Below the pieces are notes generated by a model. The model was not told where the DNA came from. It saw only the letters and a program-made list of their open reading frames with translations, and searched no databases. A DNA stretch of 57,762 nucleotides, from assembly GCA_031267895.1 (NCBI GenBank), contig JAIRYF010000002.1:1-57762 (forward strand). Reading direction: 5' to 3'. This stretch comes from Candidatus Methanoplasma glyptotermitis. Its GTDB lineage: Archaea > Thermoplasmatota > Thermoplasmata > Methanomassiliicoccales > Methanomethylophilaceae. The position numbers and the translations under genes were made by a program. This document shows, in pieces, positions 1 to 57,762 of the stretch (positions within the stretch are counted from its first letter, which is position 1; each line of letters opens with the position of its first letter).

Positions 1-530
1 CAACAGAAGACCTCATCACGGCATAGGTCTTCAGATCCCTGTCTTCGTCTACTTGGGAGGTTTAATAATCAAGGATATCATCACAGGCTCTAGCGTTCAC
101 GAAGTTCCTTGATAAGACATTGTCAAAAACTGCATTCAGAGCGTCCGCTTCTTCTTTCAGATCAGTGTGTGGGGGCTGATGTCCGATTTATCGGATGTGT
201 GCCAAGCCAGCAGAACAGGTTCGGCTGTGATCGAACCCCAAAGATCAGCAATGGTGTCCGAAACAAACAGTTCATAATAAGATCAGAAAGCCATATGAAA
301 AGAGAAAATTTGAAAAAACCATGTATCTATAATCGAATTTCGCGTGCCTGGATATCGGATATCGCTGCTGACCCGTACGCTCCGTGGAGAAATCTTCCGG
401 AATGCAAAAGAGAGGAAGAAAGTACACTGGGAAGTGTCAAAGGAGAAAAAATAAAAGGGAGACCGCCGCCTGCGGCGGTCTTTTGTGTTTACTTTCAGGT
501 ATGGAGAAATCAGTTTATTGTTTTCTTCCT
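1..530. other. Intergenic region downstream of the first surface-protein gene
   Basis: I see no credible gene here; the open frames have no family-like sequence. Two small inverted repeats lie at the left edge (8-bp arms at 6-13/25-32 and 68-75/106-113), which may be the end of a transcript entering from the left. Bases 383-460 are purine-rich and resemble the sequence downstream of the second surface-protein gene (about 20664-20755), so this trailer seems to have been duplicated with the gene. A strong hairpin sits at 461-480. Confidence 0.5.
461..480 (-). terminator. Strong GC hairpin, probable terminator of the LRR surface gene
   Basis: The two arms (gaccgccgc / gcggcggtc) pair perfectly around a minimal loop. 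T-rich sequence lies on both sides, so the hairpin could work in either direction. It lies 50 bp beyond the stop codon of the minus-strand surface protein. Matching hairpins, also next to a tcttgttt-like string, lie after the other two paralogues. Confidence 0.7.
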
Positions 531-3053
531 TCACTGTTCCTTTCTGCGTTTAACGGAGATCTGTCCCGTCAGAGCTGCAGCGGCACATGCGAGGATCGCT
601 GCCGCTATGGCAATCGGAATCCAATAGGATATGCTGCTGCCGGACCCGTTTCCCGGATTGCCTCCGTTTCCTGAACCGATTCCGGAATCGTCACCGTTAC
701 CGCCCGTGTCTTTGCTGTTGTCGCTGCTGCCGTTATTGGTACCGGAACCATCTCCTGGTACTGCATTTACAGTTACTCTGATACTGATATCGGAACGTAC
801 ATCGGATATTCTGTACCACCCGTCTGTCTGAAGAACAATCTTCGCATTTCCGGAAACAACGGAAGGATATGCAACATATCCTTCCGGTGTCTTCACCTTG
901 AAGATAAGATTCTCTCCTTCCGTTACGGTCACCGATGAAGATGCAGAAGAACCGTTAACGTATACGGGATAGTCAGAATCGGAATCAAATACAACAGTAT
1001 ACTGTATCAGATGACCTGATACCGTCAGCAGGATGTGATCCTTTACTTCAGATATGTTTAACGGATTATCTTTGGAATCGTACACCGGAGACTCCTGTCC
1101 TTCTGCAGACCACTTACCGAATGCGTATCCTCTTGACAGCGAAGCGGTTATGGTAAGAGCATCGCCGTGCGTTACGGTGAAGGGTCCGGTGTACTCCGTA
1201 TTGCTTCCGTTGTTGACGGTGTATTTTAAACCGGAGATTCCGGTTTCTTTCGCAAGGGTTACGGTGTACTTGATCTTTGAAGCGGATGCCGTGAGAGATA
1301 TTTTTCCGGAAACCGATGATATATCTAACGGATTACCGGATCCCAAACCTCCCGACCACGCTTTGAGTTCGTATCCTTCCTCGAACAGAGCGGTTATCGA
1401 AAGAGCGTCGCCGTGACTTACGGCGAACGGACCTGCATATGATACAGAAGAGCCGTCACCGACGGTGTATTTGAAACCGGAGATTCCGGTTTCTTTCGCA
1501 AGGGTTACGGTGTACTTGATCTTCGAAGCGGATGCCGTGAGGGATGTGTTTTCGAATACTGGTGATACAGTCAACGGATTACCGGACCCCGAACCTCCTG
1601 ACCATGCTTTGAATTCGTATCCTTTCGACAGCAAGGCGGTTATGGTGAGTTTATCGTCTTGTCCGACGATAAAGGGTTTGGTGTATTCTGTGCTACTGCC
1701 GTTGTTGATACTGTATTTGAAACCGGAGATTCCGGTTTCTTTCGCAAGGGTTACGATATACTTACCGGTCTCCCATCTCAACGTATCATCCCATATGAAT
1801 CTTGCATCTCTGTAACGCAGTTCTCTTCCCGCGGCTCCCGCTATGCCTCTGTCAGAGCCAGTATCGTTGGGGTCATACACACTGCTGATATCTCTGAGCG
1901 TCAGAGACTCCACTACCAATGCATCAGGCAGTGTCCAATTCAAGTTATTCGCCACGCCCTTTTTGAAATATGTATCTATAATGCCGCCCGCAGCGATTTT
2001 TCCGTTATTGTCAAGTCCGCCCGTGATTGTCACCGATTTTAATTTGGCGCAATCTAAGAATGCACGGCCACATATGGATGCACTGTCTGGCATGGTTACA
2101 GATTTCAAATTTTTGCAGTTCCGGAATGCAGAGTCGCCGATGGATGTCACACTGTCCGGTATGACAATGGATATCAGGCCAGTGCAGTCCCTGAATGCGT
2201 CATAGCTGCTGATGGATGTCACACTGTCCGGTATGTCAATGGTTTCCAGGCTGGCGCAACTCATAAATGAATAGCCATGTATTGATTTTACGGTTTCCGG
2301 TATCGTCACATGCTGAAGACTGACGCAGCCGCAAAACAGATACAGACCGATTGATTCCACACCAGCCGGTATTTTTATGGATTCCAGAGCTTTGCAGCCT
2401 GCAAACACATAGCTACTCATGAATGTCACGTTGTCCGGCATTGTTATGGCTTTGAGTTTGATGCAGTCTTGGAATACTCCCACGCCTATGGTGCTCATGG
2501 TATTGGGCATTGTCACATACTCAAGGCCAAAGCAATTTCTGAATGCACTTTCGCCGATGGTTTCCATATTTTTCGGCATGACAACGGAGGTTAATCCGGT
2601 GCAGCCCTGGAATGCGCTGTTGCCGATAGACATCACGCTGTTGCCTATTGTCACGGAGGTTAGGCTTTTGTAACCATTGAATGCGTGTCCGCCAATATGT
2701 GTCACATCTGGCCCTATAATGACACAATTTATGTTTGCTTCATGTTCATACCACGGTGCCCTGGTACCGGGGTTGACATAGTAGTCGTTCATTTTACCGG
2801 TGCCGGATACTGTGAGAACGCCGTCGTCCGTGAAAGTCCACGTCAATCCGCCTCCGCATGTACCGCTGTTGATGTCAACAGCATCCGATTCGTTCGGTTC
2901 GGGGTATGTTATGAAGAATGCCGTTGCGAGAAACAAAGCAACGGCAAACAATACTGCTATACTCAAACGGCTCGGAAAATTGTAATTTTTCCGCCCCCCG
3001 CCCATTTGTGGTTTGGGGGATGAAAGGGTTCCTTTCGAATACTTCATATTCAT
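531..3053 (-). CDS. BspA-type leucine-rich-repeat surface protein with InlB-type B repeats
   Basis: A secreted, membrane-anchored protein of 840 residues. Residues 29-50 form a hydrophobic signal/anchor (core SIAVLFAVALFLATAFF). Residues ~110-355 are about ten 23-residue LRR_5/BspA repeats (pattern LTSVxIPxSVTSIGxxAFxxC). Residues ~410-690 hold three to four Listeria-Bacteroides B repeats (YTVTLAKETGISGFKY...). A Gly/Asn/Ser-rich linker follows, then a C-terminal membrane helix (~809-830) and a basic tail. The start is supported by gggag 9 nt upstream and a TATA-like taaaata at about 3090. Such repeats generally act in adhesion; the ligand is unknown. A G-rich stretch in codons 17-21 (gggcggggggcgg) sits where the second paralogue has an uninterrupted 12-G run. 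Confidence 0.9.
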   Translation of the reverse strand: MNMKYSKGTLSSPKPQMGGGRKNYNFPSRLSIAVLFAVALFLATAFFITYPEPNESDAVDINSGTCGGGLTWTFTDDGVLTVSGTGKMNDYYVNPGTRAPWYEHEANINCVIIGPDVTHIGGHAFNGYKSLTSVTIGNSVMSIGNSAFQGCTGLTSVVMPKNMETIGESAFRNCFGLEYVTMPNTMSTIGVGVFQDCIKLKAITMPDNVTFMSSYVFAGCKALESIKIPAGVESIGLYLFCGCVSLQHVTIPETVKSIHGYSFMSCASLETIDIPDSVTSISSYDAFRDCTGLISIVIPDSVTSIGDSAFRNCKNLKSVTMPDSASICGRAFLDCAKLKSVTITGGLDNNGKIAAGGIIDTYFKKGVANNLNWTLPDALVVESLTLRDISSVYDPNDTGSDRGIAGAAGRELRYRDARFIWDDTLRWETGKYIVTLAKETGISGFKYSINNGSSTEYTKPFIVGQDDKLTITALLSKGYEFKAWSGGSGSGNPLTVSPVFENTSLTASASKIKYTVTLAKETGISGFKYTVGDGSSVSYAGPFAVSHGDALSITALFEEGYELKAWSGGLGSGNPLDISSVSGKISLTASASKIKYTVTLAKETGISGLKYTVNNGSNTEYTGPFTVTHGDALTITASLSRGYAFGKWSAEGQESPVYDSKDNPLNISEVKDHILLTVSGHLIQYTVVFDSDSDYPVYVNGSSASSSVTVTEGENLIFKVKTPEGYVAYPSVVSGNAKIVLQTDGWYRISDVRSDISIRVTVNAVPGDGSGTNNGSSDNSKDTGGNGDDSGIGSGNGGNPGNGSGSSISYWIPIAIAAAILACAAAALTGQISVKRRKEQ
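1055..1770 (-). repeat. DNA-level tandem B repeats inside the surface gene
   Basis: Near-identical blocks encoding YTVTLAKETGISGFKY recur at about 1228-1300, 1468-1540 and 1716-1765, with a period of about 240 bp. The identity at DNA level suggests recent duplication or gene conversion within the gene. Confidence 0.7.
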
Positions 3054-3485
3054 GAGTTATTACTCCCTATTTCTGTGCAATTACCGTATTTTACGGCATG
3101 CAATAACATATCCTAACTCATGTATATATAATCTGTGCATATTATACTAACAATAACATGTATCTATTCACAAAATTTGGTACTTTATGTTTTTATATAT
3201 CCATATACTACGTACTAAATAATTAAATATATATGAAAAAATACAAATACGTAGTAATTTCAGACCATAATTGACGATTTGGCGTGCGGACACGCGGTGC
3301 AACCGCAAAACAACCTCTCCCTGCATGCGGCCGCCTCCGTTCCGCTTCTCATTTCCCCACCGTTGTGATCGGAGGAAAGGTTGAGTATACGGACACCGCC
3401 GTTAATCAAACAGATATCAGCACATGAAAAAATGAATTACCACATATTCATATATTGAATATACAGTGCTACTCATAGTGAGATT
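3054..3485. promoter_or_regulatory. Divergent promoter region between the surface gene and the transporter
   Basis: 432 bp without a gene. The left part is very AT-rich. Near 3083-3097 a palindromic ccgtaaaatacgg contains a TATA-like element placed for the minus-strand surface gene. Near 3450-3463 a TATA-like tatattgaatata lies 25-32 nt before the TTG start of the transporter. The middle (about 3270-3370) is GC-richer with short inverted repeats but no family I can name. Confidence 0.5.
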
Positions 3486-4376
3486 TTGATCTTCGGAAAG
3501 AAAAGACTGCCTTACATGTCCGCATTCCTCGCCATATGCGTGGTGTGGGGACTGAGCCTTGTCGTTGCGTATGACCTTCTGGACACTGGTATTCCCCCGT
3601 TTTTCCTTATGGCCGTGACCTACGGTCTCGGTGCCCTGGTCCTTCTTCCCGCAAAAGCGGTCCGCAGATCCGCGAAAATCCGGCGCGGAGAATGGAAGTA
3701 CGGTGCGATTATAGGATTGGTGATCCTGGTAGCCTTCGGTCTTCAGACGGTCGGGCTGGAATACACGACACCGGCAAAGAGCGGTCTTCAGACGGTCCTG
3801 TATGTTCTGTTCGTGCCGATAATCGTCTCTGTGCTGCGCAGGAAACTGTCTGCAAGATCCATTGTCTTCGCAGTAATCGGGTTCGCCGGCATAGCGGTCA
3901 TGTCCGGTATCACCGGAGGAGACGCCTCCATGAATATCGGGGATGTTCTGACGATAATGTGCGCAGTCGCATTCGCGGCACAGTTCGTCATGCTGGAAAA
4001 ATACTCTTCCGGCCTGAATCCGGTCAATTTTACGTTTGTTCAGATGCTTACCGCCGCGGCCGTTGCAATCGTTATCAGTCTTGCCTTCGAGAGCGGCGAG
4101 TATGCCAGCATGGATCTTATCGGATCCTGGGTCGGTCTTCTGTTCATGGGGCTTATCGTGACAGGGCTCGGATTTTTCGTGCAGACTGCCGTCCAGAGAA
4201 AAATCCCTGCCACAACAATATCTGTGATGTGCTGCACCGAATCCGTATTCGCGCTGATCTTTTCCTGGTTTCTGGGTTACGACACCGTCACGAGTCCCCT
4301 GCTGATCGGTGCTGCCCTGATTATATTGTCGACGGTGCTGTCATCGGCATATGAAAACAGAGAACTCATGACCTGA
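3486..4376 (+). CDS. EamA/DMT-superfamily transporter
   Basis: An integral membrane exporter of 296 residues with about ten hydrophobic segments and the two-fold EamA repeat: residues ~8-135 and ~150-290 each look like a five-helix half. The family exports amino acids or other small metabolites; the substrate cannot be told from sequence. The chosen start is TTG at 3486, about 27 nt from a TATA-like element, which fits a leaderless transcript; ATG at 3516 (MSAFLAI) is the alternative. It appears to be a single-gene unit, with the convergent regulator gene just downstream. Confidence 0.88.
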   Translation: MIFGKKRLPYMSAFLAICVVWGLSLVVAYDLLDTGIPPFFLMAVTYGLGALVLLPAKAVRRSAKIRRGEWKYGAIIGLVILVAFGLQTVGLEYTTPAKSGLQTVLYVLFVPIIVSVLRRKLSARSIVFAVIGFAGIAVMSGITGGDASMNIGDVLTIMCAVAFAAQFVMLEKYSSGLNPVNFTFVQMLTAAAVAIVISLAFESGEYASMDLIGSWVGLLFMGLIVTGLGFFVQTAVQRKIPATTISVMCCTESVFALIFSWFLGYDTVTSPLLIGAALIILSTVLSSAYENRELMT

Positions 4377-4420
4377 CCTGTGCGGATCAATGATATCTGC
4401 TGCATTTGCACGCGTACCGG

Positions 4421-4723
4421 TCAGATCCGTCTTATCTCATTAATATGTCCGATAAGCCGGTCAAAACGATCCGGTAACTCCCGGATGAACTCCTCGTATC
4501 GGTCCGAAACCATGGCACCCTCGTTCGTGGCAACTATCAGTCCGTCCTTCTCGAGCAGTCTGAGCGAGTATCTGACTTTGTGTTTCGGTATGCCCAATAC
4601 CTCGGACAGCCTGATTATTCCGATAGGCTGCAACTCCTTGGTGACCCTAAGCATCTCAATGTGTCTGCCTATAAGGTCCGCCTCTTCGGCCGCACGGCCG
4701 AATATCGAGGTATCATTTCCCAT
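4421..4723 (-). CDS. Small winged-helix transcriptional regulator
   Basis: About 100 residues. The centre (IGIIRLSEVLGIPKHKVRYS) is a clear helix-turn-helix followed by a wing (LLEKDGLIVATNEGAMVSD), as in archaeal regulators that couple a winged helix to a short helical C-terminus. The frame is open to ATG at 4756, but an ATTAATAAA box inside those first codons lies about 26 nt before ATG 4723, so I prefer the shorter leaderless form. Target unknown; the transporter is convergent and the zinc-ribbon gene lies upstream on the same strand. Confidence 0.72.
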   Translation of the reverse strand: MGNDTSIFGRAAEEADLIGRHIEMLRVTKELQPIGIIRLSEVLGIPKHKVRYSLRLLEKDGLIVATNEGAMVSDRYEEFIRELPDRFDRLIGHINEIRRI

Positions 4724-4804
4724 GAGAGAAAGATGGCTCTGCTCTTTATTAATCATAGCGTCAGGCCGGCCGAAAACATCCGGGGGTCCGTTCGGGGGAC
4801 CGGT

Positions 4805-4972
4805 TCAGCGACCGTACCACTTCTGCTTTCCCCATTTCGAATAATTCTTCCAGTATCCCTGTGTGAAGGATCCGCAGCAGTCCAGAGCTTTCTTCTCAGC
4901 ATCGGGACCCCTGTGGACCTTGTAACAGTTGAGACACTGCCATCTGAGTTCGAGGGGCTTCTCTTTAACCAT
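4805..4972 (-). CDS. Zinc-ribbon miniprotein, unknown function
   Basis: 55 residues with CLNC ... CC spaced like a zinc ribbon, followed by an aromatic, basic tail (GYWKNYSKWGKQKWYGR). The start at ATG 4972 is preferred over ATG 5032 because a tttattaa TATA-like box lies 25-31 nt upstream, giving a leaderless transcript. The composition suggests nucleic-acid or protein binding; no enzyme family is recognised. Confidence 0.65.
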   Translation of the reverse strand: MVKEKPLELRWQCLNCYKVHRGPDAEKKALDCCGSFTQGYWKNYSKWGKQKWYGR

Positions 4973-6335
4973 CACCGACCCGATTGGCAAATCCGTTAAT
5001 AAATCTTGGCAAAGACATTCCGCACCAGTCACGGATTCAGAATTTGATTTATGCTTCTGCCATTCCGGTTACCGAAACTGAAAGACAATCAATATTTTGC
5101 AAAAACGAGGCTTATATTCAGATACAGCGTTAAAATTGGAACAAATATTCACTTAAGAATGTATGCTATTATATATCCTATATTCCTGTATTCTAAAAGG
5201 ACATTGTCTTGATCCAGCGGAACTCATACGTCGTGGGAGGAAAATGTATGAGCAGTAATTGCGCCGGGATTGTCTTTTCATGCTGGCATTCCCGGAAGTC
5301 ACGACAGTGTCCGTTCATTGCACCCTGCACCCGGCGGCGGCACAGTCATGATAAACGCGGATCGGATCCGAGATTCCGATGCCTCTCCTGTTACAGAAAT
5401 CAAATTACTCATCCGCCGGAAGACCGCGATACAACCGACAGGCTGAATGTAAGCACATGTACGCTGCATCCGAGCCGAATGACGCGCTGATCCGTGTCTG
5501 CAGACGGGGTGAGAGACTCTGCCAGCCGAAATTCTATCCGGCAGCCGGGACTTCGGATACTGTTCCGACATCAAAATCATTCTGTAACTCCGGGTTTACG
5601 GCGACGAAGAGGGAGAGCGCGGTATAGATCGGTGTGCGTTCCCCATCCATGCTACGACGGTAGCCGCTGGTATTTTAACGGATCGCAACATGGCCGTGAC
5701 AACAAAAAGCATGATTTCCGCGTATCTGTTTTCGAGGTCCGAAGCATCTGCGGCAGCAACAGAGCGTTTGGAATTCTCCCCGACTGCGGTCCCGGCACGT
5801 TGGTCCTCTCCTGCAAAGGATAAGAAATTCAGAGTCCTGACTGCTCGAATTTCAGAAAGGAACCACTCGAAGTGAAATTACGGCGGATCGGCCGTCGGAA
5901 CTTGCGAAGAACGGATTCTCTGCAGATTCGTGTGCCGTCCTCCATCTTAACAGGAGGGAGTATTCCGAACACTCCGCAACGTCTGCGAATGCCTGGAGCA
6001 TTCCGACACGAAACGGCTCGGACTCACTCTGCTCGCGGACCTCGGCTCATTCGTGCCCGGAATATGATCCCAAATACATAAACACCCGTCTATAGACGGC
6101 GGGACCTCTTCGATTTACTGTCTGCGACATATCTCCTCTCCACATTCTCCATATATCTCCCGAAACATACCTCGCATTTCCGCCGGCACCGTCCGTTCGA
6201 ACATGTGTTCAGGCAGCCGCATTCAAACTGCAATTCCCCTAGGACCCGGCACCCCTGATCTGTCGACAATATGTGCGAAAAACAGCATTTTCCCAATAAC
6301 AGTTATATAGTTTTCTATCCATTGGGGGAAACCTT
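4973..6335. other. Long gene-poor region, probably decayed sequence
   Basis: About 1.3 kb in which all open frames are short, rich in Arg/Ser/Cys and unlike any family I know, so I call no gene. Its right part ends in a motif typical of IS200/IS605 right ends (listed separately). An AT-rich block lies at 5140-5205, and a TATA-like gttatatag at 6302-6310 serves the gene at 6336. The region may be the remains of an insertion that lost its coding capacity. Confidence 0.5.
6074..6109 (+). mobile_element. Relic of an IS200/IS605 (TnpB) right end
   Basis: In the frame starting at 6071 the sequence encodes IHKHPSIDGGTS. This matches the peptide-like signature that many TnpB/IS605 right ends show, because the 3' hairpin (and omega-RNA) overlaps the end of tnpB. 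The DNA contains the perfect palindrome ccgtctatagacgg (6086-6099) followed by cggg, the expected subterminal hairpin. Upstream frames are broken by stops, so no transposase is left. Recognition is from memory of the family, without a database search. Confidence 0.45.
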
Positions 6336-6836
6336 ATGAACAGGATTAAGGTCATTAATGAGCCATCAGAATTGGTTCCGATGCTCCGATCTGTTGATAC
6401 GCCGGTGAAAAGAGATGTACTTAAAGAAGTGACCCTTGAATGGAAGACTGCCGACGATATCGAGAAGAAATTCGGTCCCGAAGGCAGAGACGCCATTGTA
6501 TTCTTTGAAAAGATGAAACTTGTGGAGACCAGATGGCTCTCGGTGGGCGGCAGCTATCCCGAGAAATCCTACCACACTTATTACACTTCGTTCAATATCA
6601 ACGCGCAGTGGCCCGTCTACGAGATCAGCGATGTCCTGGCAGCCGCCATGATGGGGGAGAAGGAATACGGGGAAATCGAGACCAATATACTTGCGGAGGT
6701 CGGCAAAGGCGGACGGTTCTCCGGCGATGTGGCGGAAGCACTCGGTCTTTCGTCGACGATGCTTAAGAGTCTCGTGAGAAGATCGGTGAAGATGGACTAC
6801 AGGGGTCACAGGATAGAGCTTATCAGAGAAGAGTAA
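6336..6836 (+). CDS. Helix-turn-helix regulator (ArsR-like), operon with trm56
   Basis: 166 residues with two winged-helix-like halves: residues ~24-60 (KRDVLKEVTLEWKTADDIEKK) and ~108-160 (GDVAEALGLSSTMLKSLVRR). This is the arrangement of small archaeal ArsR-type regulators. gggggaa lies 5 nt before ATG, and a TATA-like gttatatag lies about 30 nt upstream. Its stop is one base before the trm56 ATG, so it is the first gene of a three-gene operon. No cysteine metal site is seen; the ligand is unknown. Confidence 0.8.
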   Translation: MNRIKVINEPSELVPMLRSVDTPVKRDVLKEVTLEWKTADDIEKKFGPEGRDAIVFFEKMKLVETRWLSVGGSYPEKSYHTYYTSFNINAQWPVYEISDVLAAAMMGEKEYGEIETNILAEVGKGGRFSGDVAEALGLSSTMLKSLVRRSVKMDYRGHRIELIREE

Positions 6837-6837
6837 G

Positions 6838-7356
6838 ATGCCCGAAATCTGGATACTGAGGATAGGCCACCGTCCGCAGAGGGATAAACGGGTTACGACC
6901 CATGTCGCACTGTCCTCGCGCGCGCTCGGCGCATCCGGCATATTCATTGATACCGAGGACAAGACTCTCGAAAAGAATATCGGCAGCGTAGTCGGGCGTT
7001 TCGGCGGGAATTACAGCATCAGAACGGGAGTGCCGTGGAGAAGGATGCTGGAAGAATTCGACGGAGAGGTAATACACCTCACAATGTACGGACAGAGATT
7101 GGACGAGGCCCTTCCGAATATCCCGAGGGAAAAAGACCTGCTTGTGGTTGTCGGCGCGGAGAAGGTTCCCCCGGAGGTCTATCAGGCGGCGGACCGCAAC
7201 ATTTCCGTGGGAAACCAGCCGCATTCGGAGATAGCCGCACTGGCGATATTCCTGGACCGGCTGACAGACGGCAGGAATCTGTATTCTGATCGCAGCGGAC
7301 AAATGACGGTTGTGCCTAACGAGAGGGGGAAGACGGTTGTCTCAAAACATACCTGA
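6838..7356 (+). CDS. trm56: tRNA (cytidine(56)-2'-O)-methyltransferase Trm56
   Basis: 172 residues, a SPOUT-class enzyme specific to archaea that methylates the 2'-O of C56 in the T-loop of tRNA using S-adenosylmethionine. Matches are the N-terminus IWILRIGHRPQRDKRVTTHV, the central LTMYG, and the knot region LLVVVGAEKVPPEVY...NISVGNQPHSEIAALAIFLDRL, which forms the cofactor pocket. Length is usual for the family. Its 3' end overlaps the next gene by about 20 nt, indicating translational coupling. Confidence 0.95.
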   Translation: MPEIWILRIGHRPQRDKRVTTHVALSSRALGASGIFIDTEDKTLEKNIGSVVGRFGGNYSIRTGVPWRRMLEEFDGEVIHLTMYGQRLDEALPNIPREKDLLVVVGAEKVPPEVYQAADRNISVGNQPHSEIAALAIFLDRLTDGRNLYSDRSGQMTVVPNERGKTVVSKHT

Positions 7357-7906
7357 CGAGCAGGACTGCCTGCGAATACTGGAGGAAGCGGGATGCAGAA
7401 AACGCGTCATCGTGCACTGCTGCACAGTGGGTGCGGTCGCAGAGGAGATGCTCAGCGGCATAAAGGCAGATCGTCGGATGGTTATGGCAGGTTCGCTCCT
7501 GCACGACATAGGCAGGTCTGTCGACAACGGAATAATGCATGCACTGATAGGGAGCCAGATCATCGAAAGGATGGGTTATTCAGATGAGCTTGTCAGCATT
7601 ATCCGCAAACACACCGGTGCGGGACTCGACGGCTCCGACATCGCAGATATGGGACTCCCCCCCGGAGACTACATACCGCGGACTCTTGAAGAAAAGATTG
7701 TCGCGCACGCAGACAACCTGGTCAGCGACAACAGAGTGGTAGGCCATGTGCATTCGGCGGAAAAGCTGAGAAGCAAAGGCGCATTCAGAGGCGCAGACAG
7801 AATGGAAACTCTGCACTGGGAACTGTCGCGGCTTTACGGAATGGACCTGGATGTGATTCCCGACGTAATCGGAGAGTATCCCGAGCTCAGATGGATTTCA
7901 GACTGA
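7337..7906 (+). CDS. HD-domain phosphohydrolase (TIGR00295-type)
   Basis: 190 residues with HD-superfamily residues: H near VIVHC, the HD pair in LLHDIGR, then H in IIRKHTG and the D in AHADNLV. These fit a metal-dependent phosphohydrolase of the HDIG type, common in archaea next to trm56. The substrate is unknown. The start is TTG 7337: gaggggg lies about 8 nt upstream, and the frame's earlier TTG (7310) has no such site. The gene ends 9 nt past the stop of the convergent PRC-barrel gene. Confidence 0.85.
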   Translation: MSQNIPDEQDCLRILEEAGCRKRVIVHCCTVGAVAEEMLSGIKADRRMVMAGSLLHDIGRSVDNGIMHALIGSQIIERMGYSDELVSIIRKHTGAGLDGSDIADMGLPPGDYIPRTLEEKIVAHADNLVSDNRVVGHVHSAEKLRSKGAFRGADRMETLHWELSRLYGMDLDVIPDVIGEYPELRWISD

Positions 7907-8152
7907 CTCCGGGACTATCCTTTCATTCGGAAACCTGTTGAGTATTATCACGTCCCCGATACTCTGGACCCACCTCATGGGTATGCCTATCGATACTTTT
8001 TCGTCTGCCAGTGCAGGATTCGCATCCGAAACGAACAGCGCGTATACTTTCATATCTGCAATATCTATGACGATCTCGTCAGCGATGCCCACGAATATAC
8101 CCGACGGAGTGTAGATCTCCAGGCCCTTTATGTCGCTGATCCTCTCGAGCAT
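7898..8152 (-). CDS. PRC-barrel domain protein
   Basis: 84 residues forming a single PRC barrel: ISDIKGLEIYTPSGIFVGIADEIVIDI at the start, then GIPMRWVQSIGDVIIL near the end, which is the classic RimM-C/PRC pattern. Stand-alone archaeal PRC-barrel proteins are thought to mediate protein-protein contacts in RNA metabolism or cell division (family knowledge); the partner here is unknown. A second single-barrel protein lies at 12283-12519. Confidence 0.88.
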   Translation of the reverse strand: MLERISDIKGLEIYTPSGIFVGIADEIVIDIADMKVYALFVSDANPALADEKVSIGIPMRWVQSIGDVIILNRFPNERIVPESV

Positions 8153-8521
8153 TCGATATCCCGTCTCCGTTTCACGATCGCATCTGATGATTCCCCAGCG
8201 ATCGCTCAGGTGTGAGGGAAGAGGGATCCGGTATCAAATAACTTCGCTCTCCCGTTCCGCGGTCTTATCGCAAAGAAGGATCCGTGCCGTCATCGAAGCG
8301 TCGGACGGCGTATTGGATCCGAGTTTGACGCCTGTGCGGAATGCCGGCCTTGCTTTCGCTGATATCCCTCAGCTTGTGCACGGTTCGCCTGTTCCCGCTT
8401 TTTTATCAAGGGATCTGTCGATCGGTGTCCGTCCGGGGGCCTCCGGCACCGGAAAGGATCTCGGTCCGCTCTAAACATATATAACCTTTTATGATCATCG
8501 CGGTCGCAGAAGGCGGACATA
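8153..8521. promoter_or_regulatory. Intergenic region with the trxA promoter
   Basis: 369 bp without a convincing gene. A TATA-like catatataa at 8476-8484 lies about 40 nt before the thioredoxin ATG and is the likely promoter of the thioredoxin operon. The rest is GC-rich; I looked for RNase P and SRP RNA core motifs and did not find them. Confidence 0.5.
8476..8484 (+). promoter_or_regulatory. TATA-like box of the thioredoxin operon
   Basis: catatataa about 40 nt before the trxA ATG, a good archaeal TATA match. It predicts a transcript start near 8505-8510. Confidence 0.45.
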
Positions 8522-8833
8522 ATGGTCACTGAACTGACGGAAAGCACTTTTGACAGATTCGTAACGAATAACAGCATAGCGATCATAGACTGCTGGGCAC
8601 CTTGGTGCGGCCCGTGCCGGAGGATGACTCCCATAATGGAGGAACTTTCAGCAGAACTGAAAGACTCGGCGGGTGTTGCAAAACTCAATGTGGATGAAAA
8701 CCCCGCAATATCGGCAAAGTTCGGAATAAGGGCAATACCTACCCTGCTCATATTCAAGGAAGGTATCCTGGCCGAAACCCTCGTCGGACTCAGAGGAAAA
8801 GAAGATATCATGGAATATATCAAGACCGTCTGA
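8522..8833 (+). CDS. trxA: Thioredoxin
   Basis: 103 residues, a cytosolic dithiol-disulfide exchange protein. The active site WCGPC is at residues ~28-32, followed by the cis-proline segment (RAIPTLLIFKEG), all in canonical positions. Length is standard. It is followed two bases later by the reductase gene, so electron donor and acceptor are co-transcribed. Thioredoxins in methanogens reactivate oxidised enzymes. Confidence 0.97.
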   Translation: MVTELTESTFDRFVTNNSIAIIDCWAPWCGPCRRMTPIMEELSAELKDSAGVAKLNVDENPAISAKFGIRAIPTLLIFKEGILAETLVGLRGKEDIMEYIKTV

Positions 8834-8835
8834 AA

Positions 8836-9720
8836 ATGAACGCCGACGTAGTGATAATAGGGTGCGGTCCGGCCGGCATTCAGGCCGGCATTCATTCATC
8901 CAGGAAGAAGGCCAAGACTGTAATCATCGGCAAGATGCGGAACAGTGCGCTGTACGGTGCCCGAATAGAGAATTACTTCGGGATACCGGGGAAGACAGAC
9001 GGTTCCCTGCTCCTGCAGGAGGGAATTAACCAGGCAGTCTCGTTTGGATGTATACATCTTGATCTCAATGTAACACAAGCTGCCGCGGAGGAGGGGCACT
9101 TCAGAGTGACAACGGAGACAGGAGAGGAAATTACATGCGGGTCGGTCGTGATTGCAACGGGGATTTCCAGAATGAAACTCGGCATACCCGGAGAGAAGGA
9201 ACTTCTCGGAAAGGGCGTAAGCTACTGCACCGAATGCGACTGTAATTTCTTCAAAGGACTCAGAGTTGCCGTCATAGGCAGCGAATCCCAAGCCGCGGTA
9301 TCTTCGGAACTGATGACAAAATATGCCTCCGAAGTCTACTGGATCGGCGAGAACATATCCGCCGGCAGGAACCTTGTGGATAAAGCCGAGAGCATGGGAG
9401 TAAAAATCATCGCCGGAACCCCGAAGGAGATCGTAGGCAGCACAGAAGTGAAGCGGCTGCTTCTCAATGACGGACGCAGCATAGACATTGACGGTGTTTT
9501 CATAGAACTCGGCGGAAGATCATCGTCGGACCTCGCCATGGATTTGGGATTGATGCCGGAAGCGGATAATTCAGTAAGGGTTGACGGCAGATGCGAAACG
9601 TCTGTGAAAGGAGTATTCGCATGCGGGGACATAACCGGAGGACCCTGGCAGCTGGCAAGGGCTGTGGGCGAAGGTGCGGTCGCCGGGCTTAATGCGGCCG
9701 AGCGGACAAGTGATGCATAA
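8836..9720 (+). CDS. trxB: Thioredoxin reductase-like flavoprotein lacking the NADPH motifs
   Basis: 294 residues. The N-terminal FAD site (IIGCGPAGIQAGI), the redox motif CTEC in SYCTECDC (residues ~133-136) and the C-terminal FAD motif (VFACGDITGGPWQLARAVGEG) are intact. The NADPH domain is atypical: GGGDSA is replaced by GSESQAA and the HRRxxxR phosphate-binding motif is absent (YWIGENISAGRN). Known relatives with these losses use ferredoxin or F420H2 (FFTR or DFTR types) or do not accept NADPH, as in Thermoplasma. I infer a non-NADPH donor; which one cannot be told here. Its stop overlaps the next ATG by one base. Confidence 0.9.
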   Translation: MNADVVIIGCGPAGIQAGIHSSRKKAKTVIIGKMRNSALYGARIENYFGIPGKTDGSLLLQEGINQAVSFGCIHLDLNVTQAAAEEGHFRVTTETGEEITCGSVVIATGISRMKLGIPGEKELLGKGVSYCTECDCNFFKGLRVAVIGSESQAAVSSELMTKYASEVYWIGENISAGRNLVDKAESMGVKIIAGTPKEIVGSTEVKRLLLNDGRSIDIDGVFIELGGRSSSDLAMDLGLMPEADNSVRVDGRCETSVKGVFACGDITGGPWQLARAVGEGAVAGLNAAERTSDA

Positions 9721-10232
9721 TGACAGTCGAAGATCTAATATCAAGCATGCTGAGAGAGGAGGGGGGCTTTCAGAAGGCATTTAGAAACATACTCGACGAA
9801 GAACTCGGGATGTCTCTCAGCGAATTCTGCTCCGAATCCGGGATATCTCAGAGCACAATGTACAAGATACTTGAAGAGAAACGCGAACCGAATCTGCGGA
9901 CAGTACGGCATATAGTCCGCGCCGTTGACCTGATGACCCGATCCGAAGATAACAATTTTGTGGCGGTGATCGCATCGTCCACATTCATGAAATCTCTGCC
10001 GAGAGCCATGGAAGTGGACGGCAGAGCCATCGCTATCAAAGAGTACACGATCTCAACGGTGGAGGATGCGATAATCGCAGCAGTAAGGGCAGAGCGCGAC
10101 GGTGCGCTGGCCATAGTCTGTGCACCTATAATCGCCCTGACCGTGGAAAAGATACTCCGCATACCCGTGTCCCCTGTGATGCCTCTCGGAAGTGTTCTCA
10201 AAGCACTGGATGTCATTAAAGGTTTGGTCTGA
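9720..10232 (+). CDS. HTH regulator co-transcribed with thioredoxin genes
   Basis: 170 residues. Residues ~28-70 form an XRE-type helix-turn-helix (MSLSEFCSESGISQSTMYKI). Residues ~78-165 are an alpha/beta domain rich in Ala/Ile (FVAVIASSTF, ALAIVCAPIIAL) that looks like a small-molecule or sensory domain. No family is named with confidence. The ATG overlaps the trxB stop (TAATGA), so it is the third gene of the thioredoxin operon and may regulate it in response to redox state (inference). Confidence 0.75.
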   Translation: MTVEDLISSMLREEGGFQKAFRNILDEELGMSLSEFCSESGISQSTMYKILEEKREPNLRTVRHIVRAVDLMTRSEDNNFVAVIASSTFMKSLPRAMEVDGRAIAIKEYTISTVEDAIIAAVRAERDGALAIVCAPIIALTVEKILRIPVSPVMPLGSVLKALDVIKGLV

Positions 10233-10276
10233 ATAAATTAAAATATCACCTTAACTATTGTCCATCATAAGAGGAG

Positions 10277-10741
10277 ATGTGTACACTGTTCGAACTGCAG
10301 GTCGTAAGCAATACCCCGATGAACACCGTGACAGACAAGAACATAGTAGCGGAGACATTTCTGGTGCAGATCGGATACATACCCAAAGGATATGATCCGA
10401 AAACATCGGCAACGGGTGTCCGTGATAGTGTTCCGTACAGACTTTTCGTGGATTTCTTCATGAAAAACACAAACAAGGCATGGGCGGTCGAGGAGCTGTC
10501 GGCACTTCTGAATACAACAAAACCCACCATTTACAGACACATCAACAAGCTCAAGTCGATGGATCTTCTGGAAAGCATTGATGTGGAATTCGACGGTGCA
10601 GTAAGAAAAGGCTACAGGATAAGATACGGTGACCTTGCCAAGGCCTGGAGTTTTACCGAGGCGAACGTGAATATGGCAATGGAAAACTACAGACGGACAG
10701 CATCGCATTTCCAGTCCCTCTCGAGGGCCGAAGACGAATGA
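10277..10741 (+). CDS. Winged-helix regulator upstream of elp3
   Basis: 154 residues with a winged helix at ~65-115 (WAVEELSALLNTTKPTIYRH, then KLKSMDLLESIDV) and a helical C-terminus. gaggag directly abuts the ATG at 10277, which is too close for a good Shine-Dalgarno; a shorter start at 10319 (MNTVTDKN) is possible. The stop overlaps the elp3 start (ATGA), so the pair is co-transcribed. The target is unknown. Confidence 0.72.
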   Translation: MCTLFELQVVSNTPMNTVTDKNIVAETFLVQIGYIPKGYDPKTSATGVRDSVPYRLFVDFFMKNTNKAWAVEELSALLNTTKPTIYRHINKLKSMDLLESIDVEFDGAVRKGYRIRYGDLAKAWSFTEANVNMAMENYRRTASHFQSLSRAEDE

Positions 10742-12297
10742 TCGAGAGCGGCGATCCGGTTCGCGAACTCAGTCTGAGGATAATCTCTGCCGTAAAAGAC
10801 GGCAGGGCCGGGAGCAGAGACGACATCCAGAGGATGAAGATAATTCTCTGCAGCGAACTGGGTCTCGCAGAAGTGCCTCCGAACTCGGCGATTCTGAAGA
10901 ATGTCGAGCCGGGGGACAGAAAACTTTTGGAGCCGTTTTTGATCAAGAAACCCATGCGCACGATGAGCGGAGTTGCCGTAGTGGCCGTTATGACATCTCC
11001 CCACCCGTGTCCCCATGGTAAATGTGCCTACTGTCCCGGCGGAGTCGAGAACGGATCTCCCCAATCATACACAGGAAAGGAGCCTGCCGCCAGAAGAGCG
11101 GAAAGAAACAGATTCGATCCGTTCCTTCAGGTAAAGGACCGCATCGGACAGCTTACGGCCATAGGTCACAAAACCGACAAGATAGATCTGATAATAATGG
11201 GCGGAACCTTCACATCCAGAGACCGCGGGTACCAGGAATGGTTTGTGAAAAGATGTCTCGATGCAATGAACGGAAACGATTCGCCCGATCTCCGGACAGC
11301 GCAGCTCTGGAATGAAACATCCGGACACAGGTGCATAGGTCTCACGGTCGAGACCCGTCCGGATGTGTTCGGAGACGAGCAGATCGAGCTCGCGATGCTT
11401 CTGGGCGCGACAAGGGTAGAACTCGGTGTCCAGATTCTCGACGACAGAGTTCTTTCTGCATCAAAGAGAGGACACGGGATAAAAGAGGTCGCCGATTCCA
11501 CCAAATCATGCAAGGACCGCGGCCTTAAGGTCTGCTATCACATAATGCCCGGGCTTCCGGGATCCGATCCGAAGAAAGATCTGGAGTGTTTCAGACAGAT
11601 ATTCGATAATTCCGATTTCCGCCCCGATATGCTGAAGTTCTATCCGGCACTGGTGATATCCGGAACCGAACTGTACGACATGTGGATGAAAGGAGAATAC
11701 ATGCCTTATGATACCGAAACCGCCGTCGATCTCCTGTCCGAAATGAAATCCGAGATACCGGAGTACGTAAGGATACAGCGCATACAGAGAGACATACCCG
11801 CACCGCAGATAACCGCCGGCATTCTCAGGAGCAACATACGCCAGCTGGTGAAAGAGAACATGGATTCACACGGAATGTCCTGCAGATGCATCAGATGCAG
11901 GGAGGTCGGTCACACCGGAGAGGTCCTGAAAGATCCGGACCTCATAGAACGGAAAGTCCTTGAATACACCGCGAGCGGCGGAACAGAGAGGTTCGTATCT
12001 CTTGAGTACAACAATTCGATAATAGGATATCTCAGGCTGAGAACAGACGGCACCGAAACGGCCACCGTCAGAGAACTGAAGGTCCTCGGACGCATAGCCC
12101 CTCTGGGTTCGGACGGCGAAGATTGGCAGCACAGGGGATTCGGTAAGACGCTGATGGAAACGGCGGAATGCCTTGCGGTCTCCGACGGCAAAAAGAAACT
12201 GAGAATAACCAGCGGAATCGGCGTCAGGAAGTACTATGAGACTATGGGTTATTCCCGAGAGGGGCCGTACATGGTCAAGATATTAGTCGATGATTAA
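10738..12297 (+). CDS. elp3: Elp3, tRNA wobble-uridine carboxymethyl-forming enzyme
   Basis: 519 residues. The radical-SAM part contains the iron-sulfur motif CPHGKCAYCPGG (residues ~87-98), and the C-terminal GNAT acetyltransferase domain ends the protein (HRGFGKTLMETAECLA as the acetyl-CoA loop). Archaeal Elp3 acts alone, using SAM and acetyl-CoA to make cm5U34 in tRNA anticodons. Length fits archaeal Elp3. Its 3' end overlaps the convergent PRC-barrel gene by 15 nt. Confidence 0.96.
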   Translation: MIESGDPVRELSLRIISAVKDGRAGSRDDIQRMKIILCSELGLAEVPPNSAILKNVEPGDRKLLEPFLIKKPMRTMSGVAVVAVMTSPHPCPHGKCAYCPGGVENGSPQSYTGKEPAARRAERNRFDPFLQVKDRIGQLTAIGHKTDKIDLIIMGGTFTSRDRGYQEWFVKRCLDAMNGNDSPDLRTAQLWNETSGHRCIGLTVETRPDVFGDEQIELAMLLGATRVELGVQILDDRVLSASKRGHGIKEVADSTKSCKDRGLKVCYHIMPGLPGSDPKKDLECFRQIFDNSDFRPDMLKFYPALVISGTELYDMWMKGEYMPYDTETAVDLLSEMKSEIPEYVRIQRIQRDIPAPQITAGILRSNIRQLVKENMDSHGMSCRCIRCREVGHTGEVLKDPDLIERKVLEYTASGGTERFVSLEYNNSIIGYLRLRTDGTETATVRELKVLGRIAPLGSDGEDWQHRGFGKTLMETAECLAVSDGKKKLRITSGIGVRKYYETMGYSREGPYMVKILVDD

Positions 12298-12519
12298 CCT
12301 GTCTCCGGAAACCCTTATGCGGTCCGTTTCCACGGCGAATCTTCCTTTGCCGTCCGCCCCGCAGGAGTCTGCAGATGTATTTCCGGCAGCCGATATCAGC
12401 ATATATTTTACGTATCCGCCGTCGGTGTCTATGACGATATCCTCAAGTATCCCTACCGACCGCCCGGTCGACGTCCCGACCTCCATACCGATCAGTTCTC
12501 TGCTGAACATCCTGCTCAT
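12283..12519 (-). CDS. PRC-barrel domain protein, downstream of cdc48
   Basis: 78 residues: SRELIGMEVGTSTGRSVGIL, then DIVIDTDGGYVKYMLISA, and a final strand with RIRVSGDRLIID, a single PRC barrel. The start at ATG 12519 is chosen because gggtga, which contains the cdc48 stop, sits 5 nt upstream; the longer frame to 12546 would overlap cdc48. Co-transcription with cdc48 suggests a related role, but none is established. Confidence 0.85.
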   Translation of the reverse strand: MSRMFSRELIGMEVGTSTGRSVGILEDIVIDTDGGYVKYMLISAAGNTSADSCGADGKGRFAVETDRIRVSGDRLIID

Positions 12520-12523
12520 ATGT

Positions 12524-14722
12524 TCACCCGTAAAACGGATGGTCATTCAGCCCCGACCTGAGTTTCCTCATCTCTCTGCTGAGTGCTTCGTATTTCCCGA
12601 ACACAGACTCGCTGACCGACGGTCCGATGCTGTCCATAGCATCCCTGAAGTTCTTATCCGTCACATACTGTGCCGAACTGTCACCGCGATATGCCAACAG
12701 CCCCGCCTCTCTGCATAGTGCCGCAAGGTCCGCACCTACATACCCGTCCGTCGCTCTTGCAATGAATTCGAGGTCCACGCCTTTCAGCGGCATCCTGGCG
12801 GTGTGCACCCGGAGGATGCTCTCCCTTGCCTCCGAATCCGGCTTTCCCACAAGTATCATGCGGTCTATCCTGCCCGGCCTGAGCAACGCCGGATCTATCG
12901 CATCCGGACGGTTTGTCGCTGCCATTATGATGACTCGATTCATACTCTCGATGCCATCCATTGATGTCAGGAGCTGTGCCACGACCCTGCTCCATGCCTG
13001 GGAATCGCCTTCGCCCCTGATCGGAGCTATGGAATCAATCTCATCAAAGAATATTATACTGGGTGCCATCTGCTTGGCTTTCTTGAAAATCTTCCTTATC
13101 GCCTGCTCGGATTCTCCCATCCATTTGCTGGCTATCTCCGGGCCGCTCACCGATATAAAATTAGATCCGGACCCGTTTGCCGTTGCCTTGGCAATCATGG
13201 TTTTGCCGGTCCCCGGAGGGCCGTACAGGAGCAATGCTTTCCCCGGCTCGATGCCCAGTCTTTCGAATGACTTGTGTTCCTCCGCCGGTATGAACACTTC
13301 CTCGATCTCCTTTCTTATATGCTCCAGACCGCCAATGTCATCCCACGTTATTTTAGGGACCTCTACGGACACTTCTCTCATACCGCTGGGTTCTATATCG
13401 GCAAACGCCTCGGCGAAATCTGACATGCAGACCTTCATGGTCTCCAGAGTGGACTGCGGGACGGGTTTATCCAGGTCAAGCCGGGATATGCGTTTGCTGA
13501 GACACTTCATAGCCGACTCCCTTGCCAGCGACGCGAGGTCCGCTCCGACGAATCCATGCGTCATCGCGGCAAGCTCTTCGACCTTCACATCATCTGACAG
13601 CGGCATATCCCTTGTGTGAACCTCCAGAATGCTCTTTCTCCCTATCACATTCGGAACACCGATCTCGATCTCGCGATCAAATCTCCCCGGTCTCCTGAGT
13701 GCCGGATCTATGGAGTCCTCTCTGTTCGTCGCCCCTATGACAATAACATCGCCTCTGCCGCCCATCCCGTCCATCATCGTAAGGAGCTGTGCGACCACAC
13801 GCCTCTCGACCTCTCCGTATGTGGAATCCCTGTTCGGGGCTATCGAATCGATTTCGTCCAGAAATATTATGCTCGGCGCATTGTCCTCCGCCTCTTCGAA
13901 TACCTTCCTGAGCCGTTCTTCGCTCTGACCGTAGTATCTTCCCATTATTTCCGGGCCGCGGATAGAATAAAAAGACGCACCGGACTCATTGGCCACAGCC
14001 TCCGCTATAAGCGTTTTGCCCGTTCCCGGGGGACCGTAAAGGAGCACCCCCTTGGGTGCGGATATTCCCATCCGATCGAAAAGCTCCGGATGTTTGAGCG
14101 GGAGTTCGATCATCTCTCTTATCTTCTGGAGTTCATCATCCAGACCTCCTATGTCATCGTATGTCGTGTGGCCGAGACATGTTTCCGACTCTTTTTTGGA
14201 AGACTCGTTTCTTAAGATTATCTCCGTTTCCGGCCCCACCAAGACCGGCCCGTCCGGAACAGTCAATGTTACGCTGTACGTAGCGCGGTTGCCCATAAGG
14301 GCTATGTTCGGTATCATGAGATCAGTGCCCGTCATAAGGGGTCTCCCGATCAGTCCGTTCCTGAATATGTTCTCGGTCCCCTTTTCATAATTTATCCTTT
14401 TGCCGTCGGATATATTCGGACTGAGGACCACTTTCGCAGCGATGTGCGGATCGCATTTCCTTATGCGGACGGTCTCGTCAACGCTCACTCCCGCACTTGT
14501 CCTGGTCGGACCGTCGATTCTTATGAGTTTCATGCCGTCGTCGCCCGACTCGCCTTTGAATATCTTTGCAACGACCACTCTCTTGCCTATTATCTCTATG
14601 ACATCGCCGAGATCAAGGCCCAGATGTCTGCGGGACCCGTTATCTATTCTGGCCCTTCCGTATCCTGCCTCGGACTGCCTTTTCGCCATTGCGACTTTAA
14701 GCTCGAGGAACTTGTCCATCAT
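12524..14722 (-). CDS. cdc48: Cdc48/VAT-type AAA+ ATPase
   Basis: About 732 residues. The N-terminal substrate-binding domain ([15 protein letters not shown], then [14 protein letters not shown]) is followed by two AAA+ modules, each with Walker A GPPGTGKT, Walker B ([30 protein letters not shown]) and an arginine-finger/SRH region ([41 protein letters not shown]). It is an unfoldase feeding the proteasome and remodelling complexes. The frame is open to TTG 14740, but ATG 14722 fits the family N-terminus and lies about 23 nt from an AT-rich box. Confidence 0.96.
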
Positions 14723-15133
14723 ACGGCGGATGTCGTTCAAATTATTTCATTTGATTGTCGGCCGCCAAATCGCAGGCGTCCGTTCGGAAATCCTACCTTG
14801 CAGGAGGATTTCGATTTCTGAAAAATCAGGGGAGAATTTCCGCCGCAATCGGATATTTTACTCTCATTTCACATTACCACGGAAGCCGGAATGACAGTCC
14901 GCCTCCCGCATGAACCTGCATGTGTAAAATCATACCATCGGGACCTCAGACTCAGGCGTTTCGGAGTCCACACATACTCGGCCCGCGGCCGTACAGTCAT
15001 ATCCGCATCCCAATGCAACATTACTTATCAGACTGAGAGGAAACAGCGCGCAAACCGCAAAAAGTATCCGCGGTGGCACATTGATCAGTTCAAGAAGCCT
15101 TAATATAGGTGGGCGCATTTTTCTCTTTCCACT
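14723..15133. promoter_or_regulatory. Divergent promoter region between cdc48 and hdrD
   Basis: 411 bp with no convincing gene. An AT-rich box near 14742-14752 suits the minus-strand cdc48 start. A TATA-like cttaatata at 15099-15107 lies 27-35 nt before the hdrD ATG, giving a leaderless or nearly leaderless mRNA. A 62-codon minus frame at 14930-15118 covers that TATA box and is rejected. Confidence 0.55.
15099..15107 (+). promoter_or_regulatory. TATA-like box of hdrD
   Basis: The sequence cttaatata lies about 30 nt before the hdrD start codon, the distance expected for an archaeal TATA box with transcription starting at or just before the ATG. Confidence 0.5.
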
Positions 15134-16873
15134 ATGATCGCCTTGCCGAAGAACCCGCTCTCAAAATTGAAAAGCAGCATAAAAATAGGAAAAATGCCGC
15201 GCATTCAGCAGGAACTTACCGCTTGTCTGCAGTGCGGTTACTGCATAAGCGTCTGCGAGGCACATGAACAGACCCCTTGGGAATCGGTGACTCCGAGAGG
15301 CAAGATATATTACCTCAACCAGCTGAGCAGTGCCGGCGGGATTGACAAGGTTCTCGGCAGGGAGGTCTCTCTCAGCCCCTATTTCGTCGATGCCATGTAT
15401 AAGTGCACGGGGTGCGGAAACTGCGAGGTCGTCTGCCATGCAAATATACCCCTGGTAGAGTTCTGGGAGACTGTCAGAAAGTGGATCGTGGACGAAGGTG
15501 CGGGACCTATGTCCGCGCACAAGAGCATGGCGAAGAAAGTAGGAGAGGTTCACAACCCGTACGGGGAACCTCCGTCCAAGAGAGGAGACTGGTGGCCGAA
15601 AGAGGTCGAAAAATCCGAATCCCCCGATGTGCTGTTCTTTGCAGGATGCACTGGGGCATACAGACAGCAGGCACTGCCGCAGACTGGTGTGCGCGTGCTC
15701 TCGAGAGCCGGTGTGACAATCAACACGCTTGGCACGGACGAATGGTGCTGTTCATCGCCTCTTCTCAGGACCGGCACTCACAAATACTCTCTGGAGTGCG
15801 CGGAAAAGACTGTTGAAGGAGCCGACGGAATGGGTGCAAAGGACATGGTCATGACGTGTTCCGGCTGTTACAAAACTGTATCCGCCGACTTTGGAAGATT
15901 TTATGCCAAGACCGGTCAGAATGTGTATCACTTTTCGCAGTACGTCGAGAAGCTTATCTCGGAGAGAAAGCTTCCGCTCAACCACGAGTTCAAGGCAAAA
16001 TTGACATATCACGATCCGTGCCACATGGGGAGACATATGGGGGTATTCGACGCACCCAGAAATGTACTCAAAAAGATCAGGGGTGTGGAACTCGTCGAGA
16101 TGGACCGCAGCAGAGAGAACTCAAGATGCTGCGGTGCAGGGGGCGGGTACAAAAGCCAGTATAACGACATGGCAGTAAGCATTGCGGCAGAAAGAATCAG
16201 AGACGCGGAGGAAACCGGTGCGGAGGTCCTCGTTACATGCTGTCCGTTCTGCGTAGTCAACCTGACACAGGGGGCAAAACAGATCGGCTCGAAGATTAAG
16301 ATCATGGATCTGTCAGAAGTTCTCTTGAAAGTCACCGCTCCGAAGGAAGAGGAAAAATCTCCGGAGGAACAGAAACCCGGCCCTCCGAAAGCGGCGGTGT
16401 CGGAACCGGTCAAAGCCGATGCAGCTGTCAGCCTTCCGGAGACCCCAAAGCCCGCAGACCTCGGAAAGATTACCGCTGATATCACGAAAACAGAAACGGC
16501 GGCTCCGAAAATCGCACCCGCCGGTTCGCCTCCGTCGATCGGCGACAGCGACGGACAGCCGGAAGAAGATATCTGGACTGACAACTCCCCGGAAGCACTC
16601 GTCAGGAGAGCGTCCTGGAACAAAGGACTCAGGTGCAGAAGGGACTACGGGGAGCATAACATACCGGTGGCGTTCGTCAAACCAAAGGTTGCCGTTTATA
16701 TTCTTGCCGAAGGAACGGCCGATGCAGAGACCAAAAGGGTCCTGGAGAAAGAAGGGTGGATCGTCCTGTCATTCCTCGAAAAAGATGTGACCGACGGAGA
16801 GGAACAGTCCTCCGAGATCAGGGCGGCCGTCAGAGAAAATCTCAAAACCCTCGGCAGAAAGAGGAAAGTGTAA
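15134..16873 (+). CDS. hdrD: HdrD-type heterodisulfide reductase subunit with a degenerate Vsr/DUF559-like tail
   Basis: 579 residues. Two [4Fe-4S] motifs lie near the N-terminus (CLQCGYCISVCEAHEQTP, CTGCGNCEVVCHANIP), followed by two CCG domains (DEWCCSSPLLRTG...CSGC; SRCCGAGGGY...CCPFC). These bind the clusters that reduce the CoM-S-S-CoB heterodisulfide. In Methanomassiliicoccales HdrD is thought to work with an Fpo-like complex; no hdrE is adjacent. After ~residue 396 comes a Pro/Ala-rich linker, then ~90 C-terminal residues (SPEALVRRASWNKGLRCRRD ... LEKEGWIVLSFLEKDV) that resemble Vsr/DUF559 endonuclease folds without their catalytic Asp. That extension is unusual. Confidence 0.88.
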   Translation: MIALPKNPLSKLKSSIKIGKMPRIQQELTACLQCGYCISVCEAHEQTPWESVTPRGKIYYLNQLSSAGGIDKVLGREVSLSPYFVDAMYKCTGCGNCEVVCHANIPLVEFWETVRKWIVDEGAGPMSAHKSMAKKVGEVHNPYGEPPSKRGDWWPKEVEKSESPDVLFFAGCTGAYRQQALPQTGVRVLSRAGVTINTLGTDEWCCSSPLLRTGTHKYSLECAEKTVEGADGMGAKDMVMTCSGCYKTVSADFGRFYAKTGQNVYHFSQYVEKLISERKLPLNHEFKAKLTYHDPCHMGRHMGVFDAPRNVLKKIRGVELVEMDRSRENSRCCGAGGGYKSQYNDMAVSIAAERIRDAEETGAEVLVTCCPFCVVNLTQGAKQIGSKIKIMDLSEVLLKVTAPKEEEKSPEEQKPGPPKAAVSEPVKADAAVSLPETPKPADLGKITADITKTETAAPKIAPAGSPPSIGDSDGQPEEDIWTDNSPEALVRRASWNKGLRCRRDYGEHNIPVAFVKPKVAVYILAEGTADAETKRVLEKEGWIVLSFLEKDVTDGEEQSSEIRAAVRENLKTLGRKRKV

Positions 16874-16876
16874 ACC

Positions 16877-16900
16877 ATGTGCCGGGACCTCCCGGCACAT
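16877..16900. terminator. Perfect 11-bp hairpin between hdrD and the Lhr helicase
   Basis: Arms atgtgccggga and tcccggcacat pair perfectly around a 2-nt loop, starting 4 nt after the hdrD stop. No T-run follows, so it may be a terminator, an mRNA 3'-end stabiliser or a protein-binding palindrome. It contains the ATG that would otherwise extend the next gene, which argues for the downstream start at 16910. Confidence 0.55.
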
Positions 16901-16909
16901 ATCATTAAC

Positions 16910-19657
16910 ATGTCTTTCAGCGGACTCAGCCCGGAACTCGTTTCTGCTCTGAGTGAAAGAGGCATAATCCAGCCTACCGACCCTCAGAGAGAGGTCATAC
17001 CAAAGATCCTGGCCGGAGCCAATGTCTTGCTTGTCGCTCCCACCGGCATAGGTAAGACCGAGGCTGCCATGCTCCCGATCTTTGATTCCATATTCAGAAC
17101 AAAAGGAAGAGCCGGGGTGCGGTGCCTCTACATAACACCGCTCAGAGCACTGAACCGGGACATGCTAAAGAGGATGGGAGACTACGGAAATGCGCTGGAC
17201 ATATCTGTGGGTGTGAGACACGGAGACACTTCGCAGGCCGAGAGGAACAGACAGTCTCAGAAGGCTCCGGAAGTTCTGATAACGACACCGGAGACTCTTC
17301 AGGTACTTTTTACCGGCAGACGGCTCAGGGAACATCTGAAGAATGTAGAATGGGTTGTTATCGACGAGATCCATGAGCTGTCGAACACGGAAAGGGGTGC
17401 GCAGCTCGGTGTTGCCCTGGAAAGACTCGCCGAAATAAGCGGAGAATTCCAAAGAATAGGTCTGTCGGCGACTGTCGGAGATGCCGAAGACGTCAGAGAA
17501 TTCCTTTCCGGAGTCGGCAGAGATGTCATCCTGTGCAAGCATGACACGCACAGAGAATTCAACATCACTGTGGAGTGTCCGGTCCCGGACGCCGGCGATG
17601 CCGTCCTTCAGGACAGACTCCAAAGCGACCCGGACATACTGGCCGTGATGAAGAGGGCCAGGGAACTGATCGAAAGGGGAAGATCTGCGCTGCTGTTCGT
17701 GAACACCAGGGAAACGGCGGAGTGGCTTGCGGCAAGGTACCGTCTCTGGGACGGGGACTTCTCCATTGAAGTGCATCACGGATCGCTGTCGAAAGAGAAC
17801 AGAACGGATGTCGAAGACAGGTTCAAGAACGGCGACCTCAAAGCTGTTATCGCAACATCTTCTCTGGAATTGGGGATAGATATAGGATCCGCGGATCTTG
17901 TCATTCAGTACAACTCGCCCAGAGAGGTGTCCCGGATGATACAGCGTGCCGGGCGTGCCGGCCACAGAATCGGAGAGGTCATCAGATCGGTGATATTGGC
18001 AACAGCTCCCGACGAGATTGCCGAGGCCCTTGTAATAGCAAGACGGAGCGATGCAAAGGAATTGGAGTACTTCAGGGGAAGACCGAACCCGTTCACCGTG
18101 CTTGCGAACCAATTGGTTGCGATGACAATGAGCGGCCGCACCGACAGAGATCTGGCCTACAGAATATTCAGAAGATCCAGCCCGTTCAGGACACTCTCCC
18201 GTTCAGATATTGACGATGTTCTCGAACAGCTGAAATCGATAAAGATGATATTCGAAGACGAGAACGGATTCAGACGCTCAATGAAGGGAATGCGGTACTT
18301 CTACGATAACATATCAATGATACCGGACGAGAGGACATACCTTATCAGAGACATAAGCACGAGAGGAATCATCGGAACGCTCGATGAAAGCTTTGTTGCT
18401 TCTTTTGCGGAACCCCATGCCTTATTCATTGCCAAAGGCAGAACATGGAGAATCATAGAGATGAGAGAGGATGAAATTCTGGTTGAGGAAGCCGGAGATG
18501 TCGGATCGGTGCCGTCCTGGACGGGTTCGGACATACCGGTTCCTTTCGAGGTTGCCATGGAAGTCGGCATGATGCGCCGCAATATGGATCTCGGCAGATA
18601 CCCCGGCGACGGTAACTGCCGTAAGAAGGTCACGGATTATGTGAACGAACAGAAAGAGAGATGGCCCGTACCGACAGACAATACCGTCACGCTGGAAATC
18701 GGGGACAGACTTGCAATACTGAACTGCTGTTTCGGGAGCAAAGTGAACGAGACCTTCGGCAAAATCTATTCTGCCCTGCTGACCGCGCGTCTGGGAGAAA
18801 GCATAGGCGTATCGACCGATGCATACCGTATAATCCTGGAACTTCCGAGAAATGTAGACAGAAAACTGCTTGAAGATACGTTCAGATCCATACGGCCGGG
18901 GACGATAGAGGCACTGGCCAGAATAACGATACTGAACTCCACATATCTCAAGTGGCGTTTCGTTCACGTTGCGAAGAAATTCGGAATAATCGAGAAAGGA
19001 GCGGATCACCGTTTTATCAACTTCAACCGGCTTTTCGATCTGCACAGAGATACCCCGGCATACAAAGAAGCGATCAACACAGTCCTCTGGGAGGACTTGG
19101 ATATCGGCAGAACAGAACTTGCCGTCAAAATGATGTCTGAATGCAAAATAAACATGGAAGTATGCGGCATATCGCACATCGGCTTGGAAGGTGTCGTGCG
19201 TTCTAAAGAGCTCATGCAGCCCATCCGGGCCGATCACTCGATACTGATGGCTCTCCGGAAAAGACTTGAGGACGAGGTACTGCACGCATCGTGTCTGAAT
19301 TGCATGAATCAATGGAGAGTCAGAGTCTCGGATGCGCCCAAACGGATCAAATGCCCAGGATGCGGAGGCAATATGGTTGCTCTCCTCAAAGGATACGAGA
19401 GGGAGAGCATCGGAATCATAAAAATGAAAGAACGGGGCGAATCCGGAAAGAAAGACGCTCTCAGGATATCCAGAAACGCAAACTTAGTGAACGAATACGG
19501 AGGAAAGCGGGCTGCTATGGTACTTGCCGGAAGAGGAATCGGTCCGGACAGCGCATCCAGAATCCTGAGAAGCATGCACGTCGACGAAGACGATTTTCTG
19601 CGGGACATAATGAACGCAGAGATACTTTACGCAAAGAACAAACGGTTCTGGGACTGA
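16910..19657 (+). CDS. Lhr-type superfamily 2 DNA helicase with a zinc ribbon
   Basis: About 915 residues: Walker A APTGIGKTEAA, DEIH box (VVIDEIHELSNTERG), SAT motif (GLSATVGD), motif VI (MIQRAGRAGHRIG), then a winged-helix and helical Lhr core. A zinc ribbon lies close to the C-terminus (CLNCMNQW...CPGCGGNM). Archaeal Lhr proteins are 3'-5' DNA helicases linked to repair and branched-DNA processing. ATG 16910 (MSFSGLSPELV) is chosen because the upstream ATG lies inside a perfect hairpin. A second, far larger Lhr paralogue is at 33881-39253. Confidence 0.92.
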   Translation: MSFSGLSPELVSALSERGIIQPTDPQREVIPKILAGANVLLVAPTGIGKTEAAMLPIFDSIFRTKGRAGVRCLYITPLRALNRDMLKRMGDYGNALDISVGVRHGDTSQAERNRQSQKAPEVLITTPETLQVLFTGRRLREHLKNVEWVVIDEIHELSNTERGAQLGVALERLAEISGEFQRIGLSATVGDAEDVREFLSGVGRDVILCKHDTHREFNITVECPVPDAGDAVLQDRLQSDPDILAVMKRARELIERGRSALLFVNTRETAEWLAARYRLWDGDFSIEVHHGSLSKENRTDVEDRFKNGDLKAVIATSSLELGIDIGSADLVIQYNSPREVSRMIQRAGRAGHRIGEVIRSVILATAPDEIAEALVIARRSDAKELEYFRGRPNPFTVLANQLVAMTMSGRTDRDLAYRIFRRSSPFRTLSRSDIDDVLEQLKSIKMIFEDENGFRRSMKGMRYFYDNISMIPDERTYLIRDISTRGIIGTLDESFVASFAEPHALFIAKGRTWRIIEMREDEILVEEAGDVGSVPSWTGSDIPVPFEVAMEVGMMRRNMDLGRYPGDGNCRKKVTDYVNEQKERWPVPTDNTVTLEIGDRLAILNCCFGSKVNETFGKIYSALLTARLGESIGVSTDAYRIILELPRNVDRKLLEDTFRSIRPGTIEALARITILNSTYLKWRFVHVAKKFGIIEKGADHRFINFNRLFDLHRDTPAYKEAINTVLWEDLDIGRTELAVKMMSECKINMEVCGISHIGLEGVVRSKELMQPIRADHSILMALRKRLEDEVLHASCLNCMNQWRVRVSDAPKRIKCPGCGGNMVALLKGYERESIGIIKMKERGESGKKDALRISRNANLVNEYGGKRAAMVLAGRGIGPDSASRILRSMHVDEDDFLRDIMNAEILYAKNKRFWD

Positions 19658-20341
19658 TTATATATTCCGGCCTTTGGCTCTGAATTCAGGCTTCTTTTCC
19701 TCTTCGGCGATATCTTTCAGTTTCACATTCTCAGACGCGAGAAATCCCTTAGATACTATGTACACTTCCGAAGATGTGTCTCTTGACGCATCCGGAGAAT
19801 ATATCCTGACAGACCTGAACCTCGGCTTAAGTTCCGTGAGCAGAGAGTCTATCATATCCCCCATGAATACCTTAACCACCATTTTGCCTCCTTTCCTGAG
19901 AATCCTGTCGCATACCGCAACCGCGTACATGCACAGGTCGACGGACCTCGCATGATCCGTAGAATAATTCCCGCCTATGTTGGGAGCCATATCCGAAAGT
20001 ACGACGTCCGCTTTTCCTCCAAAAAGCTCCGTCAGTTCTCTCATTGTGCTGTCCTCGGTTATGTCTCCGATTATCGTCGTAACGCCGTCCATCGGTCTGA
20101 TGTATCTCAAATCTACACCGACAACTTTTCCTCTGTCGCCGACACGCTCCTTCGCCACCTGCAGCCACCCGCCTGGAGACGCTCCCAAGTCTGCGACGGA
20201 ATCACCCTCCCGAAAAATGCCGAAGCGATCGTCTATCTGCATGAGTTTAAAGGATGCCCTGGACCTGTAGTTGAGCTTCTTTGCCAGCTTGTAGTAGCGC
20301 TCATGCTTCCTTTCCTGAACCCAACGGTCATGCAACGCCAT
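19658..20341 (-). CDS. rlmE: FtsJ/RlmE 2'-O-ribose rRNA methyltransferase
   Basis: 227 residues. The K-D-K-E tetrad of the RrmJ family is visible: K in SRASFKLMQID, D in VVLSDMAPN, K in KMVVKVF, E in SSEVYIV; the SAM loop is VADLGASPGGWLQVA. The family methylates U2552-equivalent rRNA positions. The start MALHDRWVQERK at 20341 matches homologues and has a tttatc TATA-like element about 30 nt upstream; the frame upstream of it is not family-like. The last ~30 residues are charged and rich in Glu/Lys. Confidence 0.94.
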   Translation of the reverse strand: MALHDRWVQERKHERYYKLAKKLNYRSRASFKLMQIDDRFGIFREGDSVADLGASPGGWLQVAKERVGDRGKVVGVDLRYIRPMDGVTTIIGDITEDSTMRELTELFGGKADVVLSDMAPNIGGNYSTDHARSVDLCMYAVAVCDRILRKGGKMVVKVFMGDMIDSLLTELKPRFRSVRIYSPDASRDTSSEVYIVSKGFLASENVKLKDIAEEEKKPEFRAKGRNI

Positions 20342-20827
20342 TGAAAGGCGATGGGCTTTTCCGATAAACCATTTTGCTCGGAAAAGGACCGTGCCCGACA
20401 AGTGCCGGCTTCTTATCCGGGTCCCATACCGCGGTGGCCTCATGGAGATAACAGTTGCCTCTGATCTTCCGGACTGCCGGACAATACATGGAAATATGCA
20501 ATAACGATAACACTACGTAACAACATCTGCGATAATAATCATGGCCGGATGTTGGAGAGAAGGATCACTCGTTATTAATCAGTCTGGAACTGAGGGTTAC
20601 ATCTTTCGGTATCGGGTGCAGGGAGAATCTGCCGAACACTGTCCGGGGATTGATTCTCTTTGGAGGAGAAATTTTCGAAAATGCAAAAGAGGGATTGTGC
20701 ACAGAATACATCAAGGAAAGGAGAAAGGGAGGGGTAAGGGAAGAGAAAGGTAATAGAAGATATACCGCCGCGTCCGCAACGGTGTCTCTTGTTTATTTTC
20801 GGACAGAACCGGAATACTGTTTTCCGA
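20342..20827. other. Intergenic region with the trailer of the second surface gene
   Basis: 486 bp with no gene I can support. Bases 20664-20755 are a long purine-rich stretch resembling 383-460. Then an imperfect hairpin (20757-20788) is followed by ctcttgtttatttt, matching the position and string found after the other two surface genes. The rlmE promoter lies near 20370. Confidence 0.5.
20757..20788 (-). terminator. Degenerate terminator hairpin of the second surface gene
   Basis: Arms agatataccg and cggtgtctct pair with two mismatches, 40 bp past the stop codon. The hairpin corresponds in place and in flanking string to the perfect hairpins at 461-480 and 56837-56868. Confidence 0.35.
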
Positions 20828-23664
20828 TCAGCCCTTCCTGTGTCTGACGAAAGTATGTCCAATCAGAACTGCCGCGATACAGGCAATGAACACTCCGGCT
20901 ATGAGAATCGGAATCCAATAAGATACACCGTTGTTGCCGGATCCGGTTCCCTGATTGTTTCCTGAATCATTACCGTTGCCGGAGTCTTCTCCTGAATCGC
21001 TTCCGGGACCGCTGTCCAAACCATTGCCGTCACCGCCGTCTGCGGTTACGGTTACGGTTACACGTACATTCGAATAAATCTCGGATATTCTGTATGATCC
21101 GTCCTTATGTTCCGAGAGACTGGCTATTCCCTCTATGCTCAGAACTGCACGGTATCCTTCCGGTGTCTGCACACGGAAAAAAGCACTCGCTCCTTCCGTT
21201 ACGGTTAACGGCGAAGATGCAGGAACCCCGTCAACGTATACTGTATAATATGAACCGGAACTGAATGCAATGCTGTAGTACGTATCCGAAGGAGACAGAG
21301 GAACGGGTACAAGGGAAGCATGTGCTGTTAAGGCTGTGTCTCCGGATACTGATGATATCTCTAATAGATTTTCTTCGGAATCCGAACCGGACCACGCTTT
21401 GAATTCGTATCCTCCCACGAACGAGGCGATTATTACGATTTTATCGCCGTGTTCCGCTTTGAATGGTTCAATGTAACCGACGGCTTCGCCGTCATTGATA
21501 CTGTATTCGAAACCTGAAACACCTATTCCTTTCGTGAGGGTTACGGTGTACTCGTTGATTTTAAGATCGATGCTCTTCCCGGGAATCTCTGCGTTCACGG
21601 TAACGTATGCCGTTCCTTCCTCCTGATGGTATCCCGTTACGGTATCAACCGTTATGCTACCGGATGTTCCGTGAGGAACGTTCGGTATGGTGTAGCTGCC
21701 ATTATCATCGGTGGTTACGGGACCGTATGTTATATCTGATACCAAGGATACTTCCACATTCGGTACTGCCGTCCCGCCTGCGGTGACGGTTCCGGATACT
21801 GAGTACTTATTGATTTTCAGATAGAGGTTCAGTCCGGAAAATGATACATTTACAGTAACGGATACGGTTCCCGTCTGATGGTATCCCGGTACGGCTCCGT
21901 CTGCTATAGTTATATCAAGGGATGTTCCGTAGGGAATACCGGATATGGTATATTTTCCGTCTCCGTCTGTTACTGTGTTACCGGTAAAGGATGCATTATC
22001 TGTGTAGGATACTGCTACGTCCGCGGGATCTCCGCCCGTTATGGTTCCCGATACCGTATACTCGCTTGCGCTCAGACTGATATCTTTACCGGTCACGTTT
22101 TCAGAGGATACGGTCACATTTGACAGCGTACTTGTATCGTATCCTGTTTTGGATGCTTTTATGTCTCCGGATGTATTGCCAGGAACATTTGCTATTGTGT
22201 ATTTTCCATCTGAACCTGTGACCGCAGTATACATTCCGGTTGTTCCCAGGGATACTGTTGCGCCTGCGATCCCTGCGGTCGGATTGCTGCTGTCTTTAAC
22301 GGTTCCCGATACGGCATACAGCGATGTAACTTCAGTCCATGATAAACCATCCCACTTGAATACGGCATCTTTGAAATGCAGTTCTTTTCCCCCGAGTCCT
22401 TTTATGTTGTCAGGGCAGTATTCCGAAGAATTGATATCCGGGAGGTACAGGTAACTTGCGACCAAGCCGCTGTTCGGGAATCTCCACTGACTCGACTCAG
22501 CATTTTTGAAATACTTGTCTATGATACCTCCTTCAACGGTTTTTCCCTCAGCGAGTCCGCCTGTGACTATTACGGATGTCAGGCGGTTGCAGTTATAGAA
22601 TGCGTAGCTGCCTATTGTTTTCACACCGTCGGGTATGACTATGTAAGCCAGGTTGGAGCAACCGTTGAATGCATTGTTGCCAATGATCGTAACTTTGTTC
22701 GGTATTATGACGGATGTCAGAGCCGTGCAGCCTTGGAATGTCGCATCGCCGATGGATGTCGCACCTGGCATGTCAACAGATGTCAGGCTGGAGCAACCGT
22801 TGAATGCATTGTTGCCAATGATCGTAACTTTGTTCGGTATTATGACAGATGTCAGAGCCGTGCAGCCTTGGAATGTCTGGGCACCGATGGTTGTAACTTT
22901 GTTCGGTATTATGGCTGATGTCAGAGCCGTGCAGCCTTGGAATGCAGCCATGCCGATGGTATCCACGCTGCCCGGTATCTCGATGTATGTCAATTTATTG
23001 CAACCATAGAATGCCTGAGCACCGATTGTTTTCACACCGTCGGGTATGACTATGTATGTCAGGTTGGTGCAGTTTTGGAATGCCGCCATGCCGATGGATT
23101 CCACGCCATCGTGTATCATCAAGTCTTTGAGGCTGGCGCAACCCGTAAATGTCCAGTTGCCGATGGTATCCACGCTGCCCGGTATCTCAACCGATGTCAG
23201 ATTAGTGCAACCATAGAATGCATAGTTTCCGATGGATGTCACGCCATAGGGTATGACTACGGATGTCAGATTAGTGCAACCGTTGAATGCATAGTTTCCG
23301 ATGGATGTCACGCCAGATTCGATTATAACATCCGTTATGTCCGTTCCATATTCGTCATACCATGGTGCCTTATCACCAGTAGAGTTGGGATTGACATAAT
23401 TGTCCATGCTGCCAGTACCGGATATCGTCATAATGCCGTCTGTAAAGTCCCATGTCAAACTTCCCGTGATCCCGCTTGCGGCATCCGACTCATTCGGTTC
23501 GGAATACGTCACAAAGAATGCTGCTGCGAGAAAGAGAGCAGCCGTGAATAGTACTGTTACATTCAGACGGCGGGAGAAGTTATAATTTCCCCCCCCCCCC
23601 TGCGCAGGCGGTGGGTCTTGACGGAAGAGGAATAACCGATTCCCTTCAGAGATTTTGTATCCAT
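20828..23664 (-). CDS. BspA-type LRR surface protein, signal peptide out of frame at a poly-G tract
   Basis: The main frame (894 residues from GTG 23512) has ~13 BspA repeats, three CarboxypepD_reg-like beta-sandwich modules (YAVSGTVKDS, YTVSGTITGG, YSVSGTVTAG), one B repeat, a Gly/Asn/Ser linker and a C-terminal helix with tail RHRKG. It lacks a signal peptide. The same frame continues upstream without a stop as NYNFSRRLNVTVLFTAALFL..., matching the first paralogue's signal segment. The natural ATG (23664, with gaaggtg upstream) is in another frame; the frames are separated by a 12-G run at 23589-23600. A run of 13 or 10 G would give a full ~945-residue secreted protein. As written the gene is off, or the run is mis-called. 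Confidence 0.85.
22640..22960 (-). repeat. Recently amplified LRR units
   Basis: Two nearly identical blocks of about 100 bp start near 22650 and 22788, a spacing of 138 bp (two 69-bp, 23-codon LRR units). They differ by only a few bases before diverging, and a third partial copy follows at about 22886-22945. This suggests recent tandem duplication inside the array. Confidence 0.75.
23589..23600 (-). repeat. Run of 12 G (minus strand) in the signal-peptide region: candidate phase-variation tract
   Basis: Twelve consecutive C on the plus strand encode the Gly run just before the signal peptide. By coordinate arithmetic, the ATG frame and the body frame differ so that +1 or -2 G restores continuity. 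Runs of this length are prone to replication slippage. The first paralogue has the same Gly stretch but broken by C bases. Confidence 0.8.
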
Positions 23665-24003
23665 GGGTTGTTGCACCTTCTGTGTTTTACTGAAGCACCG
23701 TTTACACTGCGGTGCATGCAGGGTGGTGTACCCGGGTGCGCGTATATATAATGCACGTAAGCCGCGCAAATTGTACTTTGTGTGTCTCCGTAAAAGCCGA
23801 TTTGTGCATATAACAGGGCATCGGTATCCGATTGTTTCCGGTTTCTCATTGTCGGTTTCGGCATGCGGACACAGAGCACCTGCGGACGGCAGGGAACAGC
23901 CGCTTCCCTCCTTGTACCGTACATTCTGTCCAAAAGAATCCCGGCACACCGAACGCGGTTGCGAAAACTAATAAGAGACAAGACCATTACCCGGTGGGGA
24001 CCA
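23665..24003. promoter_or_regulatory. Divergent region between the surface gene and purM
   Basis: 339 bp with no credible gene. A TATA-like attatatata lies near 23745-23755 (minus strand), about 85 nt before the surface-gene ATG, so a 5' leader of roughly 60 nt is likely. For purM, ggtgggg lies 4-5 nt before the ATG. Frames that extend purM upstream are not family-like. Confidence 0.45.
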
Positions 24004-25023
24004 ATGCCTAAGGGATGGACATATTCAGAAGCGGGCGTCAGCATTGATGATAAATCAAAAGCTATAAGCTCTCTCGTCGGTGAGCTTAAGTTCAGAAGAG
24101 ACGGCATCGGACAGATGGTTCGCATACCCGGACTCTTTGCGAGTCTGATCGATTTCGGAGACAGATATCTGACATTGGCCACGGACGGCGTGGGCACCAA
24201 GATTCTGGTCGCGAAAGAACTCGGAATATGGGATACCATCGGGATAGACTGTATCGCAATGAATGTCAACGATACGATTTGCGTCAATGCCGAACCGATA
24301 TCTTTCGTCGATTACATCGCCGTGGACCGGCCCGATGATACTCTGACCAAAGAAATCGGGATCGGTTTGGAGAAGGGGGCTGCGATGTCCAACATGGAGA
24401 TAGTCGGCGGAGAGATTGCGGTGCTTCCGGAGATGGTGCACAGCGTGGATCTTTCCGGAACGTGTCTCGGACATGTGAAAAAGGATCGGGTCATAACCGG
24501 TGAGACGTGCAGAGAGGGCGATGTCATCGTCAGCCTGAAATCATCCGGCATACATTCCAACGGGCTGACTCTGGCAAGGAAGGTCTTTGAGTCTTCGAAC
24601 ATATCACTCAAAGATAAAATCAAGGGTCTGCCGAAAAGCGTCGGCACGGAACTCCTCATACCCACGGAGATCTATGTCAGACAGGTGCTTGAGATAACAG
24701 AATCCCATACGGTGCACGGACTCGTTGATATAACCGGCGGCGGCCTCAGGAACATATTGCGCATGAGAAAGAATCTGCGTTATGTGATCGACAATCCTAT
24801 CAGGCCCGCACCCATATTCGGGGCAATCCAGGAACTGGGCGGTGTCGATGACCGGGAAATGTACCAGACGCTGAATATGAGTATGGGTTTTATGATTATC
24901 GCGCCGGAATCGGACGCTGAAGACATCGTCAGGAAATACAGGAATGCGGATGCGGTCGGGAGAGTGGAAGCAGGCACCGGAGTACTTCTGGAACCCGGCA
25001 ATATACTCTATGAGACTTACTGA
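24004..25023 (+). CDS. purM: Phosphoribosylformylglycinamidine cyclo-ligase (AIR synthetase)
   Basis: 339 residues, an ATP-dependent step of purine biosynthesis that closes the imidazole ring to give AIR. Recognised by WTYSEAGVSIDDKSKAI, the phosphate/metal segment LATDGVGTKILVAKELG, the loop GIDCIAMNVNDTICVNAEP, GLVDITGGGLRNI and the C-terminal MSMGFMIIA. The start at ATG 24004 fits the family N-terminus and has a Shine-Dalgarno-like ggtgggg. The 3' end overlaps the convergent DUF531 gene by 7 nt. Confidence 0.96.
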   Translation: MPKGWTYSEAGVSIDDKSKAISSLVGELKFRRDGIGQMVRIPGLFASLIDFGDRYLTLATDGVGTKILVAKELGIWDTIGIDCIAMNVNDTICVNAEPISFVDYIAVDRPDDTLTKEIGIGLEKGAAMSNMEIVGGEIAVLPEMVHSVDLSGTCLGHVKKDRVITGETCREGDVIVSLKSSGIHSNGLTLARKVFESSNISLKDKIKGLPKSVGTELLIPTEIYVRQVLEITESHTVHGLVDITGGGLRNILRMRKNLRYVIDNPIRPAPIFGAIQELGGVDDREMYQTLNMSMGFMIIAPESDAEDIVRKYRNADAVGRVEAGTGVLLEPGNILYETY

Positions 25024-25556
25024 TCCAATTTAGAGCTTACGGCACCGCAGACCGCGCCCAACGCTGTGCATGTCTCAAGCGAGAAACCTCCGCCGGTGAC
25101 ATCCAGATGGTACTTGGGAATGGATGCAGTTTCTTTCGGGACCCCGCGCGGACCGATGCCGAATATGAAAACCACACTCCTGCCCTCTCTGACCATTGCG
25201 GCAGTCTCGTCGGTATTGATCTTCTTTCTCTCGTCGGGTTTGCTCGTCGTCAGGATCGGTTCTCCGAGCTGCGGAGACAGACCCTTCGACGGATACGGAA
25301 ACATATTGAACCTGCCTTTCTCGGCAAGCTGCATGAAGTAATCTCCATGGCCGCCTATGCTTGTCGTGCCAGCTATCCATTTTGCGATCTCCGCAGGCGT
25401 GCCGAGACCGTCCGGAATCGGAAATCCCAAAACGGCCAAATTCATATCGAAGGCCATAGCCAAGCCGCCGGCCCTTGCAAGCACTCTCCTGTGCGGTTCC
25501 CTGAACTTGTTCGGATCGTACGAATTGTAAAGGGCAATAGTCATCCTTCCGATCAC
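25017..25556 (-). CDS. DUF531-type conserved archaeal protein
   Basis: 179 residues, resembling the archaeal DUF531 family (MTIALYNSYDPNKFREPHRR, LGFPIPDGL, FIFGIGPRGVPKE). Function unknown; the pattern of a Gly-rich C-terminal loop suggests a nucleotide- or cofactor-binding fold, but that is a guess. The start is GTG 25556: aggaggg is 7 nt upstream and the GTG overlaps the upstream stop (GTGA), so it is translationally coupled to the 56-residue gene before it. ATG 25544 is the alternative. Confidence 0.8.
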   Translation of the reverse strand: MIGRMTIALYNSYDPNKFREPHRRVLARAGGLAMAFDMNLAVLGFPIPDGLGTPAEIAKWIAGTTSIGGHGDYFMQLAEKGRFNMFPYPSKGLSPQLGEPILTTSKPDERKKINTDETAAMVREGRSVVFIFGIGPRGVPKETASIPKYHLDVTGGGFSLETCTALGAVCGAVSSKLDQ

Positions 25557-25723
25557 TGCGTATCCCTCCTCACTCTTATTCTTCCGGCTATCGCGTGGGC
25601 ATCGCCATCCATAAATATCTCGTATTCCGGGTTCTCCGACTGTATTCTCCGGATTTCCTGAAGGACCTGCGCAAGTGTAAGTTCGCTTGTGCGTATGTCT
25701 ATGAATATCTTATCTGGTTCCAA
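25553..25723 (-). CDS. 56-residue conserved-looking small protein with TTG start
   Basis: A short gene with a very strong Shine-Dalgarno (aaggaggg, 6 nt before TTG 25723) and a GTGA overlap with the DUF531 start. The product is MEPDKIFIDIRTSELTLAQV ... followed by IRRIQSENPEYEIFMDGDAH and a basic end (AGRIRVRRDTQ). It looks like a compact alpha/beta protein. I do not recognise the family. Its coupling with DUF531 suggests a shared function. Confidence 0.75.
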   Translation of the reverse strand: MEPDKIFIDIRTSELTLAQVLQEIRRIQSENPEYEIFMDGDAHAIAGRIRVRRDTQ

Positions 25724-25786
25724 GAACCGCCCTCCTTGATACCGGTCGCGCAGGACTCTCGTTCAGAGCACGGAAAAATCGTATGG

Positions 25787-25859
25787 TGCCGTGAGCCGGG
25801 CTCGAACCAGCGACTTCATGATCTTCAGTCATGCACTCTCCCAACTGAGTTACCACGGC
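25787..25859 (-). tRNA. tRNA-Phe (GAA)
   Basis: On the minus strand the acceptor arms GCCGUGG / UCACGGC pair (one G-U), the anticodon stem CAUGA/UCAUG encloses the loop CUGAAGA with anticodon GAA, and the T arm reads GGUUCGAGCC. The CCA is encoded (25784-25786). No intron. Confidence 0.93.
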
Positions 25860-25909
25860 GTAGTTTCCCCTATTGCCGGTTCTCTATTATAAAGTTTCCC
25901 GGCAACACA

Positions 25910-26192
25910 TCACCCCTTGGGCATCTTTGCCTTAGGCTTTATCTCATCTTCCCGTTTTTCGATACCGGGCCTCTTGAGTCTCAGGCAACGGACCTCGGTG
26001 TCCGCTCTGCCCGCAGCCTCCAGCTTCGGTCCCGTGTTCATGGCCAGAAATGCGCATGCAGCGAACAATATGAGGGCTGACAGGGACAGTGCCGCCCGCA
26101 CCGTTTCCCCGCCGGCGGCGGAAAGAACAAAGACTGCTCCGGAGATGCAGGCTGCAGCGGCCGATGCCGCTGCGGCTGCCTGCCATGTCCTT

Positions 26193-26209
<17 letters not shown>
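25910..26209 (-). CDS. Small membrane protein downstream of gyrA
   Basis: 99 residues with two Ala-rich transmembrane segments (about 10-30 and 37-57), then a charged cytoplasmic tail ending in KPKAKMPKG. Not a family I know. The ATG lies inside the end of gyrA with ggag 9 nt before it, so translation is coupled to gyrA. The function need not relate to gyrase. Confidence 0.7.
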
Positions 26210-32014
<5,805 letters not shown>

Positions 32015-32022
32015 AGCAGTGG

Positions 32023-32094
32023 AGCCACTGGAGGGGATCGAACCCCCGGCCTACAGTTTACGAAACTGCCGCTCTACCGCTGAGCCACAGTGGC
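32023..32094 (-). tRNA. tRNA-Thr (CGU)
   Basis: The minus strand folds with acceptor GCCACUG/CAGUGGC, D arm GGCUCAGCGGUAGAGC, anticodon stem GCAGU/ACUGU with loop UUCGUAA (anticodon CGU) and T arm GGGGGUUCGAUCCCC. CCA is encoded at 32020-32022. No intron. Confidence 0.92.
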
Positions 32095-32165
32095 ATTGGG
32101 ACTGCTGATTGAGACGCAGGATAAAAAGCTTTACTATCCAAAACGGTGCTGGCGGCAGCCACAGT

Positions 32166-32975
32166 TCATCTCCCGTATCCGGAGAACATGTTCCTGAACA
32201 GGACTGCGTCCTCTTCGATCAGGGGAGATTCGCATATGAAAGTGCAGTCCTGTTTCGAATCATCCAGTACATCGGCCAGTATCCTCATGTCCGGCTCTCC
32301 CGAACTCAGGGGCAGATGAGATATCTCCCCTTTGTCTCCGTATTTTATACCGCTTATGTGAAAATGAGCTATGCTGCCGCACAGAGAAAAGAACTCATCC
32401 GTCAGCGAACTCATGTCCTCTCTGTTTTTCAGGCCGCCGCCGCTGCGGGCGTGCACATGTGCAACATCCAGCACGGGCCGTATTCCGTCGACACGGTCCA
32501 TCACACCGGAGATCTCCTTAAGCGTGCCGAACTGACTCTTTTTGCCCATCGTCTCTATTCCGAGTGTCACGCCTTTTATGTCCTCATCATCCATCTTATT
32601 TCTGCAAACAGACAGTCCTTCCGCTACAGATTCGAGTGCGGCATCCGGAGATTTTCCATAGGATGCTGCATGAATAACAACAATATATGCTCCAAGACTG
32701 TGCGCCGCGCGCACAGTATCCATAACCCACCCTACGCTTTTCTCTCTTGTTTCCGGATTGTCGGAATTGAAACTTACAAAATAGGGCGCGTGGCAGCTCA
32801 GTCTTATGTCCAGGTTCCTTGCGGATTCTCCCACTGCCTTTGCCCTTTCCCTGCTCATCCTGACACCCCTTACGAACTCAACTTCCAAAGCATCGAGTCC
32901 CAGATCCTTCGTGTATAGCAGAGAACCTTCCGGTGTCTTGCCTTTGCTTGGATATCCCGCCGGTCCAAAGCGCAT
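32166..32975 (-). CDS. Endonuclease IV-like AP endonuclease (xylose-isomerase-like TIM barrel)
   Basis: 269 residues. Metal-site positions of the endonuclease IV family are visible in order: H in LSCHAPY, H in VIHAASYG, E in GIETMGK, D/H in LDVAHVHARSGG, H in AHFHISGIK, E in FICESPL. The enzyme cuts 5' of abasic sites in base-excision repair. An AT-rich aaatattt lies about 27 nt before the ATG, indicating a leaderless mRNA. It is divergent from the 8-oxoguanine glycosylase gene, its logical upstream partner. Confidence 0.88.
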   Translation of the reverse strand: MRFGPAGYPSKGKTPEGSLLYTKDLGLDALEVEFVRGVRMSRERAKAVGESARNLDIRLSCHAPYFVSFNSDNPETREKSVGWVMDTVRAAHSLGAYIVVIHAASYGKSPDAALESVAEGLSVCRNKMDDEDIKGVTLGIETMGKKSQFGTLKEISGVMDRVDGIRPVLDVAHVHARSGGGLKNREDMSSLTDEFFSLCGSIAHFHISGIKYGDKGEISHLPLSSGEPDMRILADVLDDSKQDCTFICESPLIEEDAVLFRNMFSGYGR

Positions 32976-33078
32976 GGCACTCCAACATCCAACAAATATT
33001 TCATGGTTTTCGAACTGTTTTGCATCTCCGGGTCATTCGACAGCAAACGATTTAGTCTGATTCTGTAATGGCCCGGCC

Positions 33079-33906
33079 GTGAAAATAGATCTGGAGGTCT
33101 CGCTTGATCCTACCCTCGGATGCGGACAGGCGCACAGGTGGATAAAAAGAGACGGCGTTTGGAATGGAGTAATAGGCCGGAATGTGGTGGACCTCAGAGA
33201 GATCGGCAGCGGATTCGAGGCCGACGGGTGTTCCGACAGAGAGACGCTGCTGCAATATTTCAGAGCCGGAGACGACCTCCAGCGTATCGTGAAGGAGATC
33301 TCTGATGCCGACCCCTATATCGCATCGCTGTCTTCGTCATGTCCGGGAATGAGGATACTCAAACAGGATCCGTGGGAGTGTCTGGCTACCTACATCCTCG
33401 CGACGAATGTGAATGTGAAACGCATAGCAAAGATGGTGGAATCCGTATGTGACACATTCGGCAGCGATCTGGGGGCAAGAAGAGCATTTCCCACGCCGAA
33501 GCAGATACTGGACAAACGCTCCGAGATACAGACGTGCAGACTCGGTTACCGCGAAGGAAGATTTATAGAGCTTGCGGAAAGAGTCGAGGACGGCACTGTG
33601 GACCCGGAAGCGATGGGCAGACTTGATTACAGAGAATGTGTCGGCAGCCTCATAGAGATCAAGGGCGTCGGACCGAAGGTCGCGGACTGTGTGGCACTTT
33701 TCGGCTTCGGACATCTGGAGGCCTTCCCTGTGGATGCCAGAATATCAAAATGCCTCGCAGACATATACGGGGCGGGCGGAAACTACAGAACAATGTCCGA
33801 ATTCGGAAGAAAAAAGTTTGGACGGTACGCAGGATACGCACAGGAATTCCTGTATCACAGCCCCGTGATAAGAAGAGACGTCACGCCGCACCGGGATTCG
33901 TTTTAA
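33079..33906 (+). CDS. ogg: 8-oxoguanine DNA glycosylase (OGG1-type, HhH-GPD)
   Basis: 275 residues. The OGG1 substrate-entry motif GQAHRW is at ~17-22; the helix-hairpin-helix is IKGVGPKVADC with the catalytic Lys, followed by FGFGHLEAFPVD with the catalytic Asp. It removes 8-oxoG and has lyase activity. The start is GTG 33079. The 3' end overlaps the convergent giant Lhr gene by 26 nt. Together with endonuclease IV and Lhr this forms a repair cluster. Confidence 0.92.
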   Translation: MKIDLEVSLDPTLGCGQAHRWIKRDGVWNGVIGRNVVDLREIGSGFEADGCSDRETLLQYFRAGDDLQRIVKEISDADPYIASLSSSCPGMRILKQDPWECLATYILATNVNVKRIAKMVESVCDTFGSDLGARRAFPTPKQILDKRSEIQTCRLGYREGRFIELAERVEDGTVDPEAMGRLDYRECVGSLIEIKGVGPKVADCVALFGFGHLEAFPVDARISKCLADIYGAGGNYRTMSEFGRKKFGRYAGYAQEFLYHSPVIRRDVTPHRDSF

Positions 33907-36900
33907 GATAGAACTCCGACACATCCCAGTCCTCTTCCTCCTGGGGCTTTGTCTCCTCGATCTTGACACCCAGAGATTTGGCCGTTTCTCTCATGAATCT
34001 GTAGGCTTTGTCGCTGCCCCTGAAATCCCCGACTTTCGCCCCGGACTGAGATATCTTTCCGCTGAAACTGCCGACTATATCCGTCCCATCGAAGACAACG
34101 CATTTTGTCGCACCGCATTCCTCCTTTATCATGTCACGCAGATATGTATGGAGATTGTCCTGCGTGTTCAGCAGCAGCATCTCTTTGAACATATCGGGTT
34201 TGGCATCCGCATCCGCCTTGAGGATCCACCTCAGCGTGGGATCTCCTTCGATCAGGAATCCCTTGACAAGGATTCCTTCCTCTTCCAGGTCCGAAAGCAT
34301 CCTCCTTATTGAAGACATCCTTACTGAAATGAATTGTGCCAGACCCTCTGCGGAGAACATTCCGAAATCATTGAAATGTCTTTTCAGCACGATTTTCATC
34401 GCCTCCTCTCTGCTTATGTTTGCCTGCGGTGTAAGGTAGTAGAAAGAATCATGATCCTGATAGAGCACGGATGCTTTGGAAAGCTCGGAGATCAGTTCTG
34501 CCGTCCTTGCCTCGGAAAACGGAGAATTGGATATGATCTCTTTTCTGGATATCGGCTGCCTGCCGCCGACGAGATCCATCAGTGACTTGGCATCCCTGTC
34601 CGGGCTGTATGCCTTGGCCGCGCGGTAGACGGGTGCGAACTCTGCCGCCGTATATCCGATATACCCCGGCAGCAGCGACATTCTGACGAGACCTCCTCCG
34701 CCCAGGACCTTTTTGATCGGAATCCTCTGCGATACCCTTGTCAGAATCTCCTGGTCATTTCTTATGTATCCTCTGGATCTTACTGCCTCGTCCACGGTGC
34801 GGAATTTACGGGCTTTCGACACTCTCTGTTTCCAAAGGACATAGTTTATGTATTCCTCTCGGGACATCGTTCTGTCTGCGAAATCCCCTTTGGCATAGAA
34901 ACCATTCACGAATCTGTAACCATTGCGCATGAGACATTCTGCCTTCTCGGCATCGAGGTCTTCCGCATCTTTTCCGAGGACCTCCCTTATCCTGATCACA
35001 TCTACGCCTTTCATGCCGAAGAATTCCATCAGGCGGTCCAGTGCCAAGAGAACATCGTGCAGCATCTCCGGAGAATCTATGTCCATACTCCTCACTTCTA
35101 TGCACCCGGACATCTCCCATATTTCCAATGCACCCACAACTTTATTGCCTTTGGTTGCGGGATAGATCCACCTGTCTCCGTACCTTGCAGACAGCTCTGC
35201 CCATTTCGAACCCAGATCCGGATCGTACAGCGATCTTATTGTAATCTGCTCTTTCCTGTTTCTCACTCTGGTTATATTCGGTATCTCTTCAGGCATAACG
35301 TACATCCGGCTCTGCCCGTTTCCGACAAATATCGTCTCCGCACCCACCGATGCCGCGAATCCGTCCGCTTCCTCGGCCGTGATGCCTATAAGGAAACGCA
35401 GGGCCTGTGCGGGTATCGGACCGTACGAGCGTATGCAGTCGCGCACGAGATCTTCTGTCGGGTCCCTTTCCGGTTTCGCCGGATGATACGGTTTGTATGT
35501 GTTCTCGGTGCCCCAGTCCTCCCTGTCGTTGAATGCACGGATGACCATAAGCGAACGGTCCAGCCTCTGTATCGATTCTTTCACTTCCGATTTATCTTTG
35601 CCGGTCGCCGCGACCAGCTGCCTCATCGTCGCATGTCCCATTCCTTCAAGGACGGAAAGGAGTTCGGCATCGGACTCCGTCATCTCCGACGGCCTCAGGC
35701 TCGCGAGTCTGTCGCCGTCTCCGGCCAGAACATATCTTACTTTGCCGCGGACGAATCTTCCCAGGAGAATCCTCTCGGATTCCCTCATTCTGTACCACTC
35801 ATCCAAACTGAAGTTTTCCACCCTGCTGAATACATCGATTTCGCTTCCCGCGGAGCCATAGAATTTAAAATAATCTTCAATGGTGTCGAATCGTTCGCCC
35901 TTCGTCCTTCTGTACTCCTCGACCGTATCGAAATCATATATATTTTCTTTGCCCGCTCTGAGCCTCATGCGATCCAGCATTTTCATATACTGCGGACTCT
36001 GCGATATCAGGAACTGTCCCCTGACGACCTCTTCGCTGTTAGTCAGGGAGTCCAGCGCACCCTGGGCTTCCTCCTCGGTTACCGAGAGTGCAAATGCCGT
36101 CTCCGGAACCGTGGCAGGAGCAAAGCAGTTCAGGTACCTGAACACAACCTCGTCCAGACACTTATTCCTGTCAAGTTTCGGATAATCGGATACAGAAAAA
36201 TACCACTTGTTGTTGGCGGTTATATCGGACCTTGTGACAAGATACATCGATTCCAGTTTTCTCATAGATCTGAATGTCACGTCCTCGCTTATGTTCAGAG
36301 CCGAGGTTATGTCGCTGAGAGCCGTCTTTCCCCCGACTGTCTCAAGGACTTTTTTATCGGTTTCGCTGAGTTCGCGCTCCTTTGCCGTCGCCGCCGCGTA
36401 TATCGGTATCTCGCTCTTGGCCATAATGTGCGGTTCATCCATGAATACCGTCCCGACGGAACCCTCTTTGAGCAGTTCCCGTATCCAGTCGTCGACTGTT
36501 CTTTTATCCGCATCGCAGTACGGATAAATGCTGCGCCCCCTTTCCCTTATCGCCTGGAGCGGTCCGGTCCTCATAAGCAGGGGGACTATGTCATTCTTGG
36601 AAGAGATACGGCCTATCTTCTGCCTAAAGTACGGTATTACCTGATTCTCATCGAATTCGAATTCTTTGACGGAATCCCCCAGTGCTCTGTAAAGGACTTT
36701 TCTGTGCAGTTCCTTGAGCAGTTCGGATCTGTCTTCCATCAGGACTATGTCCGAAAACCCGGAAAGTATTATGGAGTGCGCAAAGGGGGAAGGTGTGCCG
36801 CTGAAGCTGTATATTTTTACTCCCATCTTCCCGTTTTCGATCATTTCAAGAATTTCGACGGCATTTTTTATGTCCATATCGTCTTCAAGGACTTCACGGT

Positions 36901-39253
36901 AAGTCTCTTCGATCACCGGTACATTCTCCATACCTCCGAGAGTATCCAACAGATAGGATGACCTGACCTGCTGTCTGTTCACCGATATCGGGCGGCCGAG
37001 ATAATTCCTCAGTATCATGAAACTGCGTGCGGCCGTGTGTCTGAATCTCAGTTTGAATATCTCCGAGTCCTTTATCGCTTTTCTGAGCACGGCATCCAGT
37101 TCTCTCGATGCCAAAAGCCCCGGTATCTGTTCCAGGTCAATCTTTCGGGAGGTTCCGATCATAAAGTTATCATCGGACATCGTGACGGAAACATTGGAAC
37201 CCGTAATGTTTGACAGCCTGTATGCATAGCCTCTCGAAAGAGCATCGTTGACCCTCCTCCCGAAGGGGAAATGGAAAATAATTCTCTGATTTCCGGACGG
37301 GTCTATGTACTCTTCGATTGCGAGTCTGTCCGAATCCGGTATTGCTCCCGTTACAGCCTTCTGTTCCCTAAAGTACGATACCAGGCTCCTTGCGGACCCT
37401 TCGTCGATATCGAATTCCCGGCCGAGTCTGGGTACCAGATCTTCCGAGTCATCTTCAAGTGCATACGACATCTCTTTCCTGAACTCGGCGATATCCATCG
37501 AGAGATCGAAACTCCTGGGAAGCATCTCTCCGGCCCACGACGGGACGGTCGGTTTCCTTCCAGTCGCCTCCTTGACATGCGCGACCATTCCTTTGGATCT
37601 TACAAACTCAAGCGACCTTCCTCCGAGCACGAACACGTCCCTCGGGGCAAGTCTCTCTACAAACTTCTCTGAAAGCTCGCCTGCTGTGGTGCCGTGGTTG
37701 GTCACCACCCGGTAGTTCGCCTCTTCCGGGATCGTGCCGAGGTTCATGAGATAAATCATTCTGGCACCTTTCTTTTTACCGAATTGGTTCTCTTCCTCGT
37801 CATACCATATCTTGGAATAGACACCTTCGTGTTCATCTTTGCTTCCGAGGTACCTGAGGACATTGATGAAACTGCTCCTGCTGAGTCTTCTGTAACAATA
37901 TGATCCTTTTACCAGGCTGTATGCGGCCTCTTCATCCCATCTTTGATCCAGACTCATGCCGACGACTGCCTGAGAAAGGACATCCAGACAATTCTCCGGT
38001 ATGCCCACTCTGTCGATATCTCCTCTGTGTGCCGCACGGCACATCACTGCGCACTCGACGAGATCGTCCGGATCGAATACGATGAGCCTCCCCTTTGCGA
38101 CTTTGCCGAAACTGTGTCCGCTTCTTCCTATTCTCTGCAATCCCTTTGCGACGGATTTCGGAGAACCTATCTGACACACCAGATCGACAGAACCTATATC
38201 TATCCCCAATTCGAGAGATGTTGACGATACCACGCATCTTATCTCTCCTCTTTTGAGACGCTCCTCCACATCAAGTCTCGTGTCTCTTCCGAGAGAGCTG
38301 TGGTGGACCTCCACATTTTCCAGCCCTCTCTCTTTCAGTTTGTACACGACACTTTCGGCACCTGATCTCGTGTTCGTGAAGACGAGCGTAGTCTCGTGCT
38401 GATCGACCAGCTCTTTCAGAGTATCATACATCATGGAGTTCACGATATCCGACGACAGGGCGGTCATGTCATCGGTCGGACATATCACTTTGAGATCCAG
38501 CTCCTTTTTGGAATCTGATTCTATCAGCACCACATCCCTCGGCTCCCCGTCCGGTCCGCAGCCGACGAGATATCCGGCTATCGCATCTATCGGTGCCAGA
38601 GTGGCCGAAAGTCCTATCCTGGTAAAGTCTGTATCGCAATGATCTTTGAGACGTTCGAGTGTGAGTGACAGGAAGGCTCCTCTTTTGGAATCGCATATGT
38701 CATGTATTTCGTCGAGTATCACCCATTCGACATTTTTCAGATTCTCCTTGAACTTCGGGGCGGCCAGCATAAGGGCCAGAGATTCCGGTGTCGTGATCAG
38801 TATATGAGGCGGATGTCTCACCATCTTTTGTCTTTCGTTCTGCGGAGTATCTCCGGACCTCACCGCCACTTTGATATCCGGTATGTTCATCCCGCGCGCG
38901 GCCGCGACCTCTTTCATCTCTGTCAGCGGCGTGTTCAGGTTCCTGTTGATATCATTGGCAAGTGCCTTCAGCGGGGAGACATAAATACAGTATATTCTTT
39001 CCTCAAGTTTTCCTTCAGAAGCATACTTGGTGAGTTCGTTGATTATGCTGGTAAAAGCGGTGAGTGTCTTGCCGGAACCTGTGGGGGATGATACCAGCAC
39101 ATTTTTCCTCCTGTGTATAACTGGTATGGCTTTGGCCTGCGGTTCGGTCAGTTCGCCGAACCGTTCGTTGAACCATTCGGAAATGAGCGGTTCCATCAGG
39201 CTCATAACCTCTTCTTTTGAATATGTCTTGTTGGCTCTTTCCAACGGCCTCAC
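33881..39253 (-). CDS. lhr: Giant Lhr helicase with bacterial-style C-terminal extension
   Basis: 1790 residues, about twice a normal archaeal Lhr. Helicase core: Q-type TEPQAKAIPVI, Walker A SSPTGSGKT, DEIH (VILDEIHDICDSKRGAF), SAT (GLSATLAP), motif VI (QRIGRSGHSFG). Residues ~900-1790 carry a series of winged helices (e.g. TDKKVLETVGGKTALSDITS; FNDFGMFSAEGLAQFISVRM) and a final beta-rich segment (CVVFDGTDIVGSFSG). This resembles the Lhr-CTD of bacteria, which contains AlkZ/HTH_42-like modules. GTG 39253 or ATG 39205 (MSLMEPL) could be the start. Confidence 0.92.
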   Translation of the reverse strand: MRPLERANKTYSKEEVMSLMEPLISEWFNERFGELTEPQAKAIPVIHRRKNVLVSSPTGSGKTLTAFTSIINELTKYASEGKLEERIYCIYVSPLKALANDINRNLNTPLTEMKEVAAARGMNIPDIKVAVRSGDTPQNERQKMVRHPPHILITTPESLALMLAAPKFKENLKNVEWVILDEIHDICDSKRGAFLSLTLERLKDHCDTDFTRIGLSATLAPIDAIAGYLVGCGPDGEPRDVVLIESDSKKELDLKVICPTDDMTALSSDIVNSMMYDTLKELVDQHETTLVFTNTRSGAESVVYKLKERGLENVEVHHSSLGRDTRLDVEERLKRGEIRCVVSSTSLELGIDIGSVDLVCQIGSPKSVAKGLQRIGRSGHSFGKVAKGRLIVFDPDDLVECAVMCRAAHRGDIDRVGIPENCLDVLSQAVVGMSLDQRWDEEAAYSLVKGSYCYRRLSRSSFINVLRYLGSKDEHEGVYSKIWYDEEENQFGKKKGARMIYLMNLGTIPEEANYRVVTNHGTTAGELSEKFVERLAPRDVFVLGGRSLEFVRSKGMVAHVKEATGRKPTVPSWAGEMLPRSFDLSMDIAEFRKEMSYALEDDSEDLVPRLGREFDIDEGSARSLVSYFREQKAVTGAIPDSDRLAIEEYIDPSGNQRIIFHFPFGRRVNDALSRGYAYRLSNITGSNVSVTMSDDNFMIGTSRKIDLEQIPGLLASRELDAVLRKAIKDSEIFKLRFRHTAARSFMILRNYLGRPISVNRQQVRSSYLLDTLGGMENVPVIEETYREVLEDDMDIKNAVEILEMIENGKMGVKIYSFSGTPSPFAHSIILSGFSDIVLMEDRSELLKELHRKVLYRALGDSVKEFEFDENQVIPYFRQKIGRISSKNDIVPLLMRTGPLQAIRERGRSIYPYCDADKRTVDDWIRELLKEGSVGTVFMDEPHIMAKSEIPIYAAATAKERELSETDKKVLETVGGKTALSDITSALNISEDVTFRSMRKLESMYLVTRSDITANNKWYFSVSDYPKLDRNKCLDEVVFRYLNCFAPATVPETAFALSVTEEEAQGALDSLTNSEEVVRGQFLISQSPQYMKMLDRMRLRAGKENIYDFDTVEEYRRTKGERFDTIEDYFKFYGSAGSEIDVFSRVENFSLDEWYRMRESERILLGRFVRGKVRYVLAGDGDRLASLRPSEMTESDAELLSVLEGMGHATMRQLVAATGKDKSEVKESIQRLDRSLMVIRAFNDREDWGTENTYKPYHPAKPERDPTEDLVRDCIRSYGPIPAQALRFLIGITAEEADGFAASVGAETIFVGNGQSRMYVMPEEIPNITRVRNRKEQITIRSLYDPDLGSKWAELSARYGDRWIYPATKGNKVVGALEIWEMSGCIEVRSMDIDSPEMLHDVLLALDRLMEFFGMKGVDVIRIREVLGKDAEDLDAEKAECLMRNGYRFVNGFYAKGDFADRTMSREEYINYVLWKQRVSKARKFRTVDEAVRSRGYIRNDQEILTRVSQRIPIKKVLGGGGLVRMSLLPGYIGYTAAEFAPVYRAAKAYSPDRDAKSLMDLVGGRQPISRKEIISNSPFSEARTAELISELSKASVLYQDHDSFYYLTPQANISREEAMKIVLKRHFNDFGMFSAEGLAQFISVRMSSIRRMLSDLEEEGILVKGFLIEGDPTLRWILKADADAKPDMFKEMLLLNTQDNLHTYLRDMIKEECGATKCVVFDGTDIVGSFSGKISQSGAKVGDFRGSDKAYRFMRETAKSLGVKIEETKPQEEEDWDVSEFYLKTNPGAA

Positions 39254-39739
39254 CTTGAATCCTTTGCAGTTAGAACCAAGTGATATTTAGATTATTGTAC
39301 AGTAAGCCCGAGAAATCACGATTCCCTATGGTTTAGTTACACTTTGTTCAGTGTATATGTTCATAATGACGGCGGAATTCTGAAAACATGCAGAACTGTC
39401 TCCCATACCGCATATACACAGCCGGGAGAAGAAGCGGGAATCCACACGGCAAAATCAATCCGACGGGATGTACATGAACCGACCGATAACGGATTCCGTG
39501 TCTCCCGCCGTGGACTCTGGTGAAACCATCATATTTTCACTCCGAACTCAAATATCCTTCATGATATTGTATTACATGTGAAACGAATCATATCAGAGGA
39601 CACAGGGAGATATACCGTTCAGATGTATCTCCCATAATATCCGGAGACTAACACGGACAGAGAGTATTTGCTTTGAGGATGGTTTCACCAGAGTCCCGCC
39701 GTGAAAAGATATTAAATGAAGTATGTCCATTGAAAGCCG
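39254..39739. other. Intergenic region holding a MITE-like insertion
   Basis: 486 bp without a gene. It holds the 183-bp inverted-repeat element at 39513-39695, listed separately. A TATA-like agatattaaat lies at 39707-39717, about 28 nt before the ATG of the secreted protein, just outside the element. Confidence 0.6.
39513..39695. mobile_element. 183-bp MITE-like element with 18-bp perfect inverted ends and 8-bp target duplication
   Basis: The ends gactctggtgaaaccatc (39513-39530) and gatggtttcaccagagtc (39678-39695) are exact reverse complements. The element is flanked on both sides by ccgccgtg (39505-39512 and 39696-39703), a direct repeat of the size several IS families leave on insertion. 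It has no coding capacity and an internal hairpin (gggagata...tatctccc, about 39606-39635). This structure fits a non-autonomous transposon; the parent IS is not in the window. Confidence 0.75.
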
Positions 39740-40597
39740 ATGAAGGGCAAGATTCTGCTGGCGGTAATCATGGTCGCGCTGTTGGTATCGGCATTGCCGA
39801 TTGACCGGACAGATGCGGAAGTAACCGCTCCCAACTACCTCATAGAAGGATATGTGGCGGAGGGAGGAAGTATCGGAAAGATACCCATGGGCGACGTTAC
39901 CGTCCGGATTAAGGATATGCAGGGCACGGTATTTGAAGGAAAAACCGACAGAGACGGACGGTTCAGCATAGAAGTTCCGGCGAATGCCGGCCTGTCTATA
40001 GCATTCACGGCCTTCGGATACACGATAATCTCCTGTCCGAACACATCAACCCAAGAGGGGTCCGAATACCTGACCCTTGATCTTACTGCTGCCGCATACA
40101 ACAGTGCGACCCGCACATATACGATAACGTCGCCGACCAGCGGGATGCAGTGCGCTATAATGGCCGCATCCAGCGGAGTTGTCAAAGGTACAGTCTATTT
40201 CGGTACAGAATCCATAAAAGATGTAACTGTGACACTGACTCCGATCAACGGAGAGGGTGTGCACGAGAGGAACACAGATGAACGCGGATATTATGAGATA
40301 ATATGCCCGACCGGCACATATATGCTCACTGCCGGCGGAAAGGGATTCAACGACAGCAGCGAAATGATTGTGAATGTCACAAGCAGTCCGTCCACCGCAA
40401 ATATCACAATGGAGAAAAGCGAGCTGAAAAAATACCTCGGCCTGGATATGGCCCACCTGCTGATGCTTGTCGGAGTTATCATCGGTATCCTTTTGGCTGC
40501 CGCAGCCTGGCTGCTGGGCAAACGCATGAAAGGACCCAACCGTCTGGAGATATTCGACGACAGCTCGGAGGAAGACGAAGATGTCAGATATCCCTGA
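39740..40597 (+). CDS. Secreted, membrane-anchored protein with two carboxypeptidase-regulatory-like domains
   Basis: 285 residues. Signal peptide at ~1-26 (ILLAVIMVALLVSALP then DRTDA). Beta-sandwich modules at ~33-105 (VTVRIKDMQGTVFEGKTDRD, GRFSIEVPANAG) and ~145-220 (VKGTVYFGTESIKDVTVTL, DERGYYEIICPTG). A membrane helix at ~240-262 is followed by a short basic-acidic cytoplasmic tail. Probably a cell-surface protein; no binding partner is evident. Its 3' end overlaps the convergent fumarase gene by 14 nt. Confidence 0.85.
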   Translation: MKGKILLAVIMVALLVSALPIDRTDAEVTAPNYLIEGYVAEGGSIGKIPMGDVTVRIKDMQGTVFEGKTDRDGRFSIEVPANAGLSIAFTAFGYTIISCPNTSTQEGSEYLTLDLTAAAYNSATRTYTITSPTSGMQCAIMAASSGVVKGTVYFGTESIKDVTVTLTPINGEGVHERNTDERGYYEIICPTGTYMLTAGGKGFNDSSEMIVNVTSSPSTANITMEKSELKKYLGLDMAHLLMLVGVIIGILLAAAAWLLGKRMKGPNRLEIFDDSSEEDEDVRYP

Positions 40598-41156
40598 CCA
40601 ATCTTGACCTCACATTCTCGTATAGGCTGTTTCCGTCCGAGTCCATAGCAACAGTCAGCGGCCCCAGCCTGTCCGTTTCGAATCTCCACATGGCCTCTGC
40701 CATTCCGAGGTCGGACCACTCCGGCCCCCGTATGGCGACTATGGACTCCGCAAGAGATACTGCAGTGCCGCCTACTGCCGCAAGATACACACAGCCCGTC
40801 TCCGACATCGCTTTTCCGACCTCTGCCGACATCCCTCCCTTTCCGATTATCGCCCGGATCCTGAATCTCCTGATCATTTCCGGTTCCAGTGAATTCATCC
40901 TTGCACTCGTGGTCGGACCGGCGGCGATTGCCTTCCATCCGCTGCCTTCGCTGACAACTATCGGTCCGCAGTGGTAAAGCACGGATTCTTCGATCCCCTC
41001 AGGTACCGGCCCGCCTGACTCGGCACTCTCAACGGCTCTGGCGTGCATCTCATCCCTTCCTGTGATTACGTCTCCGGTCAGATACACCGTGTCTCCCAGC
41101 TTCAGTCCTCTTACGGTCTCTTCGCTTACCGGTGTTCTCAGTTCGGTCACGGTCAC
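40584..41156 (-). CDS. fumB: Fumarate hydratase, class I, beta subunit
   Basis: 190 residues, matching the C-terminal domain of class I (iron-sulfur) fumarases and tartrate dehydratases: LRTPVSEETVRGLKLGDTVY, ITGRDEMHARAVE, YHCGPIV, GPTTSARMNSLEP, GKGGMS. It works with the alpha subunit encoded just upstream (ATGA overlap) to interconvert fumarate and malate. In hydrogen-dependent methanogens this usually serves biosynthesis in an incomplete TCA pathway. Confidence 0.94.
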   Translation of the reverse strand: MTVTELRTPVSEETVRGLKLGDTVYLTGDVITGRDEMHARAVESAESGGPVPEGIEESVLYHCGPIVVSEGSGWKAIAAGPTTSARMNSLEPEMIRRFRIRAIIGKGGMSAEVGKAMSETGCVYLAAVGGTAVSLAESIVAIRGPEWSDLGMAEAMWRFETDRLGPLTVAMDSDGNSLYENVRSRLVRDI

Positions 41157-42016
41157 GCCCCCTGCCTGTATTCCACACTGCTGTCGGTTATGCGCGCAAC
41201 AGCCCTTCTTGTGGCCCAGCAGCCGATATTGACTGCCACCGGAAGACTTGCAGTATGACAGTACGCGGTCCTGACCTTCACCCCGAGCACGGTTGTCGAT
41301 CCCCCCAGCCCCATGGGGCCGAGCCCGCTGCTGTTGATCTTCACGAACAGGTCTTCTTCCAGCTCTCTAAGGATTGGATCGCCGTTCTCGGAATCCAGCG
41401 GAAACATAAGAGCCTCTTTTGCCATCGCCGCACATCCATCGGCGGTGCCTCCTATGCCAACCCCCACTATACTGGGCGGGCAGGGTCTGCCTCCGGCATC
41501 GAGAACAGATTCTACGACGAATCTTTTAACCCCTTCGATCCCGTCCGAAGGGTTCAGCATGGCAAGCCGGGTCATGTTTTCGGAACCCGCTCCTTTTATC
41601 AGCACACCTATCTCGGTGAACTGGTCATCCATCGGAAGATAGTGGATTATGGGCATACCCTTCCCGAGATTGTCTCCCGGATTCTTCCTCGTCAGGGGGT
41701 CCACGGTATTGGGTCTCAGCGGCACGGTCTCGGTTGCCCTTTTCAGCCCCTTGCTTATTTCCGCACCGACGGAGCCGTCGAATCTGCCTTTCACATAGAA
41801 TATGGGTATGCCGGTATCTTGGCACATCGGTCTGCCGAGAGTTTCCGCTTTCTTTACATTATCCATTATTGCACCCAGCTGCGTCCGGGCCGTCGGATCC
41901 GTTTCCCATCCGGCGGCGGCCTCCAGTGCCCATCCTATATCTTCCGGGAGTTTTGTGTTGGCCGCTTTCAAAAGATTGACCACTATCTGGTCAACAGATT
42001 CCGGCAGTTTTATCAT
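41153..42016 (-). CDS. fumA: Fumarate hydratase, class I, alpha subunit
   Basis: 287 residues, the Fe-S-binding N-terminal half of class I fumarases. Cysteines expected to hold the [4Fe-4S] cluster are in RPMCQDTGIP, IGGTADGCAAMAK and VNIGCWATRR; substrate segments are PLRPNTVDPLTRKN and KINSSGLGPMGLGG. The ATG has a TATA-like tttttatc about 27 nt upstream. Two-gene operon with the beta subunit. Confidence 0.95.
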   Translation of the reverse strand: MIKLPESVDQIVVNLLKAANTKLPEDIGWALEAAAGWETDPTARTQLGAIMDNVKKAETLGRPMCQDTGIPIFYVKGRFDGSVGAEISKGLKRATETVPLRPNTVDPLTRKNPGDNLGKGMPIIHYLPMDDQFTEIGVLIKGAGSENMTRLAMLNPSDGIEGVKRFVVESVLDAGGRPCPPSIVGVGIGGTADGCAAMAKEALMFPLDSENGDPILRELEEDLFVKINSSGLGPMGLGGSTTVLGVKVRTAYCHTASLPVAVNIGCWATRRAVARITDSSVEYRQGA

Positions 42017-42120
42017 ATCCCTTTATCACCGTTTCCGATAAAAAGATACACTTAAAACAAAACCGATCTAAACGTCTTATCCCGTGCTCGGATGCATTAT
42101 GCGGGCGGCAATATCGTGCA

Positions 42121-45099
42121 TCATGACAGCCCAACATATCTTTCAAAAAATTCCATGAGTTTTTCCGTGATGATTGCTTTTTTCTCCCCTCTTCTGCTCT
42201 CTTTGGAAAACATCGATATAGGCAGCATGATCTTATTGAAATCCATTCCGTTTGTTCTCAGCATCCCGTCGCGGAATGCGCGACCGATGAATGTTTGCGT
42301 TTCTTCGGCTTTCAAGCCTTCTTCGATAACGATCCTCTCCAGATCTTTTTCCTTCCTTATGTGCACGAATCTTTCCCACTCTGCGTCAACGTTGGTATCC
42401 GTGTTCACAGAGGCGATGAACTCCTCGATAAGTTCCTTCTTGCTCCGGAGCTTTATGCTGGAAAGTATCGCTTTTGATATGTCTTCTTTAATAACCTTAT
42501 CTTCACACCCAGATCCTCTGTATTTCTCAACCAACATCAGGATATAATCGATGTTGACCTCCGTCTGCTTTATGAGTTCCACTTCGAAAATGAGTTCGCC
42601 GATTATATTCTCCTTATCAACTTTCTTCCCGCTGTAATCCTGATACAGATCAATATACACACTCTGAAACTCCTGGAAATCTCTGGGGGACAATATCTCC
42701 TCATCTGCAAACTCGTCGAAAGATGACAAAATGTTTTTCAGTCTGAGTATGGCGCCGAAAAGTTTGATGAAATTTTTTTCATTCATCTCGCCCAATATCG
42801 GTTCCGAGAATCTTTCCTCCAACTCGCATATCTTCTTTTCATATTCGATATAGTAGTCCTTGTACGGTTTCAGAAGAACTATTCCGCCTGCATCCTTGTT
42901 CCCAAACAGTGCTATCGCATCATCCACGGCCTGTTCCAGGCCTCTGAAACATACGATATTTCCATATGTTTTGACGCTGTTCAGTATGCGGTTGGTCCTT
43001 GAGAACGCCTGTATCAGTCCATGCTGTTTCAGATTTTTATCGACCCACAGAGTATTCAGAGTGGTCGCATCGAATCCGGTGAGGAACATGTTGACCACGA
43101 TGAGCAGATCTATCTCCCGTTCCCTCACTCTTCTTGACAAATCTTTGTAATAGTTTCCAAATTTATCTCCAGACGAGTCGAAATTCGTTTTGAATGTTAC
43201 ATTATAATCGACTATCGCAGAATCCAAAAAGTCCCTGGAACTTCGATCCAATCCTGATGCATTCGGATCCTCATCCGGAAGGGTGTCCGAATCATCATTT
43301 GGTGCGAAACTGTATATCAGAGCGATTTTAAGTTCATTACCGCTGATCTCATTCTGTTTTTTCAGCTCCGCATAATATCTTTTGGCAGCATCTATCGATG
43401 CGGTCGCCAATATTGAATTGAATCCGGACAGTCTCCGATCTCCGAGATTATAGTAGTTGTTCCTTTTTGTTTTCTGACTGAAGTGCTTCAGTATGTACTC
43501 TGATATTTTCTTTACGCGCTCGGGGGCGCACAGTGCCGTCTCACGGTCAATCGCACGCACCTGTGTGTCAAAAATCCTGTCTGATTCCCTGACAGTATCC
43601 ACATAATCTATGCGGAAGGGCAGAACATTGCCATCATTGATTGCATCCACGATCGTATATGAGTGGAGCTTCTGACCGAATGCCTGCTCAGTTGTTTTGA
43701 GAACGGGATTCTTGCCTCCGCCGGCATTCGCAGCAAATATGGGAGTCCCCGTGAATCCAAATATGTGATATCTTTTGAATTTCTTGATTATGGCAGCATG
43801 CATATCACCGAACTGGGAGCGATGGCATTCATCGAAGATCATCACAACATGTTTATCATATACACAGTGGGAACGATTCTTCTTAACGAACACACTTAGT
43901 TTCTGAATAGTCGTTATTATGATCTTGGAATTCAGACTGTTATCTTCCAATTGTTTCTGGAGTATCTTAGTATCGGCATTGCCGTTGGCCGCCCCTTTTT
44001 CGAATCTGTCGTACTCTCTCATTGTCTGATAGTCAAGGTCTTTGCGGTCAACCACAAAAAGCACTTTGTCAATGAAATCAAGACCTCTTGCAAGCTGTGC
44101 GGTCTTGAAGGACGTGAGAGTTTTACCTGATCCGGTTGTATGCCAGACATAGCCTCCGGCTTCTGCAGATCCCATTGTTCTGTAATTGTCGGACATTTGA
44201 ATTCTCTGGAGGATACGTTCAGTAGCTGCAATCTGATACGGACGCATTACCAGGAGCATATCCTCTGCGGTGAACACGCAGTATTTTGTCAAGACGGAGA
44301 GAACGGTGTGCTTGGCAAAGAAGGTCTTCGTGAAATCGACCAGATCGGGTATGGCCTTGTTCGCAGCATCCGCCCACCAGCTTGTGAACTCAAAACTGTT
44401 GCTTGTTTTCTTGGTGCGCCTTGTTATGTCTGTCTCTCTGATATGCTGTTCCCGGGTGGTGTTAGAATAATATTTTGTGTGGACTCCGTTGGAGATGACA
44501 AATACCTGAATATAATCAAACAACCCTGAACCGGACCAGAAACTGTCCCTCTCGTATCTCTTAACCTGATTGAATGCTTCTCTTATTGCAACGCCCCTTC
44601 GTTTGAGTTCAATGTGGATGAGGGGGAGACCGTTGACAAGAATTGTAACATCGTACCTGTTGATTCGTGCACCTTCGGCTTCGTACTGATTTATGATCTG
44701 CAGGCAGTTGGCGTGGATATTTTTCTTGTTGATCAGAGAGATGTTTGTGCTGTGTCCGTCATCGCATTTCAAAACACGGACATGATCGATTTGCATCTTC
44801 CTTGTTTTTTCGACGATGCCTTCGTTTGCATTGGCTATATGTTCGCTGAAAAACCGACCCCACTCCTTATCACTGAATTGGTATGAATTGAGTCTCTCCA
44901 GCTGATATCTGAGGTTAAGTATCAGATCTGCTTCATTCTTGATATCAATGTATTCATAACCTTGCTGGCACAGTGTTTCGATAAACTCTTTTTCAAGAGC
45001 GGCCTCGCTCTGATATTCATGCGACCTGTCCCTGTCTGGAACATATTCGGAAACAACGGTTTCCTCATCTGTGCTGGCAATGATATTGTATGAGCTCAT
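42121..45099 (-). CDS. hsdR: Type I restriction enzyme R subunit (HsdR)
   Basis: 992 residues. N-terminal PD-(D/E)XK nuclease (RYDVTILVNGLPLIHIELKR), then SF2 translocase motifs: Walker A TTGSGKT, DECH box (MIFDECHRSQFG), motif III (FTGTPIF), and the C-terminal helical region that docks on the methylase. It translocates and cuts unmodified DNA as part of HsdR2M2S. Last gene of the eight-gene island; its start overlaps the stop of the DUF1016 gene. Confidence 0.96.
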   Translation of the reverse strand: MSSYNIIASTDEETVVSEYVPDRDRSHEYQSEAALEKEFIETLCQQGYEYIDIKNEADLILNLRYQLERLNSYQFSDKEWGRFFSEHIANANEGIVEKTRKMQIDHVRVLKCDDGHSTNISLINKKNIHANCLQIINQYEAEGARINRYDVTILVNGLPLIHIELKRRGVAIREAFNQVKRYERDSFWSGSGLFDYIQVFVISNGVHTKYYSNTTREQHIRETDITRRTKKTSNSFEFTSWWADAANKAIPDLVDFTKTFFAKHTVLSVLTKYCVFTAEDMLLVMRPYQIAATERILQRIQMSDNYRTMGSAEAGGYVWHTTGSGKTLTSFKTAQLARGLDFIDKVLFVVDRKDLDYQTMREYDRFEKGAANGNADTKILQKQLEDNSLNSKIIITTIQKLSVFVKKNRSHCVYDKHVVMIFDECHRSQFGDMHAAIIKKFKRYHIFGFTGTPIFAANAGGGKNPVLKTTEQAFGQKLHSYTIVDAINDGNVLPFRIDYVDTVRESDRIFDTQVRAIDRETALCAPERVKKISEYILKHFSQKTKRNNYYNLGDRRLSGFNSILATASIDAAKRYYAELKKQNEISGNELKIALIYSFAPNDDSDTLPDEDPNASGLDRSSRDFLDSAIVDYNVTFKTNFDSSGDKFGNYYKDLSRRVREREIDLLIVVNMFLTGFDATTLNTLWVDKNLKQHGLIQAFSRTNRILNSVKTYGNIVCFRGLEQAVDDAIALFGNKDAGGIVLLKPYKDYYIEYEKKICELEERFSEPILGEMNEKNFIKLFGAILRLKNILSSFDEFADEEILSPRDFQEFQSVYIDLYQDYSGKKVDKENIIGELIFEVELIKQTEVNIDYILMLVEKYRGSGCEDKVIKEDISKAILSSIKLRSKKELIEEFIASVNTDTNVDAEWERFVHIRKEKDLERIVIEEGLKAEETQTFIGRAFRDGMLRTNGMDFNKIMLPISMFSKESRRGEKKAIITEKLMEFFERYVGLS

Positions 45100-46151
45100 T
45101 GATTGCCACCGAACGTTTCATCTAATTTCCTCAGTTTGAATATCTCTTTCTGCGCCTCGATCTCGGCGCGGAGTTCCTCCTCAGAAGGAAGGAATAATTT
45201 GTATTTAGAGGCAAAGAGCTGTTTATTGTCTCGAAGTACCGAATAGCGGGCGATATCCTTATCGGTATCTGTACAGAGAACTATACCGAGTGTTGGGTTG
45301 TCTCCCTCCACCCGCTTAAGCTCATCATACATACGGACATACATGTCCATCTGCCCCACATCCTGATGCGTAACCTTAGCGGTTTTCAGATCAATAAGCA
45401 CATAGCATTTCAGATAAATATTATAGAAAACAAGATCAATATAATACTCTTGTTTTTCTGTGTGGATATGCTGTTGGCGCGCCACGAAAGCATATCCTTT
45501 TCCGAGCTCCATCAGAAATTTCTGCAAATTATTGATTATACCAGTTTCCAGATCCGACTCGTTGTAATCGCTGTTTTCGGAAAACCCTAGGAATTCTGCA
45601 ATCACCGGATCTTTGATGAAGATCAGTCTGTCTGTCTCGTAATCCGCAGCCAGTTCTTTAATCTCTCCTTTGACAGGTTTTGCATCGGGGGCCTTCAGCA
45701 TACGGCGGTAGTACTGAGTACTGATATTTCTCTGAAGCGTCCTAACACTCCATGTCTGCTCTGCTGCCTCCTGAAGATACCAATTTCTGGCATTGCTGTC
45801 GTGTACCTGCAGAAGTATCCTGTAATGCGTCCATGATAACAGCTGTGAAGATTGTTTACTCACTGAGTAAAAAATCTCAGGAAACACTCTGTAAAACTGC
45901 GTACGACTGTGCAGATTGGAGTCCGAGCATCCTTTGCCAGTCTCCACAATCCTCGGCATATTCTCCTTTACGGTTTTCCTCAGCGATGCGTTTCTCGATA
46001 AAGGCTGCCTGCGCTGAAGCATCGTGACATTGACCGAACGGAACGTTATTTCGCTTGAAGTATCTGCAGTGGCACGATGGCCTTTGACAAAGTCATCTAT
46101 CAATCTGAGCCGGGAGATCATGTTTGTGTCGTCGTGCACCGCCTGATTCAT
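45096..46151 (-). CDS. DUF1016/YhcG-type PDDEXK nuclease, N-terminus apparently frameshifted
   Basis: 351 residues. The C-terminal half is a clear DUF1016 (PDDEXK) nuclease: D in YIDLVFYN and DLK in VLIDLKTAK. The middle has the family's LSWTHYR and WSVRTLQRNISTQYY. The DUF1016_N part is disturbed: AAFIEKRIAEENRKGEYAE, which fits the family, is encoded in another minus frame at about 45961-46020, while family-like sequence in the main frame resumes at GKGCSDSNL (about 45945). A frameshift plus a short deletion is likely. Such proteins often sit inside Type I systems. The ATG overlaps the hsdS stop. Confidence 0.8.
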   Translation of the reverse strand: MNQAVHDDTNMISRLRLIDDFVKGHRATADTSSEITFRSVNVTMLQRRQPLSRNASLRKTVKENMPRIVETGKGCSDSNLHSRTQFYRVFPEIFYSVSKQSSQLLSWTHYRILLQVHDSNARNWYLQEAAEQTWSVRTLQRNISTQYYRRMLKAPDAKPVKGEIKELAADYETDRLIFIKDPVIAEFLGFSENSDYNESDLETGIINNLQKFLMELGKGYAFVARQQHIHTEKQEYYIDLVFYNIYLKCYVLIDLKTAKVTHQDVGQMDMYVRMYDELKRVEGDNPTLGIVLCTDTDKDIARYSVLRDNKQLFASKYKLFLPSEEELRAEIEAQKEIFKLRKLDETFGGNQ

Positions 46152-46702
46152 GGGTGTGCCTCCTCAAATCTAAATAGTCTGTCTCTGTAGCATTCATATT
46201 GCTTACGACGGGCGGAAATCTCGGCTGGAAGACCGACAGAGATATCATTCAAAAAAGATTCGAATTCGTCCAAGATGGAAACTATTTTATTTTGATCCTC
46301 AACTGCGGGCACTGGTATGAGATAATCCATAATGGCATCCTTATCGCCGCGGGGCATCTTAGCACCCTTAGAGTGCTGCACATTGTAGTCAAAAAAATAG
46401 TCCGATGACAACACATGGTACAGGTATCTGGCATTAACCGTGCGATCATTATGGTTCAGCCTTATTACAAGAACATCTCCGTTCGTTCCGCCATCGCGAT
46501 CTGCAAACCATATCTTTTTCAAATAAGGGCGTATATTGCCGATTAAAATGTCTCTCTTCTTAAATTGGACATGATTTCCCGACTTGGGAACACACCCTGA
46601 GTCTGATCTTCCGCCCCTGTTGGAAATTAAATTATCTACTCCAACATAGTTGGATGGTGTTAACTCAGAAAAATTTATTTTTATTTTAGGGAAGAATGTC
46701 AT
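46148..46702 (-). CDS. hsdS: HsdS C-terminal half (second target-recognition domain)
   Basis: 184 residues holding one target-recognition domain and its conserved helix (IPVPAVEDQNKIVSILDEFE ... RKQYECYRDRLFRF). This repeats the helix that ends the N-terminal half. The ATG overlaps the stop of the N-terminal half (ATGA), so it may be made as a separate half-subunit. With one extra G in the upstream run the two halves become a single frame joined through RATFRRLGK. It reads as the distal part of a normal two-domain specificity subunit. Confidence 0.88.
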   Translation of the reverse strand: MTFFPKIKINFSELTPSNYVGVDNLISNRGGRSDSGCVPKSGNHVQFKKRDILIGNIRPYLKKIWFADRDGGTNGDVLVIRLNHNDRTVNARYLYHVLSSDYFFDYNVQHSKGAKMPRGDKDAIMDYLIPVPAVEDQNKIVSILDEFESFLNDISVGLPAEISARRKQYECYRDRLFRFEEAHP

Positions 46703-47352
46703 TTTTCCGAGTCTCCTGAATGTTGCTCTCCCCCCCCCCTCTGGTCAAAGGTCAGCAGTTTGTTGCGGTAATACTCATATTGTTTTTTTCTCAATTCCAG
46801 CTCAGATTCCAGCTCAGATTCCAGCTGGGTGAATTTGTCAAGGATGCAGGCAATCTCCTGCTGGATTTCGAGTGGGGGAATTGGGATCAGGATAGACTTC
46901 AGTTTCGTGTCACTGGAATGAACAACTTTGCTCTTCACACAACCTCTGCTTTTTTGTCTTTGGATATCATCAGTCGACAGAACATAGGCCAAATACTTCG
47001 GATTTTGTTTATGCTTCATCACAATAATATCGCCACCCGCAAAACAACAATCTCTGCCCATGTATGCACATGATTTTGCTATTTCATTTACACTCTCACC
47101 CGTTATTGCAAAGAGAATATCGCCATATTCGAATGTTTTCAAACCGCTTTTTGTACGAGACACACAATCTTCAAACCATATCCCATAAGTTGTGTAGATT
47201 TCACCGTACCTGACACATGGCTCTCCGTCTTCCGTTATCTCATCGCGTCTGATCCCAGAGCCGCGATACATGTCTGTTGCGATTTCTCCAAGTGTTTTGT
47301 ATACCACCCCATCTGGACACAGTTTGAGGATCAATTGTTCCAATCTGCTCAT
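46699..47352 (-). CDS. hsdS: HsdS N-terminal half (first target-recognition domain), ends just after a poly-G run
   Basis: 217 residues with the usual HsdS beginning (MSRLEQLILKLCPDGVVYKT), target-recognition domain 1 and the first conserved helix (LIPIPPLEIQQEIACILDKF ... RKKQYEYYRNKLLTF). The frame passes the 10-G run (46730-46739) and stops 10 codons later. Three ELES-type repeats lie in the spacer helix. The intact gene would be 401 residues, the standard HsdS length. This subunit sets DNA sequence specificity for both methylation and restriction. Confidence 0.88.
   Translation of the reverse strand: MSRLEQLILKLCPDGVVYKTLGEIATDMYRGSGIRRDEITEDGEPCVRYGEIYTTYGIWFEDCVSRTKSGLKTFEYGDILFAITGESVNEIAKSCAYMGRDCCFAGGDIIVMKHKQNPKYLAYVLSTDDIQRQKSRGCVKSKVVHSSDTKLKSILIPIPPLEIQQEIACILDKFTQLESELESELELRKKQYEYYRNKLLTFDQRGGGEQHSGDSEK
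46730..46739 (-). repeat. Run of 10 G between the two halves of hsdS: candidate phase-variation switch
   Basis: Ten consecutive C on the plus strand. With 10 G the upstream frame ends at a TGA that overlaps the downstream ATG. With 11 or 8 G the frames fuse into full-length HsdS. The location, between the two recognition domains, is where slippage would toggle between half-subunits and a full specificity subunit. Confidence 0.8.
46792..46827 (-). repeat. Three 12-bp tandem repeats in the HsdS spacer helix
   Basis: Units of 12 bp encode QLES, ELES, ELEL in a row. In the EcoR124 family the number of such four-residue repeats in the central helix sets the spacing between the two halves of the recognition site, and changes by recombination. 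This array is in the equivalent place. Confidence 0.75.
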
Positions 47353-47353
47353 T

Positions 47354-48262
47354 TCATTGTCCTCTTTTTGCGCTGTTATCCGGTTTGATCTTCATTATCA
47401 ATTCTGCCTGTTTATTCTTCTCCCGAATATTATCAAGTATTATCTTTAGAATATCACGTAAGAGTTCATACTTATCAAGTCCTGCTTTGTCATCTGCATC
47501 TCCATGAATGAGATCGCTCATCTCACCAAATAAACCGTAGGCATGATCCTTCATATCAATTGGAACAATTTTGGCTACCTTGTCTGCCTCTTCTAACGTC
47601 TGTTTAAAATTGCTTGGCCTATCGACTTCATTCTCAGCCAATATTCTGAAGAGTAACGACTCATATGATTTGCGAAGATATATTATCGAACCTGCCCCAA
47701 ACCCAAGGCCGTATGATCTTTCGGCTTTCGCCAAAAAACTGTACTCCGTCGGGAAATCATTAGCATAGTTTGATAGCAATTGCAGTCGGCTGATGTTTTG
47801 ATCCGGATATTCTCCGATTTTGACTACGCTTAAGCTGCAGCCTATCTCTCTTTTGCTGTCTTTATCATAGCATGATTCTTTTTCGAGGACGTAGCAAAAA
47901 TATGCCGGACTTTTACAAACCGGACATTCGGTCTTGATTGTTACACTGTTTCCAAAAGGTAGGGATAACTCTGTCTCTATCTGTTCATTCTCATTTTTTC
48001 CGTAAATCGTGCCATAATTGACGGGGTATTCGTTTGCTTGTACTTGACGTAAAACTGCACTGAGATAATCTGAATAACCATATGCGCTACCAGAAAATGT
48101 TTTTACCCTGCCACATGTCACACAAAACAAGTCCGCTGATACTTTTGTTTCGTTGTAGCTATCTTTGATTTGTTCATCGTCGGATAGCACACGTTCTGTA
48201 AAAATCGGCTTGTCCGCCAACTCGGAGAATATTTTTAGCGGGTGATCACTCATCTGGTTCAC
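47354..48262 (-). CDS. DUF4145-like protein with zinc-binding cysteines, in the RM operon
   Basis: 302 residues. Two Cys pairs (CVTC near residue 48, CPVC near 114) suggest a zinc-binding N-terminal half. The C-terminal half (YLRKSYESLLFRIL, then MSDLIHGDADDKAG) has the pattern of DUF4145, a domain common in restriction systems with no proven activity. It overlaps the rhuM end and stops one base before hsdS, so it is an integral operon member. Accessory or regulatory role inferred from context only. Confidence 0.65.
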   Translation of the reverse strand: MNQMSDHPLKIFSELADKPIFTERVLSDDEQIKDSYNETKVSADLFCVTCGRVKTFSGSAYGYSDYLSAVLRQVQANEYPVNYGTIYGKNENEQIETELSLPFGNSVTIKTECPVCKSPAYFCYVLEKESCYDKDSKREIGCSLSVVKIGEYPDQNISRLQLLSNYANDFPTEYSFLAKAERSYGLGFGAGSIIYLRKSYESLLFRILAENEVDRPSNFKQTLEEADKVAKIVPIDMKDHAYGLFGEMSDLIHGDADDKAGLDKYELLRDILKIILDNIREKNKQAELIMKIKPDNSAKRGQ

Positions 48263-49283
48263 CTCTAGATAGCTCTGAATTACTAGAATCTGTACCTTCC
48301 TGATTCTTCGACAGTTGCTTCACCGCACGATCGAAATCGCTCTCGAGCTGTCGCATCTCACGTGCCCGGTATATCTCAAACTCCTTCTCCGCTTTCTCCA
48401 ACGCCTGTTTGTGGGAGATCTTGCCTTTGCCTGTAAGGACCTGCCGTTTCAGACTGACGATCTGATTATCAAGAGCAGATATCCAATCATTCATGGTCAT
48501 CGGATTCTGCTCCAGTGCCTGAAATTCCGCAAAATCCAGGAACTGAGATACGAGCAGATTCAATCTCTGCAATTCGATCTCCGACAGGTAATTTTTGGCA
48601 ATCTTGACGTCGTCCCTCATTATATAATCGCCTTTGAAGTTCGTCATTCCAACAAGCGGTTTCTCATTGTTCGCTCTATCGTAAATGACTTCGGCCGCAG
48701 TATGTTCGTGAACCGCAAAATGCAGTTTATTTTGTACTGTCGCAAAGAAATTTTTTGTCAAATCCAAGCGAGGATCATAGTCTGTTGCCGTGGCATAGAT
48801 ATCAGTTATCTGCTGATAGAAATTCCGCTCACTGCTACGAATGTCACGGATGCGCTGCAGCAATTCACGGAAATAGCGCGAACCGTTACCTTGTTTCAAC
48901 CGCTCGTCGTCCATGACGAATCCTTTCTGTATGTACTCGTGCAGTCTCTCTGTCGCCCAGCGTCTGAAACGTGTTGCGATCTGAGATTGGGCGCGATAGC
49001 CAATCGCAATCACCACGTCCAAATTGTAGTGATCGACGTTACGTCTGACTTGTCTGTCTCCCTCTGTTCGAACCAACAAGTATTTCTTGTGAGTTGCTCC
49101 GTCGGACAGTTCGCCATCTGAGTATACGTTGCTTATGTGCAACGCAACATTCTGTTGCGTAGTATCATATATCTCCGCAATCTGTTTTTGCGTGAGCCAG
49201 ATATCCTCGTCGGCAAAACGGACGGATACTTTTGTTATCCCATTATCGTCCTGATACAAGATTATCCTGTTATCTTCATCCAT
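48246..49283 (-). CDS. rhuM: RhuM-family protein in the RM operon
   Basis: 345 residues. The N-terminal RhuM (virulence) domain is clear: VRFADEDIWLTQKQIAEIYD, then VDHYNLDVVIAIGYRAQSQ and FRRWATERLHEYI. The C-terminus is a long coiled coil (KALEKAEKEFEIYRAREMRQ-like). The N-terminal part resembles phage antirepressor DNA-binding domains. RhuM genes are frequent passengers of Type I systems; the function is unproven. The start at ATG 49283 has gagggag upstream and overlaps the hsdM stop. Confidence 0.88.
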   Translation of the reverse strand: MDEDNRIILYQDDNGITKVSVRFADEDIWLTQKQIAEIYDTTQQNVALHISNVYSDGELSDGATHKKYLLVRTEGDRQVRRNVDHYNLDVVIAIGYRAQSQIATRFRRWATERLHEYIQKGFVMDDERLKQGNGSRYFRELLQRIRDIRSSERNFYQQITDIYATATDYDPRLDLTKNFFATVQNKLHFAVHEHTAAEVIYDRANNEKPLVGMTNFKGDYIMRDDVKIAKNYLSEIELQRLNLLVSQFLDFAEFQALEQNPMTMNDWISALDNQIVSLKRQVLTGKGKISHKQALEKAEKEFEIYRAREMRQLESDFDRAVKQLSKNQEGTDSSNSELSRGEPDE

Positions 49284-50859
49284 CGTTCCGATCTCCCTCA
49301 ATATCTGCTATTATCTTCTCGATCTCCTCGCGCAGAACGTTCTCTCTTGCGACGATCTCCCTGATCTCTGCGTTCAGTTTTACGATATCGATCTCTTCCC
49401 GAGTGTCCTCTTTCTCAACATACTGATTAACAGACAGGCTGTATTCTTTGGATGAGATTTCCTCGTTCGGGACCAATCTGGAAAAATGATCCTCGCTCAT
49501 TCTCTCTTTGTATGCCTCTAAAATCCTGGATATGTTCTTGTCTGTCAGTTTGTTACTGTTGGTGATTTTCACAAATTCCTCGCTTGCATCGATAAACAGC
49601 GTAGAATTCTCGCTCTTCGATTTCCTGAGGACAATTATGCACGTTGCGATCGTTGTTCCATAGAACAGATTTTCCGGCAACTGGATTATGCAGTCGATGA
49701 AATTGTTGTCCACGAGGTATTTTCTGATCTTCTGTTCGGCACCCTTCCTGTACAATACGCCGGGGAACTCGACTATCGCCGCAGTCCCGTTCGTTGAAAG
49801 CCATGACAGACAATGCATAACAAAAGCAAGATCCGCTTTGGATTTCGGTGCGAGTACCCCCGCGGGAGAGAATCTCGGATCATTTATCAGCAGCGGATCG
49901 GAATCGCCTTTCCATCTTATGGAATAAGGAGGATTGGAAACAATCGCTTCGAAAGGTTCATCATCCCAATGCATCGGCTCGGTCAGAGTGTCTCCGTGGG
50001 CGACATCAAACTTATCATAACCAATATCATGCAGGAACATGTTGATCCTGCATAGGTTGTAAGTTGTGATGTTGATCTCCTGCCCAAAGAATCCCCGACG
50101 GACGTTGTCCTTTCCGAGTATCTTGGCAAACTTCAGCAACAAAGATCCGGAACCGCATGCCGGATCATACACCTTGTTAACTTCCGTTTTCCCGACCAAC
50201 GTGATCCTTGTCAGCAATTCTGAGACCTCTTGAGGAGTGTAGTACTCTCCTCCGGATTTGCCTGCGCTGCCCGCGTACATTCCCATAAGGAATTCGTAGG
50301 CATCACCAAACGCATCGATCGTGTTATCTCCGTACCTCTCGTTGAGTTTCATCTCGGCAACGCCGTTCATCAGATTCACCAGTCTTCCGTTGCGTTGAGC
50401 GACCGTTCCGCCGAGTTTATTGCTGTTTACATCCAGATCATCGAACAATCCTTTGAAATCATTCTCACTCTCCGTTCCTTTCGCGGAAGCCTCGATATTG
50501 CTGAAGGCCCGTTCCAGGGTCATGTTTAGGTTCTCATCCTTTTCCGCCCTTTTGAGTACGCTGCAGAAAAGTTCACTGGGAAGAATGAAAAATCCTTTTG
50601 TATCCACCAACTCGGATCTTGCATTTTCCGCATCGGTATCCGGCAGTTCTGAGTATCTGAAGGCTGCATTTCCTGCCTCGCGTTCATTTCTTTCGATGAA
50701 CTCAGACAGATTCTCGGAGATGTAACGGTAAAAGAGCATACCTAACACATATTGTTTGAAATCCCATCCGTCAACGCTTCCCCGGAGGTCATTGGCAATA
50801 TTCCATATTACGCGGTGAAGTTCCGCACGTTCCTGTTCTTTTCTGTTATTCTCAGCCAT
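49276..50859 (-). CDS. hsdM: Type I DNA methyltransferase subunit (HsdM)
   Basis: 527 residues. N-terminal HsdM helical domain (LRGSVDGWDFKQYVLGMLFY), SAM site DPACGSGSLL and N6-adenine motif NPPYSIRW. It methylates adenines at the site chosen by HsdS and protects the host. The C-terminal tail is a coiled coil that contacts HsdS. Second gene of the island, directly behind the HARE-HTH gene. Confidence 0.96.
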   Translation of the reverse strand: MAENNRKEQERAELHRVIWNIANDLRGSVDGWDFKQYVLGMLFYRYISENLSEFIERNEREAGNAAFRYSELPDTDAENARSELVDTKGFFILPSELFCSVLKRAEKDENLNMTLERAFSNIEASAKGTESENDFKGLFDDLDVNSNKLGGTVAQRNGRLVNLMNGVAEMKLNERYGDNTIDAFGDAYEFLMGMYAGSAGKSGGEYYTPQEVSELLTRITLVGKTEVNKVYDPACGSGSLLLKFAKILGKDNVRRGFFGQEINITTYNLCRINMFLHDIGYDKFDVAHGDTLTEPMHWDDEPFEAIVSNPPYSIRWKGDSDPLLINDPRFSPAGVLAPKSKADLAFVMHCLSWLSTNGTAAIVEFPGVLYRKGAEQKIRKYLVDNNFIDCIIQLPENLFYGTTIATCIIVLRKSKSENSTLFIDASEEFVKITNSNKLTDKNISRILEAYKERMSEDHFSRLVPNEEISSKEYSLSVNQYVEKEDTREEIDIVKLNAEIREIVARENVLREEIEKIIADIEGDRNDG

Positions 50860-50868
50860 CGCTCCGCC

Positions 50869-51822
50869 TCACTCCTTTATTTTCTTTTTCAAAACGTGGT
50901 CTGCCATATCTTCATCAGAAAGAACCTTGTCATATTCGCTTCTGACCTTCTTGACACTGAGATCATCTATGACCCCCTGCACAAACGATTCAAAGTCTCT
51001 GTTCTTACCAAAAAGGGTGTCTATACCGTCCCAGTTCAAAACATCCTTGGGATTGGCCGGAATAATGACTGTACTATCCTCGACAGAATCAGGATTCAGC
51101 TTAATCAGACCTATGCCGAACGCATTGTGAAGACGGCCCATGCCTTCGAGCACTGTTTCTTCGTCCTCTATATGCAATGTTACCAGATACCCTTCGTTGG
51201 CCCACTCAGAATTTGACAGAGCTTGAAAAAAGCACTCGCGGTAATTACTCGGCTGTAGGACTTTCTTGAGTTCAAAGGAAAAGAAAACGTTTGCGTTTTC
51301 TTCGAATTTTTCCATTAACTCCATTGTTTTCTGTGAGAATTCTTCAAATGCAAAATGGATCCCAACAATATCCGGATGCAGCCATCTATCCGTTCCTTTT
51401 TTGCCCTTTGAAGATTTTTCATGGAAGATTGTTCTGCAGCGGCACCTGAAGTTCGGGTCGTTTCTCACAAACTTCACAAGAAGCGGATGCAGATCTCGTT
51501 CATTACAGCCTTCATCTGCTGTATCATCCCTCTCTTTCTCGATCCTATCCTCGGAGTACTTCATCCTTTTGAGACCAAATCTTGCGGGCCTTCTGCCGAC
51601 CTGCACAAAGATGCTGTCTTCGTTGTCCCTTATATCAATATACAGATTGGCCGATATCGTTCTGCCTGGTGTTTTTCCTTTCGTTGGCCACTTATCGGAC
51701 AGTTTACTTTCCACAGCATAATTCCAAATGGATTCCGGGGACATCGCCATCCGAGACCGTTCCAATACGTCCCGGACAAGGTCCAAGATACTGTATTTCC
51801 TTTGCGCTCCGTCGGCTGCCAT
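50869..51822 (-). CDS. HrgA-like protein with HARE-HTH domain, first gene of the RM island
   Basis: 317 residues. Residues ~10-75 match the HARE-HTH domain (VLERSRMAMSPESIWNYAVE, GKTPGRTISANLYIDI, FVQVG), proposed to sense modified DNA bases or recruit effectors. The rest resembles the COG2958/HrgA type (LHPLLVKFV, KTI-like RTIFHEKSSKGKKG, WLHPDIVGI), which has a nuclease-like fold in restriction islands. The catalytic status is unclear. A purine-rich ggagaggag lies upstream of the ATG. The island's transcript probably begins between here and the nmd3 stop. Confidence 0.82.
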   Translation of the reverse strand: MAADGAQRKYSILDLVRDVLERSRMAMSPESIWNYAVESKLSDKWPTKGKTPGRTISANLYIDIRDNEDSIFVQVGRRPARFGLKRMKYSEDRIEKERDDTADEGCNERDLHPLLVKFVRNDPNFRCRCRTIFHEKSSKGKKGTDRWLHPDIVGIHFAFEEFSQKTMELMEKFEENANVFFSFELKKVLQPSNYRECFFQALSNSEWANEGYLVTLHIEDEETVLEGMGRLHNAFGIGLIKLNPDSVEDSTVIIPANPKDVLNWDGIDTLFGKNRDFESFVQGVIDDLSVKKVRSEYDKVLSDEDMADHVLKKKIKE

Positions 51823-51908
51823 AGAATCTCGCTCTCCTCTCCGTGTCCGGAATCATATTTCGGGATAAATACATGTCCCGGCGGAACGGACAGTTCCGAT
51901 GGCTGTTC

Positions 51909-52937
51909 TCACGGTACGTAGTAGAAGACGGAATCTATTTCGGTCACTTTCACAGTCTCCCCTATCTCCGCATCATCCGGTATGCGCAGATCAACCGCAG
52001 AATAATCCAATGGACTGAGAATCTGTATCTCCCCTTTCTCTTTGCTGATGACTGTCGCATCCCTCAGATCCTCGGACCTTTCGTGAACTTTTATCGACGG
52101 TATGTCGGACCTCTTTACGGCTCTGTCTCTGAAGTTCATTATATCTGCGATCTTTGCGCTGCTGCCCGAGATTCTCGTAAGTTTGAAGTACCGTCCTTCG
52201 AACTGCACCACGTCTCCGGCACGGAAGTCCGGAAGTCTTACCAGATATGTCACCCGGTACATCTCCTGTCCGTCTTCTGTCTGCCCCACAAGTTTGGCTG
52301 CTTCCTTTGTCTCGGCGCAGTATGTGTCCGAAAGATCTTTGGCTATAGTCTTTCCCAGTGAGATCGACGACAGATAGATGTCGATACCCCCAGGCACCTC
52401 CTCCGTCTTGGTTATGAAGAGCTGACGGTTCGATACGGATTGGCCGTCCACTATCGCCTCTGCCCTGTTCATGGCCTCCCGCATCGTCTTTTGCGACACG
52501 CTCTTCGATCCGGCTCTTATCTGAAGTATAGCTTCGTAGTAATTCCCAAGCTGTCTGGAACACCTCTTGCAGACGGTGTTCTTCAGCCTCACTAGAGTGG
52601 ATGCCGTGTCTTCTGCGCTGCATCCCCCGATGTCGAGAACGGAATCAGCTGCTGCAGCGTATGTATTCCGCTCCTGTTCGAAATATGATATTCTGATGCT
52701 GATGATTTCTGCTTCCTTGATTATGTCCAGAGAATCCGAAACCGCTTCCTCTATGGCCTCTTCGAGATCCTTGGTCACCCACTTCTCCCTGTATTTTATG
52801 TCCCCGCAGTTGGCACACACACTCACATTCACATGATGCGGAAGACTCGTCAGTTTTCTGCCATTGACGAAACACTCTGCGCAGAGACCGTTTATCGTGT
52901 TCTCGGTGTCCTTCCCGCATTTGACGCAGAAACTCAC
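51909..52937 (-). CDS. nmd3: NMD3-family protein
   Basis: 342 residues, archaeal counterpart of the eukaryotic 60S export adaptor NMD3. Four zinc-binding pairs are visible near the N-terminus (CVKCG, CAEC, CANCG, CKRC), and the C-terminal segment has the NMD3 beta domains (VVQFEGRYFKLTRISGSS). The start is GTG 52937, overlapping the DUF424 stop (GTGA); upstream extension of the frame runs into DUF424. It likely acts in large-subunit maturation. Confidence 0.9.
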   Translation of the reverse strand: MSFCVKCGKDTENTINGLCAECFVNGRKLTSLPHHVNVSVCANCGDIKYREKWVTKDLEEAIEEAVSDSLDIIKEAEIISIRISYFEQERNTYAAAADSVLDIGGCSAEDTASTLVRLKNTVCKRCSRQLGNYYEAILQIRAGSKSVSQKTMREAMNRAEAIVDGQSVSNRQLFITKTEEVPGGIDIYLSSISLGKTIAKDLSDTYCAETKEAAKLVGQTEDGQEMYRVTYLVRLPDFRAGDVVQFEGRYFKLTRISGSSAKIADIMNFRDRAVKRSDIPSIKVHERSEDLRDATVISKEKGEIQILSPLDYSAVDLRIPDDAEIGETVKVTEIDSVFYYVP

Positions 52938-53227
52938 ATTATCACCGTCTGGGCGTGTTTCACCTCTCCGATGATCATGACATTTTCCTCGGAGACCAGC
53001 CCCTCTTTCACCGCTCTGTCGACAACGCGGTTGCCGACAAGATTCATTATTGTGACTGATTTGGTCCTCTCCGCAAAGATATCTTCGGAGATTATCTCGC
53101 CGCCGTAGAATAGCTCCGATACCTTTATCTTTACCCCATCCCCCCTGAATGTCATCCCCAGAATCTCCAGGTCGCATGCGGCCAGTATTCTTTCCTTCTC
53201 ATGTACGTGAATTTTGCAGTGCAGCAT
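52934..53227 (-). CDS. DUF424 archaeal protein
   Basis: 97 residues beginning MLHCKIHVHEKERILAACD, with ILGMTFRGDGVKIKVSELFY and the C-terminal NLVGNRVVDRAVKEGLVSEE, the DUF424 pattern. In many archaea it sits with ribosome or translation genes, here between mcm and nmd3. Function unknown, probably RNA related. The ATG follows the mcm stop by one base. Confidence 0.85.
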   Translation of the reverse strand: MLHCKIHVHEKERILAACDLEILGMTFRGDGVKIKVSELFYGGEIISEDIFAERTKSVTIMNLVGNRVVDRAVKEGLVSEENVMIIGEVKHAQTVIM

Positions 53228-53228
53228 T

Positions 53229-55337
53229 TCATGCAACCTCTTTGTAGAGACCCTCGCGAGGCTTGTACAGAGTAACATCGTCTACCATCATCCTGAGTCT
53301 CTTCCGAGCCTTCTCCTCGGCCAGACCTTCACTGAGAGCATGGTTTATTATCTCTTCCTCGGAGATGCCTTCGGGCGAACCGAAGCTCTTGATTATATTC
53401 AGAATTATCTTCAGTTCGTCGCGATCCTTCTTTACAATCCCCGATGATATGTTATCGATATCCCACTGGCCTCCGTCCGGTGCCAGTATTCTTCCCAGAT
53501 AGTATTCGACAAGACCGACCGCACATGCGGCATCCTTGGCCTCGACGGTGCGGCTGAGTCTCATCCTTGCCGACGCTTCGGACAGTCTGACGAAAGCCTC
53601 CAGCTGTCTTGCGGTTATGGGAACGGAGTCGTTTTCTCCGGCACCCATTGCCCTGATTCTGAGATAGTTTTCTTCTATTATTCCGATCGCGGCATCGGTC
53701 ATTACGGGCACCATGCGTTTCGAGTAAGCAACATACTTTCTGAGAATCCCCTGTTCGTATACTGGCTTGATGTTCTGAGTCTCCTCTCTTATTTTCTTAA
53801 GATCAACGCCTGCGATGATCGGCGAATCTTCTCCTATCTGCCTCGCTTCGCCTCTCCTGTGAACATTCAGGATGTGTGCTGTGATGTCACGGTCGGTTTT
53901 CGCATTGGGTTTATCAGTCATCACAAAGATAAGATCAAAACGGGACATCAGCGCAGGAGGCAGATCAATCTGACTCGTTATGGATGTTCCTAACTCGAAT
54001 CTTCCGTATTTGGGATTTGCCGCCGCAAGCATAGAGCATCTGCATTGAAGAGTCGCTGTGATTCCCGCCTTCGCGACCGATATCTTCTGAGATTCCATCG
54101 CCTCGTGCAGGGAGGAACGGTCCTGAGATGTCATTTTATCAAGTTCATCGATACATGCCAGCCCTTTGTCGGCGAGAACGAGCGCACCGGCTTCCAGTGT
54201 CCATCTCCCGTCCCCGAATTCATCTTTGACTGCTGCCGCAGTCAGCCCTGCGGCCGATGCCGATTTGCCCGACGCATATATGCCTCTGGGGGAAAGAGCA
54301 CTCATATATCTCAGTATCTGAGACTTTGCAACTCCCGGATCTCCCACAAGCAGAACGTGCATATCGCCTCTTATCGTGGTCCCGTCATCCATCTCTTTAT
54401 TGCATCCGCCGAAGAGCTGCAGTGCGATTGCGCTCTTCACTTCGTTCATGCCGTGGATTGTCGGAGATATCGATGCCACGATGTTCTCGAGAAGCATGGG
54501 GTCTCTGGACATATTCTGTATTTTCAGTTCGTCCTCTTCCGTTATCTGTATCTCATCGTACTCGTGCTGTTCAAACTCTATCGACAAAATATCCATAAAT
54601 ATCTCGAATACCGTGGATTTGTCTCTGTCGGGCTTCTCTGCGGATCTTATTATCCCGTTAACGGCTATTCTGTTGCCGGCGGTTATTATCCCGGCGATGT
54701 CATCCTCGACGAACCCCGTCATCCTTTCGGGCTGTGCACCGCCCCTCAGTCCTTCGGGGCTTTCCTGAACCTCGATCTTCTGCGTATCCACATACACCGA
54801 TGTTTTCGCATCAAGTTCGAAATGGGTGGCCTGTTTGTTGCAGCTTCCGTCCGGATTCGAACACATGCGGGGTTCTTTCATGAGCACTCCTGTCTGCTTC
54901 TCCCATATTTCGGCCCCGCATCTGGCACATCTGAACAGAGCTTGGGTCATCCTCGGCCTCACCGCTGTCGCTTTCCTCACAAGCCCCTCGACAGCGACAA
55001 GTCTGCCCAAGTGTTTGGATCTGAGATGCCTTACCTCAACGTTTGCGTCGCGCGGAAGGCTGGTTATCCTGAGATTGACCTCGTCTTTCTGATCCCATGC
55101 CGGAGGCAGAGATGTCTTCACAACGTCTCTTCCTTTGGCAAGGCACTTGTCCGGATTATCCAGAAAATACATGGCAAGATCCGAATTATATGCATCGATA
55201 TCCTCATACGGGACATATATGCTCCTTTTCTCCGGATAACTGGCAACTATGTCGGCGAACATCAGGCGATATTTGTCTTTGCTGAGTATATCTTCCCATC
55301 CTGCCGTGATTTCGCTGTCCTGAAAATTGACGGTCAT
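53229..55337 (-). CDS. mcm: Replicative helicase MCM
   Basis: 702 residues. N-terminal zinc finger (CARCG...CSNPDGSC), then the MCM box: Walker A GDPGVAKSQIL, Walker B LACIDELDKM, arginine finger SRFDLIFVM, and a C-terminal winged helix (EGISEEEIINHALSEGLAE). A single-gene homohexamer unwinds DNA at archaeal forks. ATG 55337 (MTVNFQDSEITAGW) fits the family better than the extended frame to 55409. Confidence 0.97.
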   Translation of the reverse strand: MTVNFQDSEITAGWEDILSKDKYRLMFADIVASYPEKRSIYVPYEDIDAYNSDLAMYFLDNPDKCLAKGRDVVKTSLPPAWDQKDEVNLRITSLPRDANVEVRHLRSKHLGRLVAVEGLVRKATAVRPRMTQALFRCARCGAEIWEKQTGVLMKEPRMCSNPDGSCNKQATHFELDAKTSVYVDTQKIEVQESPEGLRGGAQPERMTGFVEDDIAGIITAGNRIAVNGIIRSAEKPDRDKSTVFEIFMDILSIEFEQHEYDEIQITEEDELKIQNMSRDPMLLENIVASISPTIHGMNEVKSAIALQLFGGCNKEMDDGTTIRGDMHVLLVGDPGVAKSQILRYMSALSPRGIYASGKSASAAGLTAAAVKDEFGDGRWTLEAGALVLADKGLACIDELDKMTSQDRSSLHEAMESQKISVAKAGITATLQCRCSMLAAANPKYGRFELGTSITSQIDLPPALMSRFDLIFVMTDKPNAKTDRDITAHILNVHRRGEARQIGEDSPIIAGVDLKKIREETQNIKPVYEQGILRKYVAYSKRMVPVMTDAAIGIIEENYLRIRAMGAGENDSVPITARQLEAFVRLSEASARMRLSRTVEAKDAACAVGLVEYYLGRILAPDGGQWDIDNISSGIVKKDRDELKIILNIIKSFGSPEGISEEEIINHALSEGLAEEKARKRLRMMVDDVTLYKPREGLYKEVA

Positions 55338-55341
55338 CGGA

Positions 55342-55584
55342 TCACTTGCCTTCGCCCGCAGTGCCGTTCCTGCACTCTTCGTCGGCCCACCATATCCATC
55401 CTCCCGCATCCATGCTTATTTCTCCCTTGATAAGACCTGTCTTTCTGAGTTTGGACAGAGTCTTTGCGATGTCATCCGGGCACCGATAACCGAACAGATT
55501 ATCCAATCTGTCGCTCGCCTCTTTGGTCGTCACTCTGCTGTCCCCCAGAGCCTCCCAGATAAGTGCGGCAACATCATCAGGCAT
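55342..55584 (-). CDS. Small winged-helix protein upstream of mcm
   Basis: 80 residues. VTTKEASDRLDNLFGYRCPD, followed by IAKTLSKLRKTGLIKGEISM and a wing with GGWIWWADEEC, make a probable winged helix. No named family. It is 4 nt from mcm in the same direction, hence co-transcribed; a role in replication control is possible but unproven. Confidence 0.7.
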   Translation of the reverse strand: MPDDVAALIWEALGDSRVTTKEASDRLDNLFGYRCPDDIAKTLSKLRKTGLIKGEISMDAGGWIWWADEECRNGTAGEGK

Positions 55585-55646
55585 TGTAGTACCCTGTACT
55601 AGTCGGGGACGATAAATAGGTTGCAGAGTAAATGGAGGGGTTTCCG

Positions 55647-56165
55647 TCAGCCGTCTCCGAGTATGTCCCGCAGGTATTCATTCTGTATTCGGACAACCTC
55701 TGCACTGTCCTTGGCCTCGGAGTAATCTTTCAAAAGAGATCCGTTCAGCCGCACAAATTCCGGGACCCAGTTGAACCTTCCCATGAACAGCTTCGCCTGT
55801 TCCTTTTCGCCAAGTATGAGAAGCGATGCCAACGCCGCTTCGGCACTGTTGAGTTCCATCGGCCTTCCCCAGTTGACCGGATTTGCGGCAAGCAGATACG
55901 GGAGAGTCCTTCCGATGGTGCCTCTGATCTTAGGAAAATCGCCGATGTTGGTCCATGTGAGATCTATGATCACAAGCCCCCTCTTCGCATGACCGGCATC
56001 CGCCGGTGACAGTGCAGTCTCCGAAAACGGAGAGAGTACCACAGAACCCGAAGGTATCGACGACAGAGTCTTTGCCTCTCTGCCAAGTCCGAACTTCAGC
56101 ATCCTTTTGGCCGTGCATTTTTTTGGATCGCACTGGCATTTGTCATGTATTATTATGGGGATCAT
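55647..56165 (-). CDS. tsr3: Tsr3, rRNA aminocarboxypropyl transferase (DUF367)
   Basis: 172 residues. SPOUT-like Tsr3 transfers the 3-amino-3-carboxypropyl group of SAM to a hypermodified pseudouridine of small-subunit rRNA (archaea: m1Psi substrate). Matched by IIHDKCQCDPKKCTAKRMLK, IDLTWTNIG, RTLPYLLAANPVNWGRPMEL and LNSAEAALASLLILGE. The start at ATG 56165 overlaps the upstream gene's stop (ATGA-like). Confidence 0.92.
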   Translation of the reverse strand: MIPIIIHDKCQCDPKKCTAKRMLKFGLGREAKTLSSIPSGSVVLSPFSETALSPADAGHAKRGLVIIDLTWTNIGDFPKIRGTIGRTLPYLLAANPVNWGRPMELNSAEAALASLLILGEKEQAKLFMGRFNWVPEFVRLNGSLLKDYSEAKDSAEVVRIQNEYLRDILGDG

Positions 56166-56638
56166 GCACTTATCATCAATTCCAGTCTGCCGGTGTCGCT
56201 CATGTTCTCCTTCACCCACCGGCATACTCTGTCAATCAAATCAGAATAACAGTTCGCAAGTTCCAGGTCATCGGTCGCATCGAATTCTTCGGCCGAACCG
56301 ATCTCGCAGAGAATCTGCTTTCCCTGCCAGGGCGTTCTCTTTGCCCATTCTTCGAACACGCTTTTCCCGAAAAATACGACGAAATCATAATCTTCGTCGT
56401 CCCTCAGACGATCCCTGTCCCTAAAATCCTTGGACACCTGATGCCTGATGTCCTCTCCCCTCTGATACATAACAGATATCATTTCGCAATCGACGAGATC
56501 GTGTTCCGGCCCTGCGCTGTACGCCTCGTACCTGTCGCCGAAGTGCACCTCGGTGAAGTATTCCGCGAGCTGCGATACCAGATCGTTCTTTTCGTCAACG
56601 AACAGAACACGGACTTTTCTATTTTTTTTTCTCAGCAT
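56162..56638 (-). CDS. Low-molecular-weight phosphatase-like protein lacking the catalytic loop
   Basis: 158 residues. The fold pattern of LMW protein tyrosine phosphatases/arsenate reductases is recognisable (VRVLFVDEKNDLVSQLAEYF, YEAYSAGPEH, DIRHQVSKDF, DYDFVVFFGKSV). The P-loop CX5R is gone: Cys is replaced by Asp and Arg by Val, so the usual phosphatase chemistry is impossible. It may be a binding pseudoenzyme. The start MLRKKNRKVRVL at 56638 is preferred. Confidence 0.8.
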   Translation of the reverse strand: MLRKKNRKVRVLFVDEKNDLVSQLAEYFTEVHFGDRYEAYSAGPEHDLVDCEMISVMYQRGEDIRHQVSKDFRDRDRLRDDEDYDFVVFFGKSVFEEWAKRTPWQGKQILCEIGSAEEFDATDDLELANCYSDLIDRVCRWVKENMSDTGRLELMISA

Positions 56639-56836
56639 GCGACCGCCCCGCTTAACACCCCCGTACAGTCTGATGGAATTTAGCACTTGCCCGGCAGACA
56701 GCCAGAAAGATACAGTATTCATGCACGTTACATGGGATTATGCTCAATCTTCCTCGAGTATTCTGTTTTTACGGCATGTCTTACATGCAAAAAAGTGATG
56801 AGTAACGACAGATACAGAAGATAAATGTTGAATGAA

Positions 56837-56868
56837 GAGAGACCGTCGCACGGATCCGACGGTCTCTC
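56837..56868 (-). terminator. Perfect 12-bp hairpin after the third surface gene
   Basis: Arms gagagaccgtcg and cgacggtctctc pair perfectly around an 8-nt loop, 60 bp beyond the surface-gene stop. The plus side continues with tcttgtttatgttt, the same string that accompanies the other two surface-gene hairpins. Confidence 0.65.
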
Positions 56869-56927
56869 TTGTTTATGTTTGGGAATGGGGTTGGCGGCGG
56901 GTATGGGAAAATGGGAGGGCAGAGAGA

Positions 56928-57761
56928 TCAGTTACTGTCTCCTTCCCGGTCATTCTTTCTGTGTTTGACGAAAGTATGTCCGATCAGAGCTACCGCGATA
57001 CAGGCAAGGAACACTCCGACTATGAGAATCGGAATCCATGACGATATACTGTCTGCGCTGTTTGTGTTTCCGATGCCGGAATCATTTCTGGAATCGTTAC
57101 CATTGTCTGAACCGTTACCATTACCGGAGTCTTTTCCGGAATCGTTCCCGCCGTCCGCGGTTACAGTTACGGTTACACTCACATTCGAATATATCTCGGA
57201 TATTCTGTATGACTCATCCTGCTGTTCTGCGAGAACAACTATTCCCTTAATATCAGGAACTGCAGTATATCCTTCCGGTGTATTCACCGTAAAGACAACA
57301 TTTCCTTTTCCTATGACCTTTATAGGCTCGGATACGGGAGAACCGTTTACGTATACGGTATAGTTAGAACCGGAATCAAACTCCACGTAATGTTCTATCA
57401 GTTCTCCGTTTGCAGTTAAGGATATGTTTCCTGATACTGATGATACGGTTAACGGATTCTCTTTGGAATCCTGTACCGACGAACCTTCTCCTGAGGACCA
57501 CGATACGAATGCGTACTCTTCGTACGGTAAGGCTGTTATGATAAGGGTATCTCCGTGTTTTGTCTCGAACGGTTCTTCATAATCAAAGGTACCGCCGTCA
57601 TTGATACTATATTCGAAACCGGAGATTCCGTCTCCTTTCGTAAGGGATACCGTGTACAGAGCCGTAAGCGTAATGTTCTGGCCGGTAAGAGATCCCGTCA
57701 GGGAGCTTATGTGCGCAGGGCTTACGGTCTGAGAATACCCGGATATCGTTACGGTTATGTC
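56928..57761 (-). CDS. Third surface-protein paralogue, C-terminal part (cut by window edge)
   Basis: About 277 residues in a frame open through the right edge; the N-terminus lies outside. It contains at least one B repeat (YTVSLTKGDGISGFEYSIND ... HGDTLIITALPYEEYAF), the conserved domain starting VEFDSGSNYTVYVNG, a Gly/Asn/Asp/Ser linker, a membrane helix (ISSWIPILIVGVFLACIAVA) and a short basic-acidic tail. It is closely related to the C-termini of the proteins at 531 and 20828 and presumably carries an LRR array upstream. Confidence 0.88.
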   Translation of the reverse strand, partial: DITVTISGYSQTVSPAHISSLTGSLTGQNITLTALYTVSLTKGDGISGFEYSINDGGTFDYEEPFETKHGDTLIITALPYEEYAFVSWSSGEGSSVQDSKENPLTVSSVSGNISLTANGELIEHYVEFDSGSNYTVYVNGSPVSEPIKVIGKGNVVFTVNTPEGYTAVPDIKGIVVLAEQQDESYRISEIYSNVSVTVTVTADGGNDSGKDSGNGNGSDNGNDSRNDSGIGNTNSADSISSWIPILIVGVFLACIAVALIGHTFVKHRKNDREGDSN

Positions 57762-57762
57762 T

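Follow-up and report, generated by a model that had tools for sequence, protein, structure and literature searches.

Introduction

The Opa proteins of Neisseria are beta-barrels whose genes are switched by slippage of a repeat near the signal peptide. About 11 opa genes are described as undergoing phase variation (PMC3745409), and poly-G contingency loci are described in surface-protein and restriction-modification genes of Neisseria, Campylobacter and Helicobacter (PMC11868660, PMC5084427, PMC6321876). In the NgoAV system of Neisseria gonorrhoeae, according to one account, a poly-G tract cuts HsdS down to a 208-residue N-terminal part, and loss of one G fuses both hsdS genes and changes the specificity of the enzyme (PMC9577141). 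The random on/off design based on G-runs is known from bacterial pathogens and has hardly been looked for in archaea. An older survey that included 18 archaeal genomes mainly reports poly(A) and poly(T) tracts (PMC2831843), and the literature that we searched, consisting of open-licence PMC papers only, yielded no archaeal precedent for phase variation by slippage. A 2025 review asks why genomes rich in phase-variable loci seem restricted to pathogens and suggests that extending surveys to archaea may inform the answer (PMC11868660).

Here, we describe a locus in a 57,762-nucleotide stretch of DNA (the window) from the methanogenic archaeon Candidatus Methanoplasma glyptotermitis, whose draft assembly comprises 1,717,415 bases in 72 contigs at 50% GC. 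Judging from its sequence, this archaeal locus is very probably phase-variable (a contingency locus) and belongs to a set of about 45 like switches.

Results

A 12-G run separates a leader from the body of a predicted surface protein

The locus lies on the minus strand and proceeds from an ATG (23664-23662) through 21 leader codons and exactly 12 G into a long body (Table 1). The original prediction had placed a start codon with a ribosome-binding site 5′ of the run, and the signal peptide with the whole body 3′ of it in another frame. Both features are present: the run occupies 23600-23589, and the body frame, which begins at codon 23587 with NYNFSRRLNVTVLFTAALFLAAAFFVTYSEPNESDA, is free of stops from the run onward for 919 codons. 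The first paralogue in the window reads NYNFPSRLSIAVLFAVALFLATAFFITYPEPNESDA at the equivalent place, so the homology claimed for the two signal segments holds. By frame arithmetic, leader and body are joined when the run length is 1 mod 3, that is, at 10 or 13 G, as had been proposed. At 12 G the leader frame instead stops at 23565-23563, and the off-state peptide has 33 residues rather than the 38 first given.

The body consists of a putative signal peptide, BspA-type LRR_5 repeats, carboxypeptidase-regulatory-like domains, a Gly/Asn/Ser-rich linker, and a C-terminal hydrophobic segment with a basic tail. Its LRR_5 repeats (Pfam, 1.1e-93) place it among the BspA-type LRR surface proteins. 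The signal peptide and the putative C-terminal membrane anchor were read by eye from the translation. The 8-G word has eight matches in the window, a count equalled in 0 of 100 shuffles.

Table 1. Features of the window and related loci.
Feature	Position or locus	Strand	Remarks
TATA-box-like TTATATATA	23743..23751	-	About 80-90 nt 5′ of leader ATG; read from the letters
Ribosome-binding-site-like AAGGTG	23674..23679	-	SD-like word
Leader ORF in the 12-G state, MDTKSLKGIGYSSSVKTHRLRRGGGEIITSPAV	23563..23664	-	33 aa, then TGA (off state)
12-G run	23589..23600	-	Proposed slippery switch
Body frame	20828..23587	-	919 codons + stop; Pfam LRR_5 1.1e-93, CarboxypepD_reg 5.4e-20
Signal-peptide signature, 36 residues	23480..23587	-	Defines the paralogue family
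First paralogue	531..3053	-	Locked in frame; run interrupted (GGGCGGGGGGCGG at 3003-2991)
HsdR	42121..45099	-	Pfam HSDR_N, T1R_D3-like, EcoR124_C
HsdS second half	46148..46702	-	Methylase_S; start overlaps first half's stop (ATGA)
HsdS N-terminal half	46699..47352	-	Methylase_S; 217 aa as assembled
Second long run of the window, 10 G	46730..46739	-	Between two HsdS specificity halves; Methylase_S in both
HsdM	49276..50859	-	Pfam N6_Mtase 7.7e-113, HsdM_N 5.6e-22
Run-less paralogues L116, L115, L117	G000 C28, C63, C46		Leader-ATGA-signal peptide
Apparently coupled loci of G014	L120, L126, L133, L134, L138, L141, L143, L146, L149, L150

Long G-runs are far more frequent than chance predicts

The assembly contains 94 runs of at least 10 G, 76 of them of at least 11 G, and three runs of at least 10 A. 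In 1.72 Mb at 50% GC, chance would supply about 2.5 runs of at least 10 G and likewise of at least 10 A. The focal locus has what marks a contingency locus, a long simple repeat near the 5′ end of an ORF at a frequency above chance. These lengths are taken from a draft in 72 contigs where homopolymer miscalls are possible, and 16 of the 94 runs lie less than 200 nt from a contig end. Reading the sequence around all 94, we found that 45 fall between the leader and the signal peptide of a single family, with the Gs on the coding strand in every case.

Among the other 49 runs, Pfam searches of 19 pieces gave family assignments that include HsdS, a D12 adenine methylase, a ResIII gene, two Peripla_BP_2 proteins, two further LRR_5 proteins, a CBM_X2 protein and a zinc-ribbon protein. 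Many of these runs are in or near no clear long ORF (for example L013, L027, L060 and L056); long G-runs of this kind may act on promoters or be neutral. At L061 (minus strand), the family leader and a 13-G run stand ahead of an unrelated CBM_X2 surface protein. With a family leader in front of an unrelated body, the 5′ cassette seems to be modular.

Most family members are out of frame

Copies of the family share one order: TATA, AAGGAG and ATG come first, then a leader of 16-23 residues, of which MNIKPLKGIVYSSSVNTPRPY is an example, followed by 10-13 G and lastly by NYNFPSRLNITVLFAAALFLAAAFFVTYSEPNESDA and the long surface protein. The leader ATG is readable in 42 of the 45. An SD-like word, mostly AAGGAG, lies at most 18 nt from it in 40 of these 42, and a TATATA or TTATAT word occurs no more than 120 nt upstream of the leader in 37. 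Frame fusion requires a run length of 1 mod 3 in 37 of the 42 copies, of 0 in two and of 2 in three. As in a contingency locus, a change of one unit moves the ORF between open and closed, here by frame arithmetic only.

Run lengths in the 45 copies are 11 (22 copies), 12 (20), 10 (2) and 13 (1). The original prediction named a single out-of-frame length in all relatives as the sign of a simple pseudogene; this is not the pattern among the paralogues, whose runs have 10, 11, 12 and 13 G. Only four of the 42 readable copies are in frame (L036, L039, L057 and L081:4759) and 38 are off. In-frame copies are rarer than one third (P 3.5e-4) and rarer than the 16.6 expected from the lengths of the other runs (P ~3e-5, by simulation). 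Two more copies, L029:7429 and L068, have an alternative upstream ATG that would be in frame; we did not count these because the conserved SD context is missing.

Run length also varies between copies that are otherwise nearly the same. Fourteen pairs match at 86 or more of 90 flanking bases, and in 10 of them the runs differ in length at flanks that differ by 3.3%, a comparison between paralogues and not between strains. All eight pairs checked lose their similarity within about 100-150 nt upstream, which makes them distinct loci.

Homopolymer lengths are error-prone in a draft assembly, and all true runs might have in-frame lengths that were miscalled. Some runs do look artefactual, such as those of up to 83 G at contig ends (L142, L145 and L140) in G014, a genome of the same genus. 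However, any constant offset that rescued the 11-G class would fail for the 12-G class, and three of the five leaders with another frame need are off as well. The runs, moreover, are found at homologous places and not at read ends. We consider a sequencing artefact very unlikely.

Bodies downstream of the runs remain intact

The bodies are open for at least 180 codons in 33 of the 45 copies; 21 of these reach their own stop, and 12 leave the fetched stretch or the contig. Each of the 21 ends, by eye, in a hydrophobic stretch followed by basic residues. In a further 10 of the 45, a contig end truncates the body. The last two, L046 and L079, break off early, after 138 and 55 codons respectively, and this counts against our best explanation. 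In 19 pairs with more than 60% identity, the median dN/dS of the bodies is 0.45 (range 0.38-0.67) at a dS of 0.4-0.9. Codon constraint in the leaders is weak, with 388, 371 and 445 differences at positions 1, 2 and 3; this is a further point against our best explanation and is not used as support.

If the family were dead, its copies would be frameshifted pseudogenes and the runs leftovers, as both the out-of-frame majority and the two broken bodies might suggest. A pseudogene family would, however, have lost constraint and open frames. Instead, open frames of at least 300 codons persist in 31 bodies despite the divergence at synonymous sites, dN/dS is about 0.45, and breakage is confined to the two copies named. 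Promoter, SD word and leader have been kept as well, and so, in 37 of the 42 copies, has the need for 10 or 13 G. A dead family is hardly credible on these grounds.

Intact bodies behind out-of-frame runs are also what one would see if the proteins were always made by recoding, with the ribosome or RNA polymerase slipping on the G-run so that the frame in the DNA is of little consequence. Transcriptional slippage can occur on long homopolymers. A programmed ribosomal frameshift would have a fixed shift direction at a conserved site, but a single such shift would fail here, since copies with 11 G and copies with 12 G would have to be shifted in opposite directions. G014, described below, also applies a different frame logic to this type of run. 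Recoding of every copy appears improbable, while two-way transcriptional slippage may add leaky expression. The excess of off copies would also fit genes that are permanently silenced or rescued at a low level by transcriptional slippage. Slipped-strand phase variation of an archaeal surface repertoire is the simplest account of these sequences and our best reading of them.

Copies without an intact run point to an ancestral layout

A search with the 36-residue signature that ignored the run found 51 copies in the same genome, 43 of which have a run of at least 10 G; the other two of the 45 copies with such a run escape the search because a contig end truncates them. Three of the 51 are fragments or cut at a contig end, and five lack an intact long run. 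One of the five is the first paralogue (531-3053), which has a leader and signal segment of the focal type and is in frame throughout, with a C breaking its run. Another has 6 G and no usable start. The remaining three are run-less, and all three have an ATGA in which the leader's TGA and the surface gene's ATG overlap. This layout is likely ancestral to the switched family. The signature was not found in the other 100 genomes of the taxonomic family searched, and matches in other genomes were limited to two weak ones in G008. Signature A2 gave 553 pattern matches in genome contigs and 101 in viral contigs, none of which tblastn confirmed.

The run-less paralogues, which start at an ATG just 5′ of the signal peptide, invite the view that the true start is 3′ of the run in all copies and that the leader is a separate peptide; G014 retains the same overlapping layout. 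But that ATG is missing from the 45 run-bearing copies. None of them has an ATG within the first 22 codons 3′ of the run, three being readable for fewer codons. A TTG or GTG does occur within those 22 codons in 17 of 45, which counts against our best explanation, but starting the focal protein at its GTG (23512) would skip the signal peptide. A downstream start is highly improbable, and we retain the leader ATG as the start in the phase-variation reading.

Long G-runs occur in more than one arrangement in related archaea

The best matches to purM are in MAGs at 75-78% identity, several of them named Candidatus Methanoplasma. One of these, JAISVN010000105.1 (L154), carries an InlB-like protein of 862 codons at the same place as in the window, divergent from purM and preceded by a leader, 10 G and a signal peptide. 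Its SD-backed ATG needs 11 (or 8) G, so it is off at 10 G; another upstream ATG would read through. Within 80 purM loci, L154 (10 G) and L189 (9 G) contain the only runs of at least 9 G.

G014 has short leaders with 11-14 G at ten loci. In one of the three phases, the leader's stop lies at exactly +1 and overlaps the surface gene's start codon, forming ATGA or, in a single case, GTGA. At nine loci, both remaining phases terminate 49-84 nt before that point; in L133, one phase ends 49 nt earlier and the other continues in frame with the surface gene. Three loci are in the overlapping phase (L126, L134 and L149), the main ORF of L134 having only 99 codons. LRR_5 was present in all three bodies searched. 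From their sequences, these leaders are apparently a case of phase-variable translational coupling. We read 49 runs in G014; the counts omit those at contig ends in L137 and L148, as well as those of L140, L142 and L145, which also lie at contig ends and, with 11-83 G, are likely artefacts.

Other genomes are more varied. In G029, from another family of the order, the signal peptide is directly followed by the run (MKNKAKLILASAVFVAALMLLVPLAQTDMS-Gn), and the states are mixed; secreted-type proteins with this arrangement and mixed phases are seen at L257, L258 and L261-L266, and an acyltransferase with two G-runs at L255. None of the four runs read in G007, out of nine, had the surface-gene design. 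Two of the three runs read in G005 also lacked it, and the third (L273) follows a signal-peptide-like start and is in frame. In G003, where we read 22 of 37 runs in 20 stretches, surface-type genes are mixed in-frame and out-of-frame, and they are not counted as support for the leader design. The on/off design that the original prediction recognized from host-associated bacteria is borne out by 45 similarly built paralogues, with different run lengths at different places in the genome, and by relatives, with the corrections that the organism is an archaeon and that a role as antigens is only a possibility.

MutS was not detected in any of 41 genomes of the order, with positive controls matching in 11 of 14. 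NucS gave no match above the cut-off in the same 41, with one weak match in G036 and controls matching in 7 of 14. Any run of at least 11 G was present in 22 of the 41 genomes examined, in widely varying numbers. An order-wide absence of both proteins would permit long runs but cannot account for their being numerous in some species only.

Long G-runs also split restriction-modification genes

The second long run of the window lies between the specificity halves of hsdS, accompanied by hsdM and hsdR (Table 1), the arrangement expected of an NgoAV-like locus. A RhuM-family gene and an ORF without a Pfam match lie between hsdM and hsdS, and a YhcG-type nuclease gene between hsdS and hsdR. Elsewhere, the D12 adenine methylase (L016:2484) and the ResIII-type gene (L029, minus strand, run at 5014 of the reverse complement) are split by runs of 11 G and 12 G, respectively, both out of frame. 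Together, the runs in hsdS, the D12 methylase and the Res-like gene suggest that DNA modification may switch too.

Discussion

We propose that the runs change length by replication slippage that is left unrepaired; the lack of repair is suggested by the failure to find either MutS or NucS. At 10 or 13 G, the ribosome would translate leader, oligoglycine and signal peptide in a single frame, and the LRR protein would be displayed on the surface, held by its C-terminal membrane anchor. At 11 or 12 G, translation would end, usually 1-8 codons 3′ of the run. Since lengths cluster at 11-12, most copies would be off by default, each about one slip from on, and each cell would read a small random subset of the repertoire. 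Such switching would presumably be reversible and would probably have an ecological role; a host, viruses or grazers may select for the variation.

With moderate confidence, we extend this to a wider picture: a near-silent repertoire of about 45 genes, few of them shown per cell at random; switching of DNA modification; an order without detectable MutS or NucS; a coupling switch in a sister species; and a run-less ancestor of both designs. One switch would then exist in two designs among sister species, by frame fusion in one and by switched coupling in the other.

The genome is a case in point for the question raised in the recent review, as a gut-symbiont-related archaeon with as many candidate loci as classic pathogens. 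The apparent restriction to pathogens becomes a testable question, with the same runs in the same gene classes (surface proteins and restriction-modification) and no known pathogenicity. The mechanism is of a known kind; what is new is the archaeal host, the size of the family with its bias toward off, and the coupled variant in a sister species.

As in the poly-G loci of Neisseria, Campylobacter and Helicobacter, run length sets the frame and the repertoire spans many loci. Unlike those, the present loci belong to an archaeon, have an archaeal-type promoter and are mostly off, and nearly half of the runs (45 of 94) belong to one family, where the run stands immediately 5′ of the signal peptide at a distance of 16-23 codons from the ATG. 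The Opa system is similar in that scattered paralogues would each be switched singly by repeat slippage, but the repeat here is a mononucleotide G-run, copies are about four times more numerous, and the products are membrane-anchored LRR proteins. LRR_5, CarboxypepD_reg and InlB_B-like domains are shared with BspA-type LRR and InlB-like surface proteins, whereas expression here appears to be tied to a G-run cassette. Finally, the window's HsdS follows the plan of NgoAV, its halves separated by a poly-G run, and differs in being archaeal and in starting its second half through an ATGA overlap.

Follow-up and report, generated by a model that had tools for sequence, protein, structure and literature searches.

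The window analysed here, a stretch of 57,762 nucleotides from Candidatus Methanoplasma glyptotermitis, lies on contig 17 of a 72-contig, 1.717-Mb genome, and because mcrA is encoded in the same genome the organism is a methanogenic archaeon. The minus strand of the window harbours a Type I restriction-modification operon in the order hsdM, a RhuM-family gene, a gene of unknown family, hsdS, a YhcG nuclease gene and hsdR (Table 1). The Type I set is complete, with hsdR, hsdM and hsdS all matched in searches of Pfam and PADLOC, and the operon is intact over its whole length. Only for the 302-aa product of the gene next to hsdS was no match found in Pfam or PADLOC.

Table 1. Positions of the operon genes, G tracts and tract-associated features in the window.
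Feature	Position	Strand	Evidence or remark
Leader of paralogue with interrupted tract GGGCGGGGGGCGG, in frame	2781..2999	-	open 841-aa frame
LRR_5/CarboxypepD_reg surface protein body, 919 aa after tract	20831..23587	-	LRR_5 1.1e-93
Second window tract, G12	23589..23600	-	large BspA-type surface protein, closed at 12 G and open at 10 or 13 G
hsdR, EcoR124-like restriction subunit, 992 aa	42121..45099	-	HSDR_N, EcoR124_C, T1R_D3-like; PADLOC REase_I 1144 bits
YhcG/DUF1016 PDDEXK nuclease, same operon	45096..46151	-	YhcG_C 1.2e-53; PADLOC PDC-S02
hsdS C-half, TRD2 + conserved region 2, 184 aa	46148..46702	-	ORF; Pfam Methylase_S 1.1e-9
hsdS N-half, TRD1 + conserved region 1, 217 aa at 10 G	46699..47352	-	ORF; Pfam Methylase_S 4.1e-13
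AGGAG, Shine-Dalgarno-like	46713..46717	-	~10 nt ahead of C-half ATG
G10 tract, proposed switch	46730..46739	-	CR1/TRD2 junction of hsdS
302-aa protein, unknown family, between hsdS and RhuM gene	47354..48262	-	no match in Pfam or PADLOC
RhuM-family gene between hsdM and hsdS	48246..49301	-	Virulence_RhuM 1.8e-106; PADLOC PDC-S05
hsdM, methylation subunit, 527 aa	49276..50859	-	N6_Mtase 7.7e-113, HsdM_N 5.6e-22

The split hsdS and its relatives

The coding strand of hsdS carries a homopolymeric tract of ten G (C10 on the plus strand) at codon 204, well within the coding region. A first-pass annotation of the window had described the gene as split exactly at this run, with one recognition domain in each half and with the TGA of the N-half overlapping the ATG of the C-half; these claims held when open reading frames and Pfam matches were inspected, the overlap reading ATGA. 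The N-half also matches the EcoR124II HsdS structure 7bst in the PDB at 7e-22. Apart from the frameshift at the G run there is no other stop in either half, and both pass the Pfam cut-offs. The two Methylase_S domains correspond to two TRDs and two conserved helical regions, and the fused frame aligns over its full length with one-piece bacterial HsdS proteins. Methylase_S matches in this genome were confined to this one locus.

When tract lengths of 8 to 13 G were simulated, the length was found to set whether a full-length or a truncated HsdS is encoded. Eight G gave a fused protein of 400 aa and 11 G one of 401 aa, while 9, 10 and 12 G gave N-halves of 221, 217 and 222 aa, respectively. The earlier claim that gaining one G or losing two would restore a gene of 401 codons was therefore right for the gain and only partly right for the loss, which leaves 400. 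At 9 or 12 G the stop of the N-half falls 14 nt beyond the ATG of the C-half. Given the AGGAG ahead of that ATG, it is possible that the 10-G allele yields the second half too, an inference from the sequence; a 5-mer of Shine-Dalgarno type precedes only 2.1% of the ATGs in the window by chance, and comparable motifs accompany hsdM and the YhcG gene. In the fused frame, the codons from the tract to the internal ATG (..FRRLGKMT..) match the conserved beginning of TRD2, which in a Treponema relative reads ..WMTLGEVT.., and this conserved LGxxT start is translated in the fused state only. Because the fused frame retains it, the full-length hsdS gene is considered real.

Bacterial relatives of this HsdS are mostly one-piece proteins of about 386-430 aa and are found mostly in gut Firmicutes and spirochaetes. 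The best match to the N-half, with 72% identity, is encoded in Treponema (locus L010), where a 7-bp frame-shifting tandem repeat, (GACAGCA)n, occupies the same protein junction, and other bacterial hsdS relatives have short repeats (TDRQ, RE, SKQA) after the same YEYYRxxLLxF motif. The loci with short tandem repeats after this CR motif were L010, L028, L036-L047 and L055. From the repeats at the same junction we infer that it is a recurrent site of slippage repeats in bacterial hsdS. Within the genus no close hsd orthologue was found, the best HsdM identity being 34%, and the hsdS tract can for this reason not be compared between strains. The predominance of gut Firmicutes and spirochaetes among the HsdS relatives, together with an HsdM lacking close relatives in the genus, makes horizontal acquisition the probable origin of the archaeal hsd system.

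The hsdS of a further species of the genus, G014, is likewise split, here at a run of nine G (locus L201): its product is 208 aa at 9 G and a single 380-aa protein at 10 G. No similarity was detectable between this gene and the first hsdS. The recurrence of the arrangement in another species is shown. Methylase_S matches were present in 22 of the 102 genomes of the family, and among 30 fetched hsdS loci these two were the only ones with runs of at least 9 G.

Poly-G tracts across the genome

What the first-pass annotation had overlooked is a larger finding, a genome-wide poly-G repertoire. Two runs of at least 10 G or C occur in the window against about 0.08 expected from its own dinucleotides, and the whole genome has 94 G runs of at least 10 (range 10-13). 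The length distribution was examined over 0.99 Mb, a portion containing all 94 runs, where about 0.08 would be expected from the way shorter runs decay with length. C/G runs number a handful at 7 nt, are nearly absent at 8-9 and form a second peak at 10-13, whereas A and T runs decay plainly with length and show no such peak. Most tracts of the genome (11-13 G) are longer than the one in hsdS with its 10 G, which may mean slower switching of hsdS. In a 295-genome sample of the phylum, runs of at least 11 numbered 76 in this genome, 56 in its genus mate G002 and 15 in the next, with none in most genomes.

The placement of the tracts is equally distinctive. Among 40 runs of at least 10 G leading into open reading frames of at least 250 aa, 12 were in frame (random expectation 1/3, P = 0.74), as opposed to 32 of 36 control runs of 6-7 G (Fisher P = 1.5e-7). 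The median distance from the start was 30 codons for the long tracts versus 105 for the short runs. Neutral coding of poly-Gly was considered and rejected, since the tracts would then be in frame. On the G strand 44 runs feed an open reading frame of at least 150 aa, and 35 of these frames encode BspA-type LRR_5 surface proteins; among the remaining products are a D12 adenine methyltransferase, HsdS and two periplasmic-binding proteins. Tract phases are spread over all three frames and lengths over 10-13 nt. Both the abundance of the tracts and the scrambling of their phases are shown, and three features expected of contingency loci are present: an excess of tracts, a frame-setting placement with mixed ON and OFF states, and surface and restriction-modification targets. 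A high rate of reversible switching, also expected of such loci, is inferred.

Most of the tract-fed LRR_5 proteins have a common leader, in which the tract encodes glycine just before a signal-peptide-like segment, and 51 matches to this leader were counted. Elsewhere in the genus this family of leaders is essentially absent, and its tracts can consequently not be compared as orthologues. The second tract of the window precedes a member of the BspA-type repertoire (Table 1). A paralogue in which the tract is interrupted but in frame looks like a naturally locked-ON copy, as inferred from its sequence. Contig ends near tracts were also considered as evidence of length heterogeneity; this was rejected, as the breaks fall in the leader of about 119 bp common to the paralogues. 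Other members of the genus are poly-G rich too, with 63 tracts in G002, about 20 in G004 and 37 in G011; a further genus mate, G016, has 9. Where sampled, tracts in these genomes belonged to Listeria-Bacteroides-repeat or LRR_5 surface proteins, and the G000-type leader family was not among them.

Tracts are also found in other defence genes. The D12 adenine methyltransferase gene (L093:17396-19599), which adjoins a Type II-REase-like gene (DUF6996/6997), has a G11 between its FLKWAGGK and YYEPFVG motifs; at this assembled length the gene is OFF, whereas 10 or 13 G would open it. A ResIII-domain gene is split at a G12 beside an intact N6_N4 methyltransferase gene (L104:4652-9402), and from their domains the pair is inferred to be a Type III-like restriction-modification system, the split gene being the Type III-like restriction helicase. 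An uncharacterised gene upstream of BREX-like brxP and brxC is broken at a G13 (L101:5049-13536). A third species of the genus, G011, encodes a Type ISP restriction-modification enzyme in which an in-frame G11 closely follows a Walker A-like motif (L233:8289-13196).

Profile searches for MutS and NucS returned nothing in 17 of 17 genomes of the genus, while the named controls were detected; a single profile was used for each protein, and some of the genomes are incomplete. That no such repair genes are detectable is shown within these limits. Their absence would favour instability of the tracts, the slippage rate itself being inferred. On its own it fails to account for the contrast between species, as tract-poor and tract-rich members both lack these proteins.

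Alternative explanations for the split

The split could be a sequencing or assembly error, the true run being 11 G and hsdS intact, with the apparent break an artefact of base calling. Homopolymers are where errors of this kind usually arise, only a single assembly is available, PCR stutter could move the assembled length by one, and the fused protein is the conserved form. Against this, four of seven contig-end pairs sharing terminal sequence overlap by exactly 119 bp, from which a short-read k-mer assembly is inferred, and homopolymer indels are less of a risk in such assemblies than with 454 or nanopore. Moreover, the 28 of 40 ORF-leading tracts that are out of frame would need a systematic error, errors of plus or minus one cannot create an excess of 94 tracts, and the layout of hsdS recurs in G014. 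Error is thus an unlikely explanation, and error alone is rejected as the cause of the split in view of the tract excess, the out-of-frame tracts and the G014 recurrence.

A fixed two-gene HsdS, in which coupled half-subunits are produced, the G run is incidental and no switching takes place in practice, is also improbable. In its favour are the ATGA overlap and the AGGAG 10 nt before the second ATG, and half-subunit HsdS pairs do exist in nature. However, the conserved TRD2 residues upstream of that ATG would be lost in a permanently split gene, and a stable G10 is unlikely in view of the genome-wide tracts and the absence of MutS and NucS.

Programmed ribosomal or transcriptional slippage, by which a single, unchanged DNA allele would yield the fused as well as the split product, has little to recommend it as the main explanation. 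Poly-G can be slippery for polymerases, and two products would fit the ATGA overlap, but the other tracts span three phases and 10-13 nt, as slippage at the DNA level predicts. Conserved programmed sites, on the other hand, keep one length. As an additional leak, such slippage remains possible and is not excluded. Decay of hsdS into a pseudogene broken by a frameshift, suggested by the one-base shift that splits the gene, was rejected as very unlikely given the lack of any other stop, the passing of Pfam cut-offs by both halves, the intact operon and a break that, like the one in G014, coincides exactly with the inter-domain tract.

The proposed switch and known systems

We consider the G10 of hsdS to be, in all likelihood, a slipped-strand contingency switch, while no read-level mixture of lengths, switching rate or methylation data are at hand. 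This interpretation is supported by the 94 tracts with scrambled phases across the genome, by the unrelated hsdS in the genus that is likewise split at a G9, by the 7-bp repeat at the same junction in the Treponema relative of the N-half and by the lack of detectable MutS and NucS in the genus. The inferred short-read assembly adds to this in that it makes long-read homopolymer error improbable as the sole cause. The sequence of the locus and its frames are shown; how often the run slips is inferred.

According to the proposed mechanism, the gain of one G or the loss of two would join TRD1-CR1 to TRD2-CR2 into one HsdS that, as inferred from normal HsdS biology, would recognise a bipartite target. 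At 10 or 13 G two half-subunits would be encoded, the second through the stop/start coupling offered by ATGA and AGGAG, and by analogy with the NgoAV system of Neisseria gonorrhoeae these would dimerise with another specificity. At 9 or 12 G the C-half would perhaps be made less well, with the stop of the N-half 14 nt downstream of its start. The hsdS run is one of about 94 poly-G runs in the genome; the length of many of these decides whether a large surface protein is in frame, and the same holds for no fewer than two further restriction-modification genes. In a lineage without detectable MutS/NucS mismatch repair such runs should be unstable, and the predicted outcome is variation from cell to cell in the surface coat and in DNA methylation and restriction, heterogeneity in the living population being itself an inference. 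That slippage toggles hsdS between a full subunit and two halves, as the first-pass annotation had proposed, is well supported by evidence from outside this sequence, while the accompanying change in methylation is inferred only.

A bolder reading is that this archaeon and some of its sister species run a bacterial-style, genome-wide programme of poly-G phase variation, comprising about 94 tracts, more than 40 of them feeding long open reading frames, and covering the BspA-type repertoire, Type I specificity, the D12 methyltransferase and the Type III-like Res. We regard this joint claim as likely, with switching itself inferred; its extension to the BREX-associated gene is no more than possible. 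If the reading is true, no contingency-locus genome and no phase-variable HsdS would have been known from archaea before. Simple-repeat phase variation, which is regarded as bacterial, would then be shown in a second domain, and the strategy would be placed in a gut-associated lineage without an obvious history of immune evasion. It would become testable whether viruses, hosts or neighbours act as drivers and whether loss of mismatch repair is permissive. Gene callers, for their part, will report many frameshifted pseudogenes in such genomes.

An older survey of 18 archaeal genomes found mainly an excess of poly-A/T, with runs reaching 7-9 bases (PMC2831843). In a 2025 review, the archaeal distribution of simple-repeat phase variation is left to future work (PMC11868660). 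No report of an archaeal poly-G hsdS or of a genome-wide archaeal repertoire was met in the literature searched, outside of which many subscription papers remain, and this agrees with the earlier statement that no archaeal case was known. The poly-G hsdS mechanism is known from bacteria through NgoAV; the genome-wide archaeal repertoire appears to be new.

In the Type I system NgoAV, a poly-G in hsdS gives full-length and truncated HsdS that differ in specificity (PMC7394358, citing Adamczyk-Poplawska 2011). The archaeal gene is similar in that the length of a G run in hsdS decides between a full-length and a truncated product, and a change of specificity between its forms is assumed by analogy with NgoAV, without methylation data. 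It differs in its archaeal host, in the overlapping ATG and Shine-Dalgarno-like site that can also give the C-half, and in being accompanied by about 94 tracts in the genome. A REBASE survey, cited in a follow-up paper, found that 7.9% of Type I hsdS genes contain simple sequence repeats (PMC7394358); these share with the present gene short repeats within hsdS and a predicted phase variation, but no archaeon is mentioned in the follow-up paper. As in recombination-switched hsdS such as the pneumococcal SpnIII, phase-variable HsdS specificity is proposed here, but SpnIII-type loci depend on DNA inversion among hsdS copies, while the archaeal genome has a single hsdS with a homopolymer. In Campylobacter, Helicobacter and Neisseria, numerous G tracts with lengths of about 8-13 lie close to the 5' end of genes for surface proteins and restriction-modification, in mixed phases. 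The repertoire described here resembles these contingency genes in its many tracts in surface and restriction-modification genes and in its mixed phases, and it differs from them in belonging to an archaeon and in having as its chief target a large BspA-type LRR_5 family with a common leader.
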